Shown here: positions 1-64,000 of the stretch, piece by piece | How positions within the stretch are numbered: position 1 is the first letter of the stretch | Layout: every line of letters starts with the position of its first letter | Assembly (NCBI RefSeq): GCF_027359675.1 | Contig: NZ_CP114787.1 | Location: 62,001 to 126,000, forward strand | Length of the DNA: 64,000 nucleotides | Origin: Roseibium sp. Sym1 | Lineage (GTDB): Bacteria > Pseudomonadota > Alphaproteobacteria > Rhizobiales > Stappiaceae | Direction: 5' to 3' | The notes under the pieces: generated by a model | Database searches by the model: none | The model's input: the letters and a program-made list of their open reading frames with translations, nothing else | What the model was told of the DNA's origin: nothing | Made by a program: the position numbers and the translations under genes

Positions 1-1
1 C

Positions 2-658
2 GCAATGGGCGTGGCCTTTGCGCATTCCGGATTCACATGGACCAATCCCGAACCGCCGGAAGGATGGGTCGGAATTGATACGACCTTCGACTACCAAGTC
101 GCCGGAAACCATGCCGATTATGCGCAACATATGGCGACGATCGCACTTGTCAGACGCGCTGTGGAGACTGGTGCCAGCACAGTTGTTCTGCCCGAGAGCG
201 CGCTCGGGATCTGGACGCCGACCACCGAGCGCCTCTGGACCCGAAACCTCGCCGACCTCGATGCCATCGTCGCCGGCGGCGCCGTCGTCGTCAACGAAAG
301 CGGCTACGACAATGTCATGATCGAGCTGACAGGCGAGGGGGCGAGGGTCCTCTACAGGGAGCGGATGCCGGTTCCTATTTCGATGTGGCGGCCCTGGGCG
401 TCCGGCGGCGCATCGGCGCAATTCTTCAGGGATCCAACCGGCAGATTTGCCGGGACGTCGATCGCACCCTTGATCTGTTATGAGCAGCTCATCGTGTGGC
501 CGATCCTTCAGTCCATGCTCTTCGGGCCGGATGTCATCGTGGCGACAGGCAATGGCTGGTGGACCGGCGACACCAACGTTGTTCCGATCCAGAGAGCGAG
601 CGCCAAGGCATGGGCGGTGCTGTTCAATCTACCACTCGTTATCGCCTTCAACACCTGA
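2..658 (+). CDS. traB: Conjugal transfer protein TraB, C-terminal part (5' end outside window)
   Basis: The frame is open at the left edge, so only the C-terminal ~218 residues are seen. They form a carbon-nitrogen hydrolase (nitrilase/Lnt-like) fold: a glutamate in VLPESALG near residue 64 of the visible part and the nucleophile-elbow cysteine in APLICYEQL are the recognisable catalytic positions. The run RERMPVPISMWRPW is characteristic of TraB proteins encoded beside traH on rhizobial and roseobacterial conjugative plasmids. The family role is in conjugation, possibly modification of a pilus or mating-pair component; the exact reaction is not established. The gene is followed after 13 bp by traH in the same direction, as expected for a tra operon. 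Confidence 0.8.
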   Translation, partial: AMGVAFAHSGFTWTNPEPPEGWVGIDTTFDYQVAGNHADYAQHMATIALVRRAVETGASTVVLPESALGIWTPTTERLWTRNLADLDAIVAGGAVVVNESGYDNVMIELTGEGARVLYRERMPVPISMWRPWASGGASAQFFRDPTGRFAGTSIAPLICYEQLIVWPILQSMLFGPDVIVATGNGWWTGDTNVVPIQRASAKAWAVLFNLPLVIAFNT

Positions 659-671
659 TGGGATCTATGAA

Positions 672-1046
672 ATGATCGACGTTGCCCTCATTCAGCAATG
701 CGCCGATCCTCGCCTCGAGGTGTCGGTTGTTCAGCAATTCGTGGCCGAGATGAATGCGCCGGACCACCTCACCATTCGTGTGCTCCAGGGCGACAAAATG
801 GTGCTTGTCCCGGCGCCGAAATCGGCAGAGCAGGCGGTTGAGACCACCAGGCAGTGGGTCGGCAAGGCGAACGTCCGGGTAGGTCTAACCCAATATCCGG
901 CGAGGCTCGGCGTCTCCGATCCATCGGAGATCGGCATGGAGCTCTCCGATACCTGCGACAACCTGCGGCTTGGTACGGAGCTGTTCGGGAAGGTCCTACG
1001 GATCGTTAGCGAGCGGCATGAGGGGAGCGAGGCCCATGTGCGCTAA
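672..1046 (+). pseudogene. traH: traH, 5' part, interrupted by an IS4-family element
   Basis: An ATG at 672 opens a frame beginning MIDVALIQQCADPRL, typical of the small conjugal transfer protein TraH next to traB. Host sequence stops at 1033, where an IS begins; the frame then runs a few codons into the IS and ends at a TAA (1044-1046). Removing the IS and one copy of the 9-bp target duplication joins this part in frame to the segment starting at 2393, with no other lesion. The intact gene would encode about 197 residues. Family identity rests on the traB neighbour and the sequence style. The truncated product may still be made. Confidence 0.75.
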
Positions 1047-2383
1047 CTTAAGGGGTTGACATCTGGGGCCTTCGCTTTCGGGGCGGCTCGTTGAGGCGGT
1101 GCCCAACGTCCTTCAGCCGCGCCGGGAAGTTGCTGAGTGGAATGGCGCCGATGATCGCGGCTTTCAGGCTATGGAAGAGCATTTTGACGATCCGCCAGAA
1201 GGAGACGTGGCGGCGCGACCGGTCCGTCGGCTCAGGGGGGAGAGTCCAGCGTGTGCTGGACCATGTCGTCAATCATGAATGCGGCGATGAGGTTGGTGAA
1301 AATCCAGGCTCGTGCAAGCTCGGGGTCCTTGGCGCGCAATGCGTCCAGATGGAGCAGGCTCTTGAGCCGCTTGAAGGCGATTTCCACCTGCCATCGCAGG
1401 CGATAGAGCGCGCCAACGCGCTTTGCTGGATATTCGAGAGGATCGAGCGAGGTGAGAAGCAGCACATGGCCCGCCGCTTCCAGCGTTTCCGGCTTCACCG
1501 CCCGGCCTTTGCGGCGGGTTTCTTTCAGAACCCGGTCCCTGGCCGACCTGGCCTTGTCGTCAGGCAGCCGCAAGGCAATGAGGCGCGCCCGGAACGGCGT
1601 CCATGGCGACCTGCTCCATCCACGGCCGATCATGACCGTCGCCTCGCCGCTTTCGCGCTCCCCAAGATCGCGCAGGAACCCCATCGTATCAAACCGGTTC
1701 CCCTGAAGGTCCAGCCAGTGCAGGCCGCGCCAATTGACGCGAACCACATAATCGCCGACGCCTTGGGCAAGGGCGCGGATACAGTCCGGGCGGGAGCCAA
1801 AGTCGCGATCGGCAATACGGATTTCGTTGGCGAGAGGGTCAAAACGATCCAGACGCTCGGCCTCAAGGCCGTCCGTCAGTTCGAAGGCCGTGAACCGTCG
1901 CTTCTCTGGGTCGTATCCCATATGCAGCCGCCAATCTGCGGCAGTGCTGCCGGGCGCGCGGATGCTCGTTCCATCCACCAGTCGCAACATCCGCGCGCCC
2001 ATGTCGCCCGTATCACCGGCACGCTCCGCCAGAACCTGTCCGGCCAGCATGCCGAACCAGTCCGCCGCACCGCGCAGACGCTTGAGAAGCGCAACGTCGG
2101 AGAGTTCCGCAACACCCTGAAGCTGCGCCCAGGCAGCCGCTTCCCGAAGCGACATGCCGCCGGGACCATAGCCAAGCCCGAGACGCAGCAGCGTCGCCGC
2201 GTCACGAACTTCTCGACGGCGAACCAGCGCCCCGGTCTCGCGAGCCGAAGTATCCAAATCCTCAGTGCTTCCAAAACGGTCGAGGAGCCTGGGCCAATCA
2301 TCATCGAAAGAAAACGAGCGATTCATCCCGATGTTGAATCACTCTGATCGACGAATGCCAACCCCTTAAGTTAGCGCACATGG
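1034..2383. mobile_element. IS4-family insertion sequence, complete, with 25-bp terminal inverted repeats and 9-bp target duplication
   Basis: The left end CCATGTGCGCTAACTTAAGG (continuing GGTTG, 1034-1058) is an exact inverted copy of the right end (2359-2383), a 25-bp perfect repeat. Both sides carry the direct repeat GAGCGAGGC (1025-1033 and 2384-2392), a 9-bp target-site duplication. The 1350-bp element contains one transposase gene on the minus strand. Perfect ends, a perfect duplication and an intact transposase imply recent insertion and probable mobility. It splits traH. Confidence 0.93.
1232..2326 (-). CDS. IS4-family DDE transposase
   Basis: This 364-residue protein fills most of the element. 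The DDE triad is visible: LVDGTSI (first Asp), IADRDFG (second Asp) and the YREK signature YRLRWQVEIAFKRLK, which fits Y-x2-R-x3-E-x6-K exactly and contains the catalytic Glu. This identifies the IS4 group. The start ATG lies about 57 bp inside the right terminal repeat. The antisense open frames over the same stretch have no such motifs. Confidence 0.93.
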   Translation of the reverse strand: MNRSFSFDDDWPRLLDRFGSTEDLDTSARETGALVRRREVRDAATLLRLGLGYGPGGMSLREAAAWAQLQGVAELSDVALLKRLRGAADWFGMLAGQVLAERAGDTGDMGARMLRLVDGTSIRAPGSTAADWRLHMGYDPEKRRFTAFELTDGLEAERLDRFDPLANEIRIADRDFGSRPDCIRALAQGVGDYVVRVNWRGLHWLDLQGNRFDTMGFLRDLGERESGEATVMIGRGWSRSPWTPFRARLIALRLPDDKARSARDRVLKETRRKGRAVKPETLEAAGHVLLLTSLDPLEYPAKRVGALYRLRWQVEIAFKRLKSLLHLDALRAKDPELARAWIFTNLIAAFMIDDMVQHTLDSPP

Positions 2384-2392
2384 GAGCGAGGC

Positions 2393-2624
2393 TCCGGGGT
2401 TTGAGATGGCGGTGAAGGCATATTTTACCGGGTGGTTTGAGGGGGAGCAGGTCTTCTATCTGGAAGACCCGGAGCCAGCCCGTACTGGCGAAGCGATGCC
2501 GGCTCAAGGGGCCGTATCGCGAGCGGACGCGGACGCCGCGCGCGAGACCGCAGTACCAGCAGCCCCCAATCTCGCCGAAATTCGCATCGATCTTTCTGTG
2601 TTGAGTCGGCCAGCTAACAATTGA
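2393..2624 (+). pseudogene. traH: traH, 3' part (downstream of the IS insertion)
   Basis: Read in the frame of the upstream traH segment, the sequence continues APGFEMAVKAYFTGWF and ends at TGA 2622-2624 after about 76 codons. An internal ATG at 2406 could allow re-initiation but has no good Shine-Dalgarno sequence. The segment has an acidic, Ala/Pro-rich middle and no recognisable domain. It is the natural C-terminus of TraH, because the 9-bp duplication and frame restore perfectly. The 174 bp between here and luxR hold no gene; a short dyad CCTAG-N7-CTAGG near 2660 is the only structure seen. Confidence 0.72.
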
Positions 2625-2798
2625 GCCGATCACGACAGCACCCAACACGGCAAAGGTTCCTAGAAGACCGCTAGGTTCGGGGTTTTGGTCCACTGCCGAG
2701 AGGCTTGTGGGGCTAGCAGGCCCAATCTCGGCTGCGGTGCCACGGAAATCGCCGGAAACACAGAATACTCGCGAGAGTGATCCAGAAGAGACCCAAAC

Positions 2799-3536
2799 AT
2801 GTCGGACATCGTCGGCTCAAGCTTCAACACCACACTTTCACACATCGCCGACGTTTCGGACCGCGAGAGCCTCGATGCCGTCATGGAGGAACTCGCCGTC
2901 GGCTACGGTCTTAGTTCCGCAGCCTATTTCGGTATTGGCTTGTCGGGCCGATCGAAGGGTAATCCGTTTCTGGCGGTGACGTACTCGTCGGACTGGGTGG
3001 AGCACTACAAGGAGCGCCGTTTCGTGGAAATTGATCCGGTGATCCAGACCGGTTTCAGACGCCTGCTCCCGCTCGATTGGGAGGGGTTTGATAGAACCGA
3101 CGAGAGGATCAAAACGCTGTTTGGCGAGGCGACCGAGTTCGGTCTTGGGAAAAAGGGCCTCTCGATCCCGGTGCATGGTCGGCATGGTGATCGCGGGCTG
3201 CTTTCGATCAGTTGCGACCGGGCTGACCGCGACTGGACGCACGACAAACTGCTCTATCTACGCGACTTCCAAGTCGTGGCCACACATATTCATGACAAGG
3301 TGCTGCGACTGGAAGGGCACTGGCCGCTGGAACGGCATCTTTCCCCGCGCGAGGTCGAATGCCTGCAATGGATCGCGGAAGGCAAAACGGCTTGGGAATG
3401 CGCCACCATCCTGGGGCTCTCGCAGCACACTGTCCGCTACTATCTCGAGAGTGCTCGTCACAAGCTCAACGCCACCAGCAACACCCATGCGGTGTCGATC
3501 GCCCATAGAGCTGGTCTCCTTCTACCTCCCCTGTAA
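2799..3536 (+). CDS. LuxR-family quorum-sensing transcriptional regulator
   Basis: 245 residues with an N-terminal autoinducer-binding domain (about 10-165) and a C-terminal LuxR HTH (about 177-235). The acyl-homoserine-lactone pocket residues of the family are present: W66, Y70, D79-P80 and W94, matching W57, Y61, D70 and W85 of TraR. The HTH reads LSPREVECLQWIAEGKTAWE followed by the ILGLSQHTVRYYLESARHKL recognition region. It lies 86 bp upstream of a luxI gene in the same direction and near a traM-like gene, the standard arrangement for density-dependent control of plasmid transfer. It is not close enough to TraR to use that name. The start ATG has only a weak Shine-Dalgarno sequence. Confidence 0.9.
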   Translation: MSDIVGSSFNTTLSHIADVSDRESLDAVMEELAVGYGLSSAAYFGIGLSGRSKGNPFLAVTYSSDWVEHYKERRFVEIDPVIQTGFRRLLPLDWEGFDRTDERIKTLFGEATEFGLGKKGLSIPVHGRHGDRGLLSISCDRADRDWTHDKLLYLRDFQVVATHIHDKVLRLEGHWPLERHLSPREVECLQWIAEGKTAWECATILGLSQHTVRYYLESARHKLNATSNTHAVSIAHRAGLLLPPL

Positions 3537-3587
3537 ACCCTGTCGTTCAGCCGGATTCTCGGGTCAGAACATCCCCGATAACTGGTG

Positions 3588-3614
3588 TCTCCGTCGTCAA
3601 ACAACGAACGGAGA
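3588..3614 (+). promoter_or_regulatory. Hairpin that buries the luxI ribosome-binding site (candidate)
   Basis: TCTCCGT (3588-3594) is perfectly complementary to ACGGAGA (3608-3614), and the pairing extends through CGT/ACG with one bulged A. The right arm contains the luxI Shine-Dalgarno sequence GGAG (3610-3613), nine bases before the ATG at 3623. In mRNA the ribosome-binding site would be base-paired. As DNA the same dyad could be a regulator operator (lux-box-like). The sequence alone cannot separate these options. Confidence 0.4.
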
Positions 3615-3622
3615 CCACTATC

Positions 3623-4294
3623 ATGATATTCACAATCGAAAGTGTCGATCAGGACAAGCACCGCGAACTGATCGACGAGATGTTCCGCATGCGCGCCGAA
3701 GTCTTTTCCGGCCGCCTCGGCTGGGACGTGAGGGTCGAAAACGGCCGCGAGATCGACCGCTTCGATGCCGAGGACCCGCTCTACCTCCTGTCGCTCGATG
3801 AGCGGTCCGGGCAGCTGCGCGGGGCGGTACGGCTTTTGCCCACGACCGGCCCCAATATGCTCAGGGACGTATTTTCCGTGCTCATGCCATGCGGGGCGGT
3901 CGAGAGCCCATTGATCTGGGAGAGCTCTCGTTTCGCGGTCAACCCGCGCATTTTCGAGGCAACGGATCGGGCCGAAGCAAATCATACGGTGAACCGGACC
4001 ACCGTGGAGCTCTTGTGCGGGATGGTCGAAACTGCCCAACAGGCAGGCATCGAGCATATAGTATCCGTCTTCGACACACGAATGGCCCGGATTTTCAGAT
4101 CGATCGATTGCCGCTTTGAGCAGCTCGGTACACCGGCGCGAATCGGCAAGACCATGACCTATGCCGGCCTGTTCGATATGAGCCTCGACATGCGTTCCCG
4201 GCTGGGTACGGCGGGCAATTTCCGCGAGCCCGTTCTCGCCGATGTTGAACTGCCGCGACGGCCCGCAACCGGACATATGGCAAATGCCGAATAA
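3623..4294 (+). CDS. Acyl-homoserine-lactone synthase (LuxI family)
   Basis: 223 residues. It makes an N-acyl-homoserine lactone from S-adenosylmethionine and an acyl-ACP or acyl-CoA. All invariant LuxI residues are visible: R24, F28, W34, D45, D48, R70, E100 and R103 (in WESSRF). The C-terminal tail, rich in Arg/Pro, is slightly longer than in TraI. It pairs with the upstream luxR and probably supplies its ligand. The ribosome-binding site lies within a predicted hairpin. Acyl-chain specificity cannot be read from the sequence. Confidence 0.93.
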   Translation: MIFTIESVDQDKHRELIDEMFRMRAEVFSGRLGWDVRVENGREIDRFDAEDPLYLLSLDERSGQLRGAVRLLPTTGPNMLRDVFSVLMPCGAVESPLIWESSRFAVNPRIFEATDRAEANHTVNRTTVELLCGMVETAQQAGIEHIVSVFDTRMARIFRSIDCRFEQLGTPARIGKTMTYAGLFDMSLDMRSRLGTAGNFREPVLADVELPRRPATGHMANAE

Positions 4295-4317
4295 TACTAA
4301 TGAAAACAGGTAGGTTG

Positions 4318-4586
4318 GCGTCTGGCGTTCGTTGACCTGATCCAATATGCTCAGCCCGAGGCGGTACGCGCCGCCTCGGGGCGTGGAAACCCCACTCTAG
4401 CGGATTGGAGCCGACCGTATCGGCTCCAAGATCCTTCGGCTTTCGGCCGGGGGCCTGTGACGTATGTCCAGGCGCCCCGGTGCTAAAGGTCGCAGGGACC
4501 GCCTAGAGCGGTTTTCCAACCCCCGGCTTGGGGTCGAGATCTTTCTCTGTCGCGGGGGCGCACCGCGGCGCAAGCCGCGGGATGAT
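4318..4586 (+). ncRNA. Structured leader RNA upstream of traM (copy 1)
   Basis: A region of about 270 nt between luxI and traM with dense complementary segments. Helix A: 4355-4364 with 4371-4380 (CCCGAGGCGG/CCGCCTCGGG). Closing helix B: 4395-4403 with 4499-4508 (CTCTAGCGG against CCG-C-CTAGAG, one bulged C), extended by TGGAAACC (4384-4391) with GGTTTTCCA (4510-4518). Helix C inside it: TTGGAGCCGA (4405-4414) with TCGGCTCCAA (4420-4429). A GC-rich arm covers 4447-4480. Helix E: CCGCGGC-GCAA-GCCGCGG (4563-4580), a GNRA-type tetraloop directly before the traM start. A diverged second copy at 9108 keeps these helices with compensatory changes. No known family is recognised. Confidence 0.6.
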
Positions 4587-4922
4587 TTGCAATTGTCGGA
4601 ACCGTTCGCCCTCAAACTTGAACCATCATCGGCGAAACATTCCATTGCCGCTATTCTTGTCGGCTTGAACGAGCCCGCGCTCGAGCGTGTCGCCTTGGAC
4701 GTCATTCGTGAGCAGAGGCGACGCCTCGAACACGCTCAGGCATTGTATGAGAAGTTGTCCACGCTTGAAGCCAATGCGCCACTCGAAGAAGAAGGCGAGG
4801 ACCTGCGCCACGATTACCGGCTGGCGCTTTTGATGATGCGTGCACATCACCAGATTACGTCCGCCGTCATCGACAGGCTGGGCCGCGTGCCTCGCTTACC
4901 GGAGGACGAAACCAGTCACTAG
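4587..4922 (+). CDS. traM: TraM-like anti-activator of quorum-sensing regulator
   Basis: About 111 residues when read from the TTG at 4587 (a TTG at 4593 is also possible); an upstream extension in the same frame would have to translate the structured leader and is rejected. The segment GLNEPALERVALDVIREQRR followed by LEHAQALYEKL matches the TraM helical fold, in which a small dimer binds and inactivates TraR. Length agrees with the ~102-residue Agrobacterium protein. Its position after luxR-luxI supports a role in setting the quorum threshold for transfer. A GNRA-capped stem ends seven bases before the start and may limit ribosome access. Confidence 0.72.
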   Translation: MQLSEPFALKLEPSSAKHSIAAILVGLNEPALERVALDVIREQRRRLEHAQALYEKLSTLEANAPLEEEGEDLRHDYRLALLMMRAHHQITSAVIDRLGRVPRLPEDETSH

Positions 4923-5349
4923 AACGGTACTGGGTCGATCGGGCACTTTCGTAAGGCGCTGAAATCGTGCCAGAAAAGTGGCTTCTGAAGTACGTCGCGA
5001 TTTCTTTTCACATCTGACACTCCTGAAATTTTTTTGCAAACTCGGTTCTGGTGATATCGCCCTGCCACTCATGCGCATGGAACACAGCCAGAAATGCGCC
5101 AAAAGCGTCCATTTTCAGGATCTGGCGGACTACCTCGACAAGCGACGCACGGTGGCCAGGAAAGAATTGTCTCAATTGACAGGGTGGAACTGAGCCTGAA
5201 GTCTGAAACGGAAGCTCGCACCGCTTTTCGGGTGTACTTATACGGTCCGGCCCCACCCTCAGTGCCTCATGGTTGACCAGCAAACGCAAGGTCGATGTCC
5301 CGTTGAATAGCAACGAGCCATCGCAGCGTGGGCGATTCAGGATTGTTGC
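4923..5349. other. Intergenic stretch, no supported gene
   Basis: Short frames exist on both strands, the longest a 101-codon minus-strand frame at 5008-5313, but none has a convincing ribosome-binding site or recognisable domain. The stretch separates the transfer/quorum genes from the metal-response genes, has lower GC than its neighbours (an AAATTTTTTT run near 5027) and looks like a junction. Confidence 0.4.
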
Positions 5350-6657
5350 TCACGGCTCGCGCGGCCATTGCGGATGCAGATCGTCGATGACGAAGGCATG
5401 AGCCTGGCGATGTCCGCCGCTGGGTGAGCCCTCTTTCCAGTGTGGGTCGCTGTCCGGTAGCTCGGGATGCCGATGAGCGATGGTCTCTTTGTCGGATACC
5501 GGCCAGACAAGCACCGCGGCGACCAAAGATACAGCGCCGACGACCGCAAGAACCACGAATGTCGGATTCAATCCGAGCATGGCACCGAGCCAACCCGCCA
5601 GCGGATAGGTGACGAGCCAGCAGGCATGCGAGAGGGCAAACTGTGCGGCGAACAGTGCGGGCCTGTCTTCGGGGCGCGAAGAGCGCCGCAGCAACCGGCC
5701 GGACGGCGTCTGCGCAGTGGAATAGCCGATCCCGATCACGAACCAGAGCGGCAGAAGCATGACGAAGCCCGGCGCTATCGGGCCGGCGATCATGAGCGCA
5801 ACACCGGTCAGTATTGCCGCGCGGTCGGAAACGGTTTCGAGGAGACGGGGCAAGGTCAGCGCCGCCAGCATCGACCCGCCACCGAAGGCCGCTAGCGCCA
5901 AAGCCGTCGATTGCTGCGACAATCCAAACGCGCCTTGAACAATGACCACCGTATTGACGATCACCATTGCACCGGCGGCGGCAACGGCCATGTTGACCGT
6001 CAGCAGACCACGTAGACGGGGTGTGGCGAGATAGATGCGCATTCCACGCGTGGTCCGTTCGTAGATCGGGCGCGGCGTGCTTGGCTTCGGGCTGGGCAGC
6101 AAGACCGAGACGACGAACGCGGCCGACGCGACAAAGCCTATGACGGTGCCGGCGAACAACGTATGAAAGCTGACCAGCGTGAGCAGGAGCGCGGCGAGCA
6201 TCGGACTGACCAGGCTTTCGAGATCATAGGCCAGCCGCGACAGGGACAGCGCCCGCGTATAGTCCTTCTCGTCCGGCAAAACATCGGGGATCGTTGCCTG
6301 GAACGTCGGGGTGAATCCCGCCGAGGCCGATTGCAGCAGGAAGATCAGCACATAGATCTGCCAGACCTCAGTGACGAATGGCAGCAACACCGCGATGCCC
6401 GCGCGCACCAGATCGAGGCTGACCAGCATGGCGCGCCGGGGTAGCCGTTCGGCAAAGGCGGCGGCAACCGTCGCCACACCGACATACGCGATCATCTTGA
6501 TGGCAAGCGCGGTGCCAAGGACCGTACCGGCATCGGCGCCGGCCAGATCGAAGGCCAATAATCCCAAGGCGACGGTTGCCAGTTCCGTGCCAATCAGAGC
6601 GATGATCTGTGCGCCGAAGAGATGCCGATAAGTACGGTTCGAGAGGACTTCGAGCAT
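5350..6657 (-). CDS. MFS transporter, probable metal exporter (NreB-like)
   Basis: 435 residues with about 12 hydrophobic segments and the MFS loop between TM2 and TM3 (FAERLPRRAMLVSLDLVRAG). The C-terminal tail is soluble and contains several histidines (IAHRHPEL, GGHRQAHAF, LHPQWP), as in NreB-type nickel/cobalt exporters. The gene starts 6 bp downstream of a CsoR/RcnR-type metal sensor in the same direction, so the pair is probably an operon induced by a metal ion. The ion is not determined; a drug or other substrate cannot be excluded. Confidence 0.72.
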   Translation of the reverse strand: MLEVLSNRTYRHLFGAQIIALIGTELATVALGLLAFDLAGADAGTVLGTALAIKMIAYVGVATVAAAFAERLPRRAMLVSLDLVRAGIAVLLPFVTEVWQIYVLIFLLQSASAGFTPTFQATIPDVLPDEKDYTRALSLSRLAYDLESLVSPMLAALLLTLVSFHTLFAGTVIGFVASAAFVVSVLLPSPKPSTPRPIYERTTRGMRIYLATPRLRGLLTVNMAVAAAGAMVIVNTVVIVQGAFGLSQQSTALALAAFGGGSMLAALTLPRLLETVSDRAAILTGVALMIAGPIAPGFVMLLPLWFVIGIGYSTAQTPSGRLLRRSSRPEDRPALFAAQFALSHACWLVTYPLAGWLGAMLGLNPTFVVLAVVGAVSLVAAVLVWPVSDKETIAHRHPELPDSDPHWKEGSPSGGHRQAHAFVIDDLHPQWPREP

Positions 6658-6663
6658 CGCGCG

Positions 6664-6945
6664 TCACAGATACTTCGTGATCGCCTTGAACTCGGCTATC
6701 GATTGTTTTTGTTCCTCCGGCAAGCTCTCGGCAGCATCGCCCAGGCAATGATCGAGGTGATCGCGGATCAACGTCTTCTTCGCCTCGGAGATCGCCTTTT
6801 CGACGGCGTGAAGTTGCTGCGCGAGATCGAGGCATGGTCGGCCGTCCTCGATCATGCCGATCACACGTTGCAGGTGACCTGCGGTGCATCTAACGTCGCG
6901 GTTTCGATTTTGGACTCGCTCATGCGGTTCACCCTCGAATTTCAT
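6664..6945 (-). CDS. CsoR/RcnR-family metal-sensing repressor
   Basis: The core GHLQRVIGMIEDGRPCLDLA with AVEKAISEAKKTLIRDHLDH and a following Cys is the all-helical CsoR/RcnR/FrmR fold. The ligand set C (GRPC), H and C (HLDHC) resembles the CsoR C-H-C set more than the RcnR set. It precedes the MFS gene by 6 bp and probably represses it. The N-terminus is uncertain: the ATG at 6945 gives 93 residues but has a weak Shine-Dalgarno sequence, while the ATG at 6923 has a good one (GAGGGTG) but lies in another frame that stops after 20 codons. A one-base frameshift between 6890 and 6923 is possible. Confidence 0.75.
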   Translation of the reverse strand: MKFEGEPHERVQNRNRDVRCTAGHLQRVIGMIEDGRPCLDLAQQLHAVEKAISEAKKTLIRDHLDHCLGDAAESLPEEQKQSIAEFKAITKYL

Positions 6946-6961
6946 TCCAGGGCAAGCTAAG

Positions 6962-6980
6962 GTCTGTAGCAACTACAGAC
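6962..6980. promoter_or_regulatory. MerR-type operator between divergent metal regulators
   Basis: GTCTGTAG-CAA-CTACAGAC is a perfect dyad with 8-bp arms and a 3-bp spacer, the shape of operators bound by MerR-family metal sensors. It lies 19 bp before the merR-type start codon and also upstream of the oppositely oriented csoR-like gene, so it could serve either or both promoters. Confidence 0.6.
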
Positions 6981-6999
6981 TCAAGGAAGAATCCGAATA

Positions 7000-7413
7000 A
7001 TGGCCGATCACGTTTCCGGGAAGCAATTGCAGCGCGCCGAACTGGCAAGGCGCACGGGCTGCAATCTCGAAACCATCCGCTACTACGAGAAGACGGGCAT
7101 GATACCCGATCCGCCGCGCACGGCGTCGGGTTACCGCGTCTATGACGAAGCCCACGTCGCGCGGCTGCAATTCATCCTGCGCGCCCGCGAGCTCGGCTTT
7201 TCCATCGATGAGATTCGCGGCCTGCTCGACCTCGTCGATGGCGGTACGCAGACCTGCGCCGAAGTGAAGGAGCGGACAGAGCGACACCTCGCCGATATCC
7301 GGGACAAGATCGCCGACCTGAAACGGATCGAGCAGGTGCTGGCTGCGACCGCCGCGCAGTGTTCCGGCGAGGATGTGCCGGAATGTCCTGTCCTGGAGGC
7401 GCTGGCATCGTGA
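7000..7413 (+). CDS. MerR-family metal-responsive regulator
   Basis: 137 residues. The N-terminal winged HTH is canonical: [20 protein letters not shown], then [21 protein letters not shown] dimerisation helix follows, and metal-ligand candidates are a Cys in TQTCAEVKE (equivalent to MerR C82) and two in [16 protein letters not shown]. This pattern fits divalent or heavy-metal sensors of the ZntR/CadR/MerR group; which metal is unclear. A dyad operator lies just upstream. The stop codon overlaps the start of the following ynfA-like gene (GTGA), so the two are probably co-transcribed. Confidence 0.88.
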
Positions 7414-7739
7414 CGATGACGTTGGCGGTCTATTTCGGCGCGGCGCTGGCGGAAATTGTCGGCTGCTTTGCCTTCTGGGCGTGGTTGCGCCTGGACCGTT
7501 CGCCGCTCTGGCTCATTCCGGGTATGGCCAGTCTTGCTCTCTTCGCCTATCTCCTCACTCGCATCGACAGCGATTTCGCGGGCCGTGCCTATGCCGCCTA
7601 TGGCGGCATCTACATCGGCGCGTCGCTCTTGTGGCTTTGGATGGTTGAGTCGCAACGACCCGACCGCTGGGACGTGACAGGCGCTGCGATTTGTCTGGTC
7701 GGAGCAGCCATCATTCTGTGGGGTCCGCGAACCGCTTGA
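7410..7739 (+). CDS. YnfA-family small membrane protein
   Basis: About 109 residues with four transmembrane segments: [55 protein letters not shown] and [34 protein letters not shown] spacing ([17 protein letters not shown]) is the family hallmark. The GTG at 7410 overlaps the merR-type stop; an ATG at 7416 is the alternative. The UPF0060/YnfA family resembles small multidrug-resistance proteins. Genes of this family often sit beside metal regulators; the substrate is unknown. Confidence 0.85.
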
Positions 7740-7784
7740 TGCTTGGAAACCGTATAGCTGGCCAGTGCCGCCGGCCCACCGAAT

Positions 7785-7991
7785 TCATGACCTGCCACAG
7801 CCGCCGATCGCGGCCAGATCGCGATAGGCATCGATCAGCGGACGATTGCTTCCAGTAGAATTCGCATGTTCGCTGTCCAGTCTCTCCAGTGCGGCAAGCA
7901 TGAAATCAGCGATGTCTGGCCGGCCTTGCTGGCAGGCACACCTGAACACACGCAGAATCTCACGCTCCAACTGGTCGGCATTCGAGGTCAT
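7785..7991 (-). CDS. Small hypothetical protein
   Basis: 68 residues from an ATG at 7991; an upstream in-frame extension lacks a plausible start site. The sequence is helical and charged (LEREILRVFRCACQQGRPDI, FMLAALERLDSE) with no recognised domain. It looks like a small cytosolic protein of the kind found near metal-resistance islands, but no function can be assigned. Confidence 0.4.
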   Translation of the reverse strand: MTSNADQLEREILRVFRCACQQGRPDIADFMLAALERLDSEHANSTGSNRPLIDAYRDLAAIGGCGRS

Positions 7992-8080
7992 CGCCGTCGC
8001 CTCCTTGCTTGATGTCGAGCCTTCGCTATCCGGCGATGGGAAGGTCAATAGCGATTTCTTCAACTCTCCGCCCGGTCGAC

Positions 8081-8285
8081 TCACCCGATCGAAGAAAGTA
8101 TCGGAAAGGTTTCCAGGAGCCAGAAGGCGAACGCAGAGAGGTATCCCGTCATCATGGCGACCCCCATGACGATCAGCGCCACTCCCGCCAGCATCCTGAG
8201 AACGCGCCCGAGGCGTCCGAACGCCTTCAACCTGGCGGACAATGTATCGGTGAACAGCGCGGCAAGCAGGAATGGCACGCCGGGC
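8081..8285 (-). pseudogene. CcdA-type cytochrome c biogenesis protein, C-terminal fragment
   Basis: Only the last ~68 residues remain: GVPFLLAALFTD, RMLAGVALIVMGVAMMTG and FAFWLLETFPIL, two membrane helices typical of the C-terminus of CcdA/DsbD-like thiol transporters. Sequence upstream (about 8286 onward on the minus strand) is unrelated, so the 5' part was lost by recombination with the neighbouring transposase remnant. Confidence 0.65.
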
Positions 8286-8389
8286 TTCGTGATCGGAGAC
8301 GAGATCCTGCGCGGCGCCACCGACTTACAAACCATGCCGCGGCTGATCGACCAGGCCCGGAAAGATCGGCATCGATGAAGCCGGAGCCG

Positions 8390-9041
8390 CCCTGGCCTCG
8401 CGGATCTTCGCGAGCCGTTTGGGCTTGTCCTTGACCCAGTCCGGCATCTCGTCGCCGCGCTTGCCCGGCCCGTAAAGCCGGTCCTCATCGGCGTCAGCCG
8501 CCTCGGCAGCTTCCAGCTAGACCCGCACCTGGGCTGCCAGTTCCTCTTCGCGCCGGATCATATGGGCATAGCTCATCGCCTTGTGCTTCGACGCGTTTGC
8601 CTTCACCTTCGTGCCGTCCAGCGCAACATGGCCCAGCTTGACAAGGCCCGCCGTCGCTGCCAGCCGCAGCATCTGCACGAACAGTTCCGACAACGCCGCC
8701 AGATGACGCCGTCGAAACTCCGAGATCGTGCGGAAGTCCGGACCGTCCAGCGCCACGATCATCATGAAATCAGCCCGCTCCCGGCACGCCCCGGCAATCC
8801 GACGCGATGAATAGATCCCAACCGCATAGGAGTACAAAAGCAGTGCAACCATCATCGCCGGATCGTAGGGAGGCTGACCCTTCGCGCCACGGTAGCTGGC
8901 ATCGATCGCCGTCAGGTCAAGGCTCTCGCGCACAAGATCAACGACAAACCGGGAAAGATGGTCGACGGGAACAAAATCCTGAACCGACGGCGGAATTAGA
9001 AGGGTCTCGTCAAGACGCCAGGCGCGAAATCTCTTGCTCAT
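8390..9041 (-). pseudogene. IS1182-type transposase, 5' remnant with internal stop
   Basis: Starting at 9041, the frame encodes the N-terminal domain of an IS1182/DUF772 transposase (LLIPPSVQDFVPVDHLSRFV, YDPAMMVALLLYSYAVGIYS, LDGPDFRTISEFRRRH). An in-frame TAG (8517-8519) interrupts it. The same frame then continues as LEAAEAADADEDRLYG and DEMPDWVKDKPKRLAKIREA to about 8390, where family similarity ends. The catalytic C-terminal half is missing, so the element is dead. Confidence 0.8.
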
Positions 9042-9107
9042 GGGCTATATTCGAATCAGGCTCGCCTCCAAACGTCGAGAAAATTCCAATTCTCAGACAA
9101 ACTCCTA

Positions 9108-9371
9108 GCGTCTGGCGTTCGTTAACCTGATCAAATATGCTTCTCCCCGAGGCGGTACGCGCCGCCTTGGGGCTTAGAAACCCCTCCCTAGCGGCTTGGC
9201 ACCGGCCGACGCGGTGCCAGGATCCTTCGGCTTACGGCCGGGGGCATGTGACGCATGTCCAGGTGCCTCGGTGCTAAAGGTCGCAGGGCCGTCTAGGGGG
9301 TTTCTAACCCCCGGCTTGGGGTCGAGATCTTATATTTTGCGGGGGCGTACTGCGGACCAAGCCGTGGGAAA
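9108..9371 (+). ncRNA. Structured leader RNA, second diverged copy (copy 2)
   Basis: This aligns over its length with 4318-4586, at roughly 80 percent by eye. Helix A: CCCCGAGGCGG (9145-9155) with CCGCCTTGGGG (9162-9172), where a C-to-T change leaves a G-U pair. Helix B: CCCTAGCGG (9186-9194) with CCG-T-CTAGGG (9289-9298), same bulge position, extended by TTAGAAACC (9174-9182) with GGTTTCTAA (9299-9307). Helix C: CTTGGCACCG (9195-9204) with CGGTGCCAGG (9212-9221). Several pairs differ from copy 1 on both strands and still pair. It leads into a truncated traM start, so it is a relic or an independent copy from another plasmid. Confidence 0.6.
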
Positions 9372-9761
9372 TTGCCGCTATTGCCAGAACCGATCAGTCT
9401 CAATCTTGAACCGTCATCGCTGAAATATTCCGTTTCCGCGATTCTTGCCGGCTTGAACGAGTCCGCGCTTGAGCGTGTCGCTCTGGACGTCATTCGTGAG
9501 CAGACCAGCGACAACGCGACGACGATGGCGCTTCTGCGCGAGGTCGCCAACCTGATGCATACATCAGGTCTGCCCGACACGCAGTTGCTGCCTGCCGCGG
9601 CCACCTTCCTTGGCCAGACCGTGGTGAACCAGGCGTCGAACGCGGCGTTTCAGGACGGCTTCGTTGTCGTCTGCGGGATTTTCCTCCTCGCTCTGAATTC
9701 CGACTTGGCTGATGTGGCGCGCGGCGTCTTCGACCGCATAGCGGGGATATCTCCACTATGA
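9372..9761 (+). pseudogene. Chimera: traM N-terminus fused to the tail of an MFS (DHA2-type) transporter
   Basis: The first ~45 codons encode a TraM-like N-terminus (GLNESALERVALDVIREQ), nearly the same as in the copy at 4587. Immediately after REQ (9503) the sequence switches to TSDNATTMALLREVANLMHT and LGQTVVNQASNAAFQDGFVV plus a hydrophobic helix, resembling the C-terminal end of a drug-efflux MFS protein. The TraM fold is cut after its first helix and the transporter lacks almost all of its helices, so the fusion is unlikely to function. It marks a recombination joint. Confidence 0.6.
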
Positions 9762-9850
9762 TGTACCTAAAATTCCGTGACAGAAACCCTTCGCTAACAA
9801 GCCGAAAGCGCAATAGCGCCGGCTCGGGTATCACCAAGGGAGACATGGAA

Positions 9851-10117
9851 ATGACTGATGTCGACCCAGACGACAAGGAAAACGAACTTCCGATCACGCC
9901 AGCGCAATGCCGTATGGCGAGGGCTGGTGTGCAATTGTCGGTGCGCGAGTTGGCGCGTCTGGCTGAGGTTTCCGGTCTTACGGTCACGCGGTTCGAGAAC
10001 GGCGATGTCACTTGTCCGGTGGAGACGATATTGGGACTTATGATGGTGTTGGAGGCGCGCTGCGCACGTTTCTTATCCAATTCGGCAGGAATTGGTGTCA
10101 TGATAGTAGATCACTAA
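9851..10117 (+). CDS. XRE/Cro-type HTH regulator, small
   Basis: 88 residues from the ATG at 9851, chosen because GGGAG lies eight bases upstream; an ATG at 9845 is only two bases from it. The core QCRMARAGVQLSVRELARLA followed by EVSGLTVTRFENGD is a helix-turn-helix of the XRE type. It is followed by a short helix LGLMMVLEARCARFL. It lies alone in a region of fragments, so its target is unknown. Confidence 0.6.
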   Translation: MTDVDPDDKENELPITPAQCRMARAGVQLSVRELARLAEVSGLTVTRFENGDVTCPVETILGLMMVLEARCARFLSNSAGIGVMIVDH

Positions 10118-10150
10118 CGCAAATGCGCAAAGGCTGGATGCGAGGCTTTT

Positions 10151-10417
10151 ATGATAAGCAACGAGTTCCCCCACGTGCATCCGGCAAAAGACGGCGACCT
10201 GCACACGATGCTACCGGCGGATGCGGTATCGAAGGTTATCGATCTGGGTTGGGCAGAGCTCCATCCGACGGTGGCTGCCGGCATGATCCCCTAAATCGCA
10301 GCCTTGGTCAACGCGCCCAGAGACAACGCGGAGATCAACTCGGTCCTCGTTATCCTGCAGCTGGCGTACGATTTCTCGCGTGGCGATTTCCCGCGGGCCT
10401 CCAATGTCGTTTTTTAG
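10151..10417 (+). pseudogene. DUF5519 (luciferase-domain) protein, fragment with internal TAA
   Basis: The frame from 10151 reads EFPHVHPAKDGDLHTMLPAD, then VIDLGWAELHP, a TAA at 10292-10294, then APRDNAEINSVLVILQLAYD and FSRG to a TAG at 10415-10417. It aligns along its length with the DUF5519 gene at 19936 (EFAHVHPAHDGSSHLMLPPS, APRDENEVDVMLRLL). The N-terminal third is absent. It is a decayed paralogue. Confidence 0.6.
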
Positions 10418-10447
10418 ACTTAAACCAAGCAAGGATCCTTCCCGCAC

Positions 10448-11368
10448 CTAATTCGGAGCAAGGCCGAATGCCTGCACCTCGTCCTTGATAATCCCGATCA
10501 TGCACTTGAAGGGCGCCGTCCCGGCGATAGAGTTGCGATAGCTAATGCCGGTGGCGATCCGCCAGTCGTAGCTCGGCACTGGCAGCGCCGCGAGGCCGGA
10601 TCCGAGGCGGGGATGTAGCAGCGGTTCCGGTAAGCTGGTCAGGAATCCGTTGTTCCGCACGAGATCGAGCGCCAACGTCAGCGAGTGCGTCGACACGATC
10701 GTACGTGGCGACGGCACGTCCGCCTTCTTGAACAGAGCCTCGATTCTCCCCAGAGCCAGTGAGTCATAGCTTAGCTGAACCCAGGCGCGCTGCGACAAGT
10801 CAGTTTCGCGAACATCCGTCGCGGCAGCGAGCGGATCGTCTGCCGCTGCGACGATCCTGTTCGACTGATTGTAGAGCGGGATCTCCTGAACCCCGCCCGA
10901 CAGCGTTTCCGCTCCGCTGCGCAGGCCGCCGAAATAGGCGCCAATCTCACCTGTGTTGAGCGCCGGTAACATGATCGCGCCAACGCCGGTCCGCACGGAT
11001 ATCTGCAGGTTCGGAAACTCGTTGGAAAGCCGCGCAAGCACGTGAGCCATGAACGCGGCCTCATAGGTCGGGCCGACGCCGATCCGCAACGCGCCTCGCG
11101 CCCCGTTGCGGGTGGCCGTGAGATCGAAGAGCGCGCTGTCCCATTGCATCTCGATCTCTCGCGCCCGGGTATAGAACGCCTGTCCGGCCTGGGTCAGGGT
11201 GACGCCACGCGACGAGCGTTCGAAAAGCGCCGCGCCGAGATGGAGCTCAAGCTCGCGCAGCGACTTGGAGAGGGCCGGCTGGCTGATGTTCAGGTGCCGT
11301 GCCGCTGCCTGAACACTGCCCAGTTCGGCGGTGGCGAGGAAGTGTTTCAGGCGCCAGATGTGATCCAT
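10448..11368 (-). CDS. LysR-family transcriptional regulator of the sulfatase/ABC cluster
   Basis: 306 residues, normal length. The N-terminal winged HTH is LKHFLATAELGSVQAAARHL followed by NISQPALSKSLRELE. The C-terminal part is a two-lobed periplasmic-binding-like effector domain (RIGVGPTYEAAFMAHVL onward). It is divergent from the sulfatase gene across a 96-bp gap with a palindromic site next to its own start codon. By family practice it represses itself and activates the divergent operon when an inducer, probably a sulfated or free sugar, binds. The inducer is not known. Confidence 0.88.
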   Translation of the reverse strand: MDHIWRLKHFLATAELGSVQAAARHLNISQPALSKSLRELELHLGAALFERSSRGVTLTQAGQAFYTRAREIEMQWDSALFDLTATRNGARGALRIGVGPTYEAAFMAHVLARLSNEFPNLQISVRTGVGAIMLPALNTGEIGAYFGGLRSGAETLSGGVQEIPLYNQSNRIVAAADDPLAAATDVRETDLSQRAWVQLSYDSLALGRIEALFKKADVPSPRTIVSTHSLTLALDLVRNNGFLTSLPEPLLHPRLGSGLAALPVPSYDWRIATGISYRNSIAGTAPFKCMIGIIKDEVQAFGLAPN

Positions 11369-11370
11369 TT

Positions 11371-11385
11371 ATAACTCCGAGTTAT
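11371..11385. promoter_or_regulatory. Palindromic LysR-type operator
   Basis: ATAACT-CCG-AGTTAT is a perfect 15-bp dyad fitting the T-N11-A rule for LysR-type regulators. It lies 2 bp upstream of the lysR start codon, where binding would autorepress, and about 80 bp before the sulfatase start. Confidence 0.55.
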
Positions 11386-11464
11386 ACCTACTATACACAA
11401 AAATATTAGCCCCGCGAGGACGAACCGTCTAGACTCACATCGTCCGTAAGAAAGTGGGTTCTTG

Positions 11465-12991
11465 ATGCGCGCCGTTTTTGTTTTGTTCGATTCACTCAAC
11501 CGTCTCGCGCTTGGTTGCTATGGCGGAGCGGCGATTGCGACACCTAACTTCGATCGCTTCGCCCAGCGGGCCGTGACCTTCGACAATCATTATGTCGGCT
11601 CGCTGCCCTGCATGCCGGCCCGGCGTGACATGCATACGGGTAGACTGAACTTCATGCACCGCTCCTGGGGTCCGCTCGAACCTTTCGACAATTCGATGCC
11701 CGATATCTTGAAGAACGCAGGCGTGCACACACATCTCATCAGCGACCACTTCCACTACTACGAGGATGGCGGCGCGACGTATCACAGCCGCTATAAAACC
11801 TGGGAGTTCATTCGCGGACAGGAATACGACCCGTGGATCGCGATGGTGCAACCGCCTTTGGAGCGCTTCAAGGAAATGTATTCCGACAAGCACTACAACG
11901 TGCCGACGGAACCGAAGCGGCGGCAGCATCAAGTCAATCGCGAAAAGATACGAATGGAGGAGGATTTTCCCGGCCCGGCGTGCTTCGCGCGCGCCTTCGC
12001 CTTCCTCGACGACAACCGCACGGCGGACAACTGGTTTTTGCAGCTCGAATGCTTCGATCCGCACGAGCCGTTCTTCGCGCCCGAGAAATACCGTCAGGAG
12101 TACACGACAGGCTACAATGGCTCGATCCTCGACTGGCCGAAATACGCGCCGGTCAAGGAAAGCCCGGACGAGATCGCGGAAATCCGGGCGAACTACGCCG
12201 CTCTCGTGGCCATGTGCGACGCCTATTTCGGCAAGCTTCTGGACTATTTCGACGAGCACGATCTCTGGTCCGATACCTGCCTCGTGCTCACGACCGATCA
12301 CGGTTTCCTGCTGAGCGAGCATGACTGGTGGGGAAAGAACCTGACGCCATATTACGAGGAGATCTCGCATATTCCGCTGATCGTCCACCATCCGGACTAT
12401 GCCGCGAAGGCGGGGACACGGATTGCGACGCTGAGCCAGACCACCGACCTCATGCCGACGTTCCTCGAGGTCTTCGGGCATTCCGTGCCGAACGAAGTCA
12501 CCGGCAGGTCGGTCCTGTCGCTGATCGACGGAGAACCCGGCCCCGAGGCGCTGATCTTCGGGATGTTCGGCGGTCCGGTTGGCGTGACCGATGGCGAATA
12601 CAGTTTCTTCCGCTATCCGGCGAACCTGTTCGACGAACAGCTTGGCGAATACACCCTAATGCCCACGCACATGACAGGGTTCTTCGGGCCGGACGAGCTT
12701 GCGACCGGGCGGATGGCCGGCCCCTTCGAATTCACAAAGGGGCAAAGGCTTCTGCGCTATGATGCGCTCAACTCCGCGCGACGGCCTCCGGGGCTTGATG
12801 GAACCAAGTTCGCAGCTTTCGAATCCACCATCTATCACAATGCGTCGGACCCCAATCAGCTTCGTCCAATATACGACACCGCGATCGAGGCGCGACTGAA
12901 CACGGAGATCGTGAGGCTCCTGAAGGCGCACGATGCGCCACCCGAATACTTCAACTGGATCGGCCTCGCCGAGGGCGCGGACGTGAACTGA
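11465..12991 (+). CDS. Sulfatase (formylglycine-dependent)
   Basis: 508 residues from the ATG at 11465 (a TTG precedes it directly). The maturation motif C49-M-P-A-R53 fits C-x-P-x-R, where Cys becomes formylglycine. Metal-site features are DSLNRLALGCYGG at the N-terminus (with Ser where most sulfatases have a second Asp) and TTDHGFLLSEHDWWGKN with its Asp-His pair. No signal peptide is evident, so it probably acts in the cytoplasm on an imported sulfate ester. It is the first gene of an operon with a sugar-type ABC importer. An anaerobic- or FGE-type maturase must be supplied from elsewhere. Confidence 0.88.
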   Translation: MRAVFVLFDSLNRLALGCYGGAAIATPNFDRFAQRAVTFDNHYVGSLPCMPARRDMHTGRLNFMHRSWGPLEPFDNSMPDILKNAGVHTHLISDHFHYYEDGGATYHSRYKTWEFIRGQEYDPWIAMVQPPLERFKEMYSDKHYNVPTEPKRRQHQVNREKIRMEEDFPGPACFARAFAFLDDNRTADNWFLQLECFDPHEPFFAPEKYRQEYTTGYNGSILDWPKYAPVKESPDEIAEIRANYAALVAMCDAYFGKLLDYFDEHDLWSDTCLVLTTDHGFLLSEHDWWGKNLTPYYEEISHIPLIVHHPDYAAKAGTRIATLSQTTDLMPTFLEVFGHSVPNEVTGRSVLSLIDGEPGPEALIFGMFGGPVGVTDGEYSFFRYPANLFDEQLGEYTLMPTHMTGFFGPDELATGRMAGPFEFTKGQRLLRYDALNSARRPPGLDGTKFAAFESTIYHNASDPNQLRPIYDTAIEARLNTEIVRLLKAHDAPPEYFNWIGLAEGADVN

Positions 12992-13018
12992 AAGACGAAT
13001 AACGGGAGGAACCGAAAA

Positions 13019-14335
13019 GTGAAGAGAACAGCATTCAGCATTGCAACCGGTCTTCTGGCGCTGGCAGTCGTCATGCCGGCGCACGCCAAAGATCAGCCGG
13101 ACATCACCATGGCGATTAACCAGTCTCCCTGGCTGAATTCCTTCGTCGCCATGGTCGATCTCTACGAGGAGGAAACCGGGAACGTCGTCAATCTTGACGT
13201 CAATCCGTTCGGGGGACTGCTGGAAAAGATCCGGAACTCGGTGCGTGGCTCCGAAGGCACCTACGATCTTGTCAACATCAACTCGCTCTGGCTGTCCGAG
13301 ATCTATTCCGGCGGCTTCCTCGCCCCGCTTGGCGAGGTGCAGGAAGGCTACACGCTTCAGGATGGCGTCCTGACCTACGGCGCGACCACGAATTGGGATG
13401 CGGCGGTCGGGTCATTCTCGCCGGACGGCGCGCTGATGGGTGTGCCGGTCAACGGTAACGTCCAGGTCCTCTATTACAACCAGGCGATCTATGACGAACT
13501 CGGCCTGTCGGTTCCCGACACATGGGACGACCTTTACGCGAACGCTAAAAAAATCGCAGAGGCCAAGGGCATTTACGGCTTCGTTCCGCGCGCGGCTCGC
13601 GATTCGATTGTCTACAATATCACCCCCTACATCTTCAGCCACGATGCCGCGTTTTTCCGGGTGACGGGCCCGGGACAGGCCGCGATCGGGCTGAATACGA
13701 CCGAGGGGCTTGCGGCGCTGAAAACCTATCTGAAGATATCAGGGGAAGATGTTGCTCCGCCGAATCCCGGTGCCATCGCGCAGGGTGAGCTTATCCAGCT
13801 TCTGTCCACCGGCAAAGCCGCGCAGGCGATCGCTGTGATCGCCGCTTGGGGCGCGCTGGAAAACCCCAACGAGTCCCGGGTTGTCGGCCAGATGTCGGCA
13901 TCGTTGATCCCCGCTGGTCCGGGCGGAACACACGCGTCGAGCGCCGGTCACTGGGTCGCGGGTATCCCCAAGAACGTGTCGGCGGAGCGCCAGCGCGCGG
14001 CGCTGGCCTTTTTGGACTGGTTCCAGTCCCAGGCGCTACAAGTGAAGTATGTCGAAGCCGGAGGCGTACCCGTGCGTGGCGATCTGGCGGAAACCGGTCT
14101 GGGGGCGAACAACTCTTACCGTTTCCTTGGGGCCTATTCGGCAAATGCGGCAAATGCGGTGATGGGTCTGCCTTTCGCGGCCGCCGCCGAAGCATCCGAC
14201 GCGATGGCCCTGCACTTCAACCGGGCCGTCATCGGGGAGGAAAGCCCCGAGGTGGCGCTCAATGCGGCGGCCGAGGTCCTGGCGGGCATACTTGAACGGA
14301 ACGGCTTTTCCGTCACCCGCCAGCCAGACCTCTGA
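13019..14335 (+). CDS. ABC transporter extracellular sugar-binding protein
   Basis: 438 residues starting at a GTG that has GGGAGGA eight bases upstream. A Sec signal peptide is clear: charged MKRT, a hydrophobic core and cleavage after PAHA (about residue 23). The mature part is a cluster-B (carbohydrate) binding protein with the family-typical DLVNINSLWLSEIYSGGFLA and GVPVNGNVQVLYYNQAIYDE segments. It captures the substrate in the periplasm and delivers it to the two permeases downstream. The sulfatase context suggests a sulfated sugar or glycoside. Confidence 0.9.
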   Translation: MKRTAFSIATGLLALAVVMPAHAKDQPDITMAINQSPWLNSFVAMVDLYEEETGNVVNLDVNPFGGLLEKIRNSVRGSEGTYDLVNINSLWLSEIYSGGFLAPLGEVQEGYTLQDGVLTYGATTNWDAAVGSFSPDGALMGVPVNGNVQVLYYNQAIYDELGLSVPDTWDDLYANAKKIAEAKGIYGFVPRAARDSIVYNITPYIFSHDAAFFRVTGPGQAAIGLNTTEGLAALKTYLKISGEDVAPPNPGAIAQGELIQLLSTGKAAQAIAVIAAWGALENPNESRVVGQMSASLIPAGPGGTHASSAGHWVAGIPKNVSAERQRAALAFLDWFQSQALQVKYVEAGGVPVRGDLAETGLGANNSYRFLGAYSANAANAVMGLPFAAAAEASDAMALHFNRAVIGEESPEVALNAAAEVLAGILERNGFSVTRQPDL

Positions 14336-14367
14336 GCCACTTCGCTAGCGCCTCTGGACGGAACCAG

Positions 14368-15288
14368 ATGAACACCATGATCAAACCGGGCGTCGTAATC
14401 CGTCGGAACAAGCGATGGCTGGTGCTGTCACTTGCGCCCGTCGCGGTGTTCTTCCTGGTTCTGTCCGGGTTTCCAGTGCTGAACCTTCTGGGTCTGAGCT
14501 TCTTCGATGTGGAATGGCGTGAAGGCGCGGCCGAGTTCAACTATATCGGTCTGGAGAACTACCGCCGGCTCTTCCTGGAGGAAACGATATACTGGGCGGG
14601 GGTGCGCAACACGCTCGTCTTTGCGGTGACCGTCGTGACCTGCCAGATGGTCCTCGGGTTTTCGATGGCGCTGGCCGTGAAGCGGGCGGGGTCGGTCGGG
14701 CGAACGATCCTGACCGGCATCTTCCTCCTGCCGATCGTGATCCCCCCAATCGTCATTGGCACGATGTGGCGTCTGGTCATGGGGCGCGAGTTCGGGCTGG
14801 CGAACACGCTGCTTCGTTGGTTCGGTCTGAACGAGGTCGATTGGCTCGGAAACCCTGACATCGCGCTCGCATCGGTGATGTTCGTGGACATCTGGCACTG
14901 GACGCCTTTCGTCTTTCTTCTCATGCTCGCCGGTCTGGAGTCGCTTGACGAGGAAGTTCTGGACGCGGCCCGATTGGATGTGACCGGCTTCTGGCAGGAG
15001 GTGCGCCATATCGTGCTGCCGCTGATGCTGCCTATGATCCTCATCACGGTGATTTTTCGGGTCATCCTGTCGTTCAAGGTCTTCGACGAGGTCTATCTGC
15101 TGACATCAGGCGGGCCAGGCACGGCCACGGAGGTCGTTAACTTTTCGATTTACCGTACCTTCTTCCGGCAGGATCAGGTCGGGTACGGTTCGGCGATGTC
15201 GGTGGTCACATTGTTTGCCATAGCGCTCACGATCATCCTCGCGCGCGGAGTGCTGGCCCGCCGCAGGAACGCGGAGGAGGCAGAATGA
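14368..15288 (+). CDS. Sugar ABC transporter permease, MalF type
   Basis: 306 residues with six predicted membrane helices. The EAA loop that contacts the ATPase is EEVLDAARLDVTGFWQEVRH followed by IVLPLM. It starts 32 bp after the binding-protein gene and overlaps the next permease by 4 bp (ATGA), which implies translational coupling. Confidence 0.9.
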   Translation: MNTMIKPGVVIRRNKRWLVLSLAPVAVFFLVLSGFPVLNLLGLSFFDVEWREGAAEFNYIGLENYRRLFLEETIYWAGVRNTLVFAVTVVTCQMVLGFSMALAVKRAGSVGRTILTGIFLLPIVIPPIVIGTMWRLVMGREFGLANTLLRWFGLNEVDWLGNPDIALASVMFVDIWHWTPFVFLLMLAGLESLDEEVLDAARLDVTGFWQEVRHIVLPLMLPMILITVIFRVILSFKVFDEVYLLTSGGPGTATEVVNFSIYRTFFRQDQVGYGSAMSVVTLFAIALTIILARGVLARRRNAEEAE

Positions 15289-16115
15289 CCCTGCGCCGAA
15301 CCTCGGGTCGCGTTGCGGCAAATGTTTTGGTCTGGGGCTATGCGGCAATGATTCTGCTGCCGACACTTTGGGTGTTATCCAATGCCTTCAAATACAAGAT
15401 CGATATCATAACGGGCGCGACGCTCAGCCCGGTCACCTGGAGCAATTTCGAGCAGCTTCTGTTTTCGCGTCAGTCCCAATTCCTCTGGAACCTGCTCAAC
15501 AGTGCCTTTGTCGCGGTCAGTTCAACCGCGATCGTCATCGTTATTGCCACGATGGCCGCCTTTACACTCGGCCGCTTAAGAGTACCCGGGTGGGTTCGCT
15601 GGCCGATCCTGGGCTGGGCACTGTTGTTCCAAATGCTTCCCACGCTCACCTTCGTGGGTTCCTGGTATGTCATGTGGTCGGCGATCGGACTGCACGGAAC
15701 CTATATCTCGGTCATCCTGACCCATGTCGTGCATAATCTGCCGATGGGCCTGTTCCTGATGCTGAGCTTCATGTCCGCATTGCCGCACGAGATCTTTCAA
15801 GCTGCGCGCATGGACGGATGCTCGAACAGCCAGATGTTCTGGCGGGTGGCCTTTCCGCTGGTGCGGGGTGGAATGATCGCGGCGACGGCGCTGATCTTCA
15901 TCTTTTCCTGGAGCGACTTCGCCATCGCTTTGACGCTGACCTCGCCGGCGACGATGACGGCTCCGGTCGCCATCGCAACCTTCGCGCAGGAATACGACAT
16001 CCGCTATGGCGAGATGGCCGCCGGGACTCTCTTGTCAATCGTCCCGGCGCTGATCCTGATCCTCGTCGGCCAGCGATTTATCGTCCGCGGGCTTCTGGCA
16101 GGCGCAGTCAAGTAG
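15285..16115 (+). CDS. Sugar ABC transporter permease, MalG type
   Basis: 276 residues with six membrane helices. The EAA loop reads PHEIFQAARMDGCSNSQMFW followed by RVAFPLVRGG. It forms a heterodimer with the upstream permease. It overlaps that gene by 4 bp and is followed after 21 bp by the ATPase gene. Confidence 0.9.
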   Translation: MTLRRTSGRVAANVLVWGYAAMILLPTLWVLSNAFKYKIDIITGATLSPVTWSNFEQLLFSRQSQFLWNLLNSAFVAVSSTAIVIVIATMAAFTLGRLRVPGWVRWPILGWALLFQMLPTLTFVGSWYVMWSAIGLHGTYISVILTHVVHNLPMGLFLMLSFMSALPHEIFQAARMDGCSNSQMFWRVAFPLVRGGMIAATALIFIFSWSDFAIALTLTSPATMTAPVAIATFAQEYDIRYGEMAAGTLLSIVPALILILVGQRFIVRGLLAGAVK

Positions 16116-16136
16116 ACACGGAGAGAAGGGAATCTC

Positions 16137-17225
16137 ATGGCAACCGTCACCCTTAAGGGGGTACGAAAGAAATACGGTCGGGTAGAGGTTATTCCGCCGA
16201 TCGATCTGGAGGTTCCGAGCGGCGAATTTATCGCCCTCGTCGGTCCTTCGGGCAGCGGTAAGTCCACGTTGTTGCGGATCATTGCGGGTCTGGAAGAGAT
16301 CGACGCGGGTCGGATTTTTGTGGACGGTAAGGATGTCACGCAAACCGAACCGAGTGATCGGGACATGGCGATGGTCTTCCAGTCCTACGCGCTCTATCCG
16401 CACATGACGGTCGCCGAGAACATGGTCTTTGCCCTCAGGATGCGTGGGACGGATCCCACCGAGATCGCCCGCCGTCTCGAAGCGGCGCTAAAAATGCTTG
16501 GCATGTCGGAATACGCTAACCGCCGACCCGGTCAGCTCTCCGGCGGGCAAAGGCAACGCGTGGCCATGGGTCGGGCGATCGTTCGGCAGCCGCAGGTTTT
16601 TCTTTTCGACGAACCTCTATCCAATCTTGACGCCAAGCTGCGCGCGGCGACAAGACTGGAATTGCGGGCGTTGCACGATCACTTGGGGGCCACTTCCGTT
16701 TTCGTCACTCACGACCAGATCGAAGCTATGACCATGGCTGACCGCATCGTCTTGCTCGACGGCGGTCGTATCCAGCAGATTGGAACGCCGCGAGAGATCT
16801 ATCGCGAACCGCAGAACCGCTTTGTCGCGAGTTTCATCGGCTCGCCGGAGATCAATATGCTACGCGGCATGCTGGCATCCGCGGCCGGCCGCCTCACCTT
16901 CGAGGGGCTACCGCTGTCCGAGTCATTGCAGGCCGCTGCGGGTCGCGAGGTCGATCTCGGCATTCGTCCCGAGCACATCAGGGTCTGGCCAGACGCAGCA
17001 CCGGATCGCTGGCCCTTCGAAGTGGACGCGGTGGAGTTTACCGGGCACGACGCGTTCCTCGTCGGCAAAACCCCGGCAGGCCGGGTTACGCTCCGTATCG
17101 ACCCGGACAATGACCGTGGTTTGGCCGATAGCGTTGTCGCTGGTCAGCAGCTTCATGTGCAGTTGCAGGAGCGACATATATTGCTCTTCTATCCTGACAC
17201 TGGCGTTAGGATCACGAATGGCTGA
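16137..17225 (+). CDS. Sugar ABC transporter ATP-binding protein (MalK/UgpC type)
   Basis: 362 residues. Walker A GPSGSGKST (about 37-45), Q-loop VFQSYALYPHMT, signature LSGGQRQRVAMGRAI, Walker B FLFDEPLSNLD and H-loop VTHDQIEAMTMADR are all intact. A C-terminal OB/TOBE regulatory domain follows (RPEHIRVWPDAAPDR), as in MalK, UgpC and MsmK. It energises the two permeases. Confidence 0.92.
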   Translation: MATVTLKGVRKKYGRVEVIPPIDLEVPSGEFIALVGPSGSGKSTLLRIIAGLEEIDAGRIFVDGKDVTQTEPSDRDMAMVFQSYALYPHMTVAENMVFALRMRGTDPTEIARRLEAALKMLGMSEYANRRPGQLSGGQRQRVAMGRAIVRQPQVFLFDEPLSNLDAKLRAATRLELRALHDHLGATSVFVTHDQIEAMTMADRIVLLDGGRIQQIGTPREIYREPQNRFVASFIGSPEINMLRGMLASAAGRLTFEGLPLSESLQAAAGREVDLGIRPEHIRVWPDAAPDRWPFEVDAVEFTGHDAFLVGKTPAGRVTLRIDPDNDRGLADSVVAGQQLHVQLQERHILLFYPDTGVRITNG

Positions 17226-18105
17226 GACATGCAGGCTGCGGACCCTGCGCTTCGATGGCGGCACCGAGGACGGCGCTCGGCTGATCGAGGTCGAAAACGC
17301 GGCCGGGCTCTCAATCGATCTACTTCCCGATCGGTGCCTTGATGTCGGGATTGTGCGCTATCGCGGCGTGCCTTTCGGATGGATCGGCGAAAACGGGCTG
17401 GCCCCGGCCCGACCGGGAGAGATGGATCAGGCCCTTGGCGGTCTGCTCTGCACTTGCGGATTTGATCACATCCGCCAACCGGCGAACGACGGCCTCCGGC
17501 ACTTCCCGCTGCATGGCTCCATGTCGCTGAGGCGCGCTATCGTGACAACGACGCAAGTGCTGGAGGACGGTTCCGCCGAGGTCTGTGCAACGGTCGCCCA
17601 CGGAACCCTTTCAGGTCAGTCCTGGCGGCTCCATCGACGCGTGACACTGCCTCCCGACCGTGCCGAAATCAGTATTGAAGACCGGGTTGAAGCGCGCGGG
17701 CGAGGGGAGATCACGCCCATCATGGCACTCTATCACATCAATCTCAGCGCCCCGCAATTTTGCCCGGATACTCTAGTCGAGGTCGCAACTCGCATGCGTC
17801 CGGACCTGCCCGGCACCGAGGACTTCACCTTCTGCGAACCCGCACCGGCCAATGGGCAACTTATCCAGGTGTCGGATGGTGGAAGGGATCCGCGACGGTG
17901 CTTCCGGTTGTTGTTCGACAAGCAGGCCCTGCCTTGGCTACAGTTTCATCGACGTACGGCGGCTGGCGGCGGTCTTTTCTGTATCGAACCGACCACTCAT
18001 AACCGTCAGCCTCGCGGTGAACTCCTGCGCGATGAAACGCCGCTTAACGATTCTGTCGAGCGCCGTTTTCAGTTAGTCATGAGCTTCGGGTCGGGGTCCG
18101 CCTGA
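17218..18105 (+). CDS. DUF4432 family, aldose-1-epimerase-like protein
   Basis: 295 residues from the ATG at 17218, which overlaps the ATPase stop by 8 bp. The sequence has the galactose-mutarotase-like features of DUF4432: EVENAAGLSIDLLPDRCLDV, GLLCTCGFDHIRQPANDG, HGSMSLRRA and LYHINLSAPQF. It probably interconverts anomers of, or otherwise handles, the sugar imported by this operon. It is a member by fold; the specific reaction is unproven. It is the last gene of the operon. Confidence 0.78.
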   Translation: MAETCRLRTLRFDGGTEDGARLIEVENAAGLSIDLLPDRCLDVGIVRYRGVPFGWIGENGLAPARPGEMDQALGGLLCTCGFDHIRQPANDGLRHFPLHGSMSLRRAIVTTTQVLEDGSAEVCATVAHGTLSGQSWRLHRRVTLPPDRAEISIEDRVEARGRGEITPIMALYHINLSAPQFCPDTLVEVATRMRPDLPGTEDFTFCEPAPANGQLIQVSDGGRDPRRCFRLLFDKQALPWLQFHRRTAAGGGLFCIEPTTHNRQPRGELLRDETPLNDSVERRFQLVMSFGSGSA

Positions 18106-18150
18106 GTTGTTCTCGGGCGCGGGATTATCCCGCGAACAGGAAGGGCGGCG

Positions 18151-18504
18151 TCATTCTGCCGCGCTTGCGGTCCCGTCGAAGGCGCCCTCGACCTCCCAGC
18201 GGCGCGCGATGGAGCCAAGCGTGTCCAGCACGCCACGCAGCTCCGCGCCGCGCTCAGTCAACCCGTATGTTACAGCCGGTGGGATGGTCATGGCCTGTTC
18301 GCGCCAGACCACACCGGCATGTTCCAGCATCCGCAACCGCTCGGTCAGGACGCGAGTGGAAATTCCGGGCACCAGACGCTTGATCGCACCGAAACGCTGC
18401 GGTCCCTGCTCGGACAGAACCCAGAGGATGTATATCGTCCAAGGGCCTGTGATGACACGCAGCAGTGCCTCCATCGGGCAGGAAGGGGGCAGGACGCTCT
18501 TCAT
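18151..18504 (-). CDS. HxlR-family HTH regulator
   Basis: 117 residues. The family pattern is complete: a Cys near the N-terminus (PPSCPMEALLRVITGPWTIY), then ILWVLSEQGPQRFGAIKRLV, the recognition region GISTRVLTERLRMLEHAGVV and the wing YGLTERGAELRGVL. Proteins of this group often sense electrophiles or redox stress through the conserved Cys. It is divergent from a DoxX/DODA/NmrA/GST cluster, which it probably controls. Confidence 0.88.
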   Translation of the reverse strand: MKSVLPPSCPMEALLRVITGPWTIYILWVLSEQGPQRFGAIKRLVPGISTRVLTERLRMLEHAGVVWREQAMTIPPAVTYGLTERGAELRGVLDTLGSIARRWEVEGAFDGTASAAE

Positions 18505-18637
18505 CGTGGATAGCCCTCACAGTCAAAGGAAGTTAGTTACTTTTACGTTCCTACTTTCTCCAATGAAGCAAGGCATCTAAAGATACTTAACGAGAAAACG
18601 GCGGCTGAACAAGCCGTTGCAAACAGGGAGAGCGGCA
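18505..18637. promoter_or_regulatory. Divergent promoter region with HxlR-like repeat
   Basis: The gap between the divergent HxlR and DoxX genes is AT-rich. It contains TACTTT-TACGTTCC-TACTTT (about 18538-18557), a direct repeat with one-turn spacing that is a plausible HxlR site. No experimentally known consensus is matched exactly. Confidence 0.3.
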
Positions 18638-19045
18638 ATGGGCGACAAAGTGGCAAAGTATGTCTATTGGATTGCGACCGGCCTTGTGGCGCTGGTCTAA
18701 CTGGGTGCGGCGGCCTTCTACATCTCGTCCCACGACATGGTCGCGGGCATGTATCGCGAGGTGCTGGGCTATCCCACCTACATCATCTGGCCGCTCGCGA
18801 TTCTGAAGATCGTCGGCGCGGTGGTGATCCTCTGGCGCCCTTCGGCGATGCTGGTGGATTGGGCCTATGCGGCGATGTTCTGGCATCTGGTGCTAGCCAT
18901 TGGGGCGCATGTGGGCGCGGGCGATCCGGGCTGGCCGCCGGCTCTGGCGACCTGGGTGCTTCTGATCGCCTCGTGGCTGACCGCCAATCGCGTGCGGGCG
19001 GTCAAGTCGGCCTACGCGCCCGCGTTTCCGTCAGCGGCGAACTGA
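18638..19045 (+). pseudogene. DoxX-like membrane protein with premature TAA codon
   Basis: The frame from ATG 18638 reads MGDKVAKYVYWIATGLVALV, meets a TAA at 18698-18700, and continues without interruption as LGAAAFYISSHDMVAGMYRE, then three more hydrophobic segments to 19045. The whole is a typical four-helix DoxX-like protein of ~135 residues. Only one codon is wrong. A shortened product from the ATG at 18737 would lack the first helix. Confidence 0.7.
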
Positions 19046-19111
19046 TCCGATGCCGAGCTGCCACGGCGCTGCCCATCCACACTCGGCTTTGGGGTTCGAA
19101 AGGACGACGAC

Positions 19112-19927
19112 ATGACGGACAGACAGCCGACAATGTTTGTTCCCCATGGCGGCGGCCTGTGTTTCTTCATGGACTGGAACCCGCCTGACACCTGGGATAG
19201 GCAACGCCGATTCCTCGAGAATTTGCCTGCGAGCCTGTCGGCAAAGCCCAAGGCGCTCCTCGTGATCTCGGGTCATTGGGAGGAGCGGGTGTTTACCGTG
19301 CAGACCAACCCCGCGCCGCCGCTGCTGTTCGACTATCAGGGATTTCCGCTGCACACATATCAGCTGACTTGGCCCGCGCCGGGCGATCCCGAGCTGGCGG
19401 CCCGCGCGAGCGGACTTCTGGAAGGCGCAGGGTTCCAAACCGGGGCCGACCCAGCGCGCGGCTTCGATCATGGGGTGTTCGTTCCGCTAAAGGTGGCTTT
19501 TCCAGAGGCCGACATCCCCACCGTCCAGTTGAGCCTGCGCGCCGATCTCGACCCCGCGGCGCATCTCGCCGCCGGTCGCGCGCTGGCGCCCTTGCGCGAC
19601 GAAGGGGTGCTGATCATCGGGTCCGGCAACACCTATCACAATATGGCCGTCATGATGCGCGCCATGCGCGGCGGGGCGGAGGGCAACGTGCGCGGCCTCG
19701 ATTTCGACCGATGGCTCACGAGTGCTGTGACCCATGAAGACCCCGAGGTGCGGCACGCCATGCTGGCCGCGTGGGATCAGGCGCCCGGCGCACGCGACGC
19801 CAATCCGCGCGAGGAACATCTGATCCCGTTGCACGTCGCGGCCGGGGCCGCCCTTGCGGATCGGGGAGGCAAGACCCTCGAGGATCACGTATTGGGCGCG
19901 GTCGAAAGCGCCTTCAGATTTGGATAG
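19112..19927 (+). CDS. DODA-type class III extradiol ring-opening dioxygenase
   Basis: 271 residues, family length. Metal-binding histidines are visible in VPHGGG (near residue 12), SGHWEE, FDHGVFVPL and the C-terminal REEHLIPLHVAAG. The group (LigB/YgiD/plant DODA) opens catechol-type rings with a non-haem metal. The physiological substrate here is unknown. It lies 66 bp after the DoxX pseudogene and 8 bp before the DUF5519 gene, in one presumed operon under HxlR control. Confidence 0.85.
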   Translation: MTDRQPTMFVPHGGGLCFFMDWNPPDTWDRQRRFLENLPASLSAKPKALLVISGHWEERVFTVQTNPAPPLLFDYQGFPLHTYQLTWPAPGDPELAARASGLLEGAGFQTGADPARGFDHGVFVPLKVAFPEADIPTVQLSLRADLDPAAHLAAGRALAPLRDEGVLIIGSGNTYHNMAVMMRAMRGGAEGNVRGLDFDRWLTSAVTHEDPEVRHAMLAAWDQAPGARDANPREEHLIPLHVAAGAALADRGGKTLEDHVLGAVESAFRFG

Positions 19928-19935
19928 GAGCAACC

Positions 19936-20433
19936 ATGAGCTTCGAACTTCCCTAACGGCATGGACCGCGCCCCGAAACCACCGATTGCGCACCGCATGA
20001 GCAGGTGTCCCAGAACTCGTCGACTAAGATTCACGCGTTGTTCAAGGAAAAGGCGTTCGCCCTGCCCTTCGTCGAGCGCTGCTGGTCGGGCATTTCGGTC
20101 CCCGGCGCCGAGGCCCTGGTGCTTCCGGTAGCCCACGCATGCGGACCACGCGAGGCCTTCATGATCGGGCGCGAGTTTGCCCATGTGCACCCCGCCCACG
20201 ATGGCTCGTCGCACCTGATGCTGCCCCCATCCGTGGTTGAGGAACTGATCGCGAAAGGTTGGGGCGAACCGCATCCCATGGCTCGGCTGGGCTACATCCC
20301 AGCCACGGCGGTCATGGCTTTCGCCCCGCGTGACGAGAACGAGGTCGATGTCATGCTGCGCCTGCTGACCACGAGCTGGGACTTCGCTCGCGGCAAGCTG
20401 GCGAACCCCGCCCCCGTCCATATCCACGGCTGA
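19936..20433 (+). pseudogene. DUF5519 (luciferase-domain) protein with early TAA codon
   Basis: From ATG 19936 the frame reads MSFELP, then TAA (19954-19956), then RHGPRPETTDCAPHEQVSQN and the full DUF5519 core (SVPGAEALVLPV, EAFMIGREFAHVHPAHDG, GWGEPHPMARLGYIP). Codon 7 is the only defect. CAA (Gln) to TAA would be one transition. A truncated protein could start inside, at or near 20005. The family has no established function. A degenerate relative lies at 10151. Confidence 0.7.
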
Positions 20434-20473
20434 GAGCAAAAGCCTCCTCAGCAGTCAGAACAGGAGACCAACC

Positions 20474-21373
20474 ATGTCCGACATTCAGAACGGCCCCTTC
20501 ATAGTCACCGGCGCCTCCGGCCAGCTTGGCCGGCAGGTGGTCGACTTGCTGCTGCAGGCCGGCGCCGGTCCGATCATCCCCGTATCGCGCAATACCGAAA
20601 AGCTGGCCGACCTCGCCGACAAGGGTGTCGAGACCCGCAAGGGCGATTTCAACGATCCAGCGTCGCTTGCGGCTGCCTTTACTGACGGCAAGCGTCTCCT
20701 CATCATTTCGACCGACGATCTCCACCCGGGCAAGCGTCTCGCTGCCCATTCCAACGCGGTTGCGGCGGCCAAGGCGGTGGGCATTGGGCATATCGTCTAT
20801 ACATCGTTTGCGGGCCCGGTCCCGGAAAGTCCGATCGGATTCGCCCGCGACCACGAAGGGACCGAGAAGCTGATCGCGGACAGTGGGGCGGATTACACGA
20901 TCCTGCGCAACAACATGTACACCGACTTTCTGCTGATGGGCGGCTCGCAGAGCGTCGCCATGGGCAAGCACTTCGCCGCCGCGGCAGAGGGCAAGACCGG
21001 ATATGTGACGCGGGCGGATTGCGCCCGTGCCGCAGCCGCGGCGCTAATGACGGCGACGGGAAAGCAGACCCTCGATATCACCGGGCCGCAGACGGTCAGC
21101 CAGGCTGAGGTCGCAGCGATCCTGTCCGACGTCGCGGGCAAGGAGATCCCGTACATCGCGCTGCCAGCCGAGGCTCTGGCGCAGGCGATGATTGGAAACG
21201 GCTTGCCGGAATTCATGGCGCGGGTCTTCGTTTCCTTCGACGAGGCAATGGCGCAGGGTTTCCTCGATGTGGCCAGCGACGACCTGAAGACGCTGACTGG
21301 CCAACCTGGCCAATCGGTGCGCGACTTCCTGATAGCGAACCGCGCGGCACTATTGACGCCGCCGCAGCGCTGA
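20474..21373 (+). CDS. NmrA-like NAD(P)H-dependent oxidoreductase (QOR2 type)
   Basis: 299 residues of the atypical SDR group. The nucleotide motif is TGASGQLGRQVVDLL at residues 12-26; the segment VYTSFAGPVPESPIGFARDH and the LRNNMY region match quinone oxidoreductase 2-like proteins. It is preceded by GGAGA (20463). Neighbours (DODA, GST) suggest a role in quinone or electrophile detoxification. Confidence 0.82.
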   Translation: MSDIQNGPFIVTGASGQLGRQVVDLLLQAGAGPIIPVSRNTEKLADLADKGVETRKGDFNDPASLAAAFTDGKRLLIISTDDLHPGKRLAAHSNAVAAAKAVGIGHIVYTSFAGPVPESPIGFARDHEGTEKLIADSGADYTILRNNMYTDFLLMGGSQSVAMGKHFAAAAEGKTGYVTRADCARAAAAALMTATGKQTLDITGPQTVSQAEVAAILSDVAGKEIPYIALPAEALAQAMIGNGLPEFMARVFVSFDEAMAQGFLDVASDDLKTLTGQPGQSVRDFLIANRAALLTPPQR

Positions 21374-21383
21374 GGACGGAACT

Positions 21384-22019
21384 ATGCGGCTTTACAACGC
21401 CAACTTCTCGCCCAACGCCCTGCGCGTGCGCGCTGTGGCCTTCGAACTGGGCATCGACATCGAGATCGTCGAGATCGATCTTCGTAGGGGCGACAACCGC
21501 GCCGGAGAATTCCTCCGGCGCAATCCCAACGCCAAGGTGCCTGTCCTTGAGGACGGCGATTTCTTTCTATGGGAGTCGCGGGCGATCTGCGGCTACCTGG
21601 TCAGCCAGACCCCCGACGCGGGTCTGGTACCGTCTGCGCCGAGGAAACGGGCGCTGATGAACCAGTGGGCCTGGTGGCAGGCCATCCATCTGGGTCCAGC
21701 CATGCAGAAACTGTCCTTCGAGCTGTTCCTGAAGGAGAAACTCGGCATGGGCGATGCCGACCATGCGGCGGTCGAAGCTGAGCGCAAGGCTACCGATCAG
21801 TTTCTCGACGTGCTGGAAGAGGGTCTGGCCCGGCAGGACTGGATCACCGGCGATCTCAGCCTTGCGGATTTCTACCTGGCCACGACCTTCATGTATCGCA
21901 AGCAGGCTGCAATCTCGCTGGAGACCCGGCCCGCCGTTGCCGCCTGGATCGAACGGCTGGAGGCGAGGGACAGCTGGCATAAGGCGATGGTCCCGCTGAA
22001 CGCGCTCTTGGGACTCTGA
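21384..22019 (+). CDS. Glutathione S-transferase
   Basis: 211 residues. The N-terminal thioredoxin-like domain has YNANFSPNALRVRAVAFELG (Ser in the glutathione-activating region), NPNAKVPVLEDGDFFLWES and the Glu-Ser pair that binds the gamma-glutamyl group. The C-terminal helical domain contains ITGDLSLADFYLAT with the N-capping box. It is the last gene of the HxlR-linked cluster, 10 bp after the NmrA-like gene. Confidence 0.88.
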   Translation: MRLYNANFSPNALRVRAVAFELGIDIEIVEIDLRRGDNRAGEFLRRNPNAKVPVLEDGDFFLWESRAICGYLVSQTPDAGLVPSAPRKRALMNQWAWWQAIHLGPAMQKLSFELFLKEKLGMGDADHAAVEAERKATDQFLDVLEEGLARQDWITGDLSLADFYLATTFMYRKQAAISLETRPAVAAWIERLEARDSWHKAMVPLNALLGL

Positions 22020-22067
22020 CTGTTGATTTCCGCAGAGTACTGACTTGGGATTGGACTGCGCCATGAG

Positions 22068-22290
22068 GGTGGACACTGTTCAGGCTGCTGTTTTGCCAGT
22101 CTGCCGGATGTGTTGATCCTCAAACTTCTGCAGGCTCAGATAGCCGAGCGCCGTAAGTAGGCAAGGTGTTCGACGATGTCCTCGAAGGCTATCGGATAGA
22201 TGGCTCTGACCATCAGCGTTTTCATGAAGCTCTCAGCAGGCCAAGCCTTGGCGTTCTCGTATGGATTGCCTCTGCGACCTAGTCCGCTGT
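22068..22290 (-). pseudogene. IS3-family orfB, 3' remnant
   Basis: On the minus strand the sequence encodes GNPYENAKA, ESFMKTLMVRAIYPIAFEDI and, after a deletion/frameshift, ALGYLSLQKFEDQHIRQTGK ending at TGA. This is the C-terminal end of an IS3-type integrase. It is separated from its upstream half (near 23783-23900) by an IS5-type element. Confidence 0.7.
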
Positions 22291-23782
22291 TAACAAGCGG
22301 GATTGAGAGATGATTGGTCGGTGATTGGGCGCATGATGCGGATGATGATTTTTCGCAATAGTGTTCTGAGCTACTTGAGGATGAGGCGCAGGTTGTAGCC
22401 GACGGCGCTCATGACGGCGTTGATGGTGTCGCCGAGACGGCCCTTGAGAAAGTTCCGACCCAGGTGGCCGTCTGTTTTGCAATGGCCGATGACGGCCTCA
22501 ATGGCCGAGCGCCGCCTGAGTTCGCGTTTTACCTGTCCATGCGCGCCGCGTTTCTGACCCGACCTGTAGACCCGCAGCGGGTTTGGAGCGTTTTGGCCGC
22601 GGTAGCCTTTGTCGATATAGACGCGTTCGATCTCGCGGTCGGTGAGCGCCTGCGTTTCCTCCAGCATGTCCTTGAGCGTATGGCCGTCATAGGGATTGCC
22701 GGGCAGCGCCCTGGCATGCAGGATGAACTGGCTGCCCTTGCAGCGTTTGTTGGTGGTGGTCAGCGATACCTTGACGCCGAACTCGTAAGGCGCATGGGCC
22801 TTGCCCTTGCCGATGCACTCGGTCTCCGGCGCGTGCCAGCAATAGAGCTTGCGGCCACGCTGGCGCTGCTTCTGGTGGCGGATCTGCATGGCATTCGACA
22901 GGGGCACGGCGAAGACCTGCGCCAAGGCGTCGTCGCCGTCGATCCTGCGGCCGATGTCGTGGCTCAGCCGGCCGAGCCGAGTGCGCAGGAATTACAGTTG
23001 CCTGTTATGGCGCTTGAATTGCTTGGCATGGGCATAGCACCCGGCCATCATCGCCGCGGTCCCGGCCACCCGGACGTAGGACTGGCGCAGCGGCACCTTG
23101 TGGGCTCTGGCCAGCTTGCCCAGCTGCTCGGTGGCGCTGAGCATCAGCCTGGCGTCGGTCGGAAAGGCGATGTTCTTCGGCTGTACCGTGGTCGTGACCT
23201 TCGCCAGGTCGGCCTTCTTCAAGGCGCCTGCGTCATGGGCAACCCGCAGCGTCTCGGCCAGCAGGATATCCAGCCTGTCGCCGATCCGCTTGCGCCAGTG
23301 GCTCAATCCCGAGCGCTCGTGCGGCAGCGCGTGCTGGAAGAATTCCTCACCGGTGAAATACTGGAAATACGGGTCGTGCACCCAGCGCTCCCCGACCTGT
23401 TCGTCCGACAGGCCATAGGTGTGCTTCAGCATCAGCATGCCGATCATGAAGCGGACCAGCTCTGCCGGTCGGCCCTGGTCGGAAAAGCAGTCCGCCAGTT
23501 CCTCGTCGGTCCAGTCCCAGTCGATCCTGTCAGCCAGCCGGACGAGTTCGTGCCTCATATTGATGATCTGATCAAGACGGGCGCGGAAGAGATCGTCATG
23601 ATCGGCCTTCGCGGGCTCTTTCGGTCGCATCGAATTCCCCAAAACCACTGCTCCGAGGGAATCACAACCAGCCCGGAAAGGGGAATCCCGAAACGCGAGA
23701 AAACCGTAGGCAATCCCGCCGTTTCCTGCAAAACCGATTAAAACAAAAAATGGAAACCGGTTAAAAAGTCAGACGCTTGTCA
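22291..23782. mobile_element. IS5-type insertion sequence, degenerate
   Basis: Short, imperfect inverted ends (TAACAAGCG at 22291-22299 and the complement of TGACAAGCG at 23774-23782) bracket one transposase gene. No exact target duplication is seen; CTAG and CTAA near the two flanks are only similar. The insertion splits an IS3-type orfB, so it came later than that element. Confidence 0.6.
22371..23630 (-). pseudogene. IS5-family transposase with one in-frame TAA
   Basis: From ATG 23630 the frame encodes DWTDEELADCFSDQGRPAEL, HDPYFQYFTGEEFFQH and KVTTTVQPKNIAFPTDARLM. It stops at TAA (22992-22994) after KRHNRQL and resumes in the same frame with FLRTRLGRLSHDIG, GNPYDGHTLKDMLEET, YIDKGYRG and RRRSAIEAVIGHCK to 22371. 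Relatives have Lys (AAA) at the stop position, so a single base change explains it. Otherwise the protein is full length. Confidence 0.82.
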
Positions 23783-23900
23783 GTTCTTCACGCGCGACTA
23801 ACGATCGAGCCGACCAGACCGTTCGTAGTCAGTGCATCGCGGTAGATTTCGGCAGCGAACTGAGATCCCCGATCGGAGCTGGTTCATTGCCTTATCCGGA
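23783..23900 (-). pseudogene. IS3-family orfB, upstream remnant
   Basis: The minus strand reads DRGSQFAAEIYRDALTTNGL followed by VGSIVSR, the segment that precedes GNPYENAKA in IS3 transposases. It is therefore the other side of the insertion target of the IS5-type element. The rest of the orfB is absent. Confidence 0.6.
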
Positions 23901-24275
23901 TTCCGCGATTGGGTACGCCAGAGCACAATAACCCCCTGAAATACATTAATTCTCAGAGTCTGCTCTCCGAAACCTCTATCCGAGAATACGCCCGAATTTG
24001 CCGCCCCTCCCTTGATCCTACAGCACGTACGAACTGGGATATGTCTCCTAGAACAATTGGCGTTAGAAGCTGCCTCGCCAGCGTTCGGTTAAATTGCGGT
24101 GAGCCGCTTCGTAGTTGGTGCGACGAAAGGGAAGAAAACTTTCGGCAGCAAGCCCAATGGCGCCGGATACTGTAACGTGATCGACCTCGCGGGACACATT
24201 TAAGTACTTGACATCTCTCTGGCTCATGCGGTCCGGTACGAACGGCAACAACCAAAACGAGTGCCAAACCGATTA
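23901..24275. other. Intergenic stretch upstream of the MmgE/PrpD gene
   Basis: No gene is supported. The stretch is less GC-rich than its surroundings. A TTGACA (24207-24212) might be a -35 element, but no convincing -10 follows at normal spacing. Confidence 0.35.
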
Positions 24276-25682
24276 ATGGGCTCATGGGAGACATTCTTGA
24301 TCGACACTAGAACAGACTGGAGCGCTTCAACCATAGAGGGAACTGCGAAGCTGGCCGAATTTGCTTCGTCGCTGTCAATAGGTGATGTCCCAACGCATGT
24401 AGTTGAGCGAGCGGTCGACCTTTATGTTGACTGGGCTGGATCCGCATTTTCCGGTGCACGTCATCGGGCAATCGTTGCGATCGATGATTTCGCAAAGGAA
24501 ATGGGTCCCGATCAGGGGAGATCGGAAGTACTTATCTCAGGCCGCATGACGTCACCATATTTTGCCGCTTTTGTGAATGCTGCCGCTTCGCATGTTTCCG
24601 AACAGGACGATGTCCATAATGGCTCCGTGTTTCATCCTGGTGCGGTCGTTTTTCCTGCTGGGCTAGCGATCGCGCAGCATTGCAATGCGAGCGGAACCGA
24701 ATTTTTAACGGCGTGCGTTGCCGGATACGAAACCGGAATCCGCATCGGGGAATATCTCGGCCTTCCACACTACAAGATCTTTCATACGACTGGAACTGCA
24801 GGAGCGCTTGCTGCGGCTGCCGTGGCAGGACGTCTTCTCAAACTCGATTCCCAGCAGATGTTGAACGCTCTTGGCTCTGCCGGCACTCAGGCCGCAGGTC
24901 TTTGGGAGTTTCTTAAAGATGCGGCAGATTCCAAACAGCTTCATACTGCGAATGCTGCCGGCAATGGTGTGATTGCGGCAAGCCTTGCCGCCCGAGGTTT
25001 CACGGGTGCAAAACAAATCCTTGAAGGCGAAAAAGGAATGGCCGCTGGAATGTCTTCGAACTGTGCACTGGAGAAGATCAGTACCGGGTTGGGTGTCAGA
25101 TGGGGTCTTGCAGAGACGTCGTTTAAGTATCATGCATCGTGCCGCCACACTCATCCTGCTGCAGATGCTCTTCTTGAGCTGATGCTGGAGAATTACTTGA
25201 ACGCCGAGGACATCGAGCATGTCACCGCGCATGTGCACCAGGCAGCACTTGATGTACTGGGCTCAGTCACCTTCCCAACCACTGTCCATCAGGCGAAGTT
25301 CTCCATGCCCGCAACGTTGGCACTGATTGCAATCCACCGGCGAGCCGGCATGGCCGAGTTCGACGGCATCCTTGAAAATGAACAGGCAAGGTCGTTCATG
25401 AACAGGATCGATATGGCTTTTGATCCCGAAGTGGAAAAGAAATACCCGGCATCCTGGATCGGAAAAGTATCTGTGACGCTAAAAGACGGGACAGTCCTAA
25501 GGCACCGCGTCGCAGAACCAAAAGGCGACCCTGGGAATACCCTGACGCGCGATGAGATTGAAGAAAAGGCGGGTCGTCTGGCAGAATATGGTGGAGTCCT
25601 GGACGCAGACAGGTGGGCGCAAGTTTCGCGTACTCTCTGGTCGGTCGCGTCAAGTGATGGGATCGGGCCACTTCTTGTCTGA
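24276..25682 (+). CDS. MmgE/PrpD family protein
   Basis: About 468 residues from ATG 24276. A TTG at 24297 has a better Shine-Dalgarno sequence (GGGAG) and may be the true start. Family landmarks are ERAVDLYVDWAGSAFSGARH, the FVNAAASHVSEQDDVHNGSV core with its Asp-Asp-His, FHTTGTAGALAAAAVAGRLL, and KYHASCRHTHPAADALLEL. The family includes 2-methylcitrate dehydratase, cis-aconitate decarboxylase and other hydro-lyases; substrate is not predictable. Its lower GC and isolation between an IS region and a convergent operon suggest separate acquisition. Confidence 0.85.
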   Translation: MGSWETFLIDTRTDWSASTIEGTAKLAEFASSLSIGDVPTHVVERAVDLYVDWAGSAFSGARHRAIVAIDDFAKEMGPDQGRSEVLISGRMTSPYFAAFVNAAASHVSEQDDVHNGSVFHPGAVVFPAGLAIAQHCNASGTEFLTACVAGYETGIRIGEYLGLPHYKIFHTTGTAGALAAAAVAGRLLKLDSQQMLNALGSAGTQAAGLWEFLKDAADSKQLHTANAAGNGVIAASLAARGFTGAKQILEGEKGMAAGMSSNCALEKISTGLGVRWGLAETSFKYHASCRHTHPAADALLELMLENYLNAEDIEHVTAHVHQAALDVLGSVTFPTTVHQAKFSMPATLALIAIHRRAGMAEFDGILENEQARSFMNRIDMAFDPEVEKKYPASWIGKVSVTLKDGTVLRHRVAEPKGDPGNTLTRDEIEEKAGRLAEYGGVLDADRWAQVSRTLWSVASSDGIGPLLV

Positions 25683-25953
25683 CACACCAGACTCATATCC
25701 ATTCCGACAGACCAAAAAAATCCATCGGGTATGGTAACGGATGGTGCAATTAGCGACATGATTGGCCGCATCGCCGCGCCTTAGGGAGCAATCGATGATA
25801 CAAAGCGCCATCTCGTCTCGACGCTGCGGCGTCGGACGGGCATCCCAGATGTCGGCTGCCGAAATCCTGATCCGGAAAAGCGCCGCGCCGCCTCCCGCAT
25901 CGACATCCCATCTTCGATCGCAAACACCCGCCTCCGCGTTCATCGAAGATGCT
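25683..25953. other. Convergent intergenic stretch, nothing recognised
   Basis: This lies between the MmgE/PrpD stop and the 3' end of the truncated acyl-CoA dehydrogenase. The open frames are short and without features. Confidence 0.35.
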
Positions 25954-26604
25954 CTAGAAAGCGTTGAACCCTGTCAGGTTTCGCCCGATGACCAGCTTCT
26001 GGATCTCGGTGGTGCCATCGGGGATCGGCATGATCTTTGCGTTTCGGAAAAGGCGTTCCACGGGAAATTCCCGGGTGATGCCGTTGCCGCCATGGATCTG
26101 CACGGCCTTGCCGGCGATCTCGACGGCCATTTCCGTCGCATACCATTTCGCCATTGATGTCTGTGTATCGCAGCGCACACCTAGATCCAGCAGTTGCAGC
26201 CCGCGTTGGCAAAGAAGCCGCGCGGCATCCAGTTGAGTAGCCATGTCGGCCAGATACCCCTGTATCATTTGATGCCCGCCGATCGGCTTGCCGTGCTGTT
26301 CGCGCTTCTTGGCATAGGCGACCGCGCATTCCAACGCGGCCTGTGCGATGCCGACGCTGGTCAGACCGACGAAGACGCCCGCGCTTTCGAACAATTTCAG
26401 GGTCTGGAACAGCCCGCCCCCGGCATTGGCCAGAACATGTGCCGAGGTGGTCTCGGCCCGGTCGAAGAACAGTTCGCAGGTGGAAGCGTCGACCAACCCC
26501 ATCTTGCGCAGCTCACGGCTTTCATAACCACCATTGTCGCGGTCGACGATGACCATGGAAATCCCGTCGTCGAGGTTGCAAAATATGAGCCAATATGAAA
26601 CGCC
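25954..26604 (-). pseudogene. Acyl-CoA dehydrogenase, 5'-truncated remnant at the operon end
   Basis: The ~215 codons cover the middle beta domain and C-terminal helical domain (GISMVIVDRDNGGYESRELR, KMGLVDASTCELFFD, AKWYATEMAVEIAGKAVQIH, GGNGITREFPVERLFRNAKI). The N-terminal FAD/substrate domain is missing: similarity begins near 26604, just after the upstream gene's stop at 26628. The motif IPDGTTEIQKLVIGR has Asp where most family members have the catalytic-loop Glu. It is a non-functional tail of the 13.5-kb operon. Confidence 0.75.
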
Positions 26605-26627
26605 GAGTGAACGACGTTGACGTAGAG

Positions 26628-27473
26628 TCATTTTCCGGCGTAGTTCGCGATGAAACTGCGCAATCCGGTCTGGTCCTGACACCAGACCGCGCCTTCGCTG
26701 CCATCGTCCCTGCAATGCAGATGCAACCTGCAGGGAAGAGTGACCGGCGCGGCCCCGCGGAACGAAAACCGCCCCGGCGTATGCCCCAGCGCCTCGGCCG
26801 CGATATTCAGGAGTAGGGTCGCCTGCAACGGTCCGTGAACCACCAGGCCCGGATAAGCCTCGGTTCGGGTCGTGTAGACATGGTCATAATGGATACGATG
26901 CGCATTGAACGTCAGCGCGGAATACCGGAACAGAAGCGTGGGATCCGGAGTGACCACGGATTTCAGCGTGTTCGGTTCCGTTTCGTCGGGCGCTGCGTGT
27001 GCCGGCGCGGTCCGGGGGGGCGTGACATCCTTGTATACGATGTCCTGGCGTTCCGAGATGCAGACCCGGCCGCGGCAGGAATATTCGTGCCGCACGGTGA
27101 CGAACACCAGTTCTCCGCTGCGGCCCTGTTTCGCGGCGATGTCTTCGACCACCGAATGCCGGGTGACGGTTTCGCCCACCGTGAGCGGGGCGACATGCGT
27201 CACGTCACCTCCTGCCCACATCCGCGAGGGCAGGGGGACTGGCGGCAGAAAGGCGCCCTTCTTGGTGTGCCCGTCAACGGCCAGGGCGTCGGACGGCACC
27301 GCCTCTAGCGCCAGGCACCAGTGAATCCCCAGCGGGGCCGCGTCCGCCCGGTCGCTAAGATGTGTGCCAAGAGTGGCGCGGAACCGTTCGATCAGCCCCG
27401 GGGTCAGGATGTCGTCCTTGGTGTCGGTGCGCCCCAGCCAGGGCTTGAGTGTGCCAAGATCGGTTTTGCTCAT
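26628..27473 (-). CDS. MaoC/FAS1-type acyl-CoA hydratase (mesaconyl-C4/itaconyl-CoA hydratase-like)
   Basis: 281 residues from ATG 27473. An N-terminal FAS1-like dehydratase domain is followed by a C-terminal hot-dog domain with FNAHRIHYDHVYT, the His/Asp catalytic region of 3-methylfumaryl-/mesaconyl-C4-CoA and itaconyl-CoA hydratases. It probably adds water to a branched enoyl-CoA. It begins 10 bp after the upstream acyl-CoA dehydrogenase. Together with the citryl-CoA-lyase-like gene it could hydrate and then cleave a branched dicarboxylyl-CoA. Confidence 0.8.
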   Translation of the reverse strand: MSKTDLGTLKPWLGRTDTKDDILTPGLIERFRATLGTHLSDRADAAPLGIHWCLALEAVPSDALAVDGHTKKGAFLPPVPLPSRMWAGGDVTHVAPLTVGETVTRHSVVEDIAAKQGRSGELVFVTVRHEYSCRGRVCISERQDIVYKDVTPPRTAPAHAAPDETEPNTLKSVVTPDPTLLFRYSALTFNAHRIHYDHVYTTRTEAYPGLVVHGPLQATLLLNIAAEALGHTPGRFSFRGAAPVTLPCRLHLHCRDDGSEGAVWCQDQTGLRSFIANYAGK

Positions 27474-27483
27474 GGTCTCCGCC

Positions 27484-28647
27484 TCAGAAGGATCGCGGCA
27501 TACCCAGGATATGCTCGCCGACATAGGACAGAATCAGGTTGGTGGAGATCGGCGCCACCTGATACAGCCGGGCCTCGCGGAACTTTCGCTCCACATCGTA
27601 TTCCCGCGCGAAACCAAAGCCGCCATGGGTCTGGATGCAGGCATTGGCCGCTTCCCAGCTGGCCTCCGAGGCCAGCAGCTTGGCCATATTCGCCTGCGCT
27701 CCGCAATCCAGCCCGGCGTCGAACCGCCTGCAGGCTTCAAAGCGCATCAGATTGGCGGCCTCGATGTTCACATAGGACCTGGCGATAGGGAATTGCACGC
27801 CCTGGTTCTGGCCGATGGGACGGTCAAAGACCACGCGGTCGCCGGCATAGGCGCGGGCCTTGTCAACGAACCAGTATCCATCACCGATACATTCCGCCGC
27901 AATCAGGGTCCGTTCGGCGTTCAGCCCGTCAAGAATATGGTAAAACCCGCGCCCCTCGGTGCCCATCAGGTTCTCAGCGGGGATTTCCAGGTTGTCGAAA
28001 AACACTTCATTGGTTTCGTGGCCGGGCATATTGGCGATCGGGCGGACTTCCATCCCGTTGCCGATTGCCTCTTTTAAATCGACCATAAAGATCGACAGGC
28101 CCTGCGACTTTTTCTTGACCTCGTTCAGCGGCGTGGTGCGTGCCAGCAGGATCATCAGGTCAGAATGCTGGATACGGCTGATCCAGACCTTCTGGCCATT
28201 GATCTCATACCGGTCACCCTTCTTGACCGCGGTGGTCTTCAGTTTGGTGGTGTCGGTCCCGGTTGTCGGTTCGGTCACGGCCATGGATTGCAGGCGCAAC
28301 TCACCGCTGGCAATACCGGGCAGGTATTTCTGCTTTTGCTCATCCGAACCATGTCGCAGAAGCGTGCCCATGTTATACATCTGCCCGTGGCAATGGCCCG
28401 CGTTTCCGCCGCAGCGGTTCACCTCCTCCATGATGATCGAGGCTTCCGTCAACCCCAGACCCGAGCCACCGTATTCCTCTGGGATCATCGCGGCAAGCCA
28501 GCCCTCGCGGGTCAGCGCATCGACGAATTCCTCGGGGTAGGTTTCGTTTTCGCCGAACTTGCGATGATACTCTGGCGGAAACTGCGCGCAGAGTGCGCGC
28601 AAGGCGTCGCGCAGATCGGCGTGAGTGTCTGGGGCTGACGTCTGCAT
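27484..28647 (-). CDS. Acyl-CoA dehydrogenase
   Basis: 387 residues with the normal three domains: N-terminal helices (PEEYGGSGLGLTEASIIMEE), beta domain (MAVTEPTTGTDTTKLKTTAV) and C-terminal helices. The usual C-terminal YEGT loop is replaced by YQVAPISTNLI; a Glu in LNAERTLIAAE may be the base, as in the isovaleryl-CoA dehydrogenase type. The closest relative in the window is the gene at 36375, which shares the ending VGEHILGMPRSF/IGEKVMGMPRSY. It oxidises an acyl-CoA with FAD and passes electrons to ETF; substrate is unknown. Confidence 0.88.
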   Translation of the reverse strand: MQTSAPDTHADLRDALRALCAQFPPEYHRKFGENETYPEEFVDALTREGWLAAMIPEEYGGSGLGLTEASIIMEEVNRCGGNAGHCHGQMYNMGTLLRHGSDEQKQKYLPGIASGELRLQSMAVTEPTTGTDTTKLKTTAVKKGDRYEINGQKVWISRIQHSDLMILLARTTPLNEVKKKSQGLSIFMVDLKEAIGNGMEVRPIANMPGHETNEVFFDNLEIPAENLMGTEGRGFYHILDGLNAERTLIAAECIGDGYWFVDKARAYAGDRVVFDRPIGQNQGVQFPIARSYVNIEAANLMRFEACRRFDAGLDCGAQANMAKLLASEASWEAANACIQTHGGFGFAREYDVERKFREARLYQVAPISTNLILSYVGEHILGMPRSF

Positions 28648-28650
28648 TGG

Positions 28651-29445
28651 TTACTTCGCTCCCGGACCCGACGTTTCAAGAATTTCCTGCTCGGCACGCT
28701 GCCAAAGCTCGTAGGAAATCGGGTTTTCGCTCTCTTCGAGGATGTGACCTACCAGACCGATCGCCCTCGCCATCACGCCAAAGCCGCGCACGATCTTCCA
28801 GGGGAAGCCGAATTCGCAGCAGATCGCGCCGATCGCGCCGGTGGCGTTGATCGGCAGCATCTTGCCCGATTTTTCTTCGGCAACGGCCTGAATTTTCTGG
28901 ATCAACTCGATGTATTCACCGGACTTGCCGTTCTCGGCAGCGATCTGGAACAGGCGCGGGGTGCGCGGATCGACCGGCTTGTGCACCGGATGTCCGAGCC
29001 CCGGCACGATCATCTTGCGGGCGCGGAATTTTTCCACCGTCTCGACGGCCAGCGTATCCAGATCGACACCGGTGCCCAACTTGTCCTGCGGCAGTGCCTC
29101 GTAAAGCATCTTCGAGGCACCCTCCATCGAGCCGACAAAGACGGTGCCAAGCCCACACAAGCCAGCCGCCACAGCCGCCTGAAGCGATTCCGGCGCGCCC
29201 ATATAGGTCATCCGCGCCGCCAAGGCCGAGGGCGTGATACCATGTTCGACCAGAGTGATGACGATGGCGTTGAACACCCGGCTTTCCTCGGGCGAGGCCT
29301 TGCGGCCCGTCAGTTGCAGGAACGCCAGATCGCCAAGGTTCATGTGGCCCAGGATCTCGTTGGGCAGGTCAAGCCCGCGCACGGTGATCTTGTCGGCGGT
29401 GCTCCAGGCGATGTCGGAGCTGATTTTCTCTTTGCGTTTGCCCAT
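28651..29445 (-). CDS. Citryl-CoA lyase / short citrate-synthase-like protein
   Basis: 264 residues; the ATG at 29445 shares its first base with the upstream TGA stop (TGATG). The citrate-synthase superfamily core is visible: SLQAAVAAGLCGLGTVFVGS, the active-site His region PGLGHPVHKPVDPRTPRLF and a C-terminal ARAIGLVGHILEE. It lacks the long N-terminus of true citrate synthase and matches citryl-CoA-lyase-like proteins that split or form a C-C bond in a CoA ester. It probably cleaves a branched hydroxyacyl-CoA in this pathway. Confidence 0.78.
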   Translation of the reverse strand: MGKRKEKISSDIAWSTADKITVRGLDLPNEILGHMNLGDLAFLQLTGRKASPEESRVFNAIVITLVEHGITPSALAARMTYMGAPESLQAAVAAGLCGLGTVFVGSMEGASKMLYEALPQDKLGTGVDLDTLAVETVEKFRARKMIVPGLGHPVHKPVDPRTPRLFQIAAENGKSGEYIELIQKIQAVAEEKSGKMLPINATGAIGAICCEFGFPWKIVRGFGVMARAIGLVGHILEESENPISYELWQRAEQEILETSGPGAK

Positions 29446-30359
29446 CAGACCGGATCCCACGAAAAGACGTCCGCCGAAACTTCGAGCGGCGTGAATTGCG
29501 ATTTGAGCGCGGGAATAGCGCGCTCGGCGATTTCATCGGCGGTCCAACCATCACCGGAATGGACCGACCTTATCGGGCGCGGCTGGTTGAACAGGAAGAT
29601 CTCGTTCTTGCGAACCGCAAATATCTGCCCTGACACGTCAGCCGCGCGGTCGCTCATCAGGAAACAGGCCATCGGTGCAACCTTGGCCGGTGTCATCTCC
29701 TTGATCTTTTCGACCCGTGCCACCTGTTCCGGGGTGTCTGTCTTGATAGACGAGATCATCCGGCTCCAGGCGAAGGGCGCGATGCAGTTTGACCGCACGT
29801 TCCAGCGTTTCAGGTCGAGCGCGACCGATTTCGAGAAGGCCGCGATGCCCAGCTTTGCCGCCGCGTAATTCGCCTGCGCCAGATTGCCGATCAGCCCCGA
29901 GGTCGAGGTCATGTGCACCAGAGCACCGCCCTCTTGTTCGCGGAAATAGTCGGCCGCCGCGCGGCTGGTGTTGAACGCACCGTAGAGATGGACCTTCACA
30001 ACCGCGTCGAAATCCTCGTAGGTCATCTTGTGGAAGAATCCGTCGCGCAGAATGCCGGCGTTGTTCACCACCGCGTCGATGCGACCGAATTCCTTGACCC
30101 CGGATTCGATCATCGCGCGCGCGGCGTCCGCGTCGGTGACGTTGCCGCCATCGGCAATGGCATCGCCCCCTGCGGCCCTGATCTCTTCGACGACTTTCTG
30201 CGCCGCAGTTTCGGTCTGGCCGGTGCCCTTCAGCGATGCCCCCAGATCATTGACCACCACGGCAGCGCCTTCTGCAGCCGCCATCAGCGCAATATCGCGG
30301 CCAATCCCGCCACCCGCGCCCGTGACCAGCACAACCTTGCCGTCAAGTGCCTTTGTCAT
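29445..30359 (-). CDS. SDR 3-hydroxyacyl-CoA dehydrogenase (MFE-2/HSD17B4 type)
   Basis: 304 residues. The nucleotide motif TGAGGGIGRDIAL is followed by NDLGASLKGTGQ, an insertion typical of the dehydrogenase domain of peroxisomal multifunctional enzyme 2. Catalytic Ser-Tyr-Lys are in STSGLIGN and QANYAAAKLGI, with NNAGIL. It probably oxidises a 3-hydroxyacyl-CoA, possibly branched or bulky, with NAD. It ends by overlapping the lyase gene start. Confidence 0.88.
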   Translation of the reverse strand: MTKALDGKVVLVTGAGGGIGRDIALMAAAEGAAVVVNDLGASLKGTGQTETAAQKVVEEIRAAGGDAIADGGNVTDADAARAMIESGVKEFGRIDAVVNNAGILRDGFFHKMTYEDFDAVVKVHLYGAFNTSRAAADYFREQEGGALVHMTSTSGLIGNLAQANYAAAKLGIAAFSKSVALDLKRWNVRSNCIAPFAWSRMISSIKTDTPEQVARVEKIKEMTPAKVAPMACFLMSDRAADVSGQIFAVRKNEIFLFNQPRPIRSVHSGDGWTADEIAERAIPALKSQFTPLEVSADVFSWDPV

Positions 30360-30371
30360 CTTCTTCCCTCC

Positions 30372-31331
30372 TCAGCCCGCTTTGCGGTATTTGTCCAACC
30401 CGCCGGTATGCATGACCCGGCCCATGAGCGGCACGCCGATGATCTCTTCTGCCTTGAGCGCCGCTGCGATCAGCTTGTCCAGATCAATGCCGGTTTCGAT
30501 GCCGAGCTCATGACACAGGAACACCGCATCCTCGGTGCAGACATTTCCTGCAGCGCGCGCGTGGCCGTGGCCCGCGAAAGGACAGCCGCCAAGACCGGCG
30601 ATTGAGCTTTCGAACATGTCCACGCCCATCGACAGGGCGGCATAAAGGTTGGCGATCCCCAACCCACGCGTGTCATGGATGTGCATACCGATGCGCGCCT
30701 CGGGCGCCATTTCGCGCAGCGCGCCGATCATGCGTTTGACCGCCTCGGGGTTTCCCCAACCCATGGTGTCGGCGATCACAAGGACCGGTACGGGGATGTC
30801 CTCTTCTTCGCACAGCTGAAGAATGAAGCGGAAATCGTCCAGGATGTGCTCTTGCGGGATGGGGCCTTCGAAGTTGCAGCCAAAGGCCGTCATCACATAG
30901 GCCGCGTCGACGGTATATCCTTCTTCCTTGTAAAGACGGACCCAGTCGCGTTGTTTTTCCCGCATCTCCGCCGAGGAACAATTGTTGTTCGATTGGGCGA
31001 ATGCCTCGGAGGGATAGAACAGCAGGCGCGGGTCGATATCGACCTCATGCGCGGTCAGAGCCTTGCGAAACCCTTTGTCGTTCAGCCAAAGCGAGGTGTA
31101 ATTCACCCCCGGCTTGCGTTTGATACGCTGGAACAGTTCACCTGTATCTGCCATCTGCGGCACGTATTTTGGGCTGACAAAGCTGCCGACCTGGATGCGT
31201 TTCAGACCGGTTTCGCTGAGCCTGTCGATCAGTTCGATCCGCTCTTCGACCGGATAGATTTTTTTTTCGATCTGGAAGCCCTCGCGCGGGCCTTCTTCGC
31301 GAAACTCGACGAATTTGGGAAAGTCGCTCAT
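30372..31331 (-). CDS. HMG-CoA-lyase-like pyruvate-carboxyltransferase family enzyme
   Basis: 319 residues from ATG 31331. A DRE-TIM metallolyase pattern: EFREEGPREGFQIEKK (canonical members have a Gly-Pro-Arg-Asp-Gly run), IADTMGWGNPEAV, MHIHDTRGLGIANLYAAL and the HMGL signature GLGGCPFAGHGHARAAGN, which contains the catalytic Cys. It should cleave a 3-hydroxy-3-methyl-acyl-CoA product of carboxylation and hydration to acetyl-CoA plus a ketoacid. It lies directly after the carboxylase genes, as in leucine or isoprenoid degradation. Confidence 0.85.
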   Translation of the reverse strand: MSDFPKFVEFREEGPREGFQIEKKIYPVEERIELIDRLSETGLKRIQVGSFVSPKYVPQMADTGELFQRIKRKPGVNYTSLWLNDKGFRKALTAHEVDIDPRLLFYPSEAFAQSNNNCSSAEMREKQRDWVRLYKEEGYTVDAAYVMTAFGCNFEGPIPQEHILDDFRFILQLCEEEDIPVPVLVIADTMGWGNPEAVKRMIGALREMAPEARIGMHIHDTRGLGIANLYAALSMGVDMFESSIAGLGGCPFAGHGHARAAGNVCTEDAVFLCHELGIETGIDLDKLIAAALKAEEIIGVPLMGRVMHTGGLDKYRKAG

Positions 31332-31335
31332 TTCA

Positions 31336-33342
31336 TCACTCCTCGGATGGCAGAATCTCGGCGATGACCTGGCCGCGATCGACCATGTCCCCATTCGAGA
31401 CGGATATATTGCTGGCTATTCCGGCCGCGGCCGCCCGGATCGAGATTTCGAGTTTCATGGATTCCATGACCGCAACCACATCGCCTTCGGTGACAGCCTG
31501 GCCGTCGGAAACCTTGATTTCGACAATCATGCCGGTCAGCGGAGAGGTCACGGCGCGATCCGCCGCGGCATCGCCGCCGGCAAAGGCAAGGGGCGCGGCG
31601 GGGCGGAAGACCAGGCAGCCTTCGGGTGTGTCCAGTTCGATCACGCCGGCGTGCAGGCGCGCGGCGATCAGGTGGACGGTGTCGCCTTCGCCGACACGCC
31701 AACGGCCCGGCATCAGTTCACGTGCCGACAGTGTCAGCGCCTCGCCGTTTCCCAGACGGACCGTGTATTCGGCGCCCGGTTTGACAGGGCCGATGCGCAG
31801 TTCTTCGGATGCCTCGTCAGAATCGGTGAGCGTCACGCTTTGCCCTGCTTCCATCGCATCGCCGCCCAGGCCAAGCCGCCAGCCGGTAAAGGCATCACGG
31901 TTGGTCCAGGGATTGGCATCCGTATCGCCGCGCGAGGCGGCCACGAACAGAATGGCGGCGACCGCTTTCCACAGATCGGGGCGGGTCAGGGCGGTTGCCT
32001 GTGTCAGCTCATCCAGCCAGCCGTCGATCCAGCGGGTATGCACCTGCATCCGTTCGAATTCATGGTTTCGCGCCAGCGCCGTCAGAAAGGCGCGATTGGT
32101 CTCGACACCTTCGACGGCGACATGGTCAAGCGCGGTGGCCAGACGTGCCAATGCGGTTTCCCGGTCGGGCGCGTGCACGATCAGCTTGGCGATCATCGGG
32201 TCGTAATAGGGCGTGACGGCATCGCCTTCCTCGACGCCGCTGTCGATGCGCAGGTCCGACGGCAGGCTGAGCGTAGAAAGCGTACCCGTCGACGGGGCGA
32301 ACTGCATACCCGGGTCTTCGGCGTAAAGCCGCGCTTCGACCGCGTGTCCGTTGATCGTCAGATCGTCCTGTACCAGTCCAAGGCCCGCGCCTTCGGCAAT
32401 GCGCAGGTGAAGCGCGACAAGGTCCAGCCCGGTGATCGCTTCGGTGACGGGATGTTCCACCTGAATGCGCGGGTTCACCTCAAGGAAGAAATATTCGTCC
32501 CCCGCGACCAGAAACTCGACCGTGCCCAGTCCGCGATAATCCAGCGTTTCGCCCAGGCGCACCGCGTCGCGCGCGATGTCGTCCAGAAGCGTGCGCGGCA
32601 GTCCCCAGGCCGGGGCTTCCTCGATGACCTTCTGGTGACGGCGCTGAAGTGTGCAATCGCGTTCGAACAGATGCACCACATGGCCCTTGCCGTCGCCTGC
32701 GATCTGCACTTCGACATGGCGCGCCTCGGGCAGGAAACGCTCCAACAGCAACCCTTCGGAGCCAAAGGTGGATTTGGCCTCGCGCAGCGCGCCTTCGATG
32801 TCCTCGACCAGCGTGGTTTCGTCGGTGACAAGACGCTGACCGCGCCCGCCTCCGCCGCCGACCGCCTTGAGAAGGACGGGCAGGCCCATCTGGCGCACTT
32901 CATCCGCAATCTGCCGGGGATCGGATCGCGCACCCTGCGCGCCCGAAATCACCGGGACGCTGGCGGCCACGGCGGCCTCCTTGGCGCTGGCTTTGTCGCC
33001 GAAACGTTCAAGCGTTTTCGGCGTCGGCCCCATGAAGATCATGCCGGCGGCTTCGACCGCACGAGCAAAATCGGGATTTTCGGCCAGAAAGCCATAACCG
33101 GGATGGATCGCATCCGCGCTGACGGACTTGGCCGCCGCGATCACTGCGTCGATCTTCAGATAGCTTTCCGACGCCGGGCCGCCGCCGATGCAGACAGATT
33201 GCCCGATCTCCCGCACATGGAGGGCATTGGCGTCGGCCTGCGAATGCACGCCGATAGGGGTGATACCGCTGGCCCGCGCGGTGCGCGCGATCCGGCAGGC
33301 GATTTCGCCACGGTTGGCGAGGAGAAGCGTCTTGATCTTCAT
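31336..33342 (-). CDS. Acyl-CoA carboxylase alpha subunit (biotin carboxylase + BCCP)
   Basis: 668 residues, full length for an MCC/GCC/AtuF-type alpha subunit. The biotin carboxylase part covers ~1-445 (LLANRGEIACRIARTAR, KAVGGGGGRGQRLV, FLEVNPRIQVEHPVTE), a middle BT domain follows, and the C-terminal carrier domain carries the biotinylation site VMESMKLEI. It pairs with the beta subunit encoded 10 bp upstream. It carboxylates an unsaturated branched acyl-CoA (3-methylcrotonyl- or geranyl-like); the chain length cannot be told. Confidence 0.9.
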   Translation of the reverse strand: MKIKTLLLANRGEIACRIARTARASGITPIGVHSQADANALHVREIGQSVCIGGGPASESYLKIDAVIAAAKSVSADAIHPGYGFLAENPDFARAVEAAGMIFMGPTPKTLERFGDKASAKEAAVAASVPVISGAQGARSDPRQIADEVRQMGLPVLLKAVGGGGGRGQRLVTDETTLVEDIEGALREAKSTFGSEGLLLERFLPEARHVEVQIAGDGKGHVVHLFERDCTLQRRHQKVIEEAPAWGLPRTLLDDIARDAVRLGETLDYRGLGTVEFLVAGDEYFFLEVNPRIQVEHPVTEAITGLDLVALHLRIAEGAGLGLVQDDLTINGHAVEARLYAEDPGMQFAPSTGTLSTLSLPSDLRIDSGVEEGDAVTPYYDPMIAKLIVHAPDRETALARLATALDHVAVEGVETNRAFLTALARNHEFERMQVHTRWIDGWLDELTQATALTRPDLWKAVAAILFVAASRGDTDANPWTNRDAFTGWRLGLGGDAMEAGQSVTLTDSDEASEELRIGPVKPGAEYTVRLGNGEALTLSARELMPGRWRVGEGDTVHLIAARLHAGVIELDTPEGCLVFRPAAPLAFAGGDAAADRAVTSPLTGMIVEIKVSDGQAVTEGDVVAVMESMKLEISIRAAAAGIASNISVSNGDMVDRGQVIAEILPSEE

Positions 33343-33352
33343 GGCTCGCCCC

Positions 33353-34960
33353 TCACATCCTGAACACGCCGAAATGGGTTTCTGCCTGTGGCCGGCGCGA
33401 GGTCACGTCCAGCATCAGCGCCATGACGTCGCGGGTCTCGCAAGGTTCGATCACGCTATCGATCCAGAGGTTGGAGGCGAAATTATAGGCCCCCTGAAAA
33501 TCCTCGTATTCCTTACGGATCGGCGCCTTGAAGGCTTCCTCCTCCTCGGGGGTCCAGCTTTTGCCTTCGCGCTCGTTGATCTGGGCGCGGACCTGGGCCA
33601 GCACGCTTGCGGCCTGTTCCGGCCCCATGATTGCGGAGCGCCCCGTGGGCCAGGCGAACATCGCGTCCGGCTGGAACGGACGGCCCAGCATGGCCAGGTA
33701 TCCCGCCCCATAGGAGCCGCCGGTGATAATGGTGAATTTCGGCACCCGGGCCGAAGACATGGCCGTGATCATCTTGGCGCCGGCCTTGGCGATGCCCATC
33801 TGTTCGACCTCGCGGCCCACCATGAAGCCGTTCACATCGGCCAGGAACAGCAGCGGAATATCGCGCTGCACGCAAAGATTGATGAAATGCGTTGCCTTCA
33901 GTGCGGCCTCGACAAAGAGCACGCCGGTATTGGCCAGAATGCCCACCTCGTGGCCGTGGATACGGCCCCAGCCGGTCATGATCGTATCGCCATAAAGCGG
34001 CTTGAACTCGTGGAAATCGCTATCATCGACAAGCCGCGCGACGATCTCGCGGTCGTCGGTCGGCACTTTAGGGTCACGGCTGACAATGCCGTAGATTTCC
34101 TCGACCGGATAGGCCGGCGGGCGCGGCGTCTCGGGCGTCTTGCGGGGCAGGGGCTTTTCGCCCAGATGGCTGACGATCTCGCGCGTGATGGCCAGCGCGT
34201 GGGCGTCATCCTCGGCCAGGTGGTCGGTCACGCCCGACACTGACGAGTGCATCTTGGCACCGCCCAGTTCCTCGGCATCCACCTTCTCGCCGGTTGCGGC
34301 AAAGGTCAACTCCGGCCCGCCCAGATACATGAAGCCCTGGCCGCGCACGATCACCACCTCGTCGCAGAGCGCGGGGATATAGGCGCCGCCCGCCGTACAG
34401 GGGCCCATGACCACGGCAATCTGCGGCACACCGTCGCCCGACATGCCGATCTGCTGATGGAAGATTGAGCCGAACTGGCCCTCGTCGGGAAATATGTTTT
34501 CCTGATCGGGAAGGAAGGCGCCGCCAGAATCGACCAGCGTGATGACCGGAAGGCGGTTCTTCCACGCAATCTTCTGGGCGCGCACATGCTTGCGGGAGGT
34601 CATGCCGAAATAGGTGCCGCCCTTCACCGTGGCGTCGTTGGCGATGATCATGCACTGACGGCCCTCGATTACCCCGATGCCGGTGATGATCCCCGCCCCG
34701 GGAGGCACGCCATCGTATTTGTTCAGTCCGGCCAGCTCGCCGATCTCGAGGAAGGGCGTGCCGGGGTCGATCAGGCGCTCGATCCGTTCGCGCGGCAGGA
34801 TCTTGCCCTTTTTTACATGTCGTTCGCGCGCCTTTTCGGGGCCGCCGATGCGTTGGGTCAGTCGGAGGGCGTGTAGCTCGTCGACCTTTTCGCGATACCG
34901 CGCGTCGTTTTCCCGAAAGTCGTCAGACCCGGTGTTGAGCAGGGATTTCATTCGTGTCAT
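33353..34960 (-). CDS. Acyl-CoA carboxylase beta subunit (carboxyltransferase)
   Basis: 535 residues with the two carboxyltransferase lobes of the MCC/GCC family: GTPFLEIGELAGLNKYDGVP, VDSGGAFLPDQENIFPDE, GPCTAGGAYIPALCDE and the second lobe ITGGSYGAGYLAMLGRPFQP, FAWPTGRSAIMGPEQAASVL. It transfers carboxyl from biotin to the acyl-CoA. Its ATG overlaps the ligase stop by 4 bp. Confidence 0.9.
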   Translation of the reverse strand: MTRMKSLLNTGSDDFRENDARYREKVDELHALRLTQRIGGPEKARERHVKKGKILPRERIERLIDPGTPFLEIGELAGLNKYDGVPPGAGIITGIGVIEGRQCMIIANDATVKGGTYFGMTSRKHVRAQKIAWKNRLPVITLVDSGGAFLPDQENIFPDEGQFGSIFHQQIGMSGDGVPQIAVVMGPCTAGGAYIPALCDEVVIVRGQGFMYLGGPELTFAATGEKVDAEELGGAKMHSSVSGVTDHLAEDDAHALAITREIVSHLGEKPLPRKTPETPRPPAYPVEEIYGIVSRDPKVPTDDREIVARLVDDSDFHEFKPLYGDTIMTGWGRIHGHEVGILANTGVLFVEAALKATHFINLCVQRDIPLLFLADVNGFMVGREVEQMGIAKAGAKMITAMSSARVPKFTIITGGSYGAGYLAMLGRPFQPDAMFAWPTGRSAIMGPEQAASVLAQVRAQINEREGKSWTPEEEEAFKAPIRKEYEDFQGAYNFASNLWIDSVIEPCETRDVMALMLDVTSRRPQAETHFGVFRM

Positions 34961-36348
34961 GGCAGATCGGGGTATTTCCTGAGAACAAAGGCGACCTTGG
35001 CGGCGCCGGGTTTTTCGAAAGTGTCGGCAGCAACCAGGTGAACATCGGCCTTGAAGACCAAAGAGTCGCGCAGCCGCTGCTCGATCTTCTTTTTAAGGGC
35101 GGCGTCGTCGGCCGGATCGCGGCCGGGGCCGCGTTCGACAATCACCGTCAGCGCGCCCTGCGTTGTGTGGCCCTCGAAATCGGCCACGATACGCATGACG
35201 CCATTGGTCTCCGGCACCATCTCGGTGATGACGCTGTTGATGGCCGACGGAAATACATTGGCCCCGCGCACGATCAGCATGTCGTCAGTTCGGCCGGTGC
35301 AACGGATCTTGGCACCGGTGCGACCACAGGAGCATTCGGTGTCGATGACTTCGATATAATCGCCAGACCGGAACCGTACCAGCGGGCTGGCCTGGCGGCC
35401 GATCGCGGTGTAGATCATCTCGCCTTCGGCCCCCTTTTCCCAAGGGATGATCTCGCCGCTGTCAGGGTCGAGCAATTCGGTGATGATATAGTCCATGTTG
35501 ACCATATGCATGCCCGACTGCTCCTCGCATTCGGCCCAGTAGGTCACGCCCAGATCGGTGCCGCCCAGCATTTCCGTGCATTTCGCGCCCCAGGCGGCCT
35601 CGATCTTGGCGCGGATTGCGGGAATTCCGCCGCCGGGCTCTCCGCCGACGATCACATGTTCGACCCCCAGTTCGCTGGCCTTGCAACCCAGCACTTCGGG
35701 CGCCTTTTCCGCCAGGTGCAGAACGAAGTTCGGCGCGCCGACGATGCCGCGCGGGCGGGTGTCGGCGCAGGCGCGCATCAGGCGGTCCGCACCGCCATCC
35801 GCCCCCACCGGCACATCGATCGCACCCATGTACTGCAACCCCTGCATCACGGGGATGCCGCCGACAAAGCCCTTGGCCAGCGAAAACGCATGCAGCACCA
35901 TGTCGCCCGGACGCACGCCGTTGGCAAAAAAACAGCGCGCTGTCATCTCGTGCCACATCTCGGCGTCGGCTTCGGTCAGGGCCACATAAGAGGGGCTGCC
36001 CGTCGTGCCCGACGAGGCCTGCATCTGGACGATCTCGGACATTGGCGCGGCGCGGTGTTTGCCGAACGGCGGCTCGGCGGACAGGCTCTCGCGGATCTCG
36101 GTCTTGTAGGTATAGGGCAGCTTCCGCAGGTCCTCGATGGTGCGGATATCGTCGAATTCCACACCGGCCGCGGTGAACTTTTCCTGATAGAAGGTCGAGT
36201 TCGCCTTGAGATAGGCCATCTGCTCGCGCAGCCGCTCTTCCTGAAGGCGGTGGACCTCGTCCAGGGGCTTGCCCTCGATCTCGTGCCAGAAACGATCATT
36301 CAACTTGTTGGCTGCATCTTGCCGCCTGAAGCGCATTCCAAATTGCAT
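34957..36348 (-). CDS. PaaK-type acyl-CoA ligase
   Basis: 463 residues from ATG 36348, which has GGAGG upstream. The AMP-binding P-loop is QASSGTTGSPSYVALTEAD, later motifs are PNFVLHLAEKAPEVL, VGGEPGGG and the C-terminal IRCTGRTDDMLIVRGANVFP, as in phenylacetate-CoA ligases. It activates a carboxylic acid to its CoA thioester using ATP and may be the entry enzyme of the pathway. Acid specificity is unknown; the family also accepts aliphatic and alicyclic acids. Confidence 0.85.
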   Translation of the reverse strand: MQFGMRFRRQDAANKLNDRFWHEIEGKPLDEVHRLQEERLREQMAYLKANSTFYQEKFTAAGVEFDDIRTIEDLRKLPYTYKTEIRESLSAEPPFGKHRAAPMSEIVQMQASSGTTGSPSYVALTEADAEMWHEMTARCFFANGVRPGDMVLHAFSLAKGFVGGIPVMQGLQYMGAIDVPVGADGGADRLMRACADTRPRGIVGAPNFVLHLAEKAPEVLGCKASELGVEHVIVGGEPGGGIPAIRAKIEAAWGAKCTEMLGGTDLGVTYWAECEEQSGMHMVNMDYIITELLDPDSGEIIPWEKGAEGEMIYTAIGRQASPLVRFRSGDYIEVIDTECSCGRTGAKIRCTGRTDDMLIVRGANVFPSAINSVITEMVPETNGVMRIVADFEGHTTQGALTVIVERGPGRDPADDAALKKKIEQRLRDSLVFKADVHLVAADTFEKPGAAKVAFVLRKYPDLP

Positions 36349-36374
36349 ATCGTCCTCCGTGACGGGCAGCGCGA

Positions 36375-37535
36375 TCAATAAGACCGCGGCATGCCCATGA
36401 CCTTCTCACCGATGAAGCTGAGACACAGTTCGCGGTTCACCGGCGCCGTGCGCAGCAGACGCACCAGCGGGTACATCTCGTAGAGCCCCGTGTCTTCGGT
36501 GAAACCCGATCCGCCATGCGCCTGAAGCGCGGCATCCACCGCTTCGATCCCGGCCTCGGCGGCGGCGTATTTCGCCATGTTTGACGAGGCCCCTGCGGGC
36601 AGCTTGTTATCGAACTCCCATGCCGCGCGGCGGGTCATCAGGCTGGCCATCTCGACCGCTGTATGCGCCTTGGCCATCGGGTGCTGCACCCCTTGGTGCG
36701 CGCCGATTGGTTGACCGAAGACATTGCGCTCGGACGCGTAGTTCACCCCCTTGTTCAGGGCGAAGCGACCGATGCCGCAGCACAGGGCGGCCAGGATGAT
36801 GCGTTCGGGGTTGAGGCTGTCGAACAGGATCGAGAAGCCCTCGTCGACCTCGCCGACCACATCCTCCGGGCCCAGGTCCACATCGTCGAAGAACAGCGTC
36901 CACTGTTCCTCCGGCAGAGGAATCGAGATTTTCACCCGCTGCTTTTCGACACCTTTTTTCTTCAGATCCACGGCGAACAGGGTAAAGCCGTCGGTCTTGC
37001 GACTGACCTCGGTATGCGGCTTGGTCCGCGCCACCACGAGGCAGTAGTCGGCCACTTCGGCCCCGGTGATAAAGGTCTTCTCACCCGACAGGCTGAAGCG
37101 GTTGCCCCGGCGCTTGGCCAGCGTGGTGGCCTTCATCGTGTTCGACCCGGCCCCCGGTTCGGTGATCGCGAAACAGAACTGGATATCGCCGCGGCAGGCC
37201 GCCGGCAGCAGCTCTTTCTTGTGGAATTCGCTCCCGTGGCTTGCGATATGGGCCAGCGACATGGTCGGCCCGACCACCATCATCAGAAGCGGAATGCCGT
37301 GGTTCGCGGTGCCCTCCATGAACAAGGCCATTTCGGTCATGCCAAGGCCCGCGCCGCCGTATTTCTCGGGCACCATGATACCCAGGAAGCCGTCATCGGC
37401 AATCTGCTTGAACATCTCCTGCGGGAACTCGTGCCTGCGCGCGTGGTCCAGCCAATAGGCATTGTCGTATTTCTGCGCCAACTGGCCGCCGTATTCGTAA
37501 ATCTGGCGCTGTTCGTCGTTTAAAGTGAAGTCCAT
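36375..37535 (-). CDS. Acyl-CoA dehydrogenase
   Basis: 386 residues; the ATG at 37535 is preferred to an upstream extension that has no ribosome-binding site. Domain order is normal (PEKYGGAGLGMTEMALFMEG, FAITEPGAGSNTMKATTLAK, LHAHGG-like QAHGGSGFTEDTGLYEMYPL). As in the gene at 27484, the catalytic YEGT loop is replaced (LRTAPVNRELCLSFIGE); LNPERIILAAL may supply the base. It is probably one of two related dehydrogenases acting at different steps. Confidence 0.88.
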   Translation of the reverse strand: MDFTLNDEQRQIYEYGGQLAQKYDNAYWLDHARRHEFPQEMFKQIADDGFLGIMVPEKYGGAGLGMTEMALFMEGTANHGIPLLMMVVGPTMSLAHIASHGSEFHKKELLPAACRGDIQFCFAITEPGAGSNTMKATTLAKRRGNRFSLSGEKTFITGAEVADYCLVVARTKPHTEVSRKTDGFTLFAVDLKKKGVEKQRVKISIPLPEEQWTLFFDDVDLGPEDVVGEVDEGFSILFDSLNPERIILAALCCGIGRFALNKGVNYASERNVFGQPIGAHQGVQHPMAKAHTAVEMASLMTRRAAWEFDNKLPAGASSNMAKYAAAEAGIEAVDAALQAHGGSGFTEDTGLYEMYPLVRLLRTAPVNRELCLSFIGEKVMGMPRSY

Positions 37536-37545
37536 AGTCTCTTCC

Positions 37546-38325
37546 TTAGGCCTTGAATTCGGGCGCGCGCCGGTTCTCGAACGCGTCGAGCCCCTCGGCA
37601 ACGTCAACGCTGGGCAACGCGCGCACGGCGGCGTCACGCTCCAGCCGCATTTGCTGGTCGATGCCGAGATCCGCGCCTTCGCGTGCCAGCCGCTTCATAT
37701 CGGCGATACCTGGACGCGAGCGGGTGGCGATCTTCTGGCAGTATTCCAGCGCGGCCTGATGCAGATCCGCATCCGGCACGATGTAGTTGACCAGGCCGAC
37801 ATCCTTGGCCTCGTCCGCCTTGAGCCAGCGGGCCGAGAACATCAGATCCAGCGCACGGCGCAGGCCCATCAGACGCGTCAGCCGCTGTGACCCGCCCCAG
37901 CCGGGGATCAGGCCGAACTGCGCGTGCTGATCGCCGAATTGGGCGGTCTCGGCGGCGAAACACACGTCACAGGACAGCATCAGTTCGATCCCGCCGGCCA
38001 GACACAACCCCTGCACCGCCACGACGACTGGGAGGGAGGAGGTTTCGAGCGCGCGCAGGTTGTTCATGCCGAAGGCGATGAAATGATCCAGCGCGGCGGG
38101 ATCGTTCAGTTTACCTTTCACTTCCACCAGATCGGCACCGGTGCAAAAGTGCTTGCCTTGCGCCCGGATGAGGATCGCCCGAATAGCCGGGTTCGCCTCA
38201 AATTCCGCACGCGCGGCAGATATGCGCTCATGCACCTCAAGTGACAGGCAATTGAATTTCTCGGGGCGGGCCAGTTCGATGATGCCGGTGTTGCCCTCGG
38301 AAGTGACGACGATGGGGTCACTCAT
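37546..38325 (-). CDS. Enoyl-CoA hydratase/isomerase (crotonase) family protein
   Basis: 259 residues. The oxyanion-hole regions are IRAQGKHFCTGADLVEVKG and GLCLAGGIELMLSCDV. The first catalytic Glu of rat crotonase (E144) is kept in GGIEL, but the second (E164) is replaced by His in FGDQHAQFGLIPGWGG. Loss of one Glu is common in isomerases and other crotonase activities, so simple hydration is not assured. The stop codon overlaps no gene; its start overlaps the upstream dehydrogenase stop by 4 bp. Confidence 0.85.
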   Translation of the reverse strand: MSDPIVVTSEGNTGIIELARPEKFNCLSLEVHERISAARAEFEANPAIRAILIRAQGKHFCTGADLVEVKGKLNDPAALDHFIAFGMNNLRALETSSLPVVVAVQGLCLAGGIELMLSCDVCFAAETAQFGDQHAQFGLIPGWGGSQRLTRLMGLRRALDLMFSARWLKADEAKDVGLVNYIVPDADLHQAALEYCQKIATRSRPGIADMKRLAREGADLGIDQQMRLERDAAVRALPSVDVAEGLDAFENRRAPEFKA

Positions 38326-39503
38326 TTCGCGGCTCCCTTCGCCTTCTTGTCATACTGCAGCGCCATCCGCCCGACCTTTTCGCGGGCGATCACTAGCTTC
38401 TGGATCTGTGCGGTGCCGTCGCCGATCTGCAGACCAAGCACATCGTTGTAGCGCTGGTGGTGGGGCAGGTCGGTGGTGTACCCGTAATGTCCGTGCAGGA
38501 TCAGGCACTGGTGCAGGATTTCGCAGGCGGTTTTGGGCAGATACCATTTGCACATGGCCGCCTCGGAGGTGTGGGGCAGGCCGCGGTCCCGCAGGTCCAG
38601 CGTGTAGTAGCAAAGCTGGCGCATCATGGTCAGATGTGTTTCCGCCTCGGCCAGCGGAAAGCTGACGCCCTGATATTGCACGATGGGTGCCCCGAAGGCT
38701 TCGCGTTCCTGCACATAGGCCCAGGTTTCATCCACCGACGCCTGCGCGGCACCCAGACATTCCAGCCCGATCAAGGCGCGGGAATAGTCGAACCCCGCCA
38801 TGATCGTGCCAAAGGCGCGGTCCTGCTCGGCCATCATGTTTTCGGCCGGCACGAAGACATCGTCGAAGAACACCGATCCACGCCCGACGGGCTTGGTGCC
38901 GATATCGTCGAAATGCGTGCGCTTGATACCGGGCTGGTTCAGGTCGACGAAGAAGGCGCTGACCCCGCGCGAACCGCCGTTGGGATCGCCGGTACGGGCA
39001 AAGACTACCGCCGCATCGGCCTGGCTGGCAAAACTCATGGAGGTCTTTTCACCGTTCAGCCGCCAGCCGTTTCCGGATTTTTCGGCCTTCAGAATCAGGT
39101 TCGCCGCATCCGAACCGCCGCGCGGCTCGGTCAGGCCCAGACCAATGACGGCATCACCCGCAACCACCTTGGGCACCCATTCCGACGCGATGTCGCGCGA
39201 GGCGTGCTTGGCGACCATGCCGCCCATGAGCGATCCCAGAAGCTGCACGTAACTTGCGTTGAAATCGGCATAGGCGATCTCTTCGACGATCAGCCCCGAC
39301 GTGACAGAGCTTTCGCCCAAACCGCCGAATTCCTCGGGTAGGTCGGGGCCGATCAGGCCGAGCGCCCCCATTTCCCTGATCAGGTCACGGTCGAATTCGT
39401 GCTTGGCGGCCCGCTCCTGATAGCTGGGGGCCAGCTTTTCGGTGGCAAAGCGTTTCGCCGTCTCGCGGAACGCTTGTTGGTCCTCTGTAGGCTGAAACTG
39501 CAT
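38322..39503 (-). CDS. Acyl-CoA dehydrogenase, cyclohexanecarboxyl-CoA dehydrogenase-like
   Basis: 393 residues, first gene of the 13.5-kb operon. The N-terminal domain (LPEEFGGLGESSVTSGLIVE) and beta domain (LGLTEPRGGSDAANLILKAE) are standard. The C-terminal loop reads LGLQIGDGTAQIQKLVIARE: Asp replaces the catalytic Glu of the YEGT motif. The GDGTAQI form is the one I associate with cyclohexanecarboxyl-CoA dehydrogenases of the AliB type; this is recalled, not checked. It would introduce a double bond into a ring or bulky acyl-CoA. The promoter region carries the island's shared dyad. Confidence 0.82.
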   Translation of the reverse strand: MQFQPTEDQQAFRETAKRFATEKLAPSYQERAAKHEFDRDLIREMGALGLIGPDLPEEFGGLGESSVTSGLIVEEIAYADFNASYVQLLGSLMGGMVAKHASRDIASEWVPKVVAGDAVIGLGLTEPRGGSDAANLILKAEKSGNGWRLNGEKTSMSFASQADAAVVFARTGDPNGGSRGVSAFFVDLNQPGIKRTHFDDIGTKPVGRGSVFFDDVFVPAENMMAEQDRAFGTIMAGFDYSRALIGLECLGAAQASVDETWAYVQEREAFGAPIVQYQGVSFPLAEAETHLTMMRQLCYYTLDLRDRGLPHTSEAAMCKWYLPKTACEILHQCLILHGHYGYTTDLPHHQRYNDVLGLQIGDGTAQIQKLVIAREKVGRMALQYDKKAKGAAK

Positions 39504-39545
39504 TTCCTCCGCCCTCCCATTGCGGTAAATTCCTCTTTAAAAAAA

Positions 39546-39561
39546 TCTAACAAACGTTAGA
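39546..39561. promoter_or_regulatory. TetR-type operator, site 1 (TCTAAC-N4-GTTAGA)
   Basis: TCTAACAAACGTTAGA is a perfect dyad with 6-bp arms in the 93-bp gap between the minus-strand 13.5-kb operon and the plus-strand reductase/ligase genes. Nearly the same sequence occurs at 48163 upstream of the tandem TetR gene. It lies 35 bp from the plus-strand start and 42 bp from the minus-strand start, so one bound repressor could block both promoters. Confidence 0.7.
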
Positions 39562-39596
39562 ATGCAGCGCAAGAGGTGTTTTCAAAGGAGGGGAGC

Positions 39597-41633
39597 ATGA
39601 TGAAGTCTTTGGATGAAACGGGTTACGGGGCGCTGCTTTCACCAATCAGCGCGGGCGGCAGGACGTTGCGCAATCGCGTGATAATGGGCTCGATGCATAC
39701 GCGCCTTGAAACCGAACCTGATGGTATCGCCAGGCAGATTGCCTTTTATGCGGAGCGGGCCCGTGGCGAGGCGGCGATTTTGGTCACGGGTGGTTTTTCG
39801 CCCAATGCCGATGGAATATTTGATCCCGACGGTCCGCGTATCGATGATCGGGACGAGGCGCTGAAACTGCGTCCCATCTGCGAAGCAGTCCAGGCCGAAG
39901 GTAGCCTGATCTGTGCGCAGCTTCTTCATGCCGGCCGATATGCAAAGATTGAAGATTGCGTTGCTCCGTCGCCGATTCGCGCGCCGATCAATCGGTACAC
40001 GCCGCGCGAGATGAGTGATGCAGATATTCGCCGTACAATCTTGGATTTCGCCGAAGCCGCTGCCAATGCGCAAGCTGCCGGATTCGACGGTGTCGAGATC
40101 ATGGGCTCCGAGGGTTATCTCATCAACGAGTTCACCGTCACGCACACGAACAAGCGCGAGGATGACTGGGGCGGAAGCGTCGAGAACCGGCATCGCTTTC
40201 CGGTCGAGATCGTGCGCGCCGTTCGCGCGGCCTGCGGGCGGGATTTCCTTATCATCTACCGGATCTCTGCCGCGGACCTGATCGAAGAGGGGGCACCGAC
40301 CGAGGAGATCGCGGCGCTGGCACAGAAGATCGAGAAGGCAGGAGCCGACATTCTGAACACCGGTATCGGCTGGCACGAAGCGCGTGTACCGACCATAGCC
40401 TATCCCGTGCCACGGGGGGCCTGGCGAAAGGCCGCAGCCAACGTGAAGGCCGCGGTTTCAATTCCGGTAGTGGCCTCGAACCGCATCAACACTCCCGATA
40501 TCGCGGAGGATATTATTGTTTCCGGTGAGGCTGATATGGTCTCGATGGCTCGGCCGTTCCTTGCGGATCCGCATTTCGTGAAGAAGGTGCGCGAAGGCCG
40601 CGCCGAGGAAATCAATACCTGCATTGCATGCAACCAAGCCTGTCTCGATTTCATATTCTCCGACCGACCGGTCGGGTGCCTCGTCAATCCACGAGCCGGG
40701 CGCGAAACGGAATACCGGGACACGCCTGCGGAATTGCCGAGGAAGGTGGCGGTTGTCGGCGGCGGGGCCGCGGGAATGGCGGCGGCGGCCGAAGCGGCGC
40801 GGCTTAGCCATGACGTCACGCTTTTCGAAGCTACGGACGAACTTGGCGGTCAACTGAACCTGGCGCGCGCGGCGCCGGGTAAGGACGAGTTCAACGAAAC
40901 CCTTCGTTATTATGCTGGTCAGATGAGAAAGCACGGAGCAAAGCTGCGGCTGGGACAGCGGGCGCAAGCCGATGATTTGGAGGGTTTCGATCATGTGGTG
41001 ATCGCGACCGGGGTGGTCCCGCGCATTCCCGATCTGCCGGGCATAGACCATCCCAGTGTCGCAACCTACGCCGAGATTCTCTCTGGCGCGCGCGTCGCAG
41101 GCGAGACTGTTGCGGTGATGGGCGCGGGCGGGATCGGGCACGACGTGGCCGAGTTCCTCGTGACCGAGCCAGCCGAGGTCCACAATACCGGAACATTCTG
41201 CTCGACATGGGGCGTCGATCCGGAATTCGCCGCACCGGGCTCCTTGGTAAGCGATCCATTGGCGCCAAAACCCTCGCGGCGTAGAGTTGTCATGCTCCAG
41301 AGAAAGACTTCGAAGCCCGGTGCAGGGCTCGGCGTCTCGACGGGATGGATCCTGCGCAACGCCCTGCGCAAGCATGGAGTGGAGGCCTTGTGCGGCGTGG
41401 TCTATGACAGCATCGACGACGACGGGCTGCATATCCTTTTGGACGGCAAGCCAAGGGTCATTGCCGCCGATACCATCATATTGTGCACTGGCCAGGAACC
41501 CGAGCGGAGCTTGGCCGACGAGCTTGCATCGCGCGGCGTTGCGGTCACAATGATCGGCGGGGCCAAGGAAGCCGCCGAACTCGATGCATTGCGCGCCATT
41601 GATGAAGGGGTGCGCTTGGCTCAAAGTTTCTGA
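39597..41633 (+). CDS. 2,4-dienoyl-CoA reductase-like FMN/FAD/Fe-S oxidoreductase (FadH type)
   Basis: 678 residues from ATG 39597, which has AGGAGGGG upstream. The N-terminal old-yellow-enzyme TIM barrel is ~1-350 (AQLLHAGRYA, GSEGYLINEFTVTHTNKRED). A 4Fe-4S cluster motif follows (CIACNQACLD ... GCLVNP, C-x2-C-x3-C-x11-C), then a C-terminal FAD/NAD(P) domain with VAVVGGGAAGMAAAAEA and VAVMGAGGIGHDVAEFL. Domain order equals E. coli FadH and relatives such as trimethylamine dehydrogenase. It likely reduces a dienoyl-CoA or a ring-conjugated acyl-CoA. It is the first gene of the rightward unit at hub 1. Confidence 0.85.
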   Translation: MMKSLDETGYGALLSPISAGGRTLRNRVIMGSMHTRLETEPDGIARQIAFYAERARGEAAILVTGGFSPNADGIFDPDGPRIDDRDEALKLRPICEAVQAEGSLICAQLLHAGRYAKIEDCVAPSPIRAPINRYTPREMSDADIRRTILDFAEAAANAQAAGFDGVEIMGSEGYLINEFTVTHTNKREDDWGGSVENRHRFPVEIVRAVRAACGRDFLIIYRISAADLIEEGAPTEEIAALAQKIEKAGADILNTGIGWHEARVPTIAYPVPRGAWRKAAANVKAAVSIPVVASNRINTPDIAEDIIVSGEADMVSMARPFLADPHFVKKVREGRAEEINTCIACNQACLDFIFSDRPVGCLVNPRAGRETEYRDTPAELPRKVAVVGGGAAGMAAAAEAARLSHDVTLFEATDELGGQLNLARAAPGKDEFNETLRYYAGQMRKHGAKLRLGQRAQADDLEGFDHVVIATGVVPRIPDLPGIDHPSVATYAEILSGARVAGETVAVMGAGGIGHDVAEFLVTEPAEVHNTGTFCSTWGVDPEFAAPGSLVSDPLAPKPSRRRVVMLQRKTSKPGAGLGVSTGWILRNALRKHGVEALCGVVYDSIDDDGLHILLDGKPRVIAADTIILCTGQEPERSLADELASRGVAVTMIGGAKEAAELDALRAIDEGVRLAQSF

Positions 41634-41660
41634 GATGGCACCGTAACAATGGAGGATGCG

Positions 41661-43184
41661 ATGCTGCCTGAGGTACTGCGCGCGGGCCGCGCTGATCTGT
41701 ACTCGGTCTTCCGCACCTGCTGCGCAGTGGGGAGGGACGGCGCGCTTGCGGTCGAGGATGGCGAGACCCGCCGCAGCTATGGCGAACTGCTCGACCGTGT
41801 GGATCGCTTGGCGTCGGTGCTTCTGTCGCGAGGGGTGGCGCCCGGCGACAGGATCGCCATCCTGTCGCATAACCGCGTCGAGTATCTTGAGCTGGAACTT
41901 GCGGCGGCGGGAATCGGCGCCATTGTCGCCTGCCTGAACTGGCGGCTGGCCGCGCCCGAATTGAAGCATTGCATCGAATTGGTCGAACCGGTGCTGGCCG
42001 TGGTCGAACCCGAGTTGCGTGATGCCTTCCGCGTAGCGTCGGATCTGCCCGGCCTGGAGATCGGACCCGAATGGGAGCAGTCGCTGGCCTCGGCGAACCC
42101 CGACCCGCGCACCGGCACGCTGGTGGATGATCCCGAGGCTGGCCTCACGATACTCTACACCTCGGGAACGACCGGGTTGCCAAAAGGCGCTCTTATCAGC
42201 CACCGTGCCCATATCGCGCGCGCCATGGCCTTTGCGGCGCAGCTTGCGCTGGATCCCGATGACGGTTTCATCGCATGGGCGCCAATGTTTCACATGGCAT
42301 CGACCGATCATGCGCTGGCGACGCTTCTGCGTGGCGGGACCGTGGTGATGGTGGATGGACTGCAGCCCTCGGTCATGAATGAGGCGCTGTCGCGCCACAG
42401 GATTGGCTGGTTCGTGATGATGCCCGGGGCGCTTGAAGCCTTCATCGCCGAACGGCGCGCCAATCCACTGCCGTTGAAAGGGATCAAGGTCTGCGGCGCG
42501 ATGGCCGATCTGGTGCCGCCGCACCAGATCGCGGAACTGACGAGTCTTCTTGGTGCGCCCTATCTGAATTCCTTCGGAGCCACGGAAACCGGTCTGCCGC
42601 CGGGCACCGCCGATCTGATCGCCCCCGGTGTCGCGCCCGAGACATTGTCCAAACGGATCAGCGCCTTTTGTGAGGTTCGGCTGGTGGATCCCGAGGATCG
42701 CGACGTCCCGATCGGATCGCCCGGCGAAATGGCGTTGCGTGGACCGACCCTGTTTTCGGGATACTGGAATGCCGACGACACCAACGTCCGCGACTTTCGC
42801 AACGGGTTCTTTCATATGGGCGATCTGTTCCGCCGCAACCGCGATGGTACAATCGATTTCGTGGACCGGGTGAAATACCTGATCAAGACCGGCGGCGAGA
42901 ACGTCTATCCAGCTGAAATCGAGCGTGTACTGCTTGCGCATCCGGGTGTGGTCGATGCAGCGGTTGTGCGGGCGTTCGATGCGAAATGGGGTGAAAGCCC
43001 CGTTGCCTTTGTCGCATGCGGCAACGACGGGCCGGGCGCCGAGGAGTTGATTCAGTTATGCCGCGAGAAGCTGGCGGGCTACAAGCGCCCGCGCGAGTTC
43101 CAGTTCATCGCATTCGAGGACTTTCCCAGATCGACCAGCGGCAAGATTCAGCGGCACATCCTGGAAAGCCGGTTGACGAATTGA
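41661..43184 (+). CDS. AMP-forming acyl-CoA synthetase
   Basis: 507 residues; ATG 41661 is chosen because GGAGG lies five bases before it, although an ATG at 41649 is in frame. ANL-family motifs: LYTSGTTGLPKGALISHRA (P-loop), SFGATETGLPPGTADLI, GYWNADDTNVRDFRNGFFHM, GDLFRRNRDGTIDFVDRVKY and the catalytic lysine in SGKIQR. It is linked to the reductase gene 27 bp upstream. It activates a medium-size carboxylic acid; substrate is unknown. Confidence 0.88.
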   Translation: MLPEVLRAGRADLYSVFRTCCAVGRDGALAVEDGETRRSYGELLDRVDRLASVLLSRGVAPGDRIAILSHNRVEYLELELAAAGIGAIVACLNWRLAAPELKHCIELVEPVLAVVEPELRDAFRVASDLPGLEIGPEWEQSLASANPDPRTGTLVDDPEAGLTILYTSGTTGLPKGALISHRAHIARAMAFAAQLALDPDDGFIAWAPMFHMASTDHALATLLRGGTVVMVDGLQPSVMNEALSRHRIGWFVMMPGALEAFIAERRANPLPLKGIKVCGAMADLVPPHQIAELTSLLGAPYLNSFGATETGLPPGTADLIAPGVAPETLSKRISAFCEVRLVDPEDRDVPIGSPGEMALRGPTLFSGYWNADDTNVRDFRNGFFHMGDLFRRNRDGTIDFVDRVKYLIKTGGENVYPAEIERVLLAHPGVVDAAVVRAFDAKWGESPVAFVACGNDGPGAEELIQLCREKLAGYKRPREFQFIAFEDFPRSTSGKIQRHILESRLTN

Positions 43185-43265
43185 GAGGCCGCCGGCGGGA
43201 GGACCGGAGTTGAAGCTCCGAGCACCCGAGCGGCCGGCCGTCAACCGACCAAGCGGCTTGCAGCC

Positions 43266-43721
43266 TTATCCGGCCACGCCCGTCCGCCCGACAAGGGCCA
43301 TCAGCGTTCCGGTCATCGCGGCGACGAGCCTTTCGTCCCCGCCCTTCACCGCAAAGGCGCGCGCCTCGCAGATCGTCAGGGTGCGCCCCGGTTTGACCAC
43401 ATCCGCGACGAATCGAAACCGCTCGCCGTCCGCCGGGTTGAGCAGGTTGATCTTGAATTCCACGGTCAGCACCGCAGCCTCGGCGGGCATCAGAGAGAAG
43501 GCCGCATAGCCGCAGGCACTGTCGAGCGCGGTCGACACGATCCCGGCGTGCAGAAAACCGTGCTGTTGAGTCAAGGCATCATTATGCACCATCTCCAGCA
43601 CGATACGACCGGGCGAGAGTCCGGCAATACCGATCCCCAGCGTATGCATCACCTTCTGGCGCTCGAAACTGTCGCGCACGCGCGCGTCATAGTCAGGATT
43701 CTTCGGTTCGAATTCCGGCAT
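43266..43721 (-). CDS. PaaI-family hot-dog thioesterase
   Basis: 151 residues with the hot-dog helix region QQHGFLHAGIVSTALDSACG, where HAG and the following Asp/Ser residues form the active site. It releases acids from acyl-CoAs that stall the pathway. It is convergent with the ligase gene and not part of its operon. Confidence 0.82.
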   Translation of the reverse strand: MPEFEPKNPDYDARVRDSFERQKVMHTLGIGIAGLSPGRIVLEMVHNDALTQQHGFLHAGIVSTALDSACGYAAFSLMPAEAAVLTVEFKINLLNPADGERFRFVADVVKPGRTLTICEARAFAVKGGDERLVAAMTGTLMALVGRTGVAG

Positions 43722-43743
43722 AGACTGTCTTGCACTCCCTTTT

Positions 43744-44445
43744 TCAGCGATCGATGATCAGTCTTAACCGGCTATTCAACCTGTTATCTTGGAAAAAACG
43801 GCCACCGGATGGTGCTGCTGCCTGAAGGCGAATCGCGCCGGGGGGTTTCCCGGCGAAGGCGCGGCAGGCGGTCGACATGTGCGACTGGTCGTAATAGCCG
43901 GTGTCGAGCGCCAATTCACCCAGGGGCTGTGCGTGGTTGGCAAGCCCACCCAGTAGATGCCGGAATCGACGGGTTGCGGCTAGCCGGCGGCGCGACATGC
44001 CCGTTGCCATCCGGATGCTGCGCCTCTCGCTGCGAGCGCTTGTAGGCGCCGTGCCGATCGCAGGCAAGCCGGTCAAGCGCGGCTACAAGCGGAACAAGAG
44101 CCTCGTTGCCGGTGGTAAAGTCGTGCAGGAAACCGGCCAGTTCGACGAGAGATGCCTCGGGCGGAAGCCGTTCGGGCGCGGAAGCGAGTCGCAGCCCTGC
44201 CAACACTCCCCGGAAGGGCGCGATCCGCGGGCTGAACGCGGGGCGGGTGGCGTGAGGGCCGGGCGGGGGAGGGCATTCTTCCCCCGAAGCGGGTCGAAAG
44301 CGAAGGAAAGCGTGAAGAGATCCGTGGCAAAACGGCCGCTGCCATGTCCCGTGAGATGACCCCAATCGCGGAAGACGAACATGTGGTCGACCGGGGTGGG
44401 GCCCCCGGGCGGCGGCGCGGGCGCCGCCTCATCCGGTAAAGGCAT
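43744..44445 (-). pseudogene. AraC-family regulator with frameshifts
   Basis: Three pieces in two frames make one AraC-type protein: HMFVFRDWGHLTGHGSGRFA and LFTLSFAFDPLRG (frame A), SLVELAGFLHDFTTGNEALV (frame B), then RLAATRRFRHLLGGLA and DTGYYDQSHMSTACRAFAGK (frame A again), the second HTH of AraC. At least two frame changes are needed, roughly at 44240-44290 and 44040-44060, and a few residues of the first HTH are missing. The start at 44445 overlaps the end of the NmrA-like gene. It was probably a regulator of that pair. Confidence 0.65.
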
Positions 44446-45283
44446 GCCTGTTCTCGGCCACGAAATCGGCAAAACGGCGCGCCGGGTGTCCAAGCACGTC
44501 GCTCACCGTGTTCTCGATGCCGGCGAGGTAACCCTTGGGTGCGATCGAAGCCAGTTCCACCATGGCCGCCGCAACCTCGTCCTGCATCCCACCGGCGATC
44601 ATCGCCGCCTTTGCGTCCGCGGCCGACAGCGGCGCGCAAGCGACCTGCCGACCCGTCGCTTCCGACAGAATCGCCGCAATCTCTTCTCCAGACAGGGCCT
44701 CGGGACCTGTCAGGCCATAGGACTTGCCTTCATGCCCCGCGCCGGTCAGCGCCTCGGCCGCGACGTCAGCAATGTCGCGGGCGTCGATCCAGGCCACAGG
44801 CCCCCCCAGATCGTCGCAATACACCCCGTCCCTTGCGATGCTGCCGGCCTGCCACAACAGGTTCTGCATGAAATAGGTCGGCTGAACGAAGGTCCAGTCC
44901 AAGCCGCTTTTCTTTAGCAGTTCCTGGATTTCCGAATGCCACATGCCAAAGGTCAGCCTGGCTTTGGGCGAGGCGCCAAGTCCGGTGGCCAGAACGACGT
45001 GGCGCACCCCTGCCACCTTCGCCGCTTCGATCGCATCGGCCTTCCAGCGGCGCATGTGCCCGTGCGCGGGTGTCACCAAATAGATCCGTTCAGCCGCTAA
45101 ACAGGCCCGATTCAGCGCAGCGGGATCGGTGAAATCGGCAACGACAGCCTCGCAACCCTTGGCCGCGAGGGTTTCGACCTTGGCCGGATCGCTGGTGACT
45201 GCGCGCACTTTCGCGCCCTTGGCCAATAGCGTATCGACAAGGGGGGCGCCGGTGGTGCCGGTTGCTCCGAAGACGGTAATCAT
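44429..45283 (-). CDS. NmrA-like NAD(P)-binding protein
   Basis: 284 residues from ATG 45283, which overlaps the upstream synthetase stop by 4 bp (ATGA). The Rossmann motif TVFGATGTTGAPLVDTLL (residues 3-20) and HVVLATGLGA are typical of the atypical SDR/NmrA group. The Tyr-x3-Lys motif of active SDRs is not evident. It may be a redox sensor or a reductase; the operon with an acyl-CoA synthetase does not settle this. Confidence 0.82.
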   Translation of the reverse strand: MITVFGATGTTGAPLVDTLLAKGAKVRAVTSDPAKVETLAAKGCEAVVADFTDPAALNRACLAAERIYLVTPAHGHMRRWKADAIEAAKVAGVRHVVLATGLGASPKARLTFGMWHSEIQELLKKSGLDWTFVQPTYFMQNLLWQAGSIARDGVYCDDLGGPVAWIDARDIADVAAEALTGAGHEGKSYGLTGPEALSGEEIAAILSEATGRQVACAPLSAADAKAAMIAGGMQDEVAAAMVELASIAPKGYLAGIENTVSDVLGHPARRFADFVAENRHAFTG

Positions 45284-47217
45284 GATTTGTCCTTTCGCAG
45301 GGCGGCGATGGCTTCCATCGTCTCGGGGTTGCTGACAGAGGACAGGTCGCCCGGATCCTCGCCCAGAAAAGCGGCGCGCACGAGCCGGCGCATCGTCTTC
45401 ATGCTGCGGGTCTTGGGAAGCGCCTCGACGAAATGGATCTCGCGCGGGCGGAAGGGCTTCGAAACGATCTCTCCCACGCGGTCCTTGAGCCGCTCCACTA
45501 GGGCCGCGTCGGGCAACACACCGGGCGACGCCACGCAGACGCAGACCACCGCCACGCCTTTCAGATCGTCCGGGGCAGCGATGGCCGCCGCGTCCACCAC
45601 CTTTCCCGTCTCGGTCAGCGCCGCCTCGATCTCGGGCGGGCCGATGCGCTTGCCGGCAATGTTCAACGTATCGTCCGAGCGGCCGAGGATATACCATGTG
45701 CCGTCCAGATCGCGGCGCACCCAGTCGCCGTGCCGCCAGATATCGGGGAAGGTAGACCAGTAGGTTTCGAGATAGCGTTCCCGGTCTCCCCAGATGGTCG
45801 GTGTCAGCCCCATCGGCGGTTGGGTCACGACCAGTTCGCCAACCTCGCCCGGTGCGGCTTCGCTTCCGTCCACGCGCAGCACTTTTGCGCCGACCCCCAG
45901 TGCTTGAGCCGAGAATCCACCGGGTTTGACCTCGTGCAATACGGTTGAAGTCAGGATCGCGCCGAACAACTCGGTCCCGCCTGAAATGTTGAGCGGTACC
46001 GCGCGGCGGCGGCAGATATGGTCGAGATGCCACAGCCAGGAGTCATCGGTCCAAGGTTCGCCGGTCGAGGCGACGATGCGTAACGGCGAAAGGTCGTAGC
46101 CGGAAAGTGGCCCGGGATCCTGGGTCATGAACTGCCGCACCAGCGTGGGGGCGACGCCAAGGTGGGTGATGCCCATCTCCGAGGCCAGGCGCAGCAGCCG
46201 GAAGGGGTCGTCCGGCATCGAGGGCGCACCCTCGGCGAGCGCCAGCGTGGCGCCCGAAAGCAGCACCGACAGAAGCGTGAGTGGCCCCATCACCCAGCCC
46301 ATGTCAGTCATCCACAAATGACGATCGTCGCGTTTCATGTCGAGGCACAGCAAGAAGTCGGCCGTGGCCTTGGCCTGGACGCCGAGATGGGTATGAACCA
46401 CGCCCTTGGGCTTGCCAGTCGTACCCGAGGTGTAGGCGATAAGCAGGGGCGCATCGGCGTCTACCGGATGGGCGGGACGCCTCGCGTCAGCTTTGCCGAC
46501 GGTCTCCCGCCAGTCGAGATCGCGGACTGGATCGGCCACTATGCCGCCGAACCGCCGCAGGCTGAGCACGGTATGGACAAATGGCACCTCCTTCAGGGCT
46601 TCGGCCAGCGTGGCCTCCATCCAGACGGGTTTTCCCCGCCGGGGCGTCGCATCTGCCGTCAGCACCGCAACTGCACGGGCATCGTTCAGACGGGTGGCGA
46701 TGGCGTGCGCGGCAAAACCGGAGAACAGCGGCACCGCCACGGCGCCCAACCGTGCGATGCCCAGAAGCGCCGCCTCGATTTCAGGGATCATCGGCATGTA
46801 GATACCTACCGCCTGTCCGGGTTCCACCCCGCGAGCGGCAAGGGCCGACGCAACGCGGGCGGCCTCGGCGGCAAGCTCGGCATAGGTCCAGCGGCGGCGA
46901 CTTCCGTCCTCGCCAACCCAGTCGATCGCGGTTTTGTCACCCAGCCCCCCCGCGATGCGGGCATCGAGACAGCTCTCTGTCAGATTCAGGGTACCCCCGA
47001 CAGCCCATCGGATCGAATCTGGCCCTGCGGATATATCCCGCAGTTGCGTATAGGGACGATGGAACCGGATACCGGCATAGCCGATTATCCGACCCCAGAA
47101 CCATTTCGGTTCGGCGTTGGCGCGTTTGACGAGACCTTCGTAACTGCCCGCACCACAATCATCAATGAAGGCCGCGAGCGTGCTTGCTCGTTGAATAACA
47201 GGGTCCGGTTGGAACAT
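45280..47217 (-). CDS. Acetyl-/acetoacetyl-CoA synthetase-like ligase
   Basis: 645 residues from ATG 47217, which has GAGG six bases upstream; an in-frame TTG lies 21 bp earlier. Motifs: IAYTSGTTGKPKGVVHTHLG, SGGTELFGAIL, DIWRHGDWVRRDLDGTWYIL and GRSDDTLNIAGKRIGPPEIE; the C-terminal acetylatable lysine region is KTRSMKTMRR. Size and the long N-terminus fit the acetyl-CoA/acetoacetyl-CoA/propionyl-CoA synthetase branch. It may activate a short acid or ketoacid released by the pathway's lyases. Confidence 0.85.
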   Translation of the reverse strand: MFQPDPVIQRASTLAAFIDDCGAGSYEGLVKRANAEPKWFWGRIIGYAGIRFHRPYTQLRDISAGPDSIRWAVGGTLNLTESCLDARIAGGLGDKTAIDWVGEDGSRRRWTYAELAAEAARVASALAARGVEPGQAVGIYMPMIPEIEAALLGIARLGAVAVPLFSGFAAHAIATRLNDARAVAVLTADATPRRGKPVWMEATLAEALKEVPFVHTVLSLRRFGGIVADPVRDLDWRETVGKADARRPAHPVDADAPLLIAYTSGTTGKPKGVVHTHLGVQAKATADFLLCLDMKRDDRHLWMTDMGWVMGPLTLLSVLLSGATLALAEGAPSMPDDPFRLLRLASEMGITHLGVAPTLVRQFMTQDPGPLSGYDLSPLRIVASTGEPWTDDSWLWHLDHICRRRAVPLNISGGTELFGAILTSTVLHEVKPGGFSAQALGVGAKVLRVDGSEAAPGEVGELVVTQPPMGLTPTIWGDRERYLETYWSTFPDIWRHGDWVRRDLDGTWYILGRSDDTLNIAGKRIGPPEIEAALTETGKVVDAAAIAAPDDLKGVAVVCVCVASPGVLPDAALVERLKDRVGEIVSKPFRPREIHFVEALPKTRSMKTMRRLVRAAFLGEDPGDLSSVSNPETMEAIAALRKDKS

Positions 47218-47236
47218 TCTCTGCCTCGCATGAAAC

Positions 47237-47262
47237 AAAAAGGCCGCACCTGAGGCGCGGCC
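47237..47262 (-). terminator. Rho-independent terminator after the BadH-like SDR gene
   Basis: On the minus strand GGCCGC-N9-GCGGCC is followed by TTTTT. It lies between the SDR gene and the synthetase gene, on the same strand, and would uncouple them. Confidence 0.75.
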
Positions 47263-47329
47263 AGTTGGGGAGGATATTTAGACACGCCTCGACCGCGATG
47301 GCATTTGATTGGACGTATTCATTTTTCGA

Positions 47330-48091
47330 TCAACCGTGCATCGACAAGCCGCCCGAAACGGAAATCACCTGGCCGGTGATGAATCCTGCATCGTCGGAAG
47401 CCAGGAAGCAGATTATTCCGGGGTAGTCGCTCGGCTGCGCCAGGCGCTTCATCGGAATGGCCCGCTTGAGGCCTTCCGCGATCTTTTCACCAGCGTCGCC
47501 TTGGGCGACCTGCGCGAAGAGGGGCGTATCGGTCGGGCCAGGCGCAACCGCGTTCAGCTGAACGCCTTTGCGCGCCAGTTCCCGCGCCACGGTCTTGGTA
47601 AAGGAGATGATGCCGCCTTTGCAGGCCGAATAAACCGCCTCGCCCGACGATCCGACGCGACCCGCGTCGGAGGCGATGTTGACAACGCGGCCGCCGCCAT
47701 TCCTGACCATGCCCGGAAGCACCGCGTGATGCATGTTCAGCGGACCGTAGAGGTTGATGTCGATGACTTTTTTCCAGAGGTCGGCATCTGTGTCGATGAA
47801 TGGCTTGATCACGTCCCATCCGGCGTTGTTCACCAAAACGTCGATCGGACCTCCGGCCTCGAACTCGACCACGGACTTGTCAACCTGAGCGCGATCGGTG
47901 ATGTCTACCTTGAAGGCCTCGGCCTTGCCGCCAGACTCCCTGATCAGGCGGGTGGTCTCCAGTGCGCCCTCTTCGTTCAGGTCGAACACTGCGACGTCAG
48001 AACCTTCCTCGCCGAATCGCTGACAAACGGCTCGGCCGATACCGCTTCCGCCTCCCGTGACAATGACCCGTTTGCCATTCAATCCACGCAT
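47330..48091 (-). CDS. SDR, BadH-like 2-hydroxycyclohexanecarboxyl-CoA dehydrogenase
   Basis: 253 residues. The classic SDR motifs are TGGGSGIGRAVCQRF, NNAGWDVIKPF, NIASDAGRVGSSGEAVYSAC (Ser, Tyr-x3-Lys) and ITGQVISVSGGLSMHG. The NNAGWD-KPF, SDA-RVGSSGEAVY and SGGL-M-G segments match BadH of the benzoate/cyclohexanecarboxylate pathway of Rhodopseudomonas as I remember it. It would oxidise a ring hydroxyl of a CoA ester with NAD. It is alone in its unit and divergent from the tandem TetR gene across operator site 2. Confidence 0.8.
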   Translation of the reverse strand: MRGLNGKRVIVTGGGSGIGRAVCQRFGEEGSDVAVFDLNEEGALETTRLIRESGGKAEAFKVDITDRAQVDKSVVEFEAGGPIDVLVNNAGWDVIKPFIDTDADLWKKVIDINLYGPLNMHHAVLPGMVRNGGGRVVNIASDAGRVGSSGEAVYSACKGGIISFTKTVARELARKGVQLNAVAPGPTDTPLFAQVAQGDAGEKIAEGLKRAIPMKRLAQPSDYPGIICFLASDDAGFITGQVISVSGGLSMHG

Positions 48092-48162
48092 TTTGGCTGC
48101 CTTTCTACGTCTGTGAGCACCTGTGCAAGCGTTGCTTATCCAGAGGGTGCGTTCAAAAATAT

Positions 48163-48178
48163 TCTAACAATCGTTAGA
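48163..48178. promoter_or_regulatory. TetR-type operator, site 2 (TCTAAC-N4-GTTAGA)
   Basis: TCTAACAATCGTTAGA has perfect 6-bp arms and differs from site 1 by one base, in the spacer. It lies 45 bp upstream of the tandem TetR start and 71 bp upstream of the divergent BadH-like gene start, consistent with autoregulation and control of that gene. Confidence 0.72.
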
Positions 48179-48223
48179 TTTATCGCAATAGACAGTCCTT
48201 TGTCCAGTTGTTATCTAATCCAT

Positions 48224-49648
48224 ATGTATGTGCAGCCGCCTCAAGCATGCCTTGCCGACGATGATCAGAGCAAGGCGGAAAGGACCCGCGAGGAAATCCT
48301 CCGCGTGGCAGCGCGTCTATTCCGCTATGAGGGATTTGATTCGACGACGATGCGGGAGATCGCACGTGAAGCGAACATCGAAGCGGGGAGCATCTATTAT
48401 CATTTCGACTCAAAAGGCAAGATACTGGATGTGGTGCTCGACATCGGTGTCCGGCGTCTACACAATGAGGTGGCCAGGATAATTAGGTGTGCGGGTGCAA
48501 ATGACGAACCCTTCCGCGAAACTTTCGCGAAACTAGTCGACACGCATCTGACCTTCCTTTTGACAGATAGCGACTTCACGTCTGCGAATATCCGAAACTA
48601 CCCGATGTTGTCGGAGGAAGCGCGATGCGCTCACCGGGAACTGCGCAGTTCATATGCTAAGATGTGGGGTGGATTCCTGCAGAACGCCCGCGACAAGGGT
48701 TTATTGCGCAAAGACATTTCAGTTCCTCCCATCCGCCAATTCATTTTGAGTGCGATGAACTGGACCGTTGAATGGTACGAAGTGAAACGTTATCCGGTCA
48801 GTATTCTCTCGGAACGCATGAGCAGATTGATCTTGGACGGAATGTGCGACAAGCGTCGTCCGGGAAATAGCCTCCCCAAGCCAAACGTCATATCCCTCCC
48901 GGAGCCGGTCGAGCCCCACGGAAAAGCGGCCAGGACGCGTAGCGAAATCCTGCGCGCGGCCGCGCGCATTTTGAGAGATAGGGGGTACAAGGCTACGACG
49001 CTACGCCAGATCGCTGTTGAGGCAAATATGGAGGCGGGCAGCGTCTACTATCATTTCAAATCAAAAGAGAAGATAGTAGACGAGGTGTTGCAAACCGGAC
49101 TGAGCGACCTGCTTGTCGGTGTCAGTCGCGTCATTGAGCAGTTCGAGGAACCCAACGATCATTGTGCCAGGATATCGGCGGCCATTTCGGCTCATATGGA
49201 TTTCCTATTCAGGGCCAGCGAGTTCACGTCGGCAAATGTCCGCAGCTATGGAATGTTGCCCACGAAGCTTCGTCGCAGTCACCGGGGTATCCGTCACGAA
49301 TACGCGGCTGTTTGGGACAAGCTGTTGTCCGATGCGCAGCAAAGCGGTGCTGTGAGAAAGGACATACAGATCGTTCCTCTGCGCCAGGTCATGCTGGGAG
49401 CCTTGAACTGGACCGTTGAATGGTTCGACCCACGGAAAGCTGGACAGGAAGGATACCACACCCTGTCCGAGTTTTCCGACATGCTGGTAAGGCTGCTTTT
49501 TAACGGAATCTGCGAAGCGGAACAACCGCTTAGAGAGGGGATCTCTGACAGCTTGCTTGGCGCTCGCGAAGAGTTCAGACCAATAGGAAGTGGTACAGCC
49601 CTTCCGCAACCGCCTGTTCTCGCTCCGCCTGCCAGGAAACCACGCTGA
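48224..49648 (+). CDS. Tandem (single-chain) TetR-family regulator
   Basis: 474 residues from ATG 48224; a longer open frame upstream is rejected because it would cross the operator and the divergent gene. Two complete TetR units are fused. Unit 1 (~15-215): TREEILRVAARLFRYEGFDS, NIEAGSIYYHFDSKGKILDV. Unit 2 (~235-445): TRSEILRAAARILRDRGYKA, NMEAGSVYYHFKSKEKIVDE. Ligand domains are also alike (FTSANIRNYPML/FTSANVRSYGML; SAMNWTVEWYE/GALNWTVEWFD). TetR proteins normally work as dimers of ~200-residue chains; this is a covalent dimer. No good Shine-Dalgarno sequence is seen. It probably represses the surrounding genes until an acyl-CoA binds. Confidence 0.88.
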   Translation: MYVQPPQACLADDDQSKAERTREEILRVAARLFRYEGFDSTTMREIAREANIEAGSIYYHFDSKGKILDVVLDIGVRRLHNEVARIIRCAGANDEPFRETFAKLVDTHLTFLLTDSDFTSANIRNYPMLSEEARCAHRELRSSYAKMWGGFLQNARDKGLLRKDISVPPIRQFILSAMNWTVEWYEVKRYPVSILSERMSRLILDGMCDKRRPGNSLPKPNVISLPEPVEPHGKAARTRSEILRAAARILRDRGYKATTLRQIAVEANMEAGSVYYHFKSKEKIVDEVLQTGLSDLLVGVSRVIEQFEEPNDHCARISAAISAHMDFLFRASEFTSANVRSYGMLPTKLRRSHRGIRHEYAAVWDKLLSDAQQSGAVRKDIQIVPLRQVMLGALNWTVEWFDPRKAGQEGYHTLSEFSDMLVRLLFNGICEAEQPLREGISDSLLGAREEFRPIGSGTALPQPPVLAPPARKPR

Positions 49649-49979
49649 TACTCGCCATCCGCTTGCCCTTGCGTGTCACATTGGCGCGGGCAAAAAGCGG
49701 TCCCTTCGCACCAGGTCGGAGGTAATCGACGGTCAGGTTGATCGGCTTCGCCGGAAGGTCCGCGAAATCGGGTTGCACCGCTATGGCGGCTGTGGCTTCC
49801 ATGAAACTCGCGATTATGCCGCCATGGTAGTACTCCATGATCGGGTTCCCGATGTGGCGGTCATCAAAGGTCATTTCCGCCTCGGCATGGAGATCGTCCA
49901 GGCTCTGGACCTCGAAATTGAGAAAACGGAAGAATGGCACTCGCGATACGTGTGCATTGACAGTTTGCAGTTCCATCAC
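49575..49979 (-). CDS. PaaI-family hot-dog thioesterase
   Basis: 134 residues with the hot-dog active-site stretch GNPIMEYYHGGIIASFMEAT and INLTVDYLRPGAKGPLFARA. It is the last gene of the leftward operon that starts at 54555. Its 3' end overlaps the 3' end of the tandem TetR gene by 74 bp on the opposite strand. It probably hydrolyses pathway acyl-CoAs. Confidence 0.8.
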   Translation of the reverse strand: MMELQTVNAHVSRVPFFRFLNFEVQSLDDLHAEAEMTFDDRHIGNPIMEYYHGGIIASFMEATAAIAVQPDFADLPAKPINLTVDYLRPGAKGPLFARANVTRKGKRMASISVVSWQAEREQAVAEGLYHFLLV

Positions 49980-50458
49980 GCGGTTAGTCCTTTGGTCATC
50001 ACGTCAAATAGGCTGGTGTCACCACGCGTCAAAGCAAACGAGGCGGTTCCACGGGCTATTTCAACATCCTCATGGCCGTCGAACCAGATGCTGCCGGAAT
50101 TGAAGGCAATGTGGCGGGTCTTGCGAAAACAATGCGCGCGAACGATGACATCCGCGCGCGAACGGGCCGGGCGCAGATAATCAACTCTGAGGTCAAGAGT
50201 GGACATGGTGCTGACGCCCTCGATTCCAACAAAGTTTGCCAGTCCAAAGACACTGTCCAGAAGAGCCGTCAGGATACCACCATGAAGCAGGGTTTGGTCC
50301 TCATCGACGCAAAAGTCCGGATTGAACGGCATCCGGACCCGAACGCCTCCGGTCGCGACCTCTTCGATCTCAAGCGCCATATGCGCGATCAGACCCTTGC
50401 CGCGCGCGTTCCACATCTGCGCGATCTGGTCCATCTTTTCTTGCGTGATTTCGGACAT
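49976..50458 (-). CDS. PaaI-family hot-dog thioesterase
   Basis: 160 residues; the motif LLHGGILTALLDSVFGLANF is the HGG/Asp active-site helix. It overlaps the next thioesterase by 4 bp (ATGA), so the two may form a hetero-oligomer or act on different acyl chains. It lies 12 bp after a crotonase gene. Confidence 0.82.
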   Translation of the reverse strand: MSEITQEKMDQIAQMWNARGKGLIAHMALEIEEVATGGVRVRMPFNPDFCVDEDQTLLHGGILTALLDSVFGLANFVGIEGVSTMSTLDLRVDYLRPARSRADVIVRAHCFRKTRHIAFNSGSIWFDGHEDVEIARGTASFALTRGDTSLFDVMTKGLTA

Positions 50459-50470
50459 TCAATCTGTCTT

Positions 50471-51274
50471 TCAGCGGCCGGTGAAATTCGGTTTTCGTTT
50501 TTCCAGAAAGGCCGCGATGGCTTCGTGATGGTCTTCGGTCTGGTGCATCAAGGCCTGATATGCCGCGGCCGCATTCAGGAAATCGGGAAGATCCATGCGT
50601 TCGGCGTTGCGCAACAGGCGTTTGGCGACGCGCACGGCCCGAGGCGGCTTGGATGCGATGACCGCGGCGCGTTCGCGGGCACGTTCTATTAGCATATCAT
50701 GGGCGACGACTTCTAGCACCATGCCCAGCTCGAGCGCCTCTTCGGCGCCCACCATCCGGCCCGAAAAGGTCAGGTCCGCCGCTTTCTGATGCCCAAGTCG
50801 GCGCAACAGGAACCAACTGCCCGCATCGCCGGGAATGATGCCGAGATTGATGAAGACCTCGCCGAACTTCGCGTTCTGCGAGGCAATGCGCATATCGCAC
50901 ATCATGGTCAGATCGCATCCGGCGCCGACGGCCGCGCCATTCACGGCCGCGATGGTCGGGATGTCGAGGTTGTAAAGAGCCTGGGGCAGGCGCTGTACCC
51001 CATCGACATAGCTTTGAGCGGTCGCCAGCGGCTCCTTGCGGAACACGCTGTCGGGGTCGTTCATCTCCTTGATGTCGCCGCCCGCGCAAAAGGCCGGGTC
51101 GGCGCCTGTCAGGATCATGACGCTGACCTCGGGATCGGCCTGCACCTTCGCGAAGGTCTCCAGAAGCGCACCGATCATGTCATTTCCGGTGACCGGGTTC
51201 CGGCGCGCGGGGTCGTTCAGCGTGACCGTGGCGATCCGGTTGGAGATGTCCAGCAGGACTGGGGTCTCACTCAT
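50471..51274 (-). CDS. Crotonase-family protein lacking both canonical Glu residues
   Basis: 267 residues from ATG 51274. Oxyanion-hole regions are ILTGADPAFCAGGDIKEM and NGAAVGAGCDLTMMCDMRIA. The catalytic pair of enoyl-CoA hydratase is changed: E144 is Asp (GAGCD) and E164 is Phe (FGEVFINLGII). Such members act as isomerases, dehalogenases, lyases or ring-cleaving hydrolases rather than simple hydratases. The start overlaps the 3' end of the SDR gene. Confidence 0.82.
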   Translation of the reverse strand: MSETPVLLDISNRIATVTLNDPARRNPVTGNDMIGALLETFAKVQADPEVSVMILTGADPAFCAGGDIKEMNDPDSVFRKEPLATAQSYVDGVQRLPQALYNLDIPTIAAVNGAAVGAGCDLTMMCDMRIASQNAKFGEVFINLGIIPGDAGSWFLLRRLGHQKAADLTFSGRMVGAEEALELGMVLEVVAHDMLIERARERAAVIASKPPRAVRVAKRLLRNAERMDLPDFLNAAAAYQALMHQTEDHHEAIAAFLEKRKPNFTGR

Positions 51275-52118
51275 TCTTTCCATCTCCGCGCTCGCGCTTT
51301 TCGAACATCTCGGGGTTGATCATGTCACGTGCGTCGTGTCCCAGATGCAGGGTTTCGCCACCATCCACATAAATGTCTTCGCCCGTGATGAATTCCCCCA
51401 ATCTGGACGCAAGGAATATGATCGTGCCGGAAATGTCCTCGGCCGCGCCCATCCGGTTCAGAACCGAACGGTTCAGCTGTTTCCAGTGGTCCGGCGAAAT
51501 GGGATAGCGTCCGAGCGCCTCGGTCTTGATCGTGCCCGGGGCGACGCAGTTCAGGCGGATGCCGTATTCGCCCCACTCGGCGGCCAGGGTCTTCATCATG
51601 CCCGTCACGCCGGCACGGGCGGCGACAGTGTGCGTGAACCCGGTCAGCGCAGTTCGGGCCGAAATGGCCGTGACAAAAACGATCGATCCGCCGTTGTCGT
51701 ACATGAAATGATCCGCCGCGGCGCGGGTCATCTGCCACGATCCGATCAGATTGTTGCGAATCACCGCCTCAAAGCCCTTGTTGGTGATGTCGCGCGCGGC
51801 GGCGATGTATTGCCCGCCCGCGTTGTTCACCAGCACGTCAAGCCGACCGTAATGGCCCTTGATGCGCTTCATCGCCGCTTCGATGCTGTCTTCGTTGCGG
51901 GTGTCGCCCGGCACCACGAATGCCTCGCCGCCTGCCGCGCGGATCATCTCTGCGGTTTCCTGCAGGGGGTCTTCGCGGCGCGCGAACAAGGCCAGCCTGG
52001 CCCCGCAAGAGGCCATTTCAAGCGCTGTGGCGCGCCCCATGCCGGACCCCGAACCTGTCACCAGGGCAACCTGGCCGGCCATGAGATCGGATGCGTATCT
52101 CTGTTTCTGCTGTGTCAT
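51267..52118 (-). CDS. SDR, 2,4-dienoyl-CoA reductase/3-oxoacyl reductase-like
   Basis: 283 residues. Motifs: TGSGSGMGRATALEM, NNAGGQYIAAARDITNKGFE and GSIVFVTAISARTALTGFTH. In place of the usual Tyr-x3-Lys there is HTVAARAGVTGM, the arrangement found in peroxisomal 2,4-dienoyl-CoA reductase and related enzymes that lack the Tyr. It is likely to act on an unsaturated or 3-oxo acyl-CoA. It lies 8 bp downstream of an acyl-CoA dehydrogenase. Confidence 0.82.
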   Translation of the reverse strand: MTQQKQRYASDLMAGQVALVTGSGSGMGRATALEMASCGARLALFARREDPLQETAEMIRAAGGEAFVVPGDTRNEDSIEAAMKRIKGHYGRLDVLVNNAGGQYIAAARDITNKGFEAVIRNNLIGSWQMTRAAADHFMYDNGGSIVFVTAISARTALTGFTHTVAARAGVTGMMKTLAAEWGEYGIRLNCVAPGTIKTEALGRYPISPDHWKQLNRSVLNRMGAAEDISGTIIFLASRLGEFITGEDIYVDGGETLHLGHDARDMINPEMFEKRERGDGKNE

Positions 52119-52126
52119 GGCGCGCC

Positions 52127-53326
52127 TCAGTTCTTCAGAAGCTCACCGGAGATGATCAGCTTGCGCACCTCCTGTGTGCCCGCGCCGACCTCCAGCACCC
52201 GGCCCGTGCGGAACAGCCGGTTCACCTCGGTGTCGCGCATGTAGCCCGAGCCGCCGTGGATCTGCACCGCCTTGTCCAGCACGAAAGAAGTTGCCGCCGC
52301 AGCCTTGTAGATCGCGGCCGCGGTCAGCTTGTGGATCTCGCCACGCCCGCCAGCGCCCTCTTCCAGGCCCTCGCACATGGCCGCCGTCTTCAGCGACAGG
52401 CTTCGCGCCGCCTCGATCTGGGTATACATGTCGGCCAGCATCGCCTGCACCATCTGGAAATTGGCGATGGGCTTGCCGAATTGCTGGCGTGTCCTGGCGT
52501 AGTCGATGGAGATTTCCAGCGCGCGGCGCGCAATGCCCGTGGCATTAAAGCAGACAATGGCGCGTTCCAGATCCAGCCCCGACATCGTCACCGCAACACC
52601 GCCATCAAGCTTGCCGACTATGTTCTTGGCCGGAACTCGGCAATCCTCGAATACCAGCTCGCCGGTGGGCGAACCGCGGAAGCCCATCTTGTTGAGTTTC
52701 TGCGCCACCTTAAAGCCAGGTGTGTCGGTTTCCACGATGAAGGCGGAAATGCCCTTGGCGCCCTTCTCGGGCGAGGTCTTGGCATATACCAGGACGAGAT
52801 CGGCGACCGGCCCGTTGGTGATGTAGATCTTGGCGCCGTTCAGGATGTAGTCGTCGCCGTCCTTCCGCGCGGTGGTACGCATCGAGCCGAGCGCGTCCGA
52901 CCCGGCACCGGGTTCGGTCAGGCCCAGGGCGCCGATCAGCGAGCCGTCGCAGAGGCCCGGCAAATATTTTTTCCGCAATTCGTCATTGGCGTTGCGGTAG
53001 ATGTTGTTGACGCACAGGTTGTCGTGGGCCACATGAGTCAGCCCGATGGCAGCCGAGGCGCGCGACAATTGCTCGGTGATGATACACGCCGAGGTAAAAT
53101 CCAGCCCGGCGCCGCCGAACTCGGGCGGAACGTTCAGCCCGAGATAGCCCATCTCCCCCAGTTTCGGGAAAACCGAGGCCGGCAGGTCGTCGGTGTCGTC
53201 CATCTCCGCGTTAAGGTGATGGAACTCGGAAAAGAAGAATTTGCCGGCCTGATCGGCCAGCGCCTGCTGCTCATAGGTCAGGAAATGCGACGGCAGGTCG
53301 GGGGCATTTCGCAAAGTCTGGTTCAT
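52127..53326 (-). CDS. Isovaleryl-CoA-dehydrogenase-like acyl-CoA dehydrogenase
   Basis: 399 residues from ATG 53326, which has GGAGG eight bases upstream. It has IGLTHVAHDNLCVNNIYRNA, LGLTEPGAGSDALGSMRTTA and SGLDLERAIVCF; the last carries the Glu that serves as base in isovaleryl-CoA dehydrogenase, while the C-terminal loop is EVGAGTQEVRKLII, as in that enzyme. The next gene is a close paralogue, so two steps or two substrates are likely. Confidence 0.88.
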   Translation of the reverse strand: MNQTLRNAPDLPSHFLTYEQQALADQAGKFFFSEFHHLNAEMDDTDDLPASVFPKLGEMGYLGLNVPPEFGGAGLDFTSACIITEQLSRASAAIGLTHVAHDNLCVNNIYRNANDELRKKYLPGLCDGSLIGALGLTEPGAGSDALGSMRTTARKDGDDYILNGAKIYITNGPVADLVLVYAKTSPEKGAKGISAFIVETDTPGFKVAQKLNKMGFRGSPTGELVFEDCRVPAKNIVGKLDGGVAVTMSGLDLERAIVCFNATGIARRALEISIDYARTRQQFGKPIANFQMVQAMLADMYTQIEAARSLSLKTAAMCEGLEEGAGGRGEIHKLTAAAIYKAAAATSFVLDKAVQIHGGSGYMRDTEVNRLFRTGRVLEVGAGTQEVRKLIISGELLKN

Positions 53327-53340
53327 GGTCATGTCCTCCC

Positions 53341-54555
53341 TCAGGCGCGCAGCAACTCTTCGGCGATGATGATCTTGCGCACCTCGCTGGTGCCGGCGCC
53401 GATCTCCAGAAGCTTGTTGGCGCGATAGAGCCGGTTGATCTCGGTGTCCTGCATGTAGCCGGAACCGCCGTGGATGTGGCAGGCCTCGGTCACCGCCTTG
53501 TTGAAAGCCTCGCCGGCGTAAAGACAGGCCGCCGCGGTCAGCTTGTGGATCTGGCCGCGGCCGCCGGCGCCCTTGGGCAGGCCGACGCAGGCCGCCAGTA
53601 CCCGGTGGCCGAAGGCGCGGGCGGTCTCTAGCTCGATATAAATCTCGGCCAGTTTCGACTGCACCATCTGAAAGCTTGCGATTGGCTTGCCGAACTGTTC
53701 GCGGAGCTTGGCGTATTCCAGGCCCAGCTCCAGGGCGCGTTCCGCCATGCCGACGCAGACCGAGGCGACCATGGCACGTTCCAGGTCCAGTCCGCTCATC
53801 ACGATCGATACGCCGCTGTTTTCGGCGCCGACCAAGGCCGAGGCCGGCACCCGGCAATCCTCGAACAGCAATTCCCCGGTGGGCGAGCCGCGGAACCCCA
53901 TCTTGTCCAGCTTCTGCGCCACCTTGAAGCCGGGATTATCCGTCTCGACGACGAACGCGGAAATTCCCTTGGCGCCCCTCGACTTGTCGGTCTTGGCATA
54001 GAGCAGGATCACGTCGGCGATCGGGCCGTTGGTGATGTAGATCTTCGAGCCGTTGATGACATAGTCGCCGCCGTCTTTCCGCGCTGTCGTCGCCATCGAA
54101 CCCAGCGCATCGGAACCCGCGCCGGGTTCGGTGAGGCCAAGGGCTCCAACCAGTTCGCCCGAGCACAGGCCGGGAACGTATTTCTTTAACTGCTCTTCCG
54201 ACCCGTTGCGCAGGATGTTGTTAAGGCACAGGTTGTCATGCGCCCCGTGCGACAGCCCGACGGCCGGGTTCCATTTCGAAATCACCTGAGATACCAGTGC
54301 TTGGGTGAATTCGTCCTGACCTGATCCCCCCAATTCTTCTGGGGCGGTGACGCCCAGAAGCCCAAGTTCGCCCATCTGTTTGAATAGATCCTCGGGCCAC
54401 CATTCTTCCGCATCCATTCTTTCCTGCAGCGGATGAAGCAGCTCGCGCGAAACGCGGTCCACATGGTCGACGATTTGACGCTGTTCTTCTGTCAGCGAGT
54501 AATTGGCCTTTATGGCCTCTAGCTCGGCCAACTCCGGCCCTGCCTGAACACTCAT
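53341..54555 (-). CDS. Isovaleryl-CoA-dehydrogenase-like acyl-CoA dehydrogenase
   Basis: 404 residues from ATG 54555, which has GGAGG seven bases upstream. Motifs mirror the downstream paralogue (VGLSHGAHDNLCLNNILRNG, LGLTEPGAGSDALGSMATTA, SGLDLERAMVAS, EIGAGTSEVRKIII). It is the first gene of the leftward operon at hub 3 and probably oxidises a branched acyl-CoA, as do isovaleryl-CoA or citronellyl-CoA dehydrogenases. Confidence 0.88.
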   Translation of the reverse strand: MSVQAGPELAELEAIKANYSLTEEQRQIVDHVDRVSRELLHPLQERMDAEEWWPEDLFKQMGELGLLGVTAPEELGGSGQDEFTQALVSQVISKWNPAVGLSHGAHDNLCLNNILRNGSEEQLKKYVPGLCSGELVGALGLTEPGAGSDALGSMATTARKDGGDYVINGSKIYITNGPIADVILLYAKTDKSRGAKGISAFVVETDNPGFKVAQKLDKMGFRGSPTGELLFEDCRVPASALVGAENSGVSIVMSGLDLERAMVASVCVGMAERALELGLEYAKLREQFGKPIASFQMVQSKLAEIYIELETARAFGHRVLAACVGLPKGAGGRGQIHKLTAAACLYAGEAFNKAVTEACHIHGGSGYMQDTEINRLYRANKLLEIGAGTSEVRKIIIAEELLRA

Positions 54556-54601
54556 TCCAAATCCTCCCAATCGGCTTGGCAGCTTCCCCTGTTGACCAAA
54601 A

Positions 54602-54617
54602 TCAAACATATGTTAGA
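54602..54617. promoter_or_regulatory. TetR-type operator, site 3 (TCAAAC-N4-GTTAGA)
   Basis: TCAAACATATGTTAGA has one arm identical to sites 1 and 2 and one arm with a single mismatch (TCAAAC for TCTAAC). It lies in the gap between the divergent operons at hub 3, 46 bp from the minus-strand start. Confidence 0.55.
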
Positions 54618-54690
54618 AAATAATTCAAGGCACCGCGTTCATGGTCGAGCGTTGAGTGCGATTGGGTGGTGCGAATGGGGGGCAGGGAAA

Positions 54691-55476
54691 ATGACCGATC
54701 AGGTTGTGCTTTGTCAGAGCGACGGATGCGATATCCGCATCACGATTAACCGTCCCGACCAGCGAAATGCGTTGAACCGGGACGTCGCTGAGGGGATCAT
54801 TGCTGCGATCACAGAGGCGGAGGCCGATCCCGGCTGCCGCGTAATCGTGCTGACGGGGGCGGGCGAACGCGCCTTTTGTGCTGGTGGCGACATCAAGGCG
54901 GGTGCCGATGGTGGCCCGTTTGTGATGGACCCCTCCGAGCCGGGCCACTTTGCCGGTCAGTTGTTCGAGAAAATCGACGCCTGCAAGAAGCCGACGATTG
55001 CGCGAGTCAACGGTGTGGCGATGGGCGCGGGCGCGGGCATCATCTGCGCCTGTGATCTCGCAGTAATGGCCGATCACGCCCGGATTGGAACGCCGGAGGT
55101 AAAGGTGGGCCTGTTTCCCATGACCATTGTGCCGTCGATGATGCGGGTGCTGCCCCGGCGACGGCTGATGGAGATGTTCATCACCGGTGTGCCTCTGACG
55201 GCAGAAGAGGCGCTGCGCTACGATTTGGTGAATTACGTGACAGAGTCGAGCGGCCTGGATGCCAAGGTCGAGGAACTGGTCGCACAGATCACCGCGCAAT
55301 CGCCAACGGCGATCCGGTTGGGGAAATACGCTTGCCACGCAATGACGGACATGACGTATCCACAGCAGATGCGTTTTGCCGAAACGCTACTGCCACGCGT
55401 GGCACAAACGGAGGATGCGCGCGAAGGCTTCGCTGCCTTCATTGGCAAGCGCGCGCCGGAATGGACCGGGCGCTGA
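54691..55476 (+). CDS. Enoyl-CoA hydratase (crotonase family; AtuE/LiuC-like context)
   Basis: 261 residues from ATG 54691. It has IVLTGAGERAFCAGGDIKAG and NGVAMGAGAGIICACDLAVM. The first catalytic Glu position is Gly (GAGAG), the second Glu is kept in RIGTPEVKVGLFP. This one-Glu pattern is frequent in methylglutaconyl-type hydratases. As first gene before an AtuA-like protein and carboxylase subunits, it probably hydrates the carboxylated intermediate. Confidence 0.83.
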   Translation: MTDQVVLCQSDGCDIRITINRPDQRNALNRDVAEGIIAAITEAEADPGCRVIVLTGAGERAFCAGGDIKAGADGGPFVMDPSEPGHFAGQLFEKIDACKKPTIARVNGVAMGAGAGIICACDLAVMADHARIGTPEVKVGLFPMTIVPSMMRVLPRRRLMEMFITGVPLTAEEALRYDLVNYVTESSGLDAKVEELVAQITAQSPTAIRLGKYACHAMTDMTYPQQMRFAETLLPRVAQTEDAREGFAAFIGKRAPEWTGR

Positions 55477-55495
55477 GCGAATTCAGGAGAAAGAA

Positions 55496-57295
55496 ATGCC
55501 GGATCGGAAGTTGCGCATAGGATGCGCGTCCGGCTTCTGGGGCGACACGCCGGAAGCCGTCGGGCAATTGGTGAGCAAGGGTGAGATCGACTATCTGGTG
55601 TTCGATTACCTGGCCGAGGTGACGATGTCGCTGATGGCGCGGGCGCGCGCCAAGACGCCGGAGGCGGGCTTCGCACCGGATTTCATCAAAGCGCTGACGC
55701 CATGGCTGGCCGAGATAAAGGCCAAGGGGATCAAGGTGGTGGCCAATGCCGGCGGGGTGAACCCGCGCGGCTGCCGCAACGCGCTGGCCAGGGCGGCCGA
55801 GGCGGCGGGCGTCAACATCTCTATCGGCGTCGTGCTGGGCGACGACCTTCTGGACCGCGCGGACGAGATCCGCGCCCGCGGCGAGACAGAAATGTTCTCG
55901 GGCGCCGCCTTCCCCGGGGATGTCTGGAGCATGAACGCCTATCTGGGCGCTCGCCCCATCGCGGTGGCGCTGGATGCGGGAGCCGAGATCGTGATCACGG
56001 GGCGCTGCGCCGACAGCGCGGTGGCGCTGGGCCCCTTGATGCATGAATTCGGCTGGAAGGATGACGATTGGGACAAGCTCAGCCAGGGCTCGCTGGCCGG
56101 CCACCTGATCGAATGCGGCCCGCAGGGCACGGGGGGCAACTTCACCGACTGGAGGGACGTGCCCGGCTGGGACGACATGGGCATGCCCATCGTCGAGGTC
56201 TCCGAGGACGGCAGCTTTGTCATGACCAAGACGCCGGACACAGGCGGCCTGGTGGTGCCCGGATCGGTCGGCGAGCAGATGCTCTACGAGATCGGCGATC
56301 CACGCGCCTACCTTCTGCCGGACGTGATCTGCGACTGGTCCGGGGTCACCCTGGAGCAGGTCGGCCCCGACCGGGTGCTGGTCAAGGGCGGCAGGGGGCT
56401 GGGGCGCACCGGCAGCTACAAAGTCTCGGCGACCCATGCCGACGGGTGGCGCGCCATCACTACGCTTACGCTTGCCGCTATCGACGCCCCCGCCAAGGCC
56501 GAGAGGGTTGCCGAGGCAATTCTGACACGCTGCCGCCGGATTTTCCGCGACAGGAACCTCGCTGATTTCCGGCAGGTCAGCGTCGAGGTGCTGGGCGCCG
56601 AGGCCGCCTATGGCGCCAATGCCCGGGCACAGACGCGCGAGGTGGTGCTGAAGATCGGCGCGGTCCATGATGATCGCGACGCGCTGAATATCTTTGCCGG
56701 AGAAATCGCACCGATGGCGATTTCGACCGCGCAGGGTCTGACCGGGTTCTTCGCCGGACGGCCCAAGGTGCAGCCGGTGGTGCGGCTGTTCTCTTTCCTG
56801 ATGGACAAGGTCGATACCCCCCTCGCGGTCGAGGTCGACGGCGCGGGTGTGCCCGTCGCCATCGCTGCCGAGGCGGTGCGCCTCGATCCGCCCGCGGCGC
56901 CGTCGGCGAAAGGCCGCAAGGCCGGTCCGGACGCGGTCAAGGTGCGGCTGGTGGACTTGGCCTGGGGCCGCTCGGGCGACAAGGGGGACATCGCCAATAT
57001 CGGCATCCTGGCGCGCAAGCCGGATTACCTGCCCTATATCCGCACCGCCCTGACCGAAGAGGTGGTGAAGGGCTACTTCGCACACCTCTGCAACGGAGTG
57101 GTCGAGCGTTTCGACCTGCCGGGCAGCAATGCGCTGAACTTCCTGCTGCACGAGTCTCTGGGCGGCGGCGGTATCGCCTCAGTCCGCATCGATCCGCAAG
57201 GCAAGGGCTTCGCGCAGATGCTGCTCGACATCGAAATACCCGTGCCCGCCGATCTGGCCGCGCGCGACGGGCTGCGCCCCGCCAAGAGTGCGTGA
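55496..57295 (+). CDS. AtuA-like acyclic terpene utilisation protein (DUF1446)
   Basis: 599 residues from ATG 55496, with AGGAGA upstream. The N-terminal DUF1446 domain has RIGCASGFWGDTPEAVGQLV, DYLVFDYLAEVTMSLMARAR, KVVANAGGVNPRGC and ITGRCADSAVALGPLMHEFG; the C-terminal ~110 residues (LVDLAWGRSGDKGDIANIGI) form the extra domain of AtuA. AtuA is required for growth on citronellol/geraniol in Pseudomonas, but its reaction is unknown. Its position between a hydratase and an acyl-CoA carboxylase repeats the atu arrangement. Confidence 0.85.
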   Translation: MPDRKLRIGCASGFWGDTPEAVGQLVSKGEIDYLVFDYLAEVTMSLMARARAKTPEAGFAPDFIKALTPWLAEIKAKGIKVVANAGGVNPRGCRNALARAAEAAGVNISIGVVLGDDLLDRADEIRARGETEMFSGAAFPGDVWSMNAYLGARPIAVALDAGAEIVITGRCADSAVALGPLMHEFGWKDDDWDKLSQGSLAGHLIECGPQGTGGNFTDWRDVPGWDDMGMPIVEVSEDGSFVMTKTPDTGGLVVPGSVGEQMLYEIGDPRAYLLPDVICDWSGVTLEQVGPDRVLVKGGRGLGRTGSYKVSATHADGWRAITTLTLAAIDAPAKAERVAEAILTRCRRIFRDRNLADFRQVSVEVLGAEAAYGANARAQTREVVLKIGAVHDDRDALNIFAGEIAPMAISTAQGLTGFFAGRPKVQPVVRLFSFLMDKVDTPLAVEVDGAGVPVAIAAEAVRLDPPAAPSAKGRKAGPDAVKVRLVDLAWGRSGDKGDIANIGILARKPDYLPYIRTALTEEVVKGYFAHLCNGVVERFDLPGSNALNFLLHESLGGGGIASVRIDPQGKGFAQMLLDIEIPVPADLAARDGLRPAKSA

Positions 57296-57305
57296 AAGGA
57301 AAAAA

Positions 57306-58774
<1,469 letters not shown>

Positions 58775-58775
<1 letters not shown>

Positions 58776-59278
58776 TGCGCAGGATATTCCAGGTCGGCGG
58801 CGTTGAAGCCGAATGCTGGCTCATCCATGATGGGAGCCGCTTTATCCTGAACACGCCCGATGGCGCGGTTCCCTGCCAGTTGGAGGCAACGGGGGAACCG
58901 GGCGGCCATGTCCTTCGGGCGCGGGGCGTCGTGCAAGAGCTGCGGCTCGCCGTCGGACCCGATTCGACCTTCGTGCACCTGAACGGTCGGGCCTACGAGA
59001 TTGGGCGGGTCGATCCCGCTCGGCGTCTGGCCGGAAGCGATGGCGGCACAGCAGATGACCGCATCGTGGCGCCGATGCCGGGGGTCGTCGTGTCGGTGGC
59101 GTTCAAACCCGGAGACGCCGTCAAGGAAGGGCAGCCCCTGCTGGTAATCGAAAGCATGAAGCTGGAGACCACCCTGTCCGCGCCGCGCGACGGCGTGATC
59201 GCCGAGATGCCATTTGCTGCCGGCGACAGTTTCGGGCTGAAGGCCGTCCTCGCCCAGTTGGCACCGGAGGAGAAGTGA
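58775..59278 (+). CDS. Biotin carboxyl carrier protein (BT + BCCP domains), separate gene
   Basis: 167 residues from ATG 58775. The N-terminal half is a small beta-rich BT-like domain (EAECWLIHDGSRFILNTPDG). The C-terminal half is the carrier domain with APMPGVVVSVAFKPGDAV and the biotinylation site VIESMKLETT. It normally forms the C-terminus of MCC/AtuF-type alpha subunits. It connects the biotin carboxylase to the carboxyltransferase encoded next. Confidence 0.88.
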
Positions 59279-59280
59279 CC

Positions 59281-60888
59281 ATGCGCCGGATTGAAAGCCA
59301 GATCGACACCAACGCGGCCGACTTCAAGGCCAATTTCGCCGCGATGTCAGAGCGGTTGAAAGAGTTCCATGCCCGCCAGCACGCGGCCCGCTACGAACGC
59401 CCGCAGCGCGACATCGAGCGTCTGGCCCGGCAGAACAAGCTGGGCGTGCGCGAGCGGCTGGAACTGCTGCTGGACCCCGGCACGCCGTTCCTGGAATTCT
59501 CGACCCTTGCCGCCTGCCGCGAATACGATGGCGCGGTACCCGGCGCTGCCGTCGTGACCGGCATCGGCATCGTGCAGGGGCGCGAGGTGGCTATCCACGC
59601 TAACGACGCCAGCGTTAAAGGCGGTGCCTGGTATCCGCATACCGTGAAGAAAATCGTGCGGCTTCTAGATGTGGCGCTGGAAAACCGACTGCCGGTCATC
59701 CATATCTGCGACAGCGCGGGCGGTTTCCTGCCCTTGCAGCACGGCGTCTTTCCCGACCGGTATCTGGGAGGGCGGGTGTTCCGCAACCAGGTCAAGCTGA
59801 GCCAGGCGAATATCCCGCAGATTGCCGTGGTCGGCGGACACTGCACGGCTGGTGGCGCCTATGTTCCGACGCTGAGCGACTACAACATCATCATCGAAGG
59901 CACAGGGGCGATCTTCCTTGGCGGGCCGCCGCTGGTCAAGGCGGCCACCGGCGAGGAGGTAGGCGTTCAGGAACTGGGCGGGGCGGTCATGCACACCTCG
60001 GTTTCGGGCACGGGCGACTATCGCGCCGCGACCGAACAGCACGCCTTTTCACTGGCCCGCGAGATTGTCGGCCAGTGGAAGCGCACGCCGAAAACGATCA
60101 TCGAAACCGCGGCCTTCGAGGAGCCTTACTACGATCCAAAGGAACTCTACGGCATCATTCCCAAGGACCGGAAAACACAGTTCGACATGCGCGAGGTTCT
60201 GGCCCGGATCGTGGACGGTTCGCGCTTTCACGAATACCAGCCGGACTATGGCACCACGATGGTTTGCGGCTTTGCCCATATCTGGGGTTACAAGGTCGGC
60301 ATTCTCGCCAACAACGGGGTGCTGTTCAACGACAGCTCGCTGAAGGCCGCGCATTTCATGCAGCTTTGCAACCAGAACCGCACGCCACTGGTGTTCTTTC
60401 AGAACATCACCGGCTATATGGTCGGCCGCGAATACGAAGAACGCGGCATCGCCAAGGACGGCGCCAAGATGCTGATGGCGCAGGGCGGCTCGGTCGTGCC
60501 GAAGTTTACAGTGATCGCCAATGCCTCTTACGGGGCCGGCAATTACGGCATGTGCGGGCGGGCCTGGGATGCGCGCACGCTGTTCATGTGGCCCCAGGCC
60601 GAAATCGGCGTGATGGGCGCGGATCAGGCCGCCAACACCATGGCGGACGTCAAGATCCGGCAGCTTCAGCGCGAAGGCAAGGAACTGACCGAAGAAGAAA
60701 TCGCCGCGATCCGCGAACCGGTGCTGGAAAAATACAAGCGCGATGTCGAGGCCTATACCTCGACCTCGGAATTGTGGGACGACGGCATCCTCGACCCGGC
60801 CGATACGCGCAATGCGTTGGGCATGTCGATCTCCGCGTCTTTGAACGCGCCGATCGACGAGCCGTATTACGGGATATTCCGGCTGTGA
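59281..60888 (+). CDS. Acyl-CoA carboxylase beta subunit (AtuC/MCC-beta type)
   Basis: 535 residues; ATG 59281 is chosen for its spacing from GGAGGAG, though a GTG at 59275 overlaps the previous stop. Motifs: GTPFLEFSTLAACREYDGAV, CDSAGGFLPLQHGVFPDR, GGHCTAGGAYVPTLSDYN, NITGYMVGREYEERGIAKDG, ANASYGAGNYGMCGRAWDAR and FMWPQAEIGVMGADQAANTM. It is a different branch from the beta subunit at 33353, so the island carries two distinct carboxylases. Confidence 0.9.
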   Translation: MRRIESQIDTNAADFKANFAAMSERLKEFHARQHAARYERPQRDIERLARQNKLGVRERLELLLDPGTPFLEFSTLAACREYDGAVPGAAVVTGIGIVQGREVAIHANDASVKGGAWYPHTVKKIVRLLDVALENRLPVIHICDSAGGFLPLQHGVFPDRYLGGRVFRNQVKLSQANIPQIAVVGGHCTAGGAYVPTLSDYNIIIEGTGAIFLGGPPLVKAATGEEVGVQELGGAVMHTSVSGTGDYRAATEQHAFSLAREIVGQWKRTPKTIIETAAFEEPYYDPKELYGIIPKDRKTQFDMREVLARIVDGSRFHEYQPDYGTTMVCGFAHIWGYKVGILANNGVLFNDSSLKAAHFMQLCNQNRTPLVFFQNITGYMVGREYEERGIAKDGAKMLMAQGGSVVPKFTVIANASYGAGNYGMCGRAWDARTLFMWPQAEIGVMGADQAANTMADVKIRQLQREGKELTEEEIAAIREPVLEKYKRDVEAYTSTSELWDDGILDPADTRNALGMSISASLNAPIDEPYYGIFRL

Positions 60889-60896
60889 GGACCCGG

Positions 60897-60920
60897 GGGG
60901 CGGCACTGTATCGCCGCCCC
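60897..60920 (+). terminator. Hairpin after the carboxylase operon (terminator-like)
   Basis: GGGGCGGC (60897-60904) and GCCGCCCC (60913-60920) form a perfect 8-bp stem with an 8-nt loop, 8 bp after the stop codon. There is no T-run, so intrinsic termination would be weak; it may protect the 3' end or act with Rho. Confidence 0.5.
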
Positions 60921-61089
60921 GACAGAACATGTCCCAAGCGCTTCAGTTGGGCTGGCGCCGTGCCTCCTGGATGGACACGACGTCCGAGGCTGCCATTTCG
61001 GGGCGGTTTGAGCACCTCCCCGAAAATCGGACAGTGACGGAAGCTACGATTTGACGTCTGCTGGTCTCCATGAACGAGGAGATCGGACT

Positions 61090-61383
61090 ATGTCGAAACG
61101 CAGGAACCATGATGCGGGCTTCAAGGCTCGCGTTGCGCTGGAGGCCTTGAAGGGTGAGCGCACGGTGTCGGAACTGGCGGCCGAATACGGCGTGCATCCG
61201 ACGATGATCCATCAATGGAAAAAGGCCTTGCTCGAAGGGGCGCCGGATATCTTTGAACGTGGCGGCAAGAAGAAGGCCGAAGTCGATGAGGCCCAGGTCA
61301 GGGAACTTCACGCCAAGATCGGAGAACTGGCCGTCGCCAACGATTTTTTGTCCAGAAAGCTCAAACCCTGGAGCGGCAAGTGA
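61090..61383 (+). CDS. IS3-family transposase OrfA (HTH)
   Basis: 97 residues from ATG 61090. The HTH is HDAGFKARVALEALKGERTV plus SELAAEYGVHPTMIHQWKKA, followed by a leucine-zipper-like coil (VRELHAKIGELAVANDFLSR). It ends at TGA 61381-61383, overlapping the GTG that can start orfB, as expected for IS3-type elements that use overlapping frames. Confidence 0.88.
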   Translation: MSKRRNHDAGFKARVALEALKGERTVSELAAEYGVHPTMIHQWKKALLEGAPDIFERGGKKKAEVDEAQVRELHAKIGELAVANDFLSRKLKPWSGK

Positions 61384-61764
61384 GGCGCGGGATGATTGAA
61401 CGCAACCACGCCACGCTGTCGATCAGGGCGCAGTGCCGTCTGCTGTCGATCTCGCGGTCCTCGTTCTATTACGAACCGCAGGGCGAGACCGGGATGAACC
61501 CCGCCCTGATGCTCCTGATCGACAGGCAGTTCCTGGAAACACCGTTCTATGGCGTCCGACAGATGACCTGGCACCTGCGGAACGAGGGCCATGCCGTGAA
61601 CCAGAAGCGGATCCGGCGGTTGATGCGGCTTATGCGGTTGATGCCGATCTACCAGAAACCGAACACCAGCAAGCCCGCCAAGGGACACAAGACCTACCCC
61701 TACCTGCTGGGCGGGCTGCGGGTCGAACGGCCCAATCAGGTCTGGTGCGCCGATATCACCTACC
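61380..61764 (+). CDS. IS3-family transposase OrfB, N-terminal part, cut by the intron
   Basis: About 128 residues precede the intron: HATLSIRAQCRLLSISRSSF, FLETPFYGVRQMTWHLRNEG, RRLMRLMRLMPIYQKPNTSK and RPNQVWCADITY, the last containing the first Asp of the DDE integrase core. The intron begins one base into the following codon. If the intron is spliced or the downstream exon is intact, function could be restored at RNA level; the exon is outside the window. Confidence 0.82.
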
Positions 61765-62420
61765 GTGCGCCTCGTCCCGGATGGTCCGGGGTGCATATGA
61801 CTGGAATGCATTGAGAAAGGAGGAATGGAAGATTGCCTTGCCCCCTGCTGCGAGGGGGCATGAGCCCAAGCGGCGGTGACCTGCTGTCAACTGGCAGGGT
61901 GACGTAGCCCGCAGGTAAAGGGGATTGAGGCGAAGCCGTTACGCCGAGATGGTTCCCGAGGCTGAAGTATTGGAAGGTTGAGGAACACGAACCGGTTCAC
62001 CCGCATCTGAGGGCTGGAATGTCGCCTTCGCCTACACGGCTTAACAGGCGGAATGCCGATGGAGCGCTGGACACGTATGTCAGCAGCTCTGAATGCGAGC
62101 ATAGATGAATGCTGCTCGCAGGGCGTCATGGGGAGAATGCAGCCAGACCATGGCATCGGCATCGACTTGCGGAACGCAAGGGAAAAGACTGCGACCGGCA
62201 GCCTCACCAATACGAAGACTGAATAGTCCAGCATATGAACGAGGGAAGGCATGATGGAATGCCCACGATGCTCTGCGTCACAAGGGAGTTGACCCTGATG
62301 TCCATCATGCTGGCGGAGTTCCCGTAGTAATCCGAGGCGGGGAAAGCCTGTCACATGGTGAAGGGGAACAGTTCAATCTTCTTGGAGTGCAAATTAACTG
62401 ACCAAATGGGGTGAAGACCT

Positions 62421-63950
62421 TTGATAATCAGCGAAATGCAGCACAAGCTCGCAACATGGGCCGAGGCTGATCCGAACCGACGGTTCGATCGGCTTCTACG
62501 GCTCATTGCCAATCGGGAATGGCTTGCCGAAGCCGCCCGGATCGTTCTGGCGTCGAGTGGCGCCCGAACTCCGGGCATAGATGGAATAGACAAGCAACGG
62601 ATGCAGGCCGATTTGGATCACCATCTGGCCGACCTGCGGACTGACCTGCTGAAGGGTAGCTATTGCCCGAAGCCGGTCAAGCGGATCTATATCCCGAAAG
62701 CCAATGGCAAGCTACGACCGCTGGGTATACCAACCCTGACAGACCGTATCGTCCAGCGCGCCATGCTGATGGCCATGGAGCCGATCTGGGAGAGCGACTT
62801 CCATCGCCTCTCCTATGGCTTCCGGCCGGAACGCAGCGTGCATCATGCTGTCCGTACCGTGAAGATCCAGCTTCAGGATGGAGCGGATACGACGAGGGGC
62901 CGCTGGATCATCGAAGGTGATCTGGCGAGCTACTTCGACACCGTCCATCACCGGCTGCTTCTTAAATGCGTACGGCGACGGGTGCGGGACGGTCGGTTTG
63001 TCGATCTCCTCTTGCGCATTCTTAAGGCGGGTCATGTCGACCGTGGCCTGTTCTGGGCTGCCAGCGAAGGTGTTCCGCAAGGTGGCGTGCTATCACCGCT
63101 CCTGTCCAACATCATGCTCCATGAGTTCGATGTCTGGCTGGAGGCGAAATACCTGAACCGGAAGGTCCGCAAGGATCGCTGGGCATGGAACTTCGGCATA
63201 CAGCAGGGACGACCCATTACGGTTCGGGAGAACCGGCAATGGAAACCTGCGATTGCCTATTGCCGCTACGCCGATGACTTCGTCGTCATCGTCAAGGGGA
63301 CGAAGGCCCATGCTATGGAGATACGTGAAGAATGCCGGGCCTTTCTGGAGGACCGCCTGAAGTTGACGTTGAATATGGAGAAAACCCATATCACGCACGT
63401 CGATGACGGGTTCGTCTTTCTAGGGCACCGGATCATTCGCAAGCGAGGGTCGAACGGACGCATGTCCGTTGTCACGACGATACCCAGGGAAAAGGCCAAG
63501 GCGTTTGTCCGCAAACTGACCGAGACCCTTTCCGGCAATCATAGTGCCAGTACGGTCGATAAGATCGCCAGCCTGAACCGCCAGCTGGCGGGATGGGCGG
63601 CGTTCTACAAGTTCACCGACTTCAGGGCGTATGTCTTCCGGCGCATCGACCATGTCGTATTCTGGAAAATGGCGCACTGGCTGGGGCATAAATACCGGAG
63701 CCGTATCAAACCCTTGATGCTGAGGTGGTTCAGGCCCCCGGAACCGGGCAAGGCGAAAACCTGGCTCGTTTACGGTCGGAACGAACGTGGCGAGGGCATC
63801 GGAAAAGACTTGAAACGGCTTGTCTCAAGCCCGAAGGCTCAATTCCGTTGGCGCAATCCGGAGGTCAATCCATACATCTTCCGGAGTGAAACCCGCAGCA
63901 CCGTCACCTCGCGCTATCATGATGTTGCCATGGCCATGGGCCAAGATTGA
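62421..63950 (+). CDS. Group II intron reverse transcriptase/maturase
   Basis: 509 residues. RT blocks are clear: KANGKLRPLGIPTLTDRIVQ, SYGFRPERSVHHAVRTVK, IIEGDLASYFDTVHHRLLL, GVPQGGVLSPLLSNIMLHEF and the catalytic YADD in CRYADDFVVIVKG; KTHITHVDDGFVFLGHRI follows. The C-terminal X/maturase part includes LNRQLAGWAAFYKF. No HNH endonuclease domain is present after it, so it is an En-minus type that may target single-stranded or replicating DNA. The protein binds intron RNA for splicing and retrohoming. Confidence 0.92.
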   Translation: MIISEMQHKLATWAEADPNRRFDRLLRLIANREWLAEAARIVLASSGARTPGIDGIDKQRMQADLDHHLADLRTDLLKGSYCPKPVKRIYIPKANGKLRPLGIPTLTDRIVQRAMLMAMEPIWESDFHRLSYGFRPERSVHHAVRTVKIQLQDGADTTRGRWIIEGDLASYFDTVHHRLLLKCVRRRVRDGRFVDLLLRILKAGHVDRGLFWAASEGVPQGGVLSPLLSNIMLHEFDVWLEAKYLNRKVRKDRWAWNFGIQQGRPITVRENRQWKPAIAYCRYADDFVVIVKGTKAHAMEIREECRAFLEDRLKLTLNMEKTHITHVDDGFVFLGHRIIRKRGSNGRMSVVTTIPREKAKAFVRKLTETLSGNHSASTVDKIASLNRQLAGWAAFYKFTDFRAYVFRRIDHVVFWKMAHWLGHKYRSRIKPLMLRWFRPPEPGKAKTWLVYGRNERGEGIGKDLKRLVSSPKAQFRWRNPEVNPYIFRSETRSTVTSRYHDVAMAMGQD

Positions 63951-63955
63951 ATGGA

Positions 63956-63989
63956 GAGCCGTATGCGCTGAAAGGTGCACGTGCGGTTC
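63956..63989 (+). ncRNA. Group II intron domain V
   Basis: GAGCCGTATGCGCTGAAAGG continuing TGCACGTGCGGTTC is a 34-nt hairpin with a GAAA tetraloop (63969-63972) and the conserved GAGCCGTATG/CGTGCGGTTC pairing. It contains the catalytic triad at the base of the stem and matches the bacterial consensus closely, so the ribozyme core seems intact. Confidence 0.9.
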
Positions 63990-64000
63990 GGGGAGGAGAA

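Follow-up and report, generated by a model that had tools for sequence, protein, structure and literature searches.

Fold and covariation of the element

The window analysed here, a 64,000-nt stretch of Roseibium sp. Sym1 DNA, contains two copies of an element for which covariation among relatives strongly supports a pseudoknotted RNA of approximately 210 nt, read from the traM sense strand and under selection for its structure. We consider the odds slightly in favour of a sense RNA that is transcribed from a promoter just 5' of its first hairpin (P1), forms the leader of the next gene and controls it in cis, as a member of a plasmid- and ICE-like-borne family distantly homologous to sRNA-Xcc1. 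Copy 1 lies at 4357..4568 on the forward strand (alignments A2 to A4 and pair counts; 208.2 bits with model R1, which has this copy among its training sequences) and copy 2 at 9148..9355 on the same strand (194.9 bits, also in the training set), with compensated changes relative to copy 1. The initial annotation had aligned 4318-4715 with 9108-9503 and cited four compensated pairs (A4409-T4425 to C9200-G9216, G4410-C4424 to A9201-T9215, T4396-A4507 to C9187-G9297 and G4385-C4517 to A9176-T9305); the alignment was reproduced and the bases are as given, with the pairs mapping to helices P4, P3 and PL2 of the family fold, while the bulge reported in a long-range helix fits an unpaired column inside P3. 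The fold of copy 1 beats 200 of 200 dinucleotide shuffles (z -5.55) and that of copy 2 beats 197 of 200 shuffles (z -2.86).

Across 27 relatives, 98.9% of the 1265 cells of the pseudoknotted fold are paired and 27 of 47 pairs changed on both sides, a level of pairing and compensation reached by none of 500 shuffles; sliding the partners by 1-3 columns left 36-46% of cells paired and 5-9 pairs compensated. The selection on RNA structure claimed earlier is thus strongly supported. G-U pairs outnumber A-C mismatches by 137 to 4 (68 to 4 without mostly-G-U pairs), which points to an RNA of the traM sense strand. Because of this strand asymmetry, the possibility that the region is a DNA element, such as an oriT or recombination site with inverted repeats that function at the DNA level, was rejected as very improbable: the region is rich in inverted repeats and 277 of the 370 plasmid records carrying the RNA are typed as conjugative, but the covariation, which includes the pseudoknots, agrees with an RNA, as do the spacings of promoter and start codon. 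Alignment A2 omits window duplicates (L001, L002, L009, L022), loci truncated at the end of a contig (L016, L024) and matches only 27-31 nt long (L019-L021). A4 (34 rows) adds seven class/phylum search matches (L036-L040, L068, L073) and omits diverged (L041-L047, L070), duplicate (L065-L067, L072) and partial (L069, L071, L074) loci; the 39-locus set combines these 34 rows with L042, L044, L045, L047 and L070, and weaker class matches (L048-L060, L062-L064) were left out.

All helices of copy 1 are on the forward strand. Hairpin P1 (4359..4376; 5 of 7 pairs changed on both sides) carries ACGC in its loop, a word found within the first 30 nt in 36 of 39 loci. It is followed by hairpin P2 (4378..4393; GGGG/CCCC, 4 of 4 pairs compensated), whose loop, L2, provides the 5' strand of PL2 (4384..4389, paired with 4513-4518; 4 of 6 pairs compensated, 100% paired). 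A long-range helix between the GGGG and a distant CCCC, proposed by RNAalifold, was rejected, since none of its pairs is compensated and its strands do not pair own-specifically; the GGGG pairs with the adjacent CCCC. The 5' strand of P3, segment 'a' (4396..4402, paired with 4500-4507), has 5 of 7 pairs compensated with at most four pair types per position, and hairpin P4 (4407..4427) has 5 of 6. Hairpin P5 (4433..4453; own-strand duplex stronger than permuted) shares its 3' strand, 4445-4453, with PK2, in which the 5' strand GGCCGGGGG (4445..4453) pairs with the 3' strand CCCCCGGCU (4520..4528); every one of the nine positions is paired in 32 to 34 of the 34 rows, and swaps of GC/AU, CG/GC and GC/UA occur. 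The same strand is claimed by P5 and by PK2, each of which tests as own-specific (z -4.3 and -5.4; this and the other permutation tests ignore relatedness); control pairs in the permutation tests were flat, three with z 0.1 to 0.8 and four, in the test on RF02221 loci, with z -1.2 to 0.1.

Further 3', P6 with its internal loop and terminal hairpin P7 (4471-4484) occupy 4454..4497, with 97-99% of cells paired; the loop words of this stretch are CUAAAG (38 of 39 loci) and AUGUCCAG (30 of 39). Hairpin P8 (4552..4566; GCGG-GGGCGCA-CCGC) is near-invariant over 27 rows and its word GGGGGCG occurs in 32 of 39 loci. Its loop is complementary to that of P1 and a test for kissing gave z -1.7 (p 0.03); since both loops are nearly invariant, covariation says little on this contact. 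The GNRA-capped stem that the initial annotation placed just before traM (4563-4580) can be seen by eye in copy 1, but only there, and it overlaps the conserved P8. Conserved unpaired words, the apparently mutually exclusive P5 and PK2 helices and the leader position would suit a ligand-binding riboswitch that sets antiactivator levels in response to, for example, an autoinducer or metabolite. We regard such a riboswitch as improbable, given that the stricter loop pattern GTATRYMMA occurs in only 20 of 39 loci, that the downstream genes have no obvious shared pathway and that the RF02221 relatives look like antisense RNAs.

Leader-like position and distribution

In the window, traM copy 1 (4587..4919, forward; PF09228 Prok-TraM, E 3.4e-12) begins at a mechanically picked TTG 18 nt past the RNA, downstream of genes on the same strand for a traR-like LuxR regulator (2799..3533; several LuxR-type models including TraR, E 7.5e-20, all below cut-off) and a traI-like AHL synthase (3623..4291; TraI models, below their cut-offs, E 3.3e-42). 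The ORF 16 nt past copy 2 (9372..9758, forward; TraM-like N-terminus relative to copy 1, no Pfam match) joins the first part of TraM to an unrelated tail and has probably decayed. The RNA is retained there despite the broken traM, an observation that counts against the preferred reading.

The promoter-pair scan places a -35-like CTGGCG at 4322..4327 and a -10-like ATATGC at 4345..4350, the latter also supported by the upstream sequences and 6 nt 5' of the RNA, as a putative forward promoter of copy 1, and CTGGCG-N17-ATATGC at 9112..9140 (forward) as its counterpart for copy 2. A promoter-like pair of CT(G/A/T)G, 16-18 nt and a TA-containing box was found in 22 of 39 loci, compared to 3% of the shuffled background, and in these 22 loci it ends 6-7 nt before the fold. 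The distance from the RNA end to the next start codon is 16-32 nt in 37 of 47 loci and 22-27 nt in 27 of 47, counting all loci with ORFs picked mechanically (longest, ATG preferred; some visibly in the wrong frame) and with the RNA end of L108, L109, L110 and L112 estimated as the partial match plus 40-70 nt. Within the final 50 nt of the RNA or the next 45 nt, runs of at least five T occur in 0 of 39 loci and runs of four in 5 of 39.

These features bear on whether the RNA could instead be an independent sRNA of mobile elements that acts in trans and just happens to lie ahead of small genes, which we think rather unlikely. The short start-codon spacing across unrelated genes and the lack of T-runs of at least five near the 3' end in the 39 loci argue against it, while the copy kept beside a broken traM would suit it, as would the separate 88-nt RNA as which Xanthomonas sRNA-Xcc1 was mapped (excerpts of PMC2996969); the latter result counts against the preferred reading. 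On the Ti plasmid such an sRNA may be QfsR: pTiC58 carries the element at NC_003065.3 149,937-150,145, between traH and traM, and QfsR of Agrobacterium fabrum (Diel et al. 2019) is, in excerpts of PMC7912708 and PMC7843513, a Ti-plasmid sRNA linked to conjugation and quorum sensing and said to act on trb mRNA and raise AHL. The two are alike in being encoded on Ti plasmids and in their link to quorum sensing and conjugation, a comparison by description only.

The family has matches in 370 of 72,556 plasmid records and in none of 50,697 phage records, and some relatives (L038, L068) are located on large contigs. The genes directly downstream encode TraM, DUF2285, HTH or other proteins, without an obvious common pathway, and these differing genes ruled out a riboswitch dedicated to TraM. 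Judged from the alignments and gene contexts, the RNA is leader-like and not TraM-specific, and because on other mobile elements it stands ahead of quite dissimilar genes, it is probably a switch common to such elements, so far unnamed and a distant cousin of sRNA-Xcc1. The cis-acting leader proposed in the initial annotation is thus favoured by the promoter-like pair, the start spacing and the lack of a T-run of at least five, but control of the anti-activator is too narrow a role for an RNA found ahead of unrelated genes. That annotation had also recognised no known family and suggested comparison with Rfam. A scan of the window at threshold returned only a group II intron end; no known riboswitch matched anywhere in it, and around the leader there was no credible match, so the statement holds at the Rfam threshold; below threshold there is kinship with sRNA-Xcc1 (RF02221). 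A literature search of titles and abstract openings, with subscription papers mostly outside it, found no description of a traM leader RNA.

RBS complementarity and proposed mechanism

At RF02221 loci, complementarity between the RNA and the RBS-containing region of the next gene is own-specific (own -21.9 versus others -17.8 kcal/mol, p 2e-4, n=30). In the window family, complementarity between the PK2 3' strand and the RBS region is own-specific over the 34 rows (z -3.3 to -4.6), but the signal comes from 18 rows (z -2.8 and -2.9): in the other 16, the TraM rows, the PK2 3' strand has no own-specific complementarity (z -0.5) and that of the P9 side is worse than permuted (z +2.0). Neither a' nor L2' clearly prefers its own RBS (z -1.7 and -2.4 over 34 rows; -1.4 and -1.0 over the 16 TraM rows), and masking of the RBS by these segments is unsupported by the permutations. 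The criterion of loop or linker complementarity to the RBS was derived here from the RF02221 loci and is not a published one for sRNA-Xcc1. By these comparisons, complementarity is statistically clear for RF02221 loci, weak for the window family and absent for TraM loci alone; the TraM-row nulls count against the preferred reading.

In that reading, transcription would start at the promoter just upstream of P1, and the RNA would make up the 5' leader of the gene that follows (traM in the window) and control it in cis. The partner of strand GGCCGGGGG would be either the local P5 strand or the 3' strand CCCCCGGCU, and this choice would determine whether the CU-rich 3' strand and the neighbouring helices are free beside the RBS. 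The RBS lies approximately 20-30 nt past the RNA, and the choice would thereby decide, at the level of translation, whether the antiactivator is produced.

It is possible, though we hold it only tentatively, that two conjugation antiactivator families with no relation to each other (TraM and DUF2285/QseM-like), as well as other cargo, are governed by one widespread RNA switch that mobile elements carry. An antisense RNA of the sRNA-Xcc1 type and its decoy, a mimic of the RBS, would then have fused to give this single pseudoknotted leader. If so, quorum sensing would control the transfer of plasmids and ICEs with an additional RNA layer. In the quorum-sensing system of the Ti plasmid TraM acts as the brake, and if the RNA controls its translation, models of the timing of Ti and symbiotic plasmid transfer miss a component. 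sRNA-Xcc1 has so far been described as a trans-acting sRNA; a testable idea for RNAs of its type is that they regulate the adjacent gene via its RBS.

Comparison with known systems

Riboswitch and attenuator leaders are structured 5' leaders in which helices close to the RBS exclude one another, and the window RNA resembles them as a structured, leader-like RNA whose P5 and PK2 helices may do the same. It differs in having no known ligand, no Rfam riboswitch match at threshold and downstream genes of no obvious shared pathway.

The window RNA aligns to RF02221 in register at 14.6 bits (E 2.8), short of the gathering cut-off of 53 bits, and four relatives (L040, L042, L068 and L073) align full-length and in register with scores, in descending order, of 36.6, 36.2, 32.5 and 31.7 bits, also sub-threshold. 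L068 additionally matches the microRNA model mir-192 (E 2.3e-6, lower than that of RF02221 there), a match taken as chance, which indicates that sub-threshold E-values alone are weak. In the reverse direction, R1 finds only 1 of 30 RF02221 loci (12.3 bits), these being the loci returned by the search, a subset of all RF02221 matches. The reverse search and the lower microRNA E-value both count against the preferred reading.

An outer stem enclosing two hairpins in the RF02221 order is present in the window family (full-length alignments of L068 and L042; PK2 counts over 34 rows), and the outer stem of sRNA-Xcc1 corresponds to PK2. The P6-like arm with its internal loop, the a' hairpin and the L2' linker are also shared, in the same order. 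Many RF02221 loci have the upstream half as well (a P2-like hairpin and an 'a' segment), and the parts upstream of the Rfam model follow the same order as in the window family. The RF02221 RNA usually lies directly ahead of an ORF, and sRNA-Xcc1 is integron-, transposon- and plasmid-borne according to the title of Chen et al. 2011, as the plasmid records bear out for the window family. The two differ in that the halves lie apart at RF02221 loci, with a run of at least four T lying 30-95 nt 5' of the Rfam model at 21 of 30 loci and at the matching place in 0 of 39 loci of the window family, which has both halves in one RNA of approximately 210 nt with P1 and P8 added. In addition, the RBS side of RF02221 loci often repeats L2 and a (tested at 24 of 30 loci, with no P2 hairpin found in L085, L089, L090, L093, L095 and L100, and with the wrong hairpin picked at several kept loci, e.g. 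L077, L079, L087, L091, L094 and L097), whereas the window family has no clear RBS repeat. Our best reading of these sequence comparisons is that the window RNA would represent a new branch of sRNA-Xcc1-like RNAs, one that acts in cis on the next gene.

Fold and covariation of the RNA

The two RNA copies (4357-4568 and 9148-9355, both on the plus strand) lie in stretches, 4318-4715 and 9108-9503, that align as the initial annotation had indicated, and all four compensated pairs cited there were found in the sequences. Compared to shuffled sequences, copy 1 folded with a z of -5.55 (0 of 200 equally good), while copy 2 was weaker (z -2.86; 3 of 200). The Rfam comparison proposed in that annotation returned a single at-threshold match in the window: positions 63954-64000 hit a group II intron end, the 5' part of a match that continues past the window end. 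A search of the window for tRNAs with ARAGORN was negative.

On 27 sequences, the fold comprises hairpins P1 and P2, PL2 (the P2 loop paired with a downstream linker), P3, P4, P6, P7 and P8, with pairing in 98.9% of 1265 cells and both-side changes at 27 of 47 pairs. The covariation score was 0.410; shuffles gave 0.177, and sliding the partners gave no more than 0.088. When strands were swapped among the 34 rows of the family alignment, P2, PL2, P3, P4, P5, P6, P7, the pseudoknot PK2 and P9 (the helix around P8) gave z values of -4.3 to -18.2, while three control pairs stayed between 0.1 and 0.8. These covariation tests keep relatedness in, yet the slid and control pairs are equally related and score low. 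Within helices, G-U outnumbered A-C by 137 to 4. In PK2 (4445-4453 with 4520-4528) the two strands are GGUCGGGGAG and CUCCCCGAUC, or GGCCGGGGG and CCCCCGGCU; its nine positions are paired in 32-34 of the 34 rows, with compensatory swaps at three. P5 and PK2 share one strand and are therefore mutually exclusive. A GGGG/CCCC helix from RNAalifold was rejected, with z +1.5 in the 34-row strand-swapping test and no own-specific pairing.

Distribution and genomic context

Matches were found by blastn in 370 of 72,556 plasmid records, most of them from Agrobacterium (208) and Rhizobium (77), with further hosts including Bradyrhizobium, Shinella, Methylobacterium, Sinorhizobium and Aminobacter; 277 of the 370 were typed as conjugative, and a 221-base core query reached at least 80% query coverage at some place in 298. 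No phage record matched the RNA. Counting the window's own genome, which holds two copies and no more, matches with E up to 0.001 occurred in 13 of 297 order-level genomes (three by just 27-31 nt) and, with the covariance model R1 built from the window RNA and its relatives, in 26 of 385 class-level genomes (10 reaching 55 bits); the phylum sample, likewise including that genome, gave 9 of 200, all nine from the window's own class.

The initial annotation had read the RNA as a leader controlling the traM anti-activator or as a stand-alone RNA; the first of these readings is too narrow for the range of downstream genes. Annotated TraM directly follows in 12 of 23 plasmid regions inspected, and Pfam PF09228 confirms it in the window, pTiC58 and two further loci (L012, L034). 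The same RNA also precedes small DUF2285 proteins (PF10074; L017 and L068, with a similar one in L073), HTH regulators (L014, L110 and similar loci), a DUF4268 protein (L042), an SNase-like protein (L044), small proteins without a Pfam match (L010, L026, L033, L109, L111) and membrane- or lipoprotein-like ORFs (L038, L040). Given this variety, the RNA has no exclusive link to traM. A replication initiator (RPA) lies near L017 and L068; close to L017 there is in addition another DUF2285 regulator, together with a relaxase-like DUF3363 gene (L113, L115). The conjugation antiactivator QseM is a DUF2285 protein, according to PMC10359603.

The copy 2 ORF (9372-9758) consists of the first part of TraM fused to an unrelated tail, with the preceding RNA and promoter-like pair intact. 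Just upstream lies a minus-strand ORF (8517-9041), transposase-like by eye, which may mark the arrival route of this second copy. On a Rhizobium sp. BT03 plasmid (L030:3498-4025) an intact RNA is followed by an unannotated traM that, by eye, seems to be frameshifted.

Possible action on traM

A promoter-like pair (CT(G/A/T)G-type -35, 16-18 nt spacer, TA-containing -10 box ending 6-7 nt before the RNA) was found in 22 of 39 loci, compared to 3% in mononucleotide shuffles. Upstream of the RNA on pTiC58 and pAtK84b lies a putative TraR box-like stretch. In 27 of 47 loci the RNA ends 22-27 nt ahead of the start codon of the mechanically chosen ORF, and in 37 of 47 the distance is 16-32 nt; among the remaining ten, several have a visibly wrong frame or RNA end. 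The window distances are 18 nt (copy 1) and 16 nt (copy 2). Between 50 nt before and 45 nt after the 3' end of the RNA, none of the 39 loci has a T-run of at least five; five loci have a run of four.

This spacing, the place of the promoter-like pair and the missing terminator-like T-run favor the cis-acting leader envisaged in the initial annotation; however, own-specific RBS complementarity is absent from the TraM rows. When all 34 rows are taken together, the PK2 3' strand shows own-specific complementarity to the RBS region (z to -4.6), a signal carried by the 18 non-TraM rows (z -2.8 and -2.9); in the 16 TraM rows alone it is gone (z -0.5), and P9-side complementarity turns positive (z +2.0). 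Control of the traM RBS by the RNA therefore stays a proposal. By eye, CGGCUUG (4524-4530) could pair with CAAGCCG (4571-4577), adjoining the start, at the expense of PK2, and this pairing holds in four related rows (both window copies, Jiella and Chelativorans).

On pTiC58 the element lies between traH and traM (NC_003065.3, 149,937-150,145). QfsR, an sRNA of the Ti plasmid, is described as controlling genes for flagella and conjugation (PMC7843513) and as acting on trb mRNA and raising AHL (review, PMC7912708). The window-type RNA on the Ti plasmid may or may not be QfsR.

Probable relation to sRNA-Xcc1

Of 249 genomes in the phylum sample, 46 match the Rfam family sRNA-Xcc1 (RF02221), 32 of them above the cut-off of 53 bits, compared to 0 of 14 control genomes; sRNA-Xcc1 sits upstream of symE, according to PMC12444791. 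Among the 30 RF02221 loci in the matches listed, the 3' part of the RNA is own-specifically complementary to the following 75 nt, which hold the next ORF's RBS (on average -21.9 kcal/mol for the own region and -17.8 for others; p 2e-4, n=30). Within the first 45 nt alone, the a' loop and the linker L2' gave z of -5.2 and -2.9 in 24 loci, compared to -1.2 to 0.1 for four control pairs. In 13 of the 30 listed loci the upstream region has words of at least 8 nt in common with the RBS side, compared to 5% between loci. This pattern suggests a trio of antisense RNA, target in the next gene and upstream mimic (decoy) of the target, which goes unmentioned in the passages and reference entries examined from the sRNA-Xcc1 literature. 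The loop and 'a' segment of the upstream hairpin frequently recur on the RBS side of the next ORF in these loci (L075-L104). L085 is a clear member (66 bits) in a genome from the same order as the window; although the script picked up no P2 hairpin upstream of it, the word CCTAGAAA is common to its upstream region and RBS side.

An Rfam scan of 16 loci gave four matches to RF02221 below the cut-off (36.6, 36.2, 32.5 and 31.7 bits), each full-length and on the RNA, and the window scored 14.6 bits in the same register, which is not significant by itself. At L068 a microRNA model returned a lower E-value than RF02221, a warning against relying on such E-values in isolation; the reciprocal search with R1 found one of the 30 listed loci, at 12.3 bits. 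The shared layout is stronger evidence of kinship than these sub-threshold scores. In many of the 30 listed loci the stretch ahead of the Rfam model contains a P2-like hairpin and an 'a' segment, the hairpin loop being complementary to the linker and 'a' to the a' loop (z -8.2 and -8.8, n=24); 21 of the 30 have a T-run of at least four at 30-95 nt ahead of the model. While not proven, common descent of the window RNA family and sRNA-Xcc1 is likely.
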